Source: Asaia bogorensis (GTDB lineage Bacteria > Pseudomonadota > Alphaproteobacteria > SHVZ01). Taken from it: a stretch of 35,215 nt of DNA. Each line of letters begins with the position of its first letter. Positions within the stretch are counted from its first letter, which is position 1. The position numbers and the translations under genes were made by a program. Shown here one piece after another: positions 1 to 35,215 of the stretch. Under the pieces are notes generated by a model that ran no database searches, was not told the DNA's origin, and worked only from the letters and a program-made list of their open reading frames with translations. The DNA is taken from the NCBI GenBank assembly GCA_945897335.1, contig CAMDFP010000011.1, forward strand, positions 1 through 35,215, written 5' to 3'.

Positions 1-1
1 C

Positions 2-451
2 CTGATGCGGCGCCATGTCCTGGAGGGGCTCGGCGGCTGGGACGAGCGCTTCTTCGTCTACCTGGAAGATGTCGACCTCGCCTACCGGGCCCATCTGAAC
101 GGCTGGAAGTCTTATTTCTTCGCCGAGGTCCGCGCCTTCCATCGCGGCGGCGGCGTCTCGCGCCAGGTCAAGGCGGCGCGGCTGTTCTACAGCCTGCGCA
201 GCCGGATCCTGTACGCCTTCAAGCATTTCCATCCGGCGGTCGCGCTGCTGGTTCTCGTCGGCACGCTCGCAGTCGAGCCGATGACCCGAATCGTCTATGC
301 CGCTCTCAGCAATTCGCCGACCTCGAGCGGCGAGACGGTCAAGGCCTACTGGTTGCTGCTTCGCGACCTCCCTTCAGTTCTCTCCCTCGCCTGGACGCTA
401 CGCCACCATGCGGATACTCCTGCTCGCGCGCTACGGCCGGCTGGGCGCTAG
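2..451 (+). CDS. Glycosyltransferase family 2, C-terminal part (cut by window edge)
   Basis: Only the last ~149 codons are inside the window; the frame is open to base 2, so the start lies upstream. The visible part has the GT2 acceptor-side signature GGWDERFF..YLEDVDLAYRAH, where the ED pair carries the catalytic base of inverting GT-A enzymes of the rhamnosyltransferase type. A basic and then hydrophobic tail follows (near ALLVLVGTLAV), which may touch the membrane. The nucleotide-sugar-binding DxD half is missing from the window. It probably adds a sugar to a lipid-linked surface glycan in the cytoplasm. The next gene starts inside its last 44 bases, so the two are likely co-translated. 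The sugar donor cannot be told; dTDP-rhamnose is possible given rfbCBDA downstream. Confidence 0.85.
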   Translation: MMRRHVLEGLGGWDERFFVYLEDVDLAYRAHLNGWKSYFFAEVRAFHRGGGVSRQVKAARLFYSLRSRILYAFKHFHPAVALLVLVGTLAVEPMTRIVYAALSNSPTSSGETVKAYWLLLRDLPSVLSLAWTLRHHADTPARALRPAGR

Positions 452-1490
452 CAGCCGCGTCCGGTTCGAGCAATTCCTGCCCTACCTCAGGGCGGCGGGG
501 CATGAGATCGTGTCCGAGCCGCTGTTCGACGACGACTACCTCACCTCGCTCTATGACGAGGGCAGGCGGAAGACCACCGCGGTGCTCGCGGCCTACGTCA
601 ACCGCCTCGCCGTCATCCGCACGCGCGGCCACTACGACCTGGTGTGGATGGAGAAGGAGGCGCTGCCGTGGATGCCGGCCTCGTTCGAGACCTGGATCCT
701 CAAGGGCGGGCCGCCGCTCGTGGTCGACTATGACGACGCCGTCTTCCACCGCTACGACCAGCATCCGAGCCCGCTGATCCGCGGCCTCTTGTCGAACAAG
801 ATCGACCGGGTGATGGAGGCGGCGGCGGTGGTCGTCGTCGGCAACGACTATCTCGCCGACCGCGCCCGCGAGGCCGGCGCGAGGCGCGTCGTCGTGCTGC
901 CGACCGTGGTCGACCTCGACCGCTACCGGGCGCCGCCGCCGCGCGACGAAGGCCCGCCGGTGATCGGCTGGATCGGAACGCCGCTGACCGGCAGCTACCT
1001 GGAAGAGGTGCGCCCGGCGCTCTCATCCTTCGCCGAGACCGGAGCGGCGAAGCTGCTCCTGATCGGCGGCGGCGACCAGGTGCTTCCCGGTGTCCCGGCC
1101 GAGCGCATCGCCTGGCACGAGAACACCGAGGCCGCCGACGTCGCCCGTCTCGACATCGGCATCATGCCGATCCCCGACGAGCCGTTCGAGCGCGGCAAGT
1201 GCGGCTACAAGCTGATCCAGTACATGGCGCAGGCGCGCCCGGTGGTGGCATCCCCGGTCGGCGTCAACGTCGCGCTGGTGAAGGGCGCGGGCAGCGGCTA
1301 TCTCGCCGGTACGCCGCAGGAATGGTGGGACGCGCTGTTCAAGCTGATCTCGGACGCCGAGCTCAGGAAGAAGCTGGGCGCCGCCGGGCGGCGGGCGGTC
1401 GAGCAGAAATACTGCGTGCAGGTGATCGCGCCCGACCTGCTTCGCCTGTTCCGCGAGATCACCGGTCAGTCGGGAAGCACGCGGCGATAG
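408..1490 (+). CDS. GT4-type glycosyltransferase
   Basis: A protein of 360 residues. The start is the ATG at 408 because MRILLLARYG is the typical first beta strand of a GT-B fold; the frame is open further upstream, but that part is antisense-like and arginine-rich. The N-terminal domain has SSRVRFEQFLPYL. The C-terminal domain has VIGWIGTPLTGSYL and the donor-site segment PFERGKCGYKLIQYMA followed by PVVASPVGVN, where the glutamate binds the nucleotide sugar in retaining GT4 enzymes. It is expected to be a cytoplasmic enzyme of glycan assembly. It overlaps the GT2 gene by 44 bases and its stop overlaps the convergent GT4 gene by 25 bases. Substrate unknown. Confidence 0.88.
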   Translation: MRILLLARYGRLGASSRVRFEQFLPYLRAAGHEIVSEPLFDDDYLTSLYDEGRRKTTAVLAAYVNRLAVIRTRGHYDLVWMEKEALPWMPASFETWILKGGPPLVVDYDDAVFHRYDQHPSPLIRGLLSNKIDRVMEAAAVVVVGNDYLADRAREAGARRVVVLPTVVDLDRYRAPPPRDEGPPVIGWIGTPLTGSYLEEVRPALSSFAETGAAKLLLIGGGDQVLPGVPAERIAWHENTEAADVARLDIGIMPIPDEPFERGKCGYKLIQYMAQARPVVASPVGVNVALVKGAGSGYLAGTPQEWWDALFKLISDAELRKKLGAAGRRAVEQKYCVQVIAPDLLRLFREITGQSGSTRR

Positions 1491-2596
1491 AGCGCCAGCG
1501 TCGCCGCCGCGACGGCGGTGTCGGCGTGCTGGGATTCGATGGTCCTGCGCGCGGCCGCGCCGAGACGGCGGCGGAGATCAGGGTCGCCGGCCAGCTTCGC
1601 CAGTGCATCGGCCAGCGCCGCGGGATCGCGCGGCCGCACCACCAGCCCGTCGACACCATCGGTCACCAGGTCGCGGCAGCCCGGCACGTCGGTGGTCACC
1701 AGGGGGCGTCCGCAGGCGCCGGCTTCGAGCAGGCTCTTCGGCACGCCCTCGCCGCCCCGCGACGGCTGTACCGCGATATGCGTCTCCGCCCATACCGCAG
1801 GGATGTCGCTCCGCTGGCCCCACCACTCGACGAGCCCGTCGGCGACCCATGACTCGATCTGGCTTTGAGAGATCGCCGTCGGATTGTCGGGGTCGGGCGA
1901 TCCGACGAGAGCTATGCGGAGTGCAATCCCGCGCGCCTTCAGCAGCCGCGCAGCCTCGACCAGGTCGGTCACGCCCTTGAGGCCGACCAGCCGCGCCACC
2001 ATCGCCGCGACCGGAACGCCGGGGCGTTCGTCCGTCGGCACGAAGCGGGCGACATCGACGCCGGAGCCGCGGATCAGCTCGGTTCTCTCCGGCGCGCCGA
2101 TGCCGGCCGCGCGCAGCGTCGCCAGATCGTCGGCGTTCTGCAGCAGGGTCCAGCGGCCCGGCGCCTTCAGGAGATGGCGGAGTGCGGCCATCACCGGTCC
2201 GCGCAGCCGCCCGGCCGCCCCGCCCTCGCCGGTGAACAGGATGCCGAGCCCGGTCAGCGCGTTCACCACCGCCGGCAGGCGGGCGAGGCGTGCGGCGATC
2301 GATCCCAGCAGCACCGCCTTCAGCGACAGGTGATGCACGAGGTCCGGCCGCTCGCGGCGATAGATGGCGAAGAGCTCGATCACCGCCGCGAGATCGGCGA
2401 GCGGGTTGCGGAGCCCGCGACGCATGCGGACCGGAATGACGCGGAAGCCCTCCGCCTCGATCGCCGCTCCGTGCGCGACCACCCGCGTCGCCACCACCAC
2501 GCGATAGCCCGCGTCCCGCGCCGCGCGCGCCAGCGTCATCCGATGCGAGACGAAGAAGAAGTCTTCGGCGGCGAGGAAGAGGAGAGTTTTGGTCAC
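1466..2596 (-). CDS. GT4 glycosyltransferase, PglA/capM-like
   Basis: A protein of 376 residues starting with GTG at 2596, preceded on its strand by GGGGTGAG four bases upstream. Residues before this point (Arg/Ser-rich) do not look like protein. The GT-B fold is clear: TKTLLFLAAEDFFFVSHR at the N-terminus, PDLVHHLSLKAVLLG, then VVNALTGLGILFTGEG, a signature of the group that includes Campylobacter PglA and related N-acetylhexosaminyl transferases. The C-terminal domain has EGVPKSLLEAGACGRPLVTTD, containing the E..LLEA donor-binding motif. It probably transfers a hexose or HexNAc to an undecaprenyl-linked glycan at the inner face of the membrane. It shares its direction with asnB upstream; the gap of about 150 bases holds a complex inverted repeat. 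Confidence 0.87.
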   Translation of the reverse strand: MTKTLLFLAAEDFFFVSHRMTLARAARDAGYRVVVATRVVAHGAAIEAEGFRVIPVRMRRGLRNPLADLAAVIELFAIYRRERPDLVHHLSLKAVLLGSIAARLARLPAVVNALTGLGILFTGEGGAAGRLRGPVMAALRHLLKAPGRWTLLQNADDLATLRAAGIGAPERTELIRGSGVDVARFVPTDERPGVPVAAMVARLVGLKGVTDLVEAARLLKARGIALRIALVGSPDPDNPTAISQSQIESWVADGLVEWWGQRSDIPAVWAETHIAVQPSRGGEGVPKSLLEAGACGRPLVTTDVPGCRDLVTDGVDGLVVRPRDPAALADALAKLAGDPDLRRRLGAAARRTIESQHADTAVAAATLALYRRVLPD

Positions 2597-2660
2597 GCTC
2601 TCACCCCGTACGACCACGGACGCTCGCTTGGGTGCGCGCTTCGACCGACTTCCCCGCGCG

Positions 2661-2718
2661 GCGAAATGCGGCAGTTCGATGCGAAGCGCAGCGAAGCATC
2701 GTAACGGGAGCATTTCGC
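2661..2718. repeat. Nested inverted repeat between asnB and the GT4 gene
   Basis: Outer arms GCGAAATGC (2661-2669) and GCATTTCGC (2710-2718) pair perfectly over 9 bases. Inside, CGATGC (2677-2682) pairs with GCATCG (2696-2701). The result is a two-tier hairpin in the gap after the asnB stop. It could weaken read-through into the GT4 gene or be a dispersed palindromic element. There is no T-run, so a classical terminator is not shown. Confidence 0.5.
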
Positions 2719-2746
2719 CACAAGGCGCGGGGGCCGCGGGCGTATG

Positions 2747-4639
2747 TCACGCCCATCGCTTCGCCCACGCCTGCACCATCAAAACGCACCACAGCCGATG
2801 CTGATGATTGCGCGTGCCGGCGAGATGCTCGGCCCAGGCGGCACGGATCGGCGCGGCGGCGAGCGCCGGATGCAGCGCCGAGGGTGCCAGCAGCGATTCC
2901 GCCCAGTCGCGGAGCGGACCGCGCAGCCACTCGGCCAGCGGCAGAGCGAAGCCGGTCTTCGGCCGGTCGATCAGGCTGCGCGGCACATAGCGGTCGAGCA
3001 CGCGGCGAAGCGCCCATTTGCCGGTGCCGCCGCGCACCCGCATCGATTTCGGCAGCGACCACGCCAGCTCGACCACGCGATGGTCGAGCAACGGCGCGCG
3101 GGCCTCGAGGCCGACCGCCATGCTGGCGCGGTCGACCTTGGCCAGGATGTCGTCGGGCAGGTAGTCGAGCGAATCGCGGAGCTGCATGCGCTCCAGCGCA
3201 TCGGCGAGCGCCGCTCCCGGCGGTACCGGCGGCGGCTTCGGCGAGACCACCGGCGGCGCGTCCCAATGCGTCAGCAGCCGCTCATGCACCGCATCCGCGT
3301 TCTCGGCATCGAGGAAGCCCGCGAGCTTCTGCATCTTGTCCGCCATCTCGCGCGGGCGGACCGAGGCGGGCAGAACCGAGGCCCCGGCTTCCCACACCGA
3401 GGGCGGCACCGCGCCGGCGAGCGAAGCCGCGAATCCCCGCACGCTCCGCGGCAGGTCGAGCAGCGAGCCCAGCTGTGCCATCGCGACATGGCGGTTGTAG
3501 CCGGCGAAGACCTCGTCGCCGCCGTCGCCGGAGAGCACGACCACGACATGCTCGCGCGCGAGGCGACTCACCATATGCGTCGGCACCTGGGAGGAATCGG
3601 CGAAGGGCTCGTCGTAGATCTCCGCCATCGACGGGATCAGCGCCAGCGCGTCCTCGGGCGTCGCCCTCAAGGTCACATGATCGGTGCCGAGATGGCGCGC
3701 CACCGCCTCGGCCGCGGCCGACTCGTCATGGCTCGCCTCGCCGAAGCCGATGGTGAAGCTCTTGATCCGCGCCGTCGACGTCGCCTGCATCAGCGCCGCG
3801 ACCGCGGATGAATCGACGCCGCCCGAGAGCAGCACGCCGAGCGGCCGGTCGGCGATGGTGGTGCGCGCGACCGCGTCGCGGAGCAGCGCATCCAGCCGCT
3901 CGACCAGCTCGTCCTCCGGCAAGGTGGAGCGCGGGCGCGCGGCGATCTCGGCCAGGCTCCAATAGGGTTCGACCACGGCGTCGCGGCCGGGCGCCAAGGT
4001 CAGCATGTGACCCGGCGGCAGCTTCTTCACGCCGGCATAGATGGTGAGCGGCGCCGGCACATAGGCGCGGCGGAAGACATGCGAGAGCGCATCTGCATCG
4101 ATCGCGCGCGGGCAGTCGGGATGGGCGCGCAGCCCCTTCAGCTCCGAGCCGAAGAGAAAGAGGCCGCCGGTATGCGCGTAGTGAACCGGCTTCTCGCCCA
4201 GGCGGTCGCGGGCCAAGGTCAGCGTCCGGGTCTGGCGGTCCCAGAGCGCGATCGCGAACATGCCGGTGAGCCGCTGCAGCGCCGGTTTGGCGCCCCATTG
4301 GCCGATGGCCGCCAGCATCACCTCGGTGTCGGACTGGCTCTGGAAGCGATGGCCCAGGCCCGACAGCTCGTCCTTCAGCTCACGGTAATTGTAGATCTCG
4401 CCGTTGTAGACGACGACGAAGCGCCCGTCGGCCGAGGCCATCGGCTGATGCCCGCCGGGCGAGAGGTCGATGATGGCAAGGCGCCGGAACCCCAGCGCCA
4501 CCCCGGTTTCGCCGTCCACCCAGTCGCCGTCGTCGTCGGGCCCGCGATGGCGGATCGCGTCCATCATCGACCGGACACGCCGGGTCAGCGCCTCCGAAGA
4601 CGCCCCCCGCCGATCGACGATGCCGACGATGCCGCACAT
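2747..4639 (-). CDS. asnB: Asparagine synthase-type amidotransferase (glutamine-hydrolysing)
   Basis: A protein of 630 residues beginning MCGIVGIVDRRG, so Cys2 is exposed as the N-terminal nucleophile of a class II glutaminase domain (residues 1 to ~220, with GFRRLAIIDLSPGGHQP and YNGEIYNYRELK). The synthetase domain has the ATP-pyrophosphatase loop LSGGVDSSAVAALM and SGDGGDEVFAGYNRH. The length and both active sites match intact AsnB enzymes. It makes asparagine from aspartate, glutamine and ATP. In glycan clusters such proteins often amidate sugar acids instead, and the neighbours (three glycosyltransferases) make that a fair alternative. The start is fixed by the need for Cys2; AAGG lies about ten bases upstream. 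The divergent gene at 4800 leaves a 160-base shared promoter region. Confidence 0.9.
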   Translation of the reverse strand: MCGIVGIVDRRGASSEALTRRVRSMMDAIRHRGPDDDGDWVDGETGVALGFRRLAIIDLSPGGHQPMASADGRFVVVYNGEIYNYRELKDELSGLGHRFQSQSDTEVMLAAIGQWGAKPALQRLTGMFAIALWDRQTRTLTLARDRLGEKPVHYAHTGGLFLFGSELKGLRAHPDCPRAIDADALSHVFRRAYVPAPLTIYAGVKKLPPGHMLTLAPGRDAVVEPYWSLAEIAARPRSTLPEDELVERLDALLRDAVARTTIADRPLGVLLSGGVDSSAVAALMQATSTARIKSFTIGFGEASHDESAAAEAVARHLGTDHVTLRATPEDALALIPSMAEIYDEPFADSSQVPTHMVSRLAREHVVVVLSGDGGDEVFAGYNRHVAMAQLGSLLDLPRSVRGFAASLAGAVPPSVWEAGASVLPASVRPREMADKMQKLAGFLDAENADAVHERLLTHWDAPPVVSPKPPPVPPGAALADALERMQLRDSLDYLPDDILAKVDRASMAVGLEARAPLLDHRVVELAWSLPKSMRVRGGTGKWALRRVLDRYVPRSLIDRPKTGFALPLAEWLRGPLRDWAESLLAPSALHPALAAAPIRAAWAEHLAGTRNHQHRLWCVLMVQAWAKRWA

Positions 4640-4799
4640 GCGGGCGGACCTTGGCCGCAGCGCCGGAGGGGGTCAAGGGAGGGCTTCGGCGCTTCAAGGA
4701 GGTGCTCTTGTCCTCTCTTGGAAATTCCGAAACAACCGTTACTCTACGGGAGCTTCATTGCCGTCGGCGCCGGGGCGCCGGCCAAGGGGAGGAAATAGG

Positions 4800-5123
4800 A
4801 TGTTGATTCGTAAAGTGGCGTTGATGGCTGCGGTCGCGGGCGGCCTGGCCCTGTCATCGCAGGCGGCCCAGGCTCAGGTCATGCCGGTGGTCGCAGGCGG
4901 GTTCCTCGGCGGCATCGCCGGCTCGCTCTATGCGAACGGGCTGCCGGCCACGGCGGCGGCGATCAGCTCGGCCGCGACCTCGACCGTGTCGGCGGTCGCC
5001 GGCGTCATTCCGGCCACGGCCACGGCCGTTTCCGGCACCATCGCAGCCGCCGGCGCGCCGGTGCTCGTCGGCGTCGCCGCCGGCGGGGCGCTGGGCTACC
5101 TGCTTCTGCGCAACGCGCAGTAG
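4800..5123 (+). CDS. Small exported Gly/Ala/Val-rich protein
   Basis: A protein of 107 residues, starting at the ATG at 4800 behind a strong ribosome site (GGGGAGGAAATAGG). The N-terminus is a Sec signal peptide: MLIRKV, a hydrophobic core, and AQAQV as a likely cleavage site near residue 24. The mature part is low-complexity Gly/Ala/Ser/Thr/Val with two long hydrophobic stretches (PVVAGGFLGGIAGSLY and APVLVGVAAGGALGYLLL), resembling Gly-zipper membrane segments. I do not recognise a named family. It probably sits in or on the envelope. It stands alone between asnB (divergent) and the rhodanese gene. The reading frame is convincing because of the signal peptide and ribosome site. Confidence 0.7.
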   Translation: MLIRKVALMAAVAGGLALSSQAAQAQVMPVVAGGFLGGIAGSLYANGLPATAAAISSAATSTVSAVAGVIPATATAVSGTIAAAGAPVLVGVAAGGALGYLLLRNAQ

Positions 5124-5132
5124 AGACGGGTC

Positions 5133-5164
5133 GGCGGCCGGCGGTCACCCGACTGTCGGCCGCC
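5133..5164 (+). terminator. Possible hairpin after the small exported protein gene
   Basis: GGCGGCCG (5133-5140) pairs with CGGCCGCC (5157-5164) across a 16-base loop, ten bases after the stop at 5123. There is no T-run and the region is very GC-rich, so chance pairing is possible. Confidence 0.3.
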
Positions 5165-5299
5165 TGCCACGTTCCAGCATGCGGCGGCCGTCGCCGGGCG
5201 CCCGGCGTGGCTGGGCGCGACGATTGCGCGCGCTTCCCTGCGACAGGCCCGTCCACTACCTATTTTTCAGGCCGGACGACCGTCCACGAGGAGCACCGC

Positions 5300-5680
5300 A
5301 TGGTCACCAAAGGGTTCAAGGCGCTGATCGCCGAGGCCAACGCCGTCATCGAGACGATCCCGGTGAAGGACGCCCTCGCCCTGGTCGGCGATCCCAAGCT
5401 GCAGTTCGTCGACATAAGAGAGACGGTCGAGGTGCAGAAGTCCGGCACCATCAAGGGTGCCGTTCATGCGCCGCGCGGCTTCCTCGAATTCATTGCCGAT
5501 CCGGAGAGCCCGATGCACAAGCCCGAATTCTCGAGCGGCAAGGGCCTGATCCTGTTCTGCGCCTCCGGCGGCCGCTCGACCCTCGCCGCCCGCACCCTGA
5601 TGGACATGGGCTTCACCAAGGTCGCGCATATCGCCGGCGGCTTCGCCGCCTGGCAGGCGGCGGGCGGAGCCACAGAATAG
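5300..5680 (+). CDS. Rhodanese-like domain protein
   Basis: A single-domain rhodanese of 126 residues. The ATG at 5300 is chosen because ACGAGGAG lies at the right distance, and the upstream extension has no rhodanese character. It has the CH2A-like strand LQFVDIRETVEVQKSGTIKGAVHAPRG, the active-site loop FCASGGRS with the nucleophile at Cys87, and the closing GFTKVAHIAGGFAAWQAAGG. It should carry a persulfide on Cys87 and pass sulfur to cyanide or, more likely in the cell, to a protein acceptor. No signal peptide is seen, so it is cytoplasmic. It is monocistronic, with convergent and divergent neighbours. The partner is unknown. Confidence 0.92.
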   Translation: MVTKGFKALIAEANAVIETIPVKDALALVGDPKLQFVDIRETVEVQKSGTIKGAVHAPRGFLEFIADPESPMHKPEFSSGKGLILFCASGGRSTLAARTLMDMGFTKVAHIAGGFAAWQAAGGATE

Positions 5681-5718
5681 CGCCGGCCTTCAGGTTGTAG
5701 GGAGGCAAGGCGAGGTCC

Positions 5719-6063
5719 TTACCCGTGAATGCCGCGGCTGTCGTCCGGCGCCTCGGCGCGCTCGGCAAGGCCGTAGTCGCGGATGACGCCGGCGATCCGA
5801 AGCCGATAGTCGCGGAAGATCCCGTCCCGGCCGGCGGCCTGGGCCATGCGATGCGCCTCGACGTTGCGCCAGGCCTTTACCGCGTCCTCGTCCCGCCAGA
5901 AGGAGAGCGAGAGCAGCTTGCCGGGCTCGGACAGGCTCTCGAAGCGCTCGATCGAGAGGAAGCCCTCGATCCCGGCCAGGAGCGGACGCAGGCTTGCTGC
6001 GATATCGAGATACTCCTGGCGGCGGCCCTCGGCCGGCCACACCTCGAAGATGACGGCGATCAT
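5719..6063 (-). CDS. Antibiotic biosynthesis monooxygenase (ABM) domain protein
   Basis: A protein of 114 residues with one ABM (dimeric alpha/beta-barrel) domain: MIAVIFEVWPAEGRRQEYLDIAASLRPLLAGIEGFLSIERFES, then LLSLSFWRDEDAVKAWRN..HRMAQAAGR. These are the core strands and the W-R-D motif of the family. Members bind small hydrophobic or quinone-like compounds, and some oxygenate them without cofactors; the substrate here is not predictable. GGGGAGA lies just upstream of the start. It shares direction with the NIPSNAP gene, another alpha/beta-barrel protein, but a structured repeat separates them. Confidence 0.85.
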   Translation of the reverse strand: MIAVIFEVWPAEGRRQEYLDIAASLRPLLAGIEGFLSIERFESLSEPGKLLSLSFWRDEDAVKAWRNVEAHRMAQAAGRDGIFRDYRLRIAGVIRDYGLAERAEAPDDSRGIHG

Positions 6064-6103
6064 CGGCGGTCTCCCCTTGAAGCGAGGTTGGGCGGCTCGA
6101 AGG

Positions 6104-6202
6104 CCCCCACCCTAACCCTCCCCCACAGAGGGGGGAGGGGAACTGAAGTCGACGCCCTCTTTTTACTCCTTCCCCCTTGATGGGGGAGGGTTGGGGTGGG
6201 GG
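6104..6202. repeat. GC-rich inverted repeat between ABM and NIPSNAP genes
   Basis: A 22-base arm of the form CCCCCACCCTAACCCTCCCC at 6104-6125 is repeated in inverted order at 6181-6202 with one mismatch. Between the arms are further G-rich and C-rich runs (about 6130-6140 and 6170-6177) that can also pair. Such C/G-tract palindromes are commonly dispersed between genes in GC-rich alphaproteobacteria. Folded, it would be a strong barrier to RNA polymerase or exonucleases between the two minus-strand genes. Confidence 0.75.
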
Positions 6203-6206
6203 TGAC

Positions 6207-6518
6207 TCAGGGAGCCGCCACCGGCCTCAGGAAGGTCCGCTCCTCCGACAGGATGAAGCGCTCGGCCCTGGCGAAGGCGAAATTGGCGCGGCCCTTCTCG
6301 TCGGCCTTGATCCGGGCCCGGTAGGCCTCGTAGGCGGCGAGGCTGTCGAAGGAGATCAGCGCCCAGGCGATGTTGCTGGTGCCCTCATGCGGCAGGAAAT
6401 AGCCGATGAGCCCGCCGCCGCAGCGGGGAATGATCTCGAGCCAGGCCTGGGAATAGCGCTCGAAGGCATCGAGCTTGAACGGGTCGATGACGTAACGGAT
6501 CTGGACGGTGACGGTCAT
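6207..6518 (-). CDS. NIPSNAP family protein
   Basis: A protein of 103 residues. The sequence [44 protein letters not shown], then [25 protein letters not shown], fits the NIPSNAP family of dimeric alpha/beta-barrel proteins: the R-Y-x-I-DP-K opening and the [14 protein letters not shown] segment. Their biochemical role in bacteria is mostly unknown. GGGAG lies about eight bases upstream of the ATG at 6518. It is cytoplasmic with no signal. Its neighbour on the same strand is another barrel of the same superfamily. Confidence 0.88.
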
Positions 6519-6612
6519 TTCCGGGCTCCCGAGTGGGTGAAGCCGGACGCTATCTCTGGGCCAGGCCGGGATGCTTCGGCCAAGGCCGAAGCTTGTGGCA
6601 CCTCACACAATC

Positions 6613-6631
6613 TGATATCATTGATATCAAT
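6613..6631. promoter_or_regulatory. Palindromic operator before the toxin-antitoxin pair
   Basis: Two copies of TGATATCA (6613-6620 and 6622-6629) lie nine bases apart, and each is itself a palindrome. The second is embedded in the perfect 12-base palindrome ATTGATATCAAT (6620-6631). Position, 18 bases before the antitoxin start, and near one-turn spacing fit cooperative binding by ribbon-helix-helix antitoxin dimers. Autoregulation is inferred from how this family works. Confidence 0.65.
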
Positions 6632-6648
6632 GCTATCGGAGACTCTGC

Positions 6649-6888
6649 GTGCCCAAGAGCATGACCGTCCGCAACATCGACGACATCGTCTACGCGAAGC
6701 TTCGCCAGCGGGCCGCCCGTCACGGCCGGTCGACCGAGGCCGAGGTGCGGGAAATCCTGACCCACGCCACCGCCTCCGAGCCCACCGGGGATTTCTGGGA
6801 GCGGGCCGCCCGGCTCCGCGCCGCCATCGGCAGCCGGCCGCAGGCGCCTTCGGAGAATCTCCAGCAAGAAGGGCGCGATGAGCGATGA
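6649..6888 (+). CDS. FitA/VapB-type antitoxin (ribbon-helix-helix)
   Basis: A protein of 79 residues. The start is GTG at 6649, with GGAGA six bases upstream; ATG at 6661 is the alternative and would give the family's classic opening MTVRNIDD. Residues ~5-40 (MTVRNIDDIVYAKLRQRAARHGRSTEAEVREIL) are a FitA-like Arc/MetJ DNA-binding fold: a beta strand that reads the operator, then two helices. The C-terminal tail (GDFWERAARLRAAIG) is the part that normally wraps the toxin. It should neutralise the downstream PIN toxin and repress the pair through the palindromes at 6613-6631. It overlaps the toxin gene by ATGA, so the two are translationally coupled. Confidence 0.88.
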   Translation: MPKSMTVRNIDDIVYAKLRQRAARHGRSTEAEVREILTHATASEPTGDFWERAARLRAAIGSRPQAPSENLQQEGRDER

Positions 6889-7325
6889 TCTCCGCCCGCG
6901 GCTACGTCGTCGACGCCTCCGTCGTGGTCAAGTGGTTCGCGCCGGAGCCGTTCAGCGAGACGGCCGTCACGCTTCGCTCCGCGCCCCTCCATGCTCCCGA
7001 CCTGCTGACGACGGAATGCGCGAACATCCTCTGGAAAAAGGGGCGTCGAGGCGAGATGACCTGGGGCCAGGTCGAGGAGGCGATCGGCCTTCTCCAGCAC
7101 GCGGACATCGGTCTCCACGCCACCCGCCCCCTGCTCGGCAAGATCACCGAGCTTTCCCGCATGCTCGACCATCCGGCTCATGACTGCGCCTACCTCGCCA
7201 CCGCCTGGCTTCTGGAGCTGCCGCTGGTGACGGCCGACGCCCGGCTGGTTCGCGTTGTCCACGGCGCCGGGGTGGAGGGCGCCAAGCTCCCCGCCGTGGT
7301 CACCCTGGGCGCGCTCGCCCTGTAG
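6885..7325 (+). CDS. VapC/FitB-type PIN-domain toxin
   Basis: A protein of 146 residues with the PIN acidic residues in order: Asp10 (VVDASVVVKWF), Glu44 (LLTTECANIL), Asp100 (HDCAYLATA) and Asp118 (VTADARL). These coordinate metal for RNA cleavage, so the toxin looks intact. PIN toxins usually cut tRNA or other structured RNA and halt translation; the target here is unknown. It starts inside the antitoxin stop (ATGA overlap at 6885-6888). The pair sits between a NIPSNAP gene and the rhamnose operon, both chromosomal housekeeping or surface genes, and there is no transposase nearby. It may have been acquired separately. Confidence 0.92.
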   Translation: MISARGYVVDASVVVKWFAPEPFSETAVTLRSAPLHAPDLLTTECANILWKKGRRGEMTWGQVEEAIGLLQHADIGLHATRPLLGKITELSRMLDHPAHDCAYLATAWLLELPLVTADARLVRVVHGAGVEGAKLPAVVTLGALAL

Positions 7326-7397
7326 CCCGCCTTGCCGCTTGCTGCGCCTGCGTGATATAGCCCGGCACCTCGTAAAGCCCACGAAATCCGGCCGGTC

Positions 7398-7960
7398 ATG
7401 GACATCCAGGCGACCTCGATCCCCGAGGTCAAGATCATCGCGCCCAAGAAGTTCGGCGACGCCCGCGGCTTCTTCTCGGAGACCTACAACCAGCGCGCCT
7501 TCCACGCAGCCGGCATCACCGACGTCTGGATCCAGGACAACCACTCGCTCTCCGGGCCGAAGGGCACCGTCCGCGGCCTGCATTTCCAGACCGCGCCGTT
7601 TGCCCAGGCCAAGCTGGTGCGGGTGACCCGGGGCGCCATCCTGGACGTCGCCGTCGACATCCGCCGGGGATCGCCGACCTATGGAAAGCACGTCGCCGCC
7701 GAGATCTCGGCCGAGGCGTGGAACCAGATCTACGTGCCCGCCGGCTTCGCCCACGGTTTCTGCACGCTGACCCCCGACGCCGAGGTCCTCTACAAGGTGA
7801 CGGCGCTCTACAGCCGCGAGAACGACTTCGGCCTTCTCTGGAACGACCCCGCACTCGGGATCGACTGGCCGGTGAGCGCCGAGGCGGCGCTGCTGTCGGA
7901 CAAGGACAAGGTGCAGCCGACGCTGGCCGCGATGCCCACGCACTTCACCTACTTGAAGCC

Positions 7961-7964
<4 letters not shown>
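7398..7964 (+). CDS. rfbC: dTDP-4-dehydrorhamnose 3,5-epimerase
   Basis: A protein of 188 residues, full length for RmlC. It converts dTDP-4-keto-6-deoxy-glucose to dTDP-4-keto-rhamnose. Family marks: [41 protein letters not shown] with the catalytic His62, [50 protein letters not shown]. This is a cupin fold acting in the cytoplasm. It is the first gene of rfbCBDA; its stop overlaps the next start by four bases, so the operon is translationally coupled. The promoter is presumably in the 72-base gap after the toxin gene, but I see no clear element there. Confidence 0.97.
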
Positions 7965-9009
<1,045 letters not shown>

Positions 9010-9013
<4 letters not shown>

Positions 9014-9879
9014 AGCTGCTCGTCACCGGCGGCACCGGCCAGGTCGGCGAGGCGCTGCGCCGTCTCAGCGCTGAACTCGGCGTCACCGTGATCGCGCCAG
9101 GCCGCGACACGCTGGACCTTTCGAAGCCCGGAACCATCCGCCTGCCCGACGGCATCGACGGCGTGATCAACTCCGGCGCCTATACGGCGGTCGACAAGGC
9201 CGAGAGCGAGGGCGCGCTGGCGGTGACCGTGAACGCGGAAGCGCCGGGCGTGTTGGCGGCGGAGGCGGCGAAGATGGGCCTGCCGATCGTGCAGCTCTCG
9301 ACCGACTACGTCTTCGACGGCACCAACCCCGAAACCTATGTCGAGACCGACCCGGTCAATCCGATGTCGATCTACGGCCTCGGCAAAGAAGCCGGCGAAC
9401 GCGCGGTGCGTGACGCCAATCCACGCCACGTGGTGATGCGCACCAGCTGGGTCTATGCCGTCCACGGCAACAACTTCGTCAAGACCATGCTGCGCCTCGG
9501 GAAAGAGCGCGACCAGCTGCGCGTCGTCGCCGACCAGACCGGCGCGCCGACGCTGGCCGACGACATCGCGCGTGCCGCAGTGGCGTGCCTCAAGGGGCTC
9601 CGCGACGGCAAGCCGGCCGGCACCTATCACTACACGGCCGAGGGCGCGACCACCTGGCACGGGCTCGCCAGCCGGATCTGGGACATCGCCGGCCCCCGCC
9701 TCGGCCGCCGCCCGACGATCGAGCCGATCCCGACCTCGGGCTATCCGACGCCGGCCATGCGCCCGATGAACTCGCGCCTCGATTGCGCGAAGATCGTCGC
9801 CACCTTCGGTGTCGTCAGGCGTCCGTGGGAGCAGGCGCTGGACGAGACGCTCTCCCGCCTCCTGGAAGAAAAGCCATGA
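9010..9879 (+). CDS. rfbD: dTDP-4-dehydrorhamnose reductase
   Basis: A protein of 289 residues. [19 protein letters not shown] is the Rossmann NAD(P)H loop; [36 protein letters not shown] holds the family signature and the catalytic Y-x3-K. It reduces dTDP-4-keto-L-rhamnose to dTDP-L-rhamnose, the last step of the pathway. Both ends overlap neighbours by four bases. The ATG at 9010 is chosen because the Rossmann strand starts there; an upstream in-frame extension belongs to the rfbB tail region. Confidence 0.96.
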
Positions 9880-10748
9880 AGGGCATCATCCTCGCCGGCG
9901 GCAGCGGCACGCGGCTGCATCCGCTGACGCTCGCCACATCGAAGCAGCTGCTTCCCGTCAACGACAAGCCGATGATCTACTACCCGCTGGCGACGCTGAT
10001 GCTGGCGGGCATCAAGGACGTGCTGATCATCACCACGCCCGAAGACCAGGCCGCGTTCCAGCGCCTGCTCGGCGACGGCGGCAAATGGGGCGTCCGCATC
10101 TCGTATGCGGTGCAGCCCGTGCCGAACGGGCTCGCCCAGGCCTTCGTCATCGGCCGCGACTTCGTCGGCGGCGAGAAGGCGGCGCTGGTGCTGGGAGACA
10201 ACATCTTCTTCGGCCATGGCCTGACCGAGTCTCTGGCCCGCGCCGCGGCCAATGACACGGGCGCCACCGTCTTCGGCTACTGGGTCAAGGACCCCGAGCG
10301 CTACGGCGTGGTCGCGTTCGACGACGCCGGCAAGCCGACCTCGATCGAGGAGAAGCCGAAGCAGCCGAAGAGCCACTGGGCCGTCACCGGCCTCTATTTC
10401 TACGACGCCCGCATCTGCGACATCGCCGCCACGATCAAGCCGTCGGCGCGCGGAGAATACGAAATTACGGACGTCAACCGCGCCTATCTCGAGATGGGCG
10501 CTTTGAACGTCGAGAAGCTGGGCCGGGGATTCGCCTGGCTCGACACCGGCACCTTCGAGTCGCTGCTCCAGGCCGGCGAGTTCGTGCGCGCGGTCGAGGA
10601 ACGCCAGGGCCTCAAGATCGCCTGTCCGGAAGAGATCGCCTTCCGCCAGGGCTGGATCGATGCTCAGCAGATGAAGAGACTGGCCGAGCCGCTGCTGAAG
10701 TCCGGCTACGGCACCTACCTCCTCGGCGTGCTCGCCGACCACCCGTGA
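9876..10748 (+). CDS. rfbA: Glucose-1-phosphate thymidylyltransferase
   Basis: A protein of 290 residues, the RmlA length. [38 protein letters not shown] is the nucleotidyltransferase signature (GGSGTRL and the [11 protein letters not shown] motif). Further marks are [48 protein letters not shown] and [18 protein letters not shown]. It joins dTTP and glucose-1-phosphate to dTDP-glucose and is normally feedback-inhibited by dTDP-rhamnose. It closes the CBDA operon, and aspS follows after only eight bases, so aspS may be partly transcribed from the rhamnose promoter. Confidence 0.97.
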
Positions 10749-10756
10749 GAAGCCGC

Positions 10757-12535
10757 ATGCATTCCTACCGCACCCACACCTGCGCCGAGCTGCGCGCGCC
10801 CCAGGTCGGCGAGACCGTCCGGCTGTCCGGCTGGGTCCACCGCAAGCGCGACCACGGCCAGCTGCTGTTCATCGACATCCGCGACCACTATGGCATCACG
10901 CAATGCGTGACCGATGCCTCGAAGCCGGTGTTCAAGGCGGCCGAGGACACGCGCGTCGAAAGCGTGGTCACCGTCACCGGCCGCGTCGTCAAGCGCTCGG
11001 CCGAGACGGTGAACGCGCAGCTGCCGACCGGCGAGATCGAGGTCGTGATCGACGACTACGTCGTGCAGTCGGCGGCCGAGCAGGTGCCGCTCCAGGTGAA
11101 CGCGCAGGAGGACGCCGGAGAGGAGACGCGGCTTCGCTACCGCTTCCTCGATCTCAGGCGGGAACGCATCCACAAGAACATCCTGCTGCGCTCCAAGGTG
11201 ATCGCCTCCATCCGCCGGCGAATGATCGACCAGGGCTTCACCGAGTTCCAGACGCCGATCCTCACCGCCTCGTCGCCTGAGGGTGCCCGCGACTTCCTGG
11301 TGCCGAGCCGGCTTCATCCCGGCAAGTTCTACGCGCTGCCGCAGGCCCCGCAGCAGTTCAAGCAGCTGCTGATGGTGGCGGGATTCGATCGCTACTTCCA
11401 GATCGCACCGTGCTTCCGCGACGAGGACAGCCGCGCCGACCGCTCGCCCGGCGAGTTCTACCAGCTCGACTTCGAGATGAGCTTCGTCACGCAAGAAGAC
11501 GTCTTCGCCGCGATCGAGCCGGTGATCGCCGGCGTCTTCGACGAGTTCGCCGACGGTCGCAGCGTGACCAAGCCGCCGTTCCCGCGCATCGCGTACGCAG
11601 AGTCGATGCTGAAATACGGCAATGACAAGCCCGACCTCCGCAACCCGCTGGTGATCGCCGACGTCAGCAAGGTCTTCGCAGGCTCCGGCTTCGGCATCTT
11701 CGCCAAGGCGATCGAGAAGGGCGGCGTGGTCCGCGGCATTCCCGCGCCGAAGACCGCCGACAAGCCGCGCAGCTTCTTCGACAAGATGAACGACTGGGCC
11801 CGCGAGCAGGGCTATCCGGGTCTGGGATACATCGTCTTCGAGAAGGGCGAGGCCAAGGGACCCATTGCGAAGTTCCTGGATGCCGATCGTCTCGCCACGC
11901 TCAAGGCCGCGACCGGCGCCGGCGACGGCGATGCCGTGTTCTTCTCCGCCGGCAAGGCGGACGACGCCGCCAAGCTCGCCGGCCTCGCGCGCACGCGCGT
12001 CGGCACCGAGCTCGATCTCATCGAGAAGAGGGCGTTCAAGTTCTGCTGGATCGTCGACTTCCCGATGTACGAGAAGGACGAGACCACCGGCGCCATCGGC
12101 TTCAGCCACAACCCGTTCTCGATGCCGCAGGGCGGCCTCGAGGCGCTGACCACCAAGGACCCGCTCGACATCCTGGCCTACCAGTACGACATCGTCTGCA
12201 ACGGCGTCGAGCTGTCCTCGGGCGCGATCCGGAACCACAAGCCCGAGATCATGCTGAAGGCCTTTGAGATCGCCGGCTATGGGCCCGAGGTGGTGGAGAA
12301 GAAGTTCGGCGGCATGCTGAACGCGTTCCGCTACGGCGCCCCGCCGCACGGCGGCTCGGCGCCCGGCATCGACCGCATCGTCATGCTGATCGCCGACGAA
12401 CCCAACATCCGCGAGGTCATCGTCTTCCCGATGAACCAGCGCGCCGAAGACCTGATGATGGGCGCGCCGTCCGAGGTGACCGAGAAGCAGCTCCGCGAAC
12501 TCTCGATCCGCATCGCCGCCCCGCCGAAGGCATGA
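10757..12535 (+). CDS. aspS: Aspartyl-tRNA synthetase
   Basis: A protein of 592 residues, a bacterial-type AspRS. It has the N-terminal OB-fold anticodon domain ([31 protein letters not shown]), the class II core with motif 2 [24 protein letters not shown], the inserted GAD domain (about residues 290-420), and motif 3 in [16 protein letters not shown]. The start is ATG at 10757; an in-frame GTG twelve bases earlier overlaps the rfbA stop. It charges tRNA-Asp. Alphaproteobacteria often use a non-discriminating AspRS that also charges tRNA-Asn, but this cannot be decided by eye. Finding an essential gene directly behind a sugar operon is unusual. Confidence 0.98.
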
Positions 12536-12551
12536 GGCCGACGGCTTCGAG

Positions 12552-13286
12552 ATGAGCCCTCCTCTCCGCCCCAAGGCCATCCTCTTCGATCTCGACGACA
12601 CGCTGATCTCCTCCTCCGGCGAACGGCAGGAGGTGTGGGCGGATACGCTGGCGCCGGTGACCCATCGCCTCGGCGGCCATGCCCATGAGGCGATCGTCAA
12701 GGCGATGGAAGCGGAGATGCGCTGGTTCTGGGCGGACCCGGTGCGCCATCGCGAGGGCCGGCTCGACATGGCGCGCACCCGCCATCGCCTGGTCTCGGGC
12801 GCGCTCGGAAAGCTCGGCCTCTATGATCCGACGCTGGTCGCCGACATCGCCGAGGGCTTCCGGGTGAATCGCGACCGGCGGGTCAAGCTGTTCGACGACG
12901 CGCATCGCGTGCTGGACACGCTGAAGACCGCCGGCATCCAGCTCTGCCTGATCACCAACGGCGAGGCGGCGGTGCAGCGGGCCAAGGTCGAGCGCTTCGA
13001 TCTCGAGCACCGCTTCCACCACATCCAGATCGAGGGCGAGCATCCGTTCGGCAAGCCCGAGCCCGCCGCCTATGCGCATGCGCTGGAGACGCTGGGATCG
13101 CTTCACGGCGAGGCCTGGATCATCGGCGACAACCTCGAATGGGAGGTGTCGGTGCCGCAGACGCTCGGCTTCGCCCGTTCGATCTGGTACGACGCCTTCG
13201 GCCGCGGCCTGCCGAAGACCACCGAGGTGCGTCCCGATCACGTGCTGACCCGGCTTCGCGACCTGCTGCCGATGGTGGCCCCGTGA
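12552..13286 (+). CDS. HAD-family hydrolase (phosphoglycolate phosphatase-like)
   Basis: A protein of 244 residues with all four HAD motifs: I, LFDLDDTLI with the nucleophilic Asp and acid/base Asp; II, CLITNGE; III, the lysine of PFGKPEPAAYAHAL; IV, WIIGDNLEWEV. The cap is the helical C1 type between motifs I and II. It probably dephosphorylates a small metabolite; the substrate is not predictable. It lies 16 bases after aspS and its stop overlaps the GTG start of the next gene (GTGA), so it is likely part of the same transcript. Confidence 0.9.
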   Translation: MSPPLRPKAILFDLDDTLISSSGERQEVWADTLAPVTHRLGGHAHEAIVKAMEAEMRWFWADPVRHREGRLDMARTRHRLVSGALGKLGLYDPTLVADIAEGFRVNRDRRVKLFDDAHRVLDTLKTAGIQLCLITNGEAAVQRAKVERFDLEHRFHHIQIEGEHPFGKPEPAAYAHALETLGSLHGEAWIIGDNLEWEVSVPQTLGFARSIWYDAFGRGLPKTTEVRPDHVLTRLRDLLPMVAP

Positions 13287-13744
13287 ACGACGCGCCCTCC
13301 GTCCTCGGCCCCCGCGCCGAGATCGCCCTCACCTATTGGCAGGAGCTCTGCCGCGGCCGGCGGATGCCGGCGCGCGCCGACCTCGACCCGGCCGCGATCC
13401 CGAAGCTGCTGACCGGAGTCTTGCTGGTCGACGTGCTCCGCGATCCCCTCGACTTCCGCTACCGGTTGGTGGGATCGGACATCGACGCGATCTCGCACCG
13501 GAACTTCCGTGGCGTGCGCTTCTCCGAGATCCTCTACATGCGCCGCGGCAATCGCCTCTGGGCGCAGTACCAGGAGGTGGCGGAGACCGGGCGGCCGCTG
13601 TGGTCGGAGGTGCCCTATGTCGGTGCCGACCCGTTCATCCGCCGCATGCTGCATTGCCTGATGCCGCTCGGCGTCGACGGCAGGACCGTCGACATGATTT
13701 TCGCCATGGTCGACATCGAGCGGATAACGGTCGCCGCCGCCTGA
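13283..13744 (+). CDS. PAS_5-type domain protein 1
   Basis: A protein of 153 residues read from GTG at 13283, which overlaps the HAD stop (13284-13286). No better start exists, and translational coupling explains the lack of a ribosome site. Sequence ALTYWQELCRGRRMPARADLDPAAIPKLLTGVLLVDV..DFRYRLVGSDIDAISHRNFRG fits the PAS_5 family (small PAS proteins common in Rhodospirillales and Rhizobiales). The C-terminal part LMPLGVDGRTVDMIFAMVDIE is the last PAS strand. There is no output domain, so it may sense a ligand and act through a partner, or be structural. Two more members follow within 1.2 kb. Confidence 0.82.
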   Translation: MNDAPSVLGPRAEIALTYWQELCRGRRMPARADLDPAAIPKLLTGVLLVDVLRDPLDFRYRLVGSDIDAISHRNFRGVRFSEILYMRRGNRLWAQYQEVAETGRPLWSEVPYVGADPFIRRMLHCLMPLGVDGRTVDMIFAMVDIERITVAAA

Positions 13745-13799
13745 GAATTCGTCGCCGGCATCAACCGGCACGAAAGCATTGCCGGACGATACTGCCGGC

Positions 13800-14039
13800 A
13801 TGTCGATCCCAGCCGCCTTCCCCACCTACCTGTCCGCGCTGCTCCAGCTCTGGACCGACAAGTGCCGTGGCCGCGCGCTCCCGGCGCGCAGGGACTTCCT
13901 CACGATCGACCTCGAGCCCTGGCTCTCCGAGCTTCGCCTGGTCGCCGTCCGGCCCGAAGGCATGCGCTTCATCGTCTTCGCAGCCGGTCCCGTCAGCCGC
14001 GACGGCGTCGAGATGGTGCCGACGGCCGTCGCAAGCTAG
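13800..14039 (+). CDS. Short PAS_5-like protein 2 (probably truncated)
   Basis: A frame of 79 codons starting at ATG 13800 (TTG at 13779 is possible). Residues 8-40, YLSALLQLWTDKCRGRALPARRDFLTIDLEPWLSELRLV, align by eye with the start of protein 1 (LTYWQELCRGRRMPARADLDP..IPKLLTGVLLV). After ~60 residues it ends, so the second half of the PAS fold found in its neighbours is missing. The tail SRDGVEMVPTAVAS could instead be a direct join to the last strand. It could be a decayed duplicate or a deliberately short form. A weak ribosome site lowers confidence. Confidence 0.55.
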   Translation: MSIPAAFPTYLSALLQLWTDKCRGRALPARRDFLTIDLEPWLSELRLVAVRPEGMRFIVFAAGPVSRDGVEMVPTAVAS

Positions 14040-14457
14040 CGGCGGCCGCGCCGGCCTCCCTTTACCTGCGTCTACCTCCCGTCTACCGCCTGAGAGATCC
14101 GGCGGCATCGCCGGGGCCTTCTTCTTGTCGACCCCGGCATCCGCGGCAAGACTAGGCGCCGACACATCTCGACTCCGCCGGTCAAGTCTTGGGCACGCGA
14201 AGATATGGGACAGTCCTAAGCTCCGTCCCGCCGGACGAAATCTCCGATTTTATGCGGCGATGATCTCCGCTCTTTGCAACCTGCCGGCTTTCGCCTAACA
14301 TCCCTTCCAAGCCGTCGTGCGCAATCCTGAAAAGAGGCATTCCGATCACACGCGCTACTTTACGTAGAGAATAGCGCAAAGCCCACGATCTAAGGCCGGG
14401 ATGCCGGTGGGGAATGAGCATCCCGTCAAAAAGAACGACAATCGGGGCGGGGGAAGA
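14040..14457. other. 418-base gap between PAS_5 genes 2 and 3
   Basis: No convincing gene or RNA is seen. Base composition is more mixed than in the flanking genes. A GGCC/GGCC stem near 14044-14057 and the short CTAC..GTAG pairing near 14355-14367 are the only structures. It presumably holds the promoter for the gene at 14458. An in-frame ATG at 14401 would extend that gene but has no good ribosome site. Confidence 0.4.
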
Positions 14458-14952
14458 ATGGGGTCTCAGTTCGGTGACGAGCGGCTGGCTCGTCTCTATC
14501 GATATTGGTGGCAGAAGCGTGACGGCGGGGTGGCGCCGCACCGGTCCGACCTCAATCCGGCGGAGATCCCGGACCTGTTGCCGATCCTGCATCTGATCGA
14601 CGTCCGCTGGGAGCCGTTGTCGTTCCGCCATCGCCTGGTCGGGACCGAGATCGTCGAGTGGCTGGAACGCGACGTGACCGGCAAGGAGATCTCCGCCGAT
14701 CTCTACGGCTCGCACGCGACCGGATTGCTGGCCACCCTCGAGCAGCTGGCACGGGAGGCGCGGCCCTTTCGTCGCCGGACCCGGCTCTACTGGCATCGCC
14801 GCGACTGGCTGACGACCGAGACGGTCGAGCTGCCGCTGGTCGACGACCAGGGCCGGACCGCGATGATTCTGCGCGGCGCGACCTTTTCGGCGCTCACCCG
14901 CGATTTCCCCGAGGAGATGGAATTCGAGCCGCTGGCACCGCCGGAGGCGTGA
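14458..14952 (+). CDS. PAS_5-type domain protein 3
   Basis: A protein of 164 residues from the ATG at 14458, behind CGGGGGAAG; an ATG at 14401 would add 19 residues of no clear character. DERLARLYRYWWQKRDGGVAPHRSDLNPAEIPDLLPILHLIDVRWEPLSFRHRLVGTEIVEWLERDVTGKEI matches the PAS_5 pattern of protein 1: the Y-W opening, P-R-DL-PAEIP, the F-RLVG-EI strand and the TGK/GV turn. The C-terminal half (ETVELPLVDDQGRTAMILRGATFSAL) completes the PAS sheet. No output domain is present. The related gene at 13283 is ~1.2 kb upstream on the same strand. Confidence 0.82.
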   Translation: MGSQFGDERLARLYRYWWQKRDGGVAPHRSDLNPAEIPDLLPILHLIDVRWEPLSFRHRLVGTEIVEWLERDVTGKEISADLYGSHATGLLATLEQLAREARPFRRRTRLYWHRRDWLTTETVELPLVDDQGRTAMILRGATFSALTRDFPEEMEFEPLAPPEA

Positions 14953-14978
14953 CCCCGGCGGCAATCAGACCGGCGTCG

Positions 14979-15134
14979 TCAGTCGGCGACGTCCTGCAGA
15001 CGGCGGGCGTGGTCGAGATTGGCCAGCGTCCGCCAGCAGGCCGAGGCCGCTTCCGCCCCCTTGATGAGGAAATGCTCGCGGAAGAACCGTCGGTGCCAAC
15101 CGGTTCCACCCCGTCTTCCGAAGCCCTCGCGATA
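14979..15134 (-). pseudogene. Possible 3' remnant of a lost gene
   Basis: On the minus strand, 51 open codons end in TGA at 14979. The reading includes WHRRFFREHFLIKGAEAA and WRTLANLDHARRLQDVAD, which looks like a true protein end, and third codon positions are nearly all G or C from the FFREHF segment onward. There is no start codon in the frame, and a TAA closes it upstream at 15138-15140, within the TetR operator. I read it as the C-terminal stump of a gene whose front was lost when the tetR-exporter unit arrived. I do not recognise the family. Confidence 0.4.
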
Positions 15135-15158
15135 ATTTTAGATCGCACGATCTAAAAT
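15135..15158. promoter_or_regulatory. Perfect 24-base palindrome, likely TetR operator
   Basis: ATTTTAGATCG (15135-15145) and CGATCTAAAAT (15148-15158) are perfect inverted copies around a two-base centre. It ends 18 bases before the tetR start, and the AT-rich arms could overlap the -10 region. Symmetry, size and location are typical of a TetR dimer site. Binding by the adjacent regulator is inferred. Confidence 0.75.
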
Positions 15159-15176
15159 CCCGTTAGGCTCGCGGCC

Positions 15177-15782
15177 ATGGCGAGGCCACGCGAGTTCGAC
15201 GACGCTGCCGTGCTGGACGCGGCGATCGACTGCTTCTGGGCGGAAGGATTCGGCGGGACCTCGATCCGGGACTTGAGCGAGCGCATGGGGATCAGCGGCC
15301 CCAGCCTCTACAACGCCTTCGGCGACAAGCACGGCCTCTTCATCCAGTCGATCGAGCGCTATCTCGACCAGACCATGCGCGAGCGCATCGCCCGCCTGGA
15401 AGGATCGATGGCGCCGGCCGCCGCCATCCGCGCCTTCTTCGCCGAGGTGGTCAAGCGGGCGCTGGGCGACCCCGAGCGCCGCGGCTGCTTCCTCCTCAAC
15501 GTCGCACTCGAGCGCTCCAACGACCCCGAGCTCGGTGATTCCATCGCCGGATATCTCGGCGAGATCGAGGCCTTCTTCCGGCGCCAGATCGCCGCCGGCC
15601 AGGCCGACGGCTCGATCGCCTCCCGGCAGAGCGCGATCGACCTCGCCCGCATGCTGCTCGGCGTCATCCTCGGCCTCCGCGTCATCGCGCGAGTCAACCC
15701 CAGCCGGCCCCTGATCGAGGGCATGGCGCGCACCGCGCTTGCCGCCCTCGATCCCGACCCGCACCCCAGACGGCGCGCCTGA
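15177..15782 (+). CDS. TetR-family transcriptional regulator
   Basis: A protein of 201 residues. The DNA-binding head is residues ~5-50: MARPREFDDAAVLDAAIDCFWAEGFGGTSIRDLSERMGISGPSLYNAFGDKHGLF, with the recognition helix SGPSLYNAFGDK. The C-terminal ligand domain includes RRGCFLLNVALERSNDPELGDSIAGYLGEIEAFFRRQIAAGQADGS, characteristic of the AcrR/TetR_C_33-like group. It should repress its own operon through the palindrome 18 bases upstream and release on binding a small molecule. The exporter gene starts one base after its stop, so it probably controls export of its inducer. Confidence 0.93.
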   Translation: MARPREFDDAAVLDAAIDCFWAEGFGGTSIRDLSERMGISGPSLYNAFGDKHGLFIQSIERYLDQTMRERIARLEGSMAPAAAIRAFFAEVVKRALGDPERRGCFLLNVALERSNDPELGDSIAGYLGEIEAFFRRQIAAGQADGSIASRQSAIDLARMLLGVILGLRVIARVNPSRPLIEGMARTALAALDPDPHPRRRA

Positions 15783-15783
15783 C

Positions 15784-16722
15784 ATGGACCAGTCGGGGGG
15801 ACATCCGGGAGAGACCGAGGCGGCGGCGCGCAAGCGCACGCGTCTCGGCATCGCCATCGGCATCGCCATGGCGCTGGGCGCGGCCTCCTCGTTCTCGGTC
15901 GCGCGCGGCGGCATCCTTCACGGCGTCCACCCCGAAGACATCACGCTGCTGCGCTTCGCCGTCGCCGGGCTGATCTTCCTGCCCTTCGTCCTCTGGCGCG
16001 GCATCGGCAACCTCGCCGGCATCGGCTGGGGACGCGGCCTGCTGCTGGCGCTCACCGCCGGGCCGGCGGCGGCTTTCCTGCAGGTCGGCGGCTTCGCCTA
16101 CGCGCCGCTGGCCCATGGCGCGGTGCTGGTGCCGATGTCGGTGACCGTCTTCTGCTCGGTGATGGCGGTGGTGGTGCTGAAGGAGCGCCACGGCCCCCGG
16201 CACGCCGTCGGCACCTTCGGCATCCTGGCCGGCCTCGGATTGATCGGCGGCGAGGGCCTGATGTCCGGTGGTGCCGGGGTGTGGATCGGCGATCTGATGT
16301 TCATCTCGTCGGGCGTCCTCTGGGGCAGCTACACGCTGCTGTTCCGCTACTGGCGGCTGGACGCGGTGGCCGGGATCGCGGTCGTCAGCGTGATCTCGCT
16401 CTTCGCCATGCTGATCGTCTATCCGCTGTTCTTCTCGCTGCCCCACCTCCTCGCGCTCCCGGCGCACGACGTCTTCCTCCAGGGGCTGACCCAGGGCCTG
16501 CTCAGCGGCACGCTCTCGACCATCGCCTACAACTGGATCGTCATCCTGCTGGGCGCCGGACGCGCCGTGCTGTTCCCGGCGCTGGTGCCGGGCGTGGCGA
16601 TCCTCTTCGGCATTCCGATCCTGGGCGAGTGGCCGACGCTGATCCAGCTCCTCGGCCTCGCCTTCGCGATGATCGGCCTCCTGGTCGCGCTCGGCATTCT
16701 CCGCTGGCCAGCCTCGCGATGA
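15784..16722 (+). CDS. DMT/EamA-family transporter
   Basis: A protein of 312 residues with about ten membrane helices in two repeated EamA halves. The first runs from LGIAIGIAMALGAASSFSVARGGI, the second from GDLMFISSGVLWGSYTLLFRYW to ILGEWPTLIQLLGLAFAMIGLLVAL. The positions TLLRFAVAGLIFLPFVLW and PVVPGVAILFGIPILGEWPT-like segments are typical of the family. The ATG at 15784 follows the tetR stop by one base. Members export amino acids, drugs or metabolites; the substrate is unknown. Its control by the adjacent TetR is likely. It converges with the Crp/Fnr gene, with 19 bases between stops. Confidence 0.92.
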   Translation: MDQSGGHPGETEAAARKRTRLGIAIGIAMALGAASSFSVARGGILHGVHPEDITLLRFAVAGLIFLPFVLWRGIGNLAGIGWGRGLLLALTAGPAAAFLQVGGFAYAPLAHGAVLVPMSVTVFCSVMAVVVLKERHGPRHAVGTFGILAGLGLIGGEGLMSGGAGVWIGDLMFISSGVLWGSYTLLFRYWRLDAVAGIAVVSVISLFAMLIVYPLFFSLPHLLALPAHDVFLQGLTQGLLSGTLSTIAYNWIVILLGAGRAVLFPALVPGVAILFGIPILGEWPTLIQLLGLAFAMIGLLVALGILRWPASR

Positions 16723-16741
16723 AGCGGCGACCCTGCTTGTG

Positions 16742-17512
16742 TCACAGCCCGGCGGCGCGACTTTTCGACGTCGGCCGATCGCCGAGCAGCCGGTCGAACT
16801 CCTTTCGGGAAACCGAATAGCATTCACAGGTGCGGCGTTCGAGCGCGCGCCGGTCGAGGATCGAGACGTTGCCGCGTTTATAGCGGATGAGGCCGTCGCG
16901 CTGCAGGGCGCCTGCCGCGGCCGTAACGCCGGTGCGCTGGACCCCCAGCATCATGGCAAGGAACTCCTGCGTCAGCAGGAACTCGTCGGACTGCATGCGG
17001 TCGTGTGTCATCAGCATCCAGCGGCTGCACCGCTGCTGGATCGAGTGAAACTGATTGCACGCGGCGGACTGGGCCACCTGGTTGAAGAAGGCGTGGGCAT
17101 AGCGAAGCATCACCGCCCGCATCGACGTACTTCGCGCCAGCTCCGCCTTGAACAGCGATGCCTTCATCCTGAGCCCGGTACCGGGAACCTGGACGTAGAC
17201 GCTGGTGGGCGCCCTGCCGTCGCCGAAAATGATGGGCAAGCCGACAATGCCCTCGTTGCCGACGGTCCCGACTTCCGCCGCCTTGCCGTCCTCCATCGTG
17301 TTCACCAGCGAGCCGACACCTGTCTCGATGAAGTAGACCGAGGTGATGGCCTCGTGCGCGCGATAAAGCGATTGCCTGTATTCGAGCGGAATTCGTCGAA
17401 GATGCGGACGAAGTCGCGCGTAGTCTCCCCGTGCCAGCAAACCGAGCAATCGATTGCCGCCCGGGCCCGCTGCCTTGCGCGCAGCCATCGCCTTGCCGCT
17501 CCGGTCGGTCAT
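16742..17512 (-). CDS. Crp/Fnr-family transcriptional regulator
   Basis: A protein of 256 residues from ATG at 17512 (MTDRSGKAMAARKAAGPGGNRLLGLL), with GAGAAAG upstream; the frame is open further, but without protein character. Residues ~20-145 are a cyclic-nucleotide-type beta barrel (ITSVYFIETGVGSLVNTMEDGKAAEVGTVGNEGIVGLPII), followed by the long dimer helix and a winged helix (LLTQEFLAMMLGVQRTGVTAAAGALQRDGLIRYKRGNVSILDRRALE). The N-terminal cysteines of FNR are missing, so no iron-sulfur cluster is expected. The recognition helix (QRTGVTAAAGAL) lacks the E-x2-SR of FNR. It is divergent from the sensor kinase across a 364-base region. Confidence 0.92.
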   Translation of the reverse strand: MTDRSGKAMAARKAAGPGGNRLLGLLARGDYARLRPHLRRIPLEYRQSLYRAHEAITSVYFIETGVGSLVNTMEDGKAAEVGTVGNEGIVGLPIIFGDGRAPTSVYVQVPGTGLRMKASLFKAELARSTSMRAVMLRYAHAFFNQVAQSAACNQFHSIQQRCSRWMLMTHDRMQSDEFLLTQEFLAMMLGVQRTGVTAAAGALQRDGLIRYKRGNVSILDRRALERRTCECYSVSRKEFDRLLGDRPTSKSRAAGL

Positions 17513-17876
17513 GCTGAACACTTTCTCGATAGTCGCGCGGCCAGCGAAGTCCGGCCGCCTCAAGCGATTGCCGCCGCGTCGCGGGCTGACAATTTTCGCT
17601 TCATTTGACTCGACGTCGTGTCGATCGGGCAGATGAGCATCTGCGCAGCCGGAGATCACGCTGCGCCTTCGGTTCAGGGCTAGCAAGGCAATGTCTGGTA
17701 CCGGACACGTTATCGCGGGCCATCGAGATGCTGCCCAAGGCATGTCGTAACAGAAAAATCACAGGTTGTGAAATTCATGTCTGCTATCCGACATAGTTGA
17801 TCTGCATCAAGGCCGACCGTCGGTCCTCGGCGCATATTTCGCGCTGCCGAAATGTCTCAAGCGAAAGGCTGAGGAC
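17513..17876. other. Divergent promoter region of regulator and kinase
   Basis: A 364-base gap with no gene I can support; the frames entering it from the Crp/Fnr side are Arg-rich and unlike protein. It holds the FNR-type box at 17797-17810, a short palindrome GACCGTCGGTC (17814-17824) and a CATATT hexamer at 17833-17838. The minus-strand promoter of the Crp/Fnr gene should also lie here but is not obvious. Confidence 0.6.
17797..17838 (+). promoter_or_regulatory. FNR/FixK-type box with aligned -10 element
   Basis: TTGATCTGCATCAA (17797-17810) matches the FNR consensus TTGAT-N4-ATCAA at every defined base. If it occupies the class II position (-41.5), transcription would start near 17845, and CATATT at 17833-17838 then falls at about -12 to -7. 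The kinase ATG is at 17877 with GAGGA just before it. This suggests low-oxygen activation of the kinase operon. The binding protein is not proven. Confidence 0.7.
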
Positions 17877-18659
17877 ATGATCGCGGTGCAGATCGCCCAG
17901 AGCGTCGACACTCTTTCGAACATTGTTCCCCCACGCCCGGAGCGTCGCATGGCCTGGACTCACGAGCGCGAACTGGCAAGGTGCCGAACGACGGAGACTG
18001 ATCTGCGCGCGGCCCTTGCCCGCGAAGAGGATCTGCTTCGCCGGCAGGAGAAGCTGCTCGAAGAGCAGAAGCTCCTCAGCAAGGAATCCGATCACCGGCT
18101 GCTGAACGGCCTGCAGATGATCATGAGCCTGCTCATGCTGCAGAGCCGGAAGGCGACGAATGACGAGCTCTCCTCGCAACTGGTCGTCGCCGCCACGCGC
18201 GTCTCCGCCATCGAGCGCGTCCACCGGCGCCTGCATTGCCTGGACGGCGTCCGGACCGTCGCCTTCAGGCAATACCTCGAGGAGCTTTGCCGGGATTTCG
18301 CGGCGATGCTGCCCCCGGCTGAACGTCCGGAGCCGCCCATCGTCGTCGAAGGAGTGGAAGTCGAGCTGCCGACCACGATCGGCATCCCGCTCGGCTTCAT
18401 CGTCAACGAGATGATCATGAACGCCGCCAAGTACGGCCAGGGGCCGATCTCGGTCCGATTGGAGCGGACTCCCGGAAGTGGCTACGCGCTGTCGGTCAGC
18501 GATGACGGCCCGGGCCTGCCGGAGGGATTCGATCCGGCGGCCGGCAAGGGGCTGGGCATGAAGATCATCCGCTCTCTCGTCGAGCAGATCGGCGGCGAGT
18601 TACGCATCGGTCGCGGCGACGGCGGCCGCGGCGCGCGATTCACGGTTCTGTTCGCCTGA
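17877..18659 (+). CDS. Soluble sensor histidine kinase, HisKA_2 type
   Basis: A protein of 260 residues without membrane segments or a PAS, GAF or HAMP domain, so it is cytosolic. A coiled coil spans ~30-72 (ELARCRTTETDLRAALAREEDLLRRQEKLLEEQ). The phosphorylation site is His73 in ESDHRLLNGLQMIMSLLMLQSR, the HisKA_2 motif. The ATP-binding domain has the N-box around Asn177-Asn182 (VNEMIMNAAKYG), D210GPG and the GKGLGMKI loop. HisKA_2 kinases are common in alphaproteobacteria and often act in the general stress or light response. No response regulator is adjacent, so the partner is elsewhere. The coiled coil may replace a sensor domain, suggesting protein-protein input. Confidence 0.93.
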   Translation: MIAVQIAQSVDTLSNIVPPRPERRMAWTHERELARCRTTETDLRAALAREEDLLRRQEKLLEEQKLLSKESDHRLLNGLQMIMSLLMLQSRKATNDELSSQLVVAATRVSAIERVHRRLHCLDGVRTVAFRQYLEELCRDFAAMLPPAERPEPPIVVEGVEVELPTTIGIPLGFIVNEMIMNAAKYGQGPISVRLERTPGSGYALSVSDDGPGLPEGFDPAAGKGLGMKIIRSLVEQIGGELRIGRGDGGRGARFTVLFA

Positions 18660-18671
18660 CTTTCCCACGCT

Positions 18672-18699
18672 GCCGTTCCGCCGCAATCGGCGGCACGGC
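18672..18699 (+). terminator. Hairpin after the kinase gene
   Basis: GCCGTTCCGCCG (18672-18683) pairs with CGGCGGCACGGC (18688-18699) through a CAAT loop with one mismatch, 12 bases after the kinase stop. No T-run follows. It may end or weaken transcription before the lipoprotein genes, which would then have their own promoter. Confidence 0.5.
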
Positions 18700-18754
18700 G
18701 TCGATCGACCCGCCTGTGGCGGGATGCACGAACCACTTCAACCGGAGACAAGTC

Positions 18755-18997
18755 ATGAAGCGATTCAGTTTCGCGGCCACGCTCTTGCTTTCGCTGTTCG
18801 CACTCGGCGCGTGCGGTCACTCCCAGGGCGACCGCGCGCTCAGCGGTGCCGGGATCGGCGCCGGCGTCGGCGCGCTCGGAGGGCTCATGGTCGGCTCGCC
18901 GGTCGAGGGCGCGCTGATCGGCGGCGTCGTCGGCGCCGGCACCGGCGCGCTGACCAATCCGCATCAGATCAATCTCGGCCGGCCGCTCTGGCGCTAG
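18755..18997 (+). CDS. Gly-zipper lipoprotein (copy 1)
   Basis: A lipoprotein of 80 residues from ATG 18755, with GGAGAC upstream. The signal peptide MKRFSFAATLLLSLFALGAC ends in a lipobox with Cys20 as the acylation site. The mature part is a YMGG-like Gly-zipper: DRALSGAGIGAGVGALGG..VEGALIGGVVGAGTGALT, a tight helical hairpin that can insert in a membrane. It resembles osmotically or stress-induced small lipoproteins. About 57 of 80 residues are identical by hand alignment to the protein at 26849. It begins the run of envelope genes that ends at 20122. Role unknown. Confidence 0.88.
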   Translation: MKRFSFAATLLLSLFALGACGHSQGDRALSGAGIGAGVGALGGLMVGSPVEGALIGGVVGAGTGALTNPHQINLGRPLWR

Positions 18998-19041
18998 GCC
19001 GTTCGCATCCACGACACCGTCTTCATCCAATGGAGGTCAAA

Positions 19042-19521
19042 ATGTCTCGTTCAGCGACAATCATGCGTGTGCTTGCTGCAACCGTGGCTCTTGCCGTCGT
19101 GGCCGGATGCGCGGAGCAGGGGCAGCGGGCCGCCTATCAGCCGCCCCTGACCGCCGCGGGCGACGAGCCAGAGCTCGCCGGCGCCTGGTACCAGGTGTTC
19201 TTCGACACCAACAGCGCCGCGATCAACGCGCGGGGACAGACGATCGTCAAATCCGTCGCCCATGTCGTCGCCAATGCCGGGCCGACACGCGTAACCGTCA
19301 TCGGCAAGACCGATCGCGTCGGCGCGCCTCCGGCCAACCTGGCGCTGGCTCAGCGGCGGGCCGACACGGTGCGGGACGCGCTCGTCGCCGCCGGCGTGCC
19401 GGCCGCCCGCATCGACACGTCCTGGACCGGCGAGGGCCGGCAGGACGTGGTCACCCTCGACGACACCGTCGAGCCCCGCAACCGGGTCGTCGACGTCACC
19501 GTGGTCAAGCAGCCTCGCTGA
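19042..19521 (+). CDS. OmpA-like lipoprotein
   Basis: A protein of 159 residues; ATG 19042 follows GGAGGT by four bases (an ATG at 19030 is possible but covers the ribosome site). The signal peptide MSRSATIMRVLAATVALAVVAGC has a lipobox at the Cys, so it is a lipid-anchored envelope protein. Residues ~50-155 form an OmpA_C domain: YQVFFDTNSAAINARG, IGKTDRVGAPPANLALAQRRADTVRDALVAAGVPAARI, DTVEPRNRVVDVTVV. The D and R positions (NLALAQRRA and PRNRVV) bind diaminopimelate in peptidoglycan. It should tether the outer membrane to the wall. It lies 44 bases after the Gly-zipper lipoprotein. Confidence 0.92.
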   Translation: MSRSATIMRVLAATVALAVVAGCAEQGQRAAYQPPLTAAGDEPELAGAWYQVFFDTNSAAINARGQTIVKSVAHVVANAGPTRVTVIGKTDRVGAPPANLALAQRRADTVRDALVAAGVPAARIDTSWTGEGRQDVVTLDDTVEPRNRVVDVTVVKQPR

Positions 19522-19605
19522 TCGTTGCTGGCGGCGGCGCGAACGGCTCCGAAGAAGCCGGCGCGCCGCCGTCGAAATCTCGAGATGGCCGAGCCGGAGC
19601 AAACC

Positions 19606-19764
19606 ATGCTGCACACCGCCCTCGTCGTCGTCCTCGTGCTGGTCCTGCTGTCGTTCTTCGGCGGCTATGCGGGCCATGTACCGACGCATTTCGGCTACGG
19701 CGGCGGCGGGGTCGGTCTCGTCATCCTGATCGTCCTGCTCGTCATTCTGCTGCGCCGAGCCTGA
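19606..19764 (+). CDS. Tiny membrane protein, DUF3309-like
   Basis: A protein of 52 residues from ATG 19606 with CCGGAG seven bases upstream (ATG 19585 is an alternative with no clear ribosome site). MLHTALVVVLVLVLLSFF and GGVGLVILIVLLVILLRRA are two membrane helices joined by GGYAGHVPTHFGYGGG. This layout, a two-helix protein with a Gly/Pro/Trp or Tyr-rich middle, resembles the DUF3309 family, whose role is unknown. It sits between two lipoprotein genes in the same direction and is probably co-transcribed. It is a small but credible gene because of its neighbours and composition. Confidence 0.7.
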   Translation: MLHTALVVVLVLVLLSFFGGYAGHVPTHFGYGGGGVGLVILIVLLVILLRRA

Positions 19765-19810
19765 GCGGCCGAGGGCCGCCGTCCTCCCCTTCAATCCAGG
19801 AGTCCCCGTC

Positions 19811-20122
19811 ATGAAGAAAGCCTTGCTGATCCGCCTCGTCGCAGCCCTCCTCGCGACGACGACGATCGTCGCCTGCACCTCGACCCGCACCAGCGAGAGC
19901 ACCGGCGAATATGTCGACGACGCCGCCATCACCTCGAAAGTCAAGGCGGCCCTGCTCAGCGACGCCGGCCTGAAGTCCTTCGCCATCTCGGTCGAGACCT
20001 TCAAGGACGCGGTCCAGCTGAGCGGCTTCGTCAACACCGACCAGGTGAAGGCACGCGCCGGCGAAGTTGCCGCGGGCGTCCCCGGCGTCAGGTCCGTGCG
20101 CAACAACCTCGTGGTCAAGTAG
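19811..20122 (+). CDS. BON-domain lipoprotein (copy 1)
   Basis: A protein of 103 residues, with CAGGAG before ATG 19811. The signal peptide MKKALLIRLVAALLATTTIVAC gives a lipobox with Cys22. A single BON domain follows: YVDDAAITSKVKAALLSDAGLKSFAISVETFKDAVQLSGFVNTDQVKARAGEVAAGVPGVRSVRNNLVV, with the conserved Gly of LSGFV. BON domains bind phospholipid or peptidoglycan-associated partners and occur in OsmY-like stress proteins. It is paralogous to the protein at 27237 in the same pairing with a Gly-zipper lipoprotein. It is likely in the outer or inner membrane facing the periplasm. Confidence 0.93.
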   Translation: MKKALLIRLVAALLATTTIVACTSTRTSESTGEYVDDAAITSKVKAALLSDAGLKSFAISVETFKDAVQLSGFVNTDQVKARAGEVAAGVPGVRSVRNNLVVK

Positions 20123-20192
20123 CTGGCGCCGCGCGCGAGCGCGTGAAGGCAGCCCAGGCTCCCGACAGAACGACGTTAGCTGAGAGGAAGCC

Positions 20193-20888
20193 ATGAGCCG
20201 ACTTCGCCTCCACCGCGAGAGCCATCTCGTCGGCCGCATCGGCTGGCTCAGGGCCGCCGTGCTCGGCGCCAATGACGGGATCATCTCGACCGCGAGCCTG
20301 ATCGTCGGCGTCGCCGCCGCCTCATCGACGCAGACCGGCATCCTGATCATCGGTGTCGCCGGCCTCGTCGCCGGCGCCATGTCGATGGCCGCCGGCGAAT
20401 ACGTGTCCGTCAGCTCGCAGTCCGACACCGAGCAGGCGGACCTCGCGCGCGAGCGCGGCGAACTGGGCGCGAACCCGGCCTTCGAGCTCGACGAGCTGGC
20501 ACAGATCTATGTCGGGCGCGGCGTCGCGCCGGCGCTCGCCCGCGAGGTCGCCGGCCAGCTGATGGCGAAGGATGCCCTCGCCGCCCACGCCCGCGACGAG
20601 CTCGGGATATCGGAAATCACCGCCGCGCGCCCGGTGCAGGCCGCCTTGACCTCGGCCGCGACCTTCTCGGTCGGCGCCGCCTTTCCGCTGCTGATGGTCG
20701 TCGTCTCGCCAGCCGGCGCGCTGGTTCCCGTCGTTTCCGCCTCGTCCCTGGTCTTTCTCGCCGTCCTCGGAGCCATCGGAGCGAGAGCGGGCGGCGCCGG
20801 CATGCTGCGCGGCACCGCCCGCGTGGCATTCTGGGGGGCGCTGGCGATGGCGATCACCGCCGGCATCGGGGCCCTCTTCGGCGCGTAG
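20193..20888 (+). CDS. VIT1/CCC1-family membrane protein
   Basis: A protein of 231 residues. The N-terminal helix pair RIGWLRAAVLGANDGIISTASLIVGVAAA and GLVAGAMSMAAGEYVSVSSQSDTEQADLARER is the signature of the CCC1/VIT1 family, where these acidic and Met residues conduct Fe2+ or Mn2+. A cytoplasmic helical segment (~80-150) follows, and then three more helices ending at GALFGA. It is probably an inner-membrane divalent metal transporter that removes iron or manganese from the cytoplasm. It lies in the envelope run, 70 bases after the BON gene and 21 before the ABC gene. Confidence 0.92.
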   Translation: MSRLRLHRESHLVGRIGWLRAAVLGANDGIISTASLIVGVAAASSTQTGILIIGVAGLVAGAMSMAAGEYVSVSSQSDTEQADLARERGELGANPAFELDELAQIYVGRGVAPALAREVAGQLMAKDALAAHARDELGISEITAARPVQAALTSAATFSVGAAFPLLMVVVSPAGALVPVVSASSLVFLAVLGAIGARAGGAGMLRGTARVAFWGALAMAITAGIGALFGA

Positions 20889-20909
20889 CCTTCATATCGG
20901 GAGAGTCGG

Positions 20910-22655
20910 ATGACGAGGCTGCGACAGCTCGCACGCGACGTCTGGGTTCTGACGAGGGGCTACTGGCGCAGCGAGGAACGGTGGTCGGCCAGGCTGCTCC
21001 TGGCCACGATCATCGGCCTCAATCTCGGCCTGGTCGGCGTCACCGTCCTGCAGAACCAGGCGACGGGCGAGCTCTTCACCGCGCTCCAGCAGCGCGACGC
21101 CGACGGCTTCTCCCAAGCCTTCTTCGTCGTCGTCCTACTGATCCTGCTCTACCTCGCGGTCGCGGTGCTGCGCGTCTATCTCGACCAGACCCTGCAGCTC
21201 CGCTGGCGGCGCTGGCTCACCGACCAGTACGTCTCGCGCTGGCTCGCCGACCGCACCTTCTACCGCATGCGCTTCTCCGGCCGGGTCGACAACCCCGACC
21301 AGCGCATTTCCGAGGACGTCCGCCTGTTCATCGACCGGTCGATGTTTCTCGGCCTCGGATTCCTCAACGCGCTGGCGACGCTGGCCTCCTTCGCAGCCCT
21401 GCTCTGGTATCTCTCCGGCAGCATCACGCTGGCGGTCGGCGGCCTCGAGGTCACGATCCCCGGATACATGTTCTGGGCCGCCGTGCTCTATGCCGGCATC
21501 GGCTCGACGCTGGCGCACCTGATCGGCCGGCCGCTGATCCGCCTCAACAACCGTCAGCAGGCGGTCGAGGCCGACTTCCGCTTCAATCTCGTGCGGATCC
21601 GCGAGGAGGCCGAGGGCATCGCCCTCTACGGCGGCGAGGAGCAGGAGCGCGTCCTTGCGCTCGGCCGCTTCCGCGCCCTCTACGACAACTTCAAGCGCAT
21701 CATCCTCTGCAGCAACCGGTACCTGCTGTTCCAGCTGCTGTTCAGCCAGTTCACCTCGTTCGTCGCGCTCGGAATCGCGTCGCCCCGGTATTTCTCGGGC
21801 GCGATCCAGCTGGGCGTGCTGACCCAGACCGCGAGCGCCTTCGAGCGCGTCAACGAGGCGCTGTCCTGGCTGATCGGCAGCTACATGGCCTTCGCCGAAT
21901 GGCGGGCGACTGTCGACCGGCTGACCGAGTTTGCCGCCGAGATCGAGCGCGAGGCGGCGGCGGCCGCGCTCGCCACCCGCACGGCGACGGGTACTCAGAG
22001 CACCATCGACCTGCAGAACGTCGGCGTGTCTCTGCCCGACGGCGAGCCGTTGCTGGCGCCGGTGACGCTGAGCTTGAGGCCGCACGAGCCGGTGCTGATG
22101 AAAGGCCCGTCCGGTGCCGGCAAGAGCACGCTTTTCCGCGTGCTCGCCGGATTGTGGCCATTCGCGACCGGGCGCATCCTCCTCCCCGTCGGTGCCCGGA
22201 CGCTGTTCCTGCCGCAGCGGCCCTACATGCCGATCGGGACGCTCCGCGAGGCGTTGTGGTTTCCCGGCCGGCCGGTCGTCGACCGCGAGGCCGAGGCGCG
22301 GGCGGCCCTCGACGCCGTGGGCCTCTCCAACCTCCGCGGACGCCTGGACGAGGATGCGCATTGGGCGCAGGCGCTGTCGCTCGGCGAGCAGCAGAAGCTC
22401 GCGATCGCGCGCGCGCTGCTGATCAAGCCGGATTGGCTGTTCCTCGACGAGGCGACCTCGGCGACCGACGAGGCGGAGGAAGCGGCGCTCTATCGCATCG
22501 TCACCGAGGCCTTGCCGGCGACGACGGTGATCAGCATCGGGCACCGGATCGCCCTCGAGACCTATCACCGCCGGATGATCGCGTTCGACCAGGGCGCCGG
22601 GCGGCCCGGACGGCTTGTCGACCAGTCCGCCGGCCGTCTCGCGCAGCCGGCGTGA
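20910..22655 (+). CDS. ABC transporter, fused permease-ATPase, ABCD/SbmA-YddA type
   Basis: A protein of 581 residues. The N-terminal half has about six membrane helices (LLLATIIGLNLGLVGVTVLQNQATGELF, FFVVVLLILLYLAVAVLRVYLDQTLQLRWRRWLTDQYVSRWLADRTFYRM, PDQRISEDVRLF). The Q-LRWR-WLT, Y-RWL and NPDQRI-ED marks are those of the ABC_membrane_2/SbmA-like family. The ATPase half has Walker A GPSGAGKST (~398-406), signature LSLGEQQ (~488-493) and Walker B WLFLDEATSA (~508-517), so it is active. Relatives move peptides, fatty acids or vitamin B12. The substrate is unknown. CGGGAGAG lies upstream of the ATG. It follows the VIT gene by 21 bases, so they are likely co-transcribed. Confidence 0.92.
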   Translation: MTRLRQLARDVWVLTRGYWRSEERWSARLLLATIIGLNLGLVGVTVLQNQATGELFTALQQRDADGFSQAFFVVVLLILLYLAVAVLRVYLDQTLQLRWRRWLTDQYVSRWLADRTFYRMRFSGRVDNPDQRISEDVRLFIDRSMFLGLGFLNALATLASFAALLWYLSGSITLAVGGLEVTIPGYMFWAAVLYAGIGSTLAHLIGRPLIRLNNRQQAVEADFRFNLVRIREEAEGIALYGGEEQERVLALGRFRALYDNFKRIILCSNRYLLFQLLFSQFTSFVALGIASPRYFSGAIQLGVLTQTASAFERVNEALSWLIGSYMAFAEWRATVDRLTEFAAEIEREAAAAALATRTATGTQSTIDLQNVGVSLPDGEPLLAPVTLSLRPHEPVLMKGPSGAGKSTLFRVLAGLWPFATGRILLPVGARTLFLPQRPYMPIGTLREALWFPGRPVVDREAEARAALDAVGLSNLRGRLDEDAHWAQALSLGEQQKLAIARALLIKPDWLFLDEATSATDEAEEAALYRIVTEALPATTVISIGHRIALETYHRRMIAFDQGAGRPGRLVDQSAGRLAQPA

Positions 22656-22733
22656 TTCCGCCCCTCCCCTCCTTCCGGTGCAGGCGCGCCCCGCGCTAGG
22701 ATCGCCCCGAACGCCCCGCCGGGAGGAATTCGG

Positions 22734-23600
22734 ATGGAAATCGTGCCGCTCGACGCCGCGCTCGGCGTCGAAGTCAGGGGCATCGACGCCGCGAAGACGG
22801 TCGATGCCGACAGCTTCGCCCGCATGCGCCAGGCCTGGGCCGCCAGCGGCCTGCTCCTGCTGCGCGGCCAGACGATGGACGAGCCGGCGCTGGTCCGCTT
22901 CAGCCAGGGCTTCGGTGAGCTGGAAATGCCGCCGGCCTCGGCCGAGCGCAGCTATGGCGACGGCGGCGCGCGCCGGCCGGAGATCTGGATCATCTCCAAC
23001 GTCGTCGTCGACGGCAAGGCGATCGGGGGTCTCGGCTATGGCGAGGCCGAATGGCACACAGACATGTCCTATATCCCGGCCCCGCCGCGGGCGAGCGTGC
23101 TCTATGCGGTCGAAGTGCCTCCCTCCGGCGGCGACACCTGCTTCGCCAGCATGATCAAGGCCTATGCGACGCTCCCCGACGACCTGAAGCGCGCCGTCGC
23201 CGGGCGCACGGCGAAGCACGATTCCTCCTACACCAGCGTCGGCGAGCTGCGTCGGGGATCGAAACAGATCGTCGATCCGCGCGACGCGCCCGGCGCCTCC
23301 CATCCCATCGTGCGCCTGCATCCCGAGACCGGCGTACCGGCGCTCTATCTCGGCCGCCGCCGCAACGGCTACATCGACGGCCTTTCGCTGGAGGAGAGCG
23401 AGCGCCTGCTCGACCGGCTCTGGGCGCATTGCACCGATCCGAAGCTCGCCTATGCGCATAAGTGGAAGCAGGGCGACATCCTGGTCTGGGACAACCGCTC
23501 GGTCATCCATCGCCGCGACGCTTTCGATCCGACCACGCGGCGCATCATGCTCAGGACCCAGATCCAGGGCGAGGCCCCGCTGGCGGTGCAGGCCGCATGA
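22734..23600 (+). CDS. TauD/TfdA-family dioxygenase
   Basis: A protein of 288 residues with the 2-oxoglutarate/Fe(II) fold. The iron triad is His108 and Asp110 (EWHTDMSY) and His259 (VIHRRDAFDP), with the Arg of TTRRIMLRT binding 2-oxoglutarate. N-terminal LDAALGVEVRGID and GLLLLRGQTMDEPALVRFSQGFGELE complete the family pattern. It would hydroxylate a small acid (taurine, alkylsulfonate, aryloxy acid or a carnitine-like compound); which one is not visible. GGGAGG lies upstream. The GST gene starts four bases inside its end, so both enzymes probably serve one breakdown route. Confidence 0.94.
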   Translation: MEIVPLDAALGVEVRGIDAAKTVDADSFARMRQAWAASGLLLLRGQTMDEPALVRFSQGFGELEMPPASAERSYGDGGARRPEIWIISNVVVDGKAIGGLGYGEAEWHTDMSYIPAPPRASVLYAVEVPPSGGDTCFASMIKAYATLPDDLKRAVAGRTAKHDSSYTSVGELRRGSKQIVDPRDAPGASHPIVRLHPETGVPALYLGRRRNGYIDGLSLEESERLLDRLWAHCTDPKLAYAHKWKQGDILVWDNRSVIHRRDAFDPTTRRIMLRTQIQGEAPLAVQAA

Positions 23601-24283
23601 CCGTCCTCCTCCACGATCTCGCCGGCGCCGATCCGGCCCGGCGCTTCAGCCCCTATTGCTGGCGCATCCGCATGGCGCTGGCGCACAAGGGCCTCGACGT
23701 CGACGCCAGGCCCTGGCGTTTCACCGACAAGGAGGCGATCGCCTTTTCCGGTCAGGGGCTGGTGCCGGTGATCGTCGATGGCGGCCGCACCGTCCATGAT
23801 TCCTGGGAGATCGCGCGCTACCTGGAAGCCACATATCCCGACCGGCCCTCGCTGTTCGCCGGCGCGGTCGCGCCGGTCCGCTTCATTGCCGGGTGGGCCG
23901 ACAAGGTGCTGCACCCCGCCATCGGCCGCATGATCATCGCCGACATCCTCGCCGTGCTCGACGAGAAGGACCGGGCCTATTTCCGCGAGAGCCGCGAGAA
24001 GCGCTTCGGTGCGACTCTCGAATCCGTGCAGGCCGACCGCGACCAGCGCCTGGCCCCGTTCCGACAGAGCCTGGAGCCGATGCGCGTGGTGCTCGCCGGC
24101 TCGCCCTTCCTCGGCGGCGACACGGCGACCTATGCCGACTACGCCGTCTTCGGCGCCTTCCAATGGGCGCGCTGCACCAGCCCGTTCAAGCTGATCGCCG
24201 AAGACGATCCGATCCTCGTCTGGCAGCGCCGCATGCGCGCCTTGTTCGACGGCCTCGCCGACTCGGTCCCCGCCTTCGACTGA
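23597..24283 (+). CDS. Glutathione S-transferase, beta-etherase (LigE)-like
   Basis: A protein of 228 residues from ATG 23597, overlapping the dioxygenase stop by four bases. The thioredoxin-like domain is residues 1-85: FSPYCWRIRMALAHKGLDVDARPWRFTDKEAIAFSGQGLVPVIVDGG..VHDSWEIARYLEATYPDRPSLF. The FSPY-WR-R-ALKHKG pattern and DSW-IA-YL-YPDRP are close to the LigE-type etherases. The C-terminal helical domain ends GGDTATYADYAVFGAFQWARC. It would act with glutathione on an aromatic ether, halide or maleyl-type substrate. Substrate not visible. With the TauD-like gene it may form a two-enzyme unit. Confidence 0.92.
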   Translation: MTVLLHDLAGADPARRFSPYCWRIRMALAHKGLDVDARPWRFTDKEAIAFSGQGLVPVIVDGGRTVHDSWEIARYLEATYPDRPSLFAGAVAPVRFIAGWADKVLHPAIGRMIIADILAVLDEKDRAYFRESREKRFGATLESVQADRDQRLAPFRQSLEPMRVVLAGSPFLGGDTATYADYAVFGAFQWARCTSPFKLIAEDDPILVWQRRMRALFDGLADSVPAFD

Positions 24284-24371
24284 ACGCAAACCTTGTCTTC
24301 ACCGCAAGCGAGCGACGGCGACGCCGCCGGCCGGGCTCAGGGCGCGCCCGATAAAAGTTTCCCCCGGCCAT

Positions 24372-24396
24372 GGAACATTTGCGCGGCTTTTGAGTT
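24372..24396 (+). promoter_or_regulatory. Possible EcfG-type stress promoter
   Basis: GGAAC at 24372-24376 is followed after 16 bases by AGTT (24393-24396), close to the GGAAC-N16/17-CGTT pattern of the alphaproteobacterial general stress sigma factor. It lies nine bases before ATG 24405, leaving almost no leader. One of four -10 bases differs. It is suggestive only. Confidence 0.3.
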
Positions 24397-24404
24397 TGTT
24401 TGTT

Positions 24405-24635
24405 ATGTCGACCGCCCCAAACGAGGCGACGCGTTGCCGGAAGCGGGCCGAGGCCTGCCGTCGGACCGCCCGGCAAGCCGCCACCTCCGAACTCCGCGAC
24501 AGCTATCTCCGGCTCGCCCGAGCACATGAGATCCTGGCCGAGGCGGTCGAGCAGCTCAACCTGACCGACGAATGGTTCGCGGCTCGCCTCGCCCGCAGCG
24601 ACAGCCCCACCCAGCTCTTGTCCACCGCCGGCTAG
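24405..24635 (+). CDS. Small helical protein, unknown family
   Basis: A protein of 76 residues from ATG 24405 (an in-frame TTG at 24390 is possible). It is highly charged and helical: EATRCRKRAEACRRTARQAATSELRDSYLRLARAHEILAEAVEQLN. This K/R-A-E-x-C/S-R-x-A spacing followed by R-x-SY-x3-AR-x4-LA also occurs in the protein at 33257-33649 (WYRAKAEASRRIADEAKLNAIRESYENTARINDALADDAER), so the two are related. Small proteins with this layout are common and uncharacterised in alphaproteobacteria. There is no signal or membrane segment. There is no ribosome site, and a possible stress promoter lies just upstream. Function unknown. Confidence 0.7.
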   Translation: MSTAPNEATRCRKRAEACRRTARQAATSELRDSYLRLARAHEILAEAVEQLNLTDEWFAARLARSDSPTQLLSTAG

Positions 24636-24690
24636 TCGTCCCTGAAGACTCCGTCTTGCCTCGGACGCCGCTTCGCCGGCATCTTCCGGC

Positions 24691-25311
24691 GTGGCCGATT
24701 TTTCGCTGGAACGGGAACTGGGCGGGGTCGTCGTCGGGGTCGACGAGGTCGGCCGCGGTCCGCTGGCCGGTCCGGTGCTGGCCGCCGCCTGCGTCTTTCC
24801 CGGCGGCAAGCTGCCGCGCAAGATCGCGAGCCTGATCGACGATTCGAAGCGCCTGAGCGCGATCCAGCGTCAGGCCGCCTACGAGGCCTTCCGCCCCTAT
24901 GCCCGCATCGCGCTCGGCGCCGCCTCGGTCGCCGAGATCGACCGCTTCAACATCCTGGTCGCCACCCATATGGCGATGTCGCGGGCGCTCCGGCGCCTCG
25001 GCCTCGGCTCGACGGTCGTGCTGATCGACGGCAACCGCGCCCCGCCGGCCCGCCTCCTGCCCGAAGGCTGCAAGGCCGTCACCGTGGTCGGCGGCGACGG
25101 CCGCTCGCTCTCGATCGCCGCGGCCTCGATCTACGCCAAGATCGTGCGCGACCGCCTGATGCAGCGCCTGGCGATTCGCCATCCGGCCTATGGTTGGGCG
25201 ACGAATGCGGGCTACGGGACCGAAGAACACCGGATTGCGATCACCCGGGTCGGGGTAACTCGTCACCATCGTATGAGTTTCAGACCCTTACAGCTCGATT
25301 TGTCGGGGTGA
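24691..25311 (+). CDS. rnhB: Ribonuclease HII
   Basis: A protein of 206 residues from GTG 24691. The sequence [28 protein letters not shown] carries the metal-binding Asp-Glu (VDEVGRG) of RNase [12 protein letters not shown] and [10 protein letters not shown] carry further active-site acids, and [13 protein letters not shown] is the family signature. It removes ribonucleotides misincorporated in DNA and RNA from RNA-DNA hybrids. The length is normal. It ends 94 bases before ccrM, an order shared with other alphaproteobacteria. The upstream ribosome site is weak, so the exact start is less certain. Confidence 0.96.
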
Positions 25312-25354
25312 TCAATCACGTATAAGCCCGGTATGTTCCGGGGGATAACCTGTT

Positions 25355-26506
<1,152 letters not shown>

Positions 26507-26535
26507 CCGTCCGGCCAGCTCCATGTCGCGCTTGT

Positions 26536-26568
26536 CCGGCCATGGCGTGTACCCTCCGCCATGGTCGG
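26536..26568 (+). terminator. Hairpin after ccrM
   Basis: CCGGCCATGGCG (26536-26547) pairs with CGCCATGGTCGG (26557-26568) through a nine-base loop, with one G-T pair, 30 bases after the ccrM stop. There is no T-run. It is a plausible end of the rnhB-ccrM transcript. Confidence 0.55.
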
Positions 26569-26848
26569 CAAGCGCGGAACTCCATCGCCGCAGTCAAATA
26601 AAACGACCCTCGTCTCCGGTTTATCTCCAATAAATATCCAGCATTGCGCTTCATCATTATTTCGAACGCTCTGGATTTATTAGGGACTATTTAATTAGCC
26701 CCCTGAAGATCCATTGTATTTTCTTCAACCTCCCCCATCTCTCGACCTCGCAAGACAAACACCGATGACCGGGATTTCCTGGTCCGGACGTGACGCTGCA
26801 ATGGCGCCCACGTTCGCCGTCGAGCCTGTTCTTTCCGGGAGACACCTC
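26569..26848. other. Non-coding gap with an AT-rich island
   Basis: Together with the hairpin, ~340 bases separate ccrM from the next lipoprotein. Bases ~26595-26720 are clearly AT-rich for this genome and carry an imperfect inverted pair: AATAAATATCCAG (26629-26641) against CTGGATTTATT (26671-26681) with a two-base bulge. I see no gene. The promoter for the lipoprotein pair is expected here. Confidence 0.5.
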
Positions 26849-27091
26849 ATGAAGCGCCTCATCCTCACCGCCACCCTGTCCCTTTCCGTGATCGCCCTCG
26901 CCGCTTGCGGCAACACCACGGGCGACCGTGCGCTCAGCGGCGCGGGCATCGGCGCCGGCGTCGGCCTCGTCGGCGGCGCACTGGTCGGCGCCCCGGTTGA
27001 AGGCGCCCTGATCGGCGGCGCGGTCGGTGCCGGCACCGGCGCGCTCACCACCCCGAACCAGGTCTATCTCGGCAAGCCGGCCTGGCGCTGA
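26849..27091 (+). CDS. Gly-zipper lipoprotein (copy 2)
   Basis: An 80-residue lipoprotein from ATG 26849, with GGGAGAC upstream as in copy 1. The signal peptide MKRLILTATLSLSVIALAAC ends in a lipobox with Cys20. The Gly-zipper (DRALSGAGIGAGVGLVGGALVG..VEGALIGGAVGAGTGALT) and the end LGKPAWR match copy 1 at 18755; differences cluster in the signal peptide and a few zipper positions. It is followed by a BON lipoprotein, as copy 1 is after two other genes. Duplication of the module is the likely origin. Function unknown. Confidence 0.88.
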   Translation: MKRLILTATLSLSVIALAACGNTTGDRALSGAGIGAGVGLVGGALVGAPVEGALIGGAVGAGTGALTTPNQVYLGKPAWR

Positions 27092-27114
27092 ACGCTTAAG
27101 GCTTAAGACCTTCG

Positions 27115-27169
27115 CCCGCGGCACACCCGCGGGAGGAGCGCCCCGGCCGGATCCCTCACGGGGTCCGGC
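27115..27169 (+). terminator. Two tandem hairpins between lipoprotein genes
   Basis: CCCGCGG (27115-27121) pairs with CCGCGGG (27127-27133), and GCCGGATCCC (27146-27155) pairs with GGGGTCCGGC (27160-27169) with one G-T pair. They follow the copy 2 stop at 27091. They could end its transcript or protect its 3' end while letting some RNA reach the BON gene. Confidence 0.5.
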
Positions 27170-27236
27170 TGGCGGGCGATCAAAACCTCAAGGTTCGGGA
27201 GCAGCATCCCATCGTCCCATCGCTCGAACTCGCCCC

Positions 27237-27533
27237 ATGCGCTTGAGTCTGGCGATAGCAATGCTGACAGCGATGCTGGCCGGGTGCGCCGCCGTCGCCG
27301 ATCCGGCGGAGACCCGCGCCCCTGTCGACGAAGCGGCGATCACTGCCGGGGTAAAGGCGGCGATCCTCGAGGAGCCGTCGCTCGAAAAGACGCCGATCAG
27401 CGTCGAGACGACGACGGACGTGGTCCTGCTCAACGGCTTCGTCGACTCCTACGAGAGCCGGTCGCTCGCCGCGCATCTGGCGCGCAACATCCGGGGCGTC
27501 CGCCTGGTGCAGAACGAGCTGGTCGTCAGATAG
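27237..27533 (+). CDS. BON-domain lipoprotein (copy 2)
   Basis: A protein of 98 residues from ATG 27237. The signal peptide MRLSLAIAMLTAMLAGC has a lipobox at Cys17. The BON domain (PVDEAAITAGVKAAILEEPSLEKTPISVETTTDVVLLNGFVDSYESRSLAAHLARNIRGVRLVQNELVV) shares the frame VD-AAIT-x2-VKAA-L, ISVET-x2-D-V-L-GFV and GVR-V-N-LVV with the protein at 19811. There is no strong ribosome site, so the start depends on the signal peptide. It is expected on the periplasmic side of a membrane. It pairs with the Gly-zipper lipoprotein upstream across a 145-base gap with two hairpins. Confidence 0.88.
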   Translation: MRLSLAIAMLTAMLAGCAAVADPAETRAPVDEAAITAGVKAAILEEPSLEKTPISVETTTDVVLLNGFVDSYESRSLAAHLARNIRGVRLVQNELVVR

Positions 27534-27814
27534 GAGCGCCCCCTCAGTCGGGGGCGTCGGGCGTTTCCATATCCCTCGGCGTCGGTCGCCCCGTCATTGC
27601 CGTCAGTGGTGATTTCCACCGTGCGGGCGCCACGCCTGAGAAGCGCCTTCACCTGCATCCCCGCGTCTTCCGCGTCGAACGCCATGACGGCCGTTCCCGA
27701 CTCGCGGATCTTGGCCTGTTGCCAAGCGGTGACCACCCGGTTTCCGCTCCCGGCCCGCCCGGCATTAACCACGCTGGCCGCTGGCGCTTCGGCATCTGCT
27801 GCGCGATAATCCAT
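27449..27814 (-). CDS. Uncertain open frame antisense to the BON gene end
   Basis: A frame of 121 codons on the minus strand; ATG 27685 would give a shorter form. The middle part (TAWQQAKIRESGTAVMAFDAEDAGMQVKALLRRGARTVEITTDG) has a protein-like pattern and G/C at most third positions. Its last ~28 codons lie antisense to the BON gene and look like shadow. The far start lies two bases from the tetR start at 27817, which leaves no room for a promoter. It may be a decayed small gene. I do not recognise it. Confidence 0.2.
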   Translation of the reverse strand: MDYRAADAEAPAASVVNAGRAGSGNRVVTAWQQAKIRESGTAVMAFDAEDAGMQVKALLRRGARTVEITTDGNDGATDAEGYGNARRPRLRGRSYLTTSSFCTRRTPRMLRARCAASDRLS

Positions 27815-27816
27815 AT

Positions 27817-28419
27817 ATGGCCGGCAAGCGCGCGACCCCCCGCGAGCGCCTGATCGACGCCGCGCTCGAGCTGGCTGCCGAGCGCCCGTGGGCCGGCGTG
27901 TCGCTGGCCGACGTCGCCGCCAAGGCGGGCTTGAGCCTCGCCGAACTTCACGAACACACGCCCTCGAAGGCGCATCTGGTCCAGGCCTGGCTTCGACGAA
28001 TCGATGCCGCCGTGCTTTCCGGCCCCGCCGCCAGCGCCGATGACTCCGCCCGCGATCGCCTGTTCGAGGTGCTGATGCGGCGGATCGAGGCGATCCGCCC
28101 GCACAAGGCGGCCGTCGCCTCGATCGTCAACGGCTTCACCAGGGATCCGGTCCAGGCGCTTTGCGGCTGGCCGGCCCTGCTGCGCTCGATGTCCTGGATG
28201 CTGGAGGCCGCCGGCATCGATGCGTCCGGCCTCAAAGGCGCGCTCAAGGCCAAGGGGCTGGCGCTGATCTGGCTGGCAACGCTCAGGGCCTTCCTCGCCG
28301 ACGAAGGCGAGGATCTGGGCTCGACCATGGCGACGCTGGACAAGGCGCTGAAGCGGGCCGAACCCTTCGGCCGCGCGCTCGAAGGACGCACTCAAGCCGC
28401 CTCTCAGAATGCCGGTTGA
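27817..28419 (+). CDS. TetR-family regulator upstream of phasin
   Basis: A protein of 200 residues. The N-terminus GKRATPRERLIDAALELAAERPWAGVSLADVAAKAGLSLAELHEHTPSKAHLVQAWLRRIDAAV is a TetR helix-turn-helix with an unusual recognition segment (LSLAELHEHTPSK in place of the usual S-YYHF-K). The C-terminal part (IWLATLRAFLADEGEDLGSTMATLDKALKRAEPFGRAL) resembles the COQ9-like or rpsU-linked TetR group. It precedes a phasin gene by 64 bases, a frequent arrangement in alphaproteobacteria, so a link with storage polymer or membrane lipid is possible. No operator is obvious. Confidence 0.82.
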   Translation: MAGKRATPRERLIDAALELAAERPWAGVSLADVAAKAGLSLAELHEHTPSKAHLVQAWLRRIDAAVLSGPAASADDSARDRLFEVLMRRIEAIRPHKAAVASIVNGFTRDPVQALCGWPALLRSMSWMLEAAGIDASGLKGALKAKGLALIWLATLRAFLADEGEDLGSTMATLDKALKRAEPFGRALEGRTQAASQNAG

Positions 28420-28448
28420 CGACGGGGCGGGCCTCGCTTAAATCTGAT

Positions 28449-28463
28449 TGCTGCACTGCAGCA
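28449..28463. promoter_or_regulatory. PhaR-type box in the phasin promoter
   Basis: TGCTGCACTGCAGCA is a perfect 7+1+7 inverted repeat, and its core CTGC-ACT-GCAG (28451-28461) matches the CTGC-N3-GCAG site known for PhaR in Paracoccus. It sits 21 bases before the phasin ATG (28484), where a repressor would block transcription or its start. PhaR itself is not in the window. Confidence 0.7.
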
Positions 28464-28483
28464 TAACCGAAGGAACCATAAAG

Positions 28484-28921
28484 ATGGCAAAGAACCCCTT
28501 CCTCGATTTCGACATGCAGGGCATGCAGAAGATGATGACCGACATGAAGATGCCGACCTTCGACTGGGAGGCGCTGATGGCCGCCAACCGCAAGAACATG
28601 GAAGCCTTCGCCCAGGCCAACGCGCTCGCCGCCGAGGGGGCCCAGGCGATCCTCCGCCGCCAGGGCGAGATCCTGAAGGGCGCGATGGAAGACGCCAACC
28701 GCTCGCTGAAGACCATGCTCGCCGAAGGCACGCCCGAGGACCGGGTGGCGCGCCAGACCGAGGCGATGAAGACCGCCTTCGAAGCGGCGATCTCCAACTA
28801 CCGCGAGATGGTGGAGATGGCATCCAAGTCGAACACCGAGGCACTGACCGTGGTCAGCAAGCGCGTCTCCGAGAGCCTCGACGAGATCAAGGGCGTGCTG
28901 GCGAAGACCCCGCGGAAGTAG
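28484..28921 (+). CDS. Phasin family protein
   Basis: A protein of 145 residues; ATG 28484 follows AAGGAACC. It is a long amphipathic helix bundle rich in Met, Ala, Lys and Glu: MPTFDWEALMAANRKNMEAFAQANALAAEGAQAILRRQGEILKGAMEDANRSL, then TEAMKTAFEAAISNYREMVEMASKSNTEALTVVSKRVSESLDEI, the Phasin_2 pattern. It coats polyhydroxyalkanoate granules in the cytoplasm and limits their size. The palindrome just upstream is a PhaR-type site, so expression probably rises when polymer is made. PHA synthase genes are not in the window. Confidence 0.93.
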   Translation: MAKNPFLDFDMQGMQKMMTDMKMPTFDWEALMAANRKNMEAFAQANALAAEGAQAILRRQGEILKGAMEDANRSLKTMLAEGTPEDRVARQTEAMKTAFEAAISNYREMVEMASKSNTEALTVVSKRVSESLDEIKGVLAKTPRK

Positions 28922-28951
28922 CTTGAGCCGCTAGCGCCGCTGTGGCACTCG

Positions 28952-28976
28952 GGGCGTCCTTTCCGAGGGGACGCCC
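28952..28976 (+). promoter_or_regulatory. Hairpin covering the csaA ribosome site
   Basis: GGGCGTCC (28952-28959) pairs perfectly with GGACGCCC (28969-28976), which runs right up to the csaA ATG at 28977. The likely ribosome site GAGGGGA (28965-28971) lies in the loop and the right arm. It could hide the start of csaA, or simply end the phasin transcript. Confidence 0.5.
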
Positions 28977-29339
28977 ATGGCCGCATCCGCTTCCGAGATT
29001 CGTCCAGCGATCCAGTTCGCCGACTTCGACAAGGTCGACATCCGCGTCGGCACCATCGTCGAGGCCGAGGCGTTCCCCGAGGCACGGAAGCCCGCCTACA
29101 AGCTCCGCGTCGATTTCGGCCCGGCGATCGGCATCAAGCGCTCCTCGGCGCAGATCACCAGATACTACAGGACCGACGAGCTGATCGGCCGCCAGGTCGC
29201 CGCCGTGGTCAACTTCCCGCCCCGGCAGATCGGCCCGGTGAAAAGCGAAGTGCTGGTGCTGGGCTTCCCCGACGAGGCCGGCGAGGTCGTGCTGGTCGCG
29301 GTTACGCATCCGGTGCCGAACGGGGGGAAGCTGTTCTAG
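28977..29339 (+). CDS. csaA: CsaA-like tRNA-binding protein
   Basis: A protein of 120 residues with one tRNA-binding OB-fold: IQFADFDKVDIRVGTIVEAEAFPEARKPAYKLRVDFGPAIGIKRSSAQITRYYRTDELIGRQVAAVVNFPPRQIGPVKSEVLVLGF. FPEARKPAYKL, SSAQIT, L-GRQV-AVVNFPP and SEVLVLG are typical of CsaA. It binds tRNA and in some bacteria acts as a chaperone or export helper. GAGGGGA is upstream but lies in a hairpin. Its stop (TAG) overlaps the GntR stop on the other strand by three bases of a CTAG. Confidence 0.93.
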   Translation: MAASASEIRPAIQFADFDKVDIRVGTIVEAEAFPEARKPAYKLRVDFGPAIGIKRSSAQITRYYRTDELIGRQVAAVVNFPPRQIGPVKSEVLVLGFPDEAGEVVLVAVTHPVPNGGKLF

Positions 29340-30079
29340 GGCTCAGCCCGGGCGATGTCGGCCAGGATGAAATCGCCGGTCTCGACGATGTCGCGTTCGA
29401 TCCAGCGCCTGGCTTCGGCGCCGTCGCGGCGGCCGAGCGCGCGGATGGCTTCGAGGTCGTAGCCGACGCAGACCGCCAGCGTCGGCTCGACGAAGGACCA
29501 GTTGAACAAGGGGCCGACCTGGAGCCAGAGGCTGCGGATGATCGGCATCAGGGTGGCGCTTCCGGTCGCCTCGTAGATGACGAAGCGGAGCCGCTGGTTG
29601 CGCGCGAGGAACCGCTTCGCGTCCCGGCCGGCCAACGCCTTCATCACCTCGGCATGCAGCTTGTAGAGGCGCTCGATGTCGGCATCGGTGATGTGCAGGG
29701 CGGCGAGCTCGGTCGCATGGCCCTCGACGACGAGGCGCGTGCGGCGAAGGTCGATGAAGCGCTCCCGGCTCATGCGCGGCACGGCGACGGAGCCGTTCGC
29801 CAGCACCTCGACCGCCTGCTCGCCGGCGAGCCGCCGCAGCGCCTCGCGGACCGGGATCGGGCTAGTGCCGAGCGAGGCGGCGAGGCCGCGGATCGAGACC
29901 GGGACGCCGGGCGCCAAGGTCCCGGCCATGATCGCGGTGCAGAGCTTGGCGTAGATCTGGTCCTGCAGCGTGCTGCGCTCGGCGCGGCCGAGCACGGGCG
30001 CCGGCGCGCGGCGGGTCCACCGGACTTTGGCCGCGGGTGTGGTCCGGGCGCGTTCTCGCCGCGCCGCCGCATCGGTCAT
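29336..30079 (-). CDS. GntR-family regulator, FCD type
   Basis: A protein of 247 residues. The N-terminal winged helix is STLQDQIYAKLCTAIMAGTLAPGVPVSIRGLAASLGTSPIPVREALRRLAGEQAVEVLANGSVAVP (SPIPVREALRRL is the recognition helix). The C-terminal helical FCD-like domain (LRRTRLVVEGHATELAALHITDADIERLYKLHAEVMKALAG) normally binds a metal and a small acid. It is the last gene of the operon after the MlrC gene (8-base gap), so it likely controls it in response to the transported or hydrolysed compound. Its operator is not obvious. Confidence 0.92.
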   Translation of the reverse strand: MTDAAARRERARTTPAAKVRWTRRAPAPVLGRAERSTLQDQIYAKLCTAIMAGTLAPGVPVSIRGLAASLGTSPIPVREALRRLAGEQAVEVLANGSVAVPRMSRERFIDLRRTRLVVEGHATELAALHITDADIERLYKLHAEVMKALAGRDAKRFLARNQRLRFVIYEATGSATLMPIIRSLWLQVGPLFNWSFVEPTLAVCVGYDLEAIRALGRRDGAEARRWIERDIVETGDFILADIARAEP

Positions 30080-30087
30080 GCGGGCCT

Positions 30088-31578
30088 CTAATCGAAGTCG
30101 AGCGGCGAGATCGGCCGGCGCAGCTTCCTGAACGGGAACTGCTTGAAGTTCTGCGAGCAGCTGCCGCCGCTGTCGACATAGATCAGCCCGCTCGCCATCG
30201 CCTCGTAGTCGGCGCGGAAGTGATTCATCGCCTTGCAGGCGAGCACCGTCTCCTGCTCGGGCTGGATGCCGAGGATGCGGAACTGCTCGCGGTCGTCGAT
30301 CGCGACCGGGCCGGAGGCGACGATGGTGCGGATGCCGTGCACGTCCAGCAGCGCGCTCGGTCCGAGAGACCCCTTGGTTCCGGTCGCCATCGGGCCCTTC
30401 CGCACGTAGTTGCCGTCGGAAAGCGTCAGCACCTTGGCGGTGACCGGCAGTGGCAAGCCGCCGAAGCGCGGGTCCTTCTTGCCGCCGAGCGAGAGGGATA
30501 GCGTGGCGCCGACGCCGGCCTTGTGCGCCGCCGCCGCCGCCTCGGCATCGTTCATCACGCCGAACGCCGCGTCGGGAAGACGCGCCTCGATCATAGCTTT
30601 CAGCAGATTGGTGCCGTCTCCGGCGGGACCGCCGGCCGGGCAGTCGGTGTAGTCGCCGATCAGCAGCGGGCCCTTTCCGCGCGGCGCCTTCAGCGCGATC
30701 TGCATGGCGCGGTCGAGTGCCAGGAACTCGATGGTCCAGACCGAGCGCGTACGCCAGGCTTCCTCGATCAGCCGCTCGGCCACCTCGACCGCGCGCGCCG
30801 ACCAGCCGTTGCTGGTGACGGCGACGGTGGCGCCGGCCTGCTCGATGTCGGCCCAGGGGAAGCCGCTGGAGATCGCGATGGTCAGCACTTCGGGATCGCT
30901 CGCCTCGATCCGCGCCGCATCGGCCAGCAGGTCGATCATCGGCCCGTTCGCGCCGATGGTGCGGCCGTCGTCCAGCGCATTCAGCATCGGCCGGCGTGCG
31001 ACATAGACGCGAGGCGTGATCTCGCCCTCCATCGTGTGCTCGAGCAGGCCGGCGGTGCGCTCGCCGGTCTCGTACATGTCGACATGCGGCGTCGTGCGAT
31101 AGGCGCACATGATGTTGCAGAGCCGCGCCATCTCGTCGGTGACGTTGGCGTGGAGATCGAGGGTGATGGCGATCGGCAGGTCGGGGCCGACCACGGCGCG
31201 GACGCGCGCCAGAAGGTCGCCCTCGGCGTCGTCGACATGCTCGCAGATCATGGCGCCGTGCAGCACCAGCAGGATGCCGTCGAGCGCGCCTGCGGATTTC
31301 AGCGAGCCGAGGATGATCTCGCAGAAATGCTCATAGGCCTCCTCGGTCACCGGCCCGGCCGGCATGGCCGATGCCGAGACTGGATGGATCAAGGACCAGC
31401 CGAAGCGGTCGGCCGCATCGAACACCGCGCCGAGTTCGGTGCGCGTGCCGCGGAAGGCCTTCGGGATGGCGTCGCCGAGGTGAAATCCCCGGCCCCGGAA
31501 GGCGGCCATGTCCGCCTTGACGATGCAGAAGCTGTGGGACTCGTGCTTGACCGAGGCGACGAACACGCGCTTCGCCAT
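30088..31578 (-). CDS. M81 (MlrC) family metallopeptidase
   Basis: A protein of 496 residues, full length for the family. The N-terminal domain MAKRVFVASVKHESHSF..., with LLVLHGAMICEHVDDAEGDLLARVRAVVG, ITLDLHANVTDEM and CAYRTTPHVDMYETGERT, has the D-x-H and later His that bind zinc in MlrC. The C-terminal domain (DGTNLLKAMIEARLPDAAFGVMNDAEAAAAAHKAGVG, SGPVAIDDREQFRILGI) is also typical. MlrC breaks the linear peptide left from microcystin; most relatives act on unknown compounds. GGGGAGAG precedes the start. It is cytoplasmic, probably acting on what the neighbouring solute-binding protein brings in. Confidence 0.93.
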   Translation of the reverse strand: MAKRVFVASVKHESHSFCIVKADMAAFRGRGFHLGDAIPKAFRGTRTELGAVFDAADRFGWSLIHPVSASAMPAGPVTEEAYEHFCEIILGSLKSAGALDGILLVLHGAMICEHVDDAEGDLLARVRAVVGPDLPIAITLDLHANVTDEMARLCNIMCAYRTTPHVDMYETGERTAGLLEHTMEGEITPRVYVARRPMLNALDDGRTIGANGPMIDLLADAARIEASDPEVLTIAISSGFPWADIEQAGATVAVTSNGWSARAVEVAERLIEEAWRTRSVWTIEFLALDRAMQIALKAPRGKGPLLIGDYTDCPAGGPAGDGTNLLKAMIEARLPDAAFGVMNDAEAAAAAHKAGVGATLSLSLGGKKDPRFGGLPLPVTAKVLTLSDGNYVRKGPMATGTKGSLGPSALLDVHGIRTIVASGPVAIDDREQFRILGIQPEQETVLACKAMNHFRADYEAMASGLIYVDSGGSCSQNFKQFPFRKLRRPISPLDFD

Positions 31579-31603
31579 GGCTCTCCCCGATTTTTCGGAT
31601 GGA

Positions 31604-31639
31604 TGTCGTCCTCTCCGCCGAATGACGGAGAGGACGACA
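31604..31639 (-). promoter_or_regulatory. Strong intercistronic stem-loop
   Basis: TGTCGTCCTCTCCG (31604-31617) and CGGAGAGGACGACA (31626-31639) form a perfect 14-base stem with an eight-base loop, in the 68-base gap between the solute-binding protein stop and the MlrC start. No T-run follows directly. It fits an RNA-stabilising or attenuating element that lets the binding protein be made in excess of the enzyme. Confidence 0.75.
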
Positions 31640-31646
31640 CGTCAGG

Positions 31647-33227
31647 TCAGCTCTTGGAGATGTTCCAGAGCAGCAGGACCGGCGCCGGGATGACGCCGTT
31701 CACGTTCTTCCGCCACGCCATCGGCGTGAGCCGCTGGCCCAGCGTGACGATCGGCACTTCCTGGACCAGGAGCGTGTGCAGCTCGTCCAGCAGCGCCTTC
31801 TGCTTCATCGGATCGGGCTCGCGCGACCAGGCGAGACGAAGCCGCTCGATCTCCGGGCTGCAGGGCCAGCCGAACCAGGCCTTGTCGCAGGCGCCGCCGA
31901 TCGCGGTGTAGCTGAGCGGGTTGATGGTGGCGCCTTCCCAGCTGGTGTGGAACACGCTCCAGCCGCCGGCGTCGGGCGCGTTCTTGTTGCCGCGGCGCTG
32001 GGTCAGCGTCGACCAGTCCATGGTCGCCAGCTCGACGTTGAGGCCGATCTTCTTGAAGTTCTCGGCCGTCAGCAGGGAGGCCGCCGTGGTCGAGCTGTCG
32101 GTCGGGTGCAGGACGACGACCTTCTCGCCCTTGTATCCCGACTCGGCGATCAGCTGCCGCGCCTTCGCCAGGTCCGGCTTGCCGCCGAGCTTGATCGCGC
32201 CGGCGTTGGAGTGGCTGGAGGTGCCGCAATAGAGCATCGAATCGCAGGTCTTCCAGGTGTCCGGCGCGCCGCCGAAGGCGGTCATGTATTCGCTCTGGTC
32301 GACCATGTAGAGCAGCGCCTGGCGGCCCTTGGCGTTGTTGAAGGGCGGATGCAGCTGGTTCGGGCGCATCAGCACCATGACGCCGAGCGGATCGTTGACG
32401 CGGACGACGACGTTCGGATTGGCCCGCATCAGCGGCAGCAGGTCGGGCTTCGGCGCCTCGTAGAAGTCGACCTCGCCGGCGTTCAGCGCCGCGGTCGCCG
32501 TCGCCGGGTCGGGCAGGTAGATCCACTCGACGCGGTCGACCTTGGCGATGCGGGCACCGGCCATCATGTCGGTCGGCTCGGTGCGCGGCACGTAGTCCGG
32601 GTTCTTGACGTAGACCGCCTTGCTGCCAGGGACCCATTCGCTGCGGATGAACTTGTAGGGGCCGGATGCGATCGCGGTGTCGATCTGCACGCTGGACTCG
32701 GTCTTCGCCGTCGCTTCCTGCATGATGAAGGCGGGATATGCCCCGAGCTTGCCCAGCACCGGGATCAGGACGCCGAACTTTTCCTTCAGCTTCCAGGTGA
32801 TGGTGCGGGCGTCGGTCGCGGTGAGCTCGGCCGTCAGGCTGATCGCGATGCGGCCCTCGTCGTCGCGCGAGCCCCAGCGCTTCAGCGACTGGACCACGTC
32901 GGCGGAGGTCACCGGCTTGCCGTCCTCCCATTTGAGGCCGGGCCTGAGCGTGAAGGTATAGGTCAGCGCGTCGTCCGAGACCTTGTAACCCTCCAGCATC
33001 TGCGGCTTGGCGTCGAACTTGGAATCGAGCGCGAACAGCGTCTCGTAGATCATGTTCGCGTGGTTCAGCGTGATGTTGGCCGAGCTCCAGATCGGATCGA
33101 GGATCTTGAGGTCGGCCTGCGGGATGAGCTTCAGCGTGGTCTGCGCCGATGCGGCCCCGGCCAGGACCAGTGGAACGCCGAGCGCAAGCGCCTGCATCAG
33201 AGCCCGCAACGACCGATTCATCGCCAT
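31647..33227 (-). CDS. Family-5 ABC transporter solute-binding protein (DppA/OppA-like)
   Basis: A protein of 526 residues from the second of two adjacent ATGs (33227), which best suits GAGGGAGG upstream; ATG 33230 and 33221 are alternatives. The signal peptide MAMNRSLRALMQALALGVPLVLAGAASAQ has an A-S-A cut site. The mature part has SBP_bac_5 marks: IPQADLKILDPIWSSANITLNHANMIYETLFALD, YTFTLRPGLKWEDGKPVTSADVV, SGPYKFIRSEWVPGSKAVYVKNPDYVPR and DFYEA. It binds a peptide or similar solute in the periplasm. No permease or ATPase genes lie next to it in the window. It is the first gene of the minus-strand operon. Confidence 0.94.
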   Translation of the reverse strand: MAMNRSLRALMQALALGVPLVLAGAASAQTTLKLIPQADLKILDPIWSSANITLNHANMIYETLFALDSKFDAKPQMLEGYKVSDDALTYTFTLRPGLKWEDGKPVTSADVVQSLKRWGSRDDEGRIAISLTAELTATDARTITWKLKEKFGVLIPVLGKLGAYPAFIMQEATAKTESSVQIDTAIASGPYKFIRSEWVPGSKAVYVKNPDYVPRTEPTDMMAGARIAKVDRVEWIYLPDPATATAALNAGEVDFYEAPKPDLLPLMRANPNVVVRVNDPLGVMVLMRPNQLHPPFNNAKGRQALLYMVDQSEYMTAFGGAPDTWKTCDSMLYCGTSSHSNAGAIKLGGKPDLAKARQLIAESGYKGEKVVVLHPTDSSTTAASLLTAENFKKIGLNVELATMDWSTLTQRRGNKNAPDAGGWSVFHTSWEGATINPLSYTAIGGACDKAWFGWPCSPEIERLRLAWSREPDPMKQKALLDELHTLLVQEVPIVTLGQRLTPMAWRKNVNGVIPAPVLLLWNISKS

Positions 33228-33256
33228 CATCGCCTCCCTCGGAATCCACCAGTGGT

Positions 33257-33649
33257 TCATCCAGGAGAAAAGCGTAGCCGATATACCATATGCCGACAAA
33301 TCAGGAATCTCGGCGTGATTTCAATGTATTCACGTTCAGACCCAGCGACAGTTCCTGGATCAGAGGCAAAAGGTTGAAGGCGAGCGCTGCCGTCAGTGCC
33401 GTCGCGACGGACAAGGCCGGCGGGCTGCTGGTCGCCGACGATGTCGGCAACACCATCTGGAGACTCGGAGCCGCCCTGGAGACGGTGGGCGCGCTCGGCG
33501 TCATCGGCGAGAGCGTCGTTGATCCTGGCCGTGTTTTCGTAGCTCTCGCGGATGGCGTTGAGCTTCGCCTCGTCAGCGATGCGCCGCGACGCTTCGGCCT
33601 TCGCCCTGTACCAGACGGATCGTTCGAGTGCGTTCTCGGGTGCAGACAT
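33257..33649 (-). CDS. Small protein related to the one at 24405
   Basis: A protein of 130 residues from ATG 33649 (a GTG lies one codon earlier), with TTAGGGG upstream. Residues ~10-60 (ERSVWYRAKAEASRRIADEAKLNAIRESYENTARINDALADDAERAH) follow the same charged-helical pattern as the 24405 protein. The second half (SESPDGVADIVGDQQ..) is less structured and runs into the solute-binding protein promoter region, ending 29 bases before that gene, so its extent is less sure. Function unknown; there is no signal or membrane segment. It shares direction with the solute-binding protein operon. Confidence 0.6.
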   Translation of the reverse strand: MSAPENALERSVWYRAKAEASRRIADEAKLNAIRESYENTARINDALADDAERAHRLQGGSESPDGVADIVGDQQPAGLVRRDGTDGSARLQPFASDPGTVAGSEREYIEITPRFLICRHMVYRLRFSPG

Positions 33650-33704
33650 CACACCCCTAACCCCGAGCGCGCACGTTCCGTCGCTTAATACTTAGGTGCG
33701 CTTG

Positions 33705-34790
33705 CTAAAGTAGCGACAGCTGGTCGCCGGCCCGAGCCGGCGGCCTGAACCTCGAGCAGTCGAGGGGGGCGAGCTCGCGGTCGAGGCCGTAGCGCTTCTT
33801 CGCCAGACGCGCGCGCAGAGACAGCGCCTCGGCATAGGCGCCCTCGCCTCGCATGCGGCTGCCGAAATTGGGGTCGTTCAGCTTGCCACCCCGCATCTCG
33901 CGCACCAGCGACAGCACATGGTTGGCCTTCAAGGGCGCATGCGCCTCCAGCCATTCCCGCATCAGATCCTTGATCTCGTGCGGGAGGCGCAGGACCGTGT
34001 GGCTGGCCCAGGTCGCCCCCGCCCCGGCCGCGGTTTCCAGGATCTTCTCCAGCTCCATGTCATTGAGGGCCGGGATCATCGGCGCCGCCATGACGCCAGC
34101 CGGGACCCCGGCCTCGGCCAGTATCCGGATCGCCTCGATCCGCCTCGATGGGGTGGACGCCCGCGGCTCCATCTTGCGGGCGAGGTCGCGGTCCAGCGTG
34201 GTGACCGAGAGGCCGACCCGGCAGAGATTCTCCTTCCCCATCGGCCCCAGGATGTCGAGGTCGCGGGTGACCAGGTGATTCTTGGTGATGATGGTGAAGG
34301 GGTGGTTGAAGGCGCGCAGCACCTCCAGCACGCCGCGGGTGATGCGGTGCTCGCGCTCCAGCGGCTGGTAGGGATCGGTGTTGGTGCCCATGGCGATCGG
34401 TGCCGGGAGGTAGCTTCTTTTCCGGAGCTCGGCGTCCAGAAGCCGTCCCGCCTCCGGCTTGATGAAGATCTTGGTCTCGAAATCCATCCCGGAGGAAAGT
34501 CCGAAATAGGCATGGGTCGGCCGGGCGAAGCAATAGACGCAGCCATGCTCGCAGCCCCGGTAGGCGTTGATCGAGCGGTCGAAGCCGATGTCGGGGGAGT
34601 CGTTCCGGGCGAGGATCGTTCGCGTGGCATCGACCTTCACCGTCGTCTGCGGTGGCGGCAACTCGTCATCCTCGGGCCTGGCCCAGCCATCGTCGATGCG
34701 CTGGCGCAGCGCCGGCTCGAAGCGGCCGGTCGGGTTGGAAACGGCGCCGCGGCCTTTGACCGGCCGATCAGGGATGACGGGATCGTCCAT
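33705..34790 (-). CDS. PA0069-type radical SAM protein (SplB-like)
   Basis: A protein of 361 residues. The radical SAM cluster motif is Cys80-x3-Cys84-x2-Cys87 in YRGCEHGCVYCFARPTHAYFG. Other family marks are KGRGAVSNPTGRFEP at the N-terminus, ILARNDSPDIGFDRSINAY, GTNTDPYQPLEREHRITRGVLEVL and SVTTLDRDLARKMEPRASTPSRRIEAIRILAEAGVP. These match the PA0069 family, which is related to spore photoproduct lyase, but the reaction is unknown. It should carry a [4Fe-4S] cluster and use SAM in the cytoplasm. It is likely monocistronic, with no clear tie to neighbours. Confidence 0.93.
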   Translation of the reverse strand: MDDPVIPDRPVKGRGAVSNPTGRFEPALRQRIDDGWARPEDDELPPPQTTVKVDATRTILARNDSPDIGFDRSINAYRGCEHGCVYCFARPTHAYFGLSSGMDFETKIFIKPEAGRLLDAELRKRSYLPAPIAMGTNTDPYQPLEREHRITRGVLEVLRAFNHPFTIITKNHLVTRDLDILGPMGKENLCRVGLSVTTLDRDLARKMEPRASTPSRRIEAIRILAEAGVPAGVMAAPMIPALNDMELEKILETAAGAGATWASHTVLRLPHEIKDLMREWLEAHAPLKANHVLSLVREMRGGKLNDPNFGSRMRGEGAYAEALSLRARLAKKRYGLDRELAPLDCSRFRPPARAGDQLSLL

Positions 34791-35215
34791 GAGGCCAGTG
34801 TAGCGGCGAGAAAGAACAAATCAAGAACTGACTGGGCGATGGGCCTGGACCGCAATCCTCCGCGGCGCCCCGCCCGTCAGCGGCCATGTATACCGACCCG
34901 ATATATCGGCCGCACCGATTACGATTCGTGGCGTAGAAGATAAATAAAATCAATGGGTTGAGGCATCAGGCCCGCGCTCGGATCCGGTTGCCGTCGAAGG
35001 ACCGCCCAGGCGCTCGGTTTTCCTGGGCCTCGCGCGGCATCCCCTCCGTCACTGCCGTCCGCGTCGATCCGATCGCGACCAATGGGCGTCGGTCCCGAAC
35101 TCGCCTGCCTCGACGGGAGGCTCGTCAGGTGACGCTTGTCCTGTTCGCCCTGGAACCAGCAATTTCGGGGCAGGCCGCCCAAGCGGGGCGACCTCTTCGT
35201 CTCAACACGGGCACG
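34791..35215. other. 425-base end region, no confident gene
   Basis: A minus-strand frame is open from the window edge to TAA at 34919 (about 98 codons), but it resembles no family I know and its composition is Gly/Ser/Arg/Asp-rich, so I do not call it. A perfect 12-base palindrome CCGATATATCGG (34898-34909) stands in an AT-richer patch after the radical SAM gene's start side and could be an operator. Otherwise nothing is visible. Confidence 0.4.

Follow-up and report, generated by a model that had tools for sequence, protein, structure and literature searches.

Two pairs of small lipoprotein genes, each with a glycine-zipper gene (Gzip) ahead of a BON-domain gene, stand close together in Asaia bogorensis, and the question they raise is whether one pair was copied from the other and has been kept together because its two products work together, as a sequence-only reading of this DNA had proposed. 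The window, that is, the whole stretch of DNA that was analysed, is contig C11 (35,215 nucleotides) of a draft genome of 442 contigs. The second pair had been placed about 8 kb from the first and its coordinates are correct, the start codons of Gzip1 and Gzip2 being 8.09 kb apart. The features that concern us are the following:

16710..22690: segment 1, about 6 kb, absent at the congener junctions
16742-17743, minus strand: Crp-like regulator, opening segment 1
17877-18659, plus strand: short HWE/HisKA_2 kinase with no recognised sensor domain, also in the opening part of segment 1
18755..18997, plus strand: Gzip1, Gly-zipper lipoprotein of 80 aa
19042..19521, plus strand: OmpA-like lipoprotein with a peptidoglycan-binding domain (PF00691, 68.9 bits)
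19606..19764, plus strand: DUF3309-like small membrane protein (PF11752, 20.6 bits, below the cut-off of 22.3)
19811..20122, plus strand: BON1, single-BON lipoprotein of 103 aa
20193-20888: VIT1-family gene of segment 1
20910-22655: ABC transporter with an SbmA/BacA-like membrane domain (105 bits), ending segment 1
26577..27761: segment 2, about 1.18 kb, with the second pair (Gzip2, BON2), absent at the congener junctions
26849..27091, plus strand: Gzip2, Gly-zipper lipoprotein of 80 aa
27092..27236, plus strand: spacer from Gzip2 to BON2, containing two strong GC-rich hairpins that resemble terminators but lack a T run
27237..27533, plus strand: BON2, single-BON lipoprotein of 98 aa, divergent and on a long branch

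The likeness of the two copies was described accurately in the sequence-only reading. Gzip1 and Gzip2 are identical at 57 of 80 residues (E 3e-24), and the common frame of the BON proteins amounts to 41 identical residues of 103 (40%, E 5e-21), with both BON1 and BON2 exceeding the gathering cut-off of Pfam BON (PF04972; 58.9 and 69.5 bits vs 27). Gzip also precedes BON in both copies, and in copy 1 the OmpA-like and DUF3309-like genes lie between them. For Gly-zipper_YMGG (PF13441, cut-off 28.9) Gzip1 scores above the threshold (34.8) and Gzip2 below it (25.2). The signals of Gzip1, Gzip2, BON1, BON2 and the OmpA-like protein end in LGAC, LAAC, VAGC, IVAC and LAGC, which we take to be lipobox-like. 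Across 26 Gzip sequences the glycines recur invariantly at i+4 (G31/35/39/43/47 and G52/56/60/64), and C20, G75, P77 and W79 are likewise invariant. The AlphaFold model of Gzip2 (mean pLDDT 82) consists of a signal helix and a two-helix hairpin (helices 24-46 and 49-65), and that of BON2 (pLDDT 81) has the BON fold, with OsmY (8rjx, E 2.4e-6) as its top fold match in the PDB and DolP matching at E 8e-5.

The pairing is found beyond this genome, in several alphaproteobacterial families. Our samples of the family and of the order comprise 7 genomes each, and the wider counts come from a draw across the class of 387 alphaproteobacterial genomes, for which completeness of at least 90% was requested; with thresholds of E<=1e-12 for Gzip and E<=1e-25 for the short BON lipoprotein, the former was detected in 60 genomes and the latter in 32. 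When our own genome is excluded, BON is present in 20 of 59 genomes with Gzip vs 11 of 327 without it (Fisher p 5e-11, a value that ignores kinship), and the two families co-occur strongly. They are nevertheless usually apart, which is largely the outcome that the sequence-only reading had named as counting against it: of the 20 other genomes with both families, only 4 have an adjacent pair, and in five congeners, three of them with both families, Gzip and BON were never seen on one contig, these contigs being short. The four exceptions span three families (G252 and G175, of one genus, G332 and G390) and have Gzip followed by BON on one strand with gaps of about 60-130 bp, while among the 16 remaining genomes the two genes are 7 kb apart in G114, 24 kb apart on one contig in G034, and elsewhere in the other 14. 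The order Gzip-BON-DUF3185 is seen in G332 and also in G412, a genome from another draw. Among 51 named loci, BON lies within 0.7 kb of Gzip in L030, L034, L049, L052 and L071 and at 1.47 kb in L057. The order of the two genes proved to be the commoner one elsewhere too, since the 11 cases outside the window within 1.5 kb comprise seven of Gzip-BON, three of BON-Gzip and one convergent arrangement.

BON is not the only gene that accumulates beside Gzip. Across 78 loci we counted 8 BON genes in the 220 kb near Gzip (<=1.5 kb) vs 3 in the 485 kb far from it (>=3 kb), a 5.9-fold enrichment (p 0.006), and over the same distances 8 vs 5 OmpA-like genes (3.5-fold, p 0.02) and 5 vs 3 DUF3309 genes (3.7-fold, p 0.07). 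OmpA-like genes adjoin Gzip in L026, L027, L029, L052, L071, L101 and L103, and a true DUF3309 gene stands beside it in L027 and L105. Because the OmpA-like and DUF3309 genes are enriched as well, what recurs is a small stress-gene cluster and not an exclusive pair. The reading we favour, with a probability of roughly 0.55, is that Gzip and BON are small outer-membrane lipoproteins of the general, or envelope, stress response in alphaproteobacteria that have repeatedly clustered with OmpA-like and DUF3309/DUF3185 proteins, and that two such sets were gained here. Distances between Gzip and BON proteins in 13 pairs are not correlated (Mantel r 0.095, a value reached or exceeded in 2458 of 10000 permutations), which indicates that the partners do not visibly co-evolve and that the pairing seems to have been assembled repeatedly. 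The open-licence full texts covered by our search included no paper naming both the BON domain and the glycine zipper.

The same observations could also be accommodated without any joint mechanism, if variable genome islands accumulate the stress genes of a single regulon and Gzip and BON often meet there as mere neighbours. That the OmpA-like and DUF3309 genes share the enrichment, that the partners show no co-divergence and mostly live apart, and that GC-rich hairpins separate Gzip2 from BON2 would all be expected in that case. On the other hand, the same-strand, Gzip-first tandems with gaps of 60-130 bp in the four genomes, together with that of G412, are tighter than islands predict, and we consider mere neighbourhood a serious contender that falls somewhat short of an even chance.

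The fold of the gap between Gzip2 and BON2 has a z of -3.07, with none of 200 shuffles equally stable, and a strong hairpin lies 3' of five of the six Gzip genes examined in the genus, the sixth leading into a tandem Gzip. Since the GC-rich hairpins lie between the two genes, their co-transcription is doubtful, and copy 2 probably consists of two transcription units. In copy 1, Gzip1 and the OmpA-like gene are spaced by 44 bp with no strong hairpin there and may be co-transcribed, and the genes of this copy might be under the control of the Crp-like regulator and the HWE/HisKA_2 kinase. For the EcfG general stress regulon, a promoter motif, GGAAC-N17-20-GTT, has been published from Sphingomonas melonis (PMC6599016). 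Among 87 Gzip genes 23 have it upstream (vs 4 of 87 in antisense and 2 of 84 downstream), and among 47 BON genes 16 do (vs 5 of 47 in antisense and 1 of 47 downstream), which links both families to stress. Another form of the EcfG pattern gave, for Gzip, 16 of 87 upstream, 4 in antisense and none of 84 downstream, and, for BON, 10 of 47, 5 and 1. The motif is found at -69, -77 and -78 of the C140-type BON genes of G000, G004 and G002, respectively, and at -75 and -243 of the C174 Gzip gene of our own genome. Upstream of Gzip1, Gzip2, BON1 and BON2 no EcfG-like motif was present by either pattern, which counts against the favoured reading, and we set aside EcfG control of the window copies, though the motif is enriched family-wide. 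A search for sigma-70 promoters found none.

How the two sets came to their present sites is best seen in close relatives. The region at 15.7-29.4 kb was searched as DNA against 7 genomes of the family and the matched regions were then read; the genes flanking both pairs are kept in congeners at about 78-88% identity, and the pairs themselves are missing. At the site of segment 2, the bases left between the CcrM block (to 26576) and the TetR block (from 27762) number 8 in G005, 14 in G001 and 146 in G002, so that the segment is missing in three of the four genomes with a readable junction (that of G003 is uncovered). In the fourth, G004, the CcrM-TetR gap of about 0.5 kb contains a Gzip gene and no BON. 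Segment 1, which runs from the Crp-like gene and the HWE-type kinase through Gzip1, the OmpA-like and DUF3309-like genes, BON1 and VIT1 to the SbmA/BacA-like ABC transporter, is missing in all four readable genomes, where 4 bases (G001), 3 (G003), 35 (G004) or 8 (G005) separate the EamA block (to 16709) from the TauD block (from 22691); the region is rearranged in G002. Because both sites are empty in G005, the closest congener by DNA identity, gain in this lineage is favoured and we infer it as the direction of change. The simplest reading is then that the two sets arrived, on their segments, at separate places within a single conserved block.

The opposite course, in which the cassettes were ancestral to the genus and were cleanly lost in the congeners, draws on the G004 gene in the CcrM-TetR gap (L036 2678-2920; the same as L018, G004:C105). 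A sister relationship between Gzip2 and L018 is not rejected (AU p 0.196), and a similar CCGGCCGG hairpin lies 3' of both genes. However, this gene groups with the other Gzip genes of the genus (96/94) and not with Gzip2, several near-scarless losses at two sites would be required, and the closest congener is cleanly empty at both. We regard such differential loss as unlikely, if still worth bearing in mind. By itself, the G004 gene points to one of two histories: this site received a Gzip gene more than once, or an ancestral Gzip gene was lost from other genomes.

The proposal that the pairing was kept after duplication is not supported. It had in its favour the same gene order twice within 8 kb, and a Gzip1/Gzip2 DNA identity of 77% (by blastn, 78% over 252 bp, extending about 10 bases upstream of the start codon). 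No other gene exceeds this value for Gzip1, although L027 equals it, and for Gzip2 it ranks second, which leaves duplication some probability. By protein identity, however, the best relatives of all four proteins are in other genomes: L027 for Gzip1 and L059 for Gzip2 (76% each), G412 for BON1 (63%), and L160 and L105 for BON2 (49%). In the tree of 87 Gzip proteins, which has too few columns and an unsettled bootstrap, Gzip1 falls together with two Telmatospirillum loci, Stella and L071 (support 100/85), at whose loci Gzip is followed by an OmpA-like gene as it is for Gzip1, and Gzip2 has no supported position. The tree of 47 BON proteins joins BON1 to the BON protein from L071 (96/84), a locus with the order Gzip-OmpA-BON, and BON2 forms a long branch away from it. 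The AU test does not reject trees in which the copies are forced together (p 0.208 for Gzip and 0.247 for BON), and duplication of one pair is thus neither backed nor rejected by these trees. Given best relatives in other genomes, separate placements of Gzip1 and BON1, BON proteins only 40% identical, and sites that are empty in close relatives, so that duplication would need a prior arrival too, it is improbable that the pair was copied within the lineage, with OmpA- and DUF3309-like genes inserted or lost, a fast-evolving BON2 and a pairing preserved by joint work. The empty sites in close relatives also mean that nearby pairs that look alike need not be duplicates, a caution that holds even if this is an ordinary stress cluster.

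The families themselves are ordinary, and it is their arrangement that is interesting. OsmY has the same BON fold, and the profile of the short BON lipoproteins matches it at E 1.2e-41, but it has two BON domains and a plain signal peptide, whereas BON1 and BON2 have one BON and a lipobox. DolP (YraP), described in PMC7806268 and PMC8081527 as a BON outer-membrane lipoprotein with a role in envelope stress, also has two BON domains, compared with a single BON stretch in each of BON1 and BON2. Its reported lipid-binding determinant, W127 (PMC7806268), is missing from both proteins, since neither contains any tryptophan. SlyB, whose rings surround outer-membrane proteins under stress according to a review (PMC13067283), shares with Gzip the form of a small lipoprotein and the Gly-zipper helical hairpin, and the C-terminal G-x-P-x-W signature of Gzip sets the two apart. 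SlyB did not match Gzip in sequence or fold searches, in libraries where its presence is not a given; the Gzip model gave no significant fold match in the PDB, with SlyB not among the results, and in sequence the best PDB match, with an OmpA-family protein, was weak (E 0.0084). Pfam likewise gave no match of Gzip to the 17 kDa antigen family, which we take to be the family name for SlyB-type proteins. Finally, YiaD (NF053611) combines a Gly-zipper and OmpA in one lipoprotein; positions 3-67 of this profile match Gzip1 and positions 103-205 the adjoining OmpA-like protein, and copy 1 therefore resembles a split YiaD, albeit with two genes, two lipoboxes and scores of 23.1 and 69.8 bits vs a cut-off of 175. 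Because the features of DolP, SlyB and YiaD that we tested are not found here, we file Gzip and BON only as Gly-zipper and BON-domain lipoproteins.

Under the favoured reading of repeatedly clustered stress lipoproteins, Gzip would be anchored by its lipid while its two-helix glycine-zipper hairpin packs into the membrane, where it could oligomerise into a ring as SlyB does. BON, with its one domain, would face the periplasm, as in OsmY, and the OmpA-like partner would link the patch to peptidoglycan, so that the three together could brace the outer membrane under stress. The computation shows the gene content, the recurrent clustering, the empty sites, the motif enrichment and the predicted hairpin and BON fold; outer-membrane location, oligomerisation and joint action are what we infer. 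Should the parts act together, they would offer a simple model of outer-membrane reinforcement under stress in non-enteric bacteria, beyond the enteric SlyB and DolP. A more ambitious version, in which Gzip, BON and the OmpA-like protein form a modular brace, reassembled from unrelated lineages and inserted as an intergenic cassette, a distributed counterpart of YiaD and of SlyB plus DolP, strikes us as distinctly improbable.

Several minor observations concern the origin of the segments and the other members of these families. Plasmid carriage was considered and dropped: Gzip2 had no match at E<=1e-5 in 72,556 plasmid records, and the nine plasmid matches of BON1 extend over no more than 80% of the query, with identities below 60%. 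Among 385 searched genomes of the class, the top DNA matches (76-77%) of the VIT1-family gene in segment 1 belong to an unrelated family (G238 and G305), a hint of foreign origin for this gene. At the EamA-TauD junction of L207 (G005:C30), which lacks segment 1, a second TauD-like start lies about 1.1 kb after the first. Beyond the window, our own genome carries BON genes on C140, C49 and C52 and two more Gzip genes of this family, one on C174 and one on C272, with no BON gene seen beside either Gzip. The one on C272, a fourth Gzip paralog (L012, G000:C272), appeared, when read by eye, to lie amid small membrane and stress-like genes in a cluster at 184-1746, and it has relatives in G005 and G002 with which it forms one branch (support 100/99).
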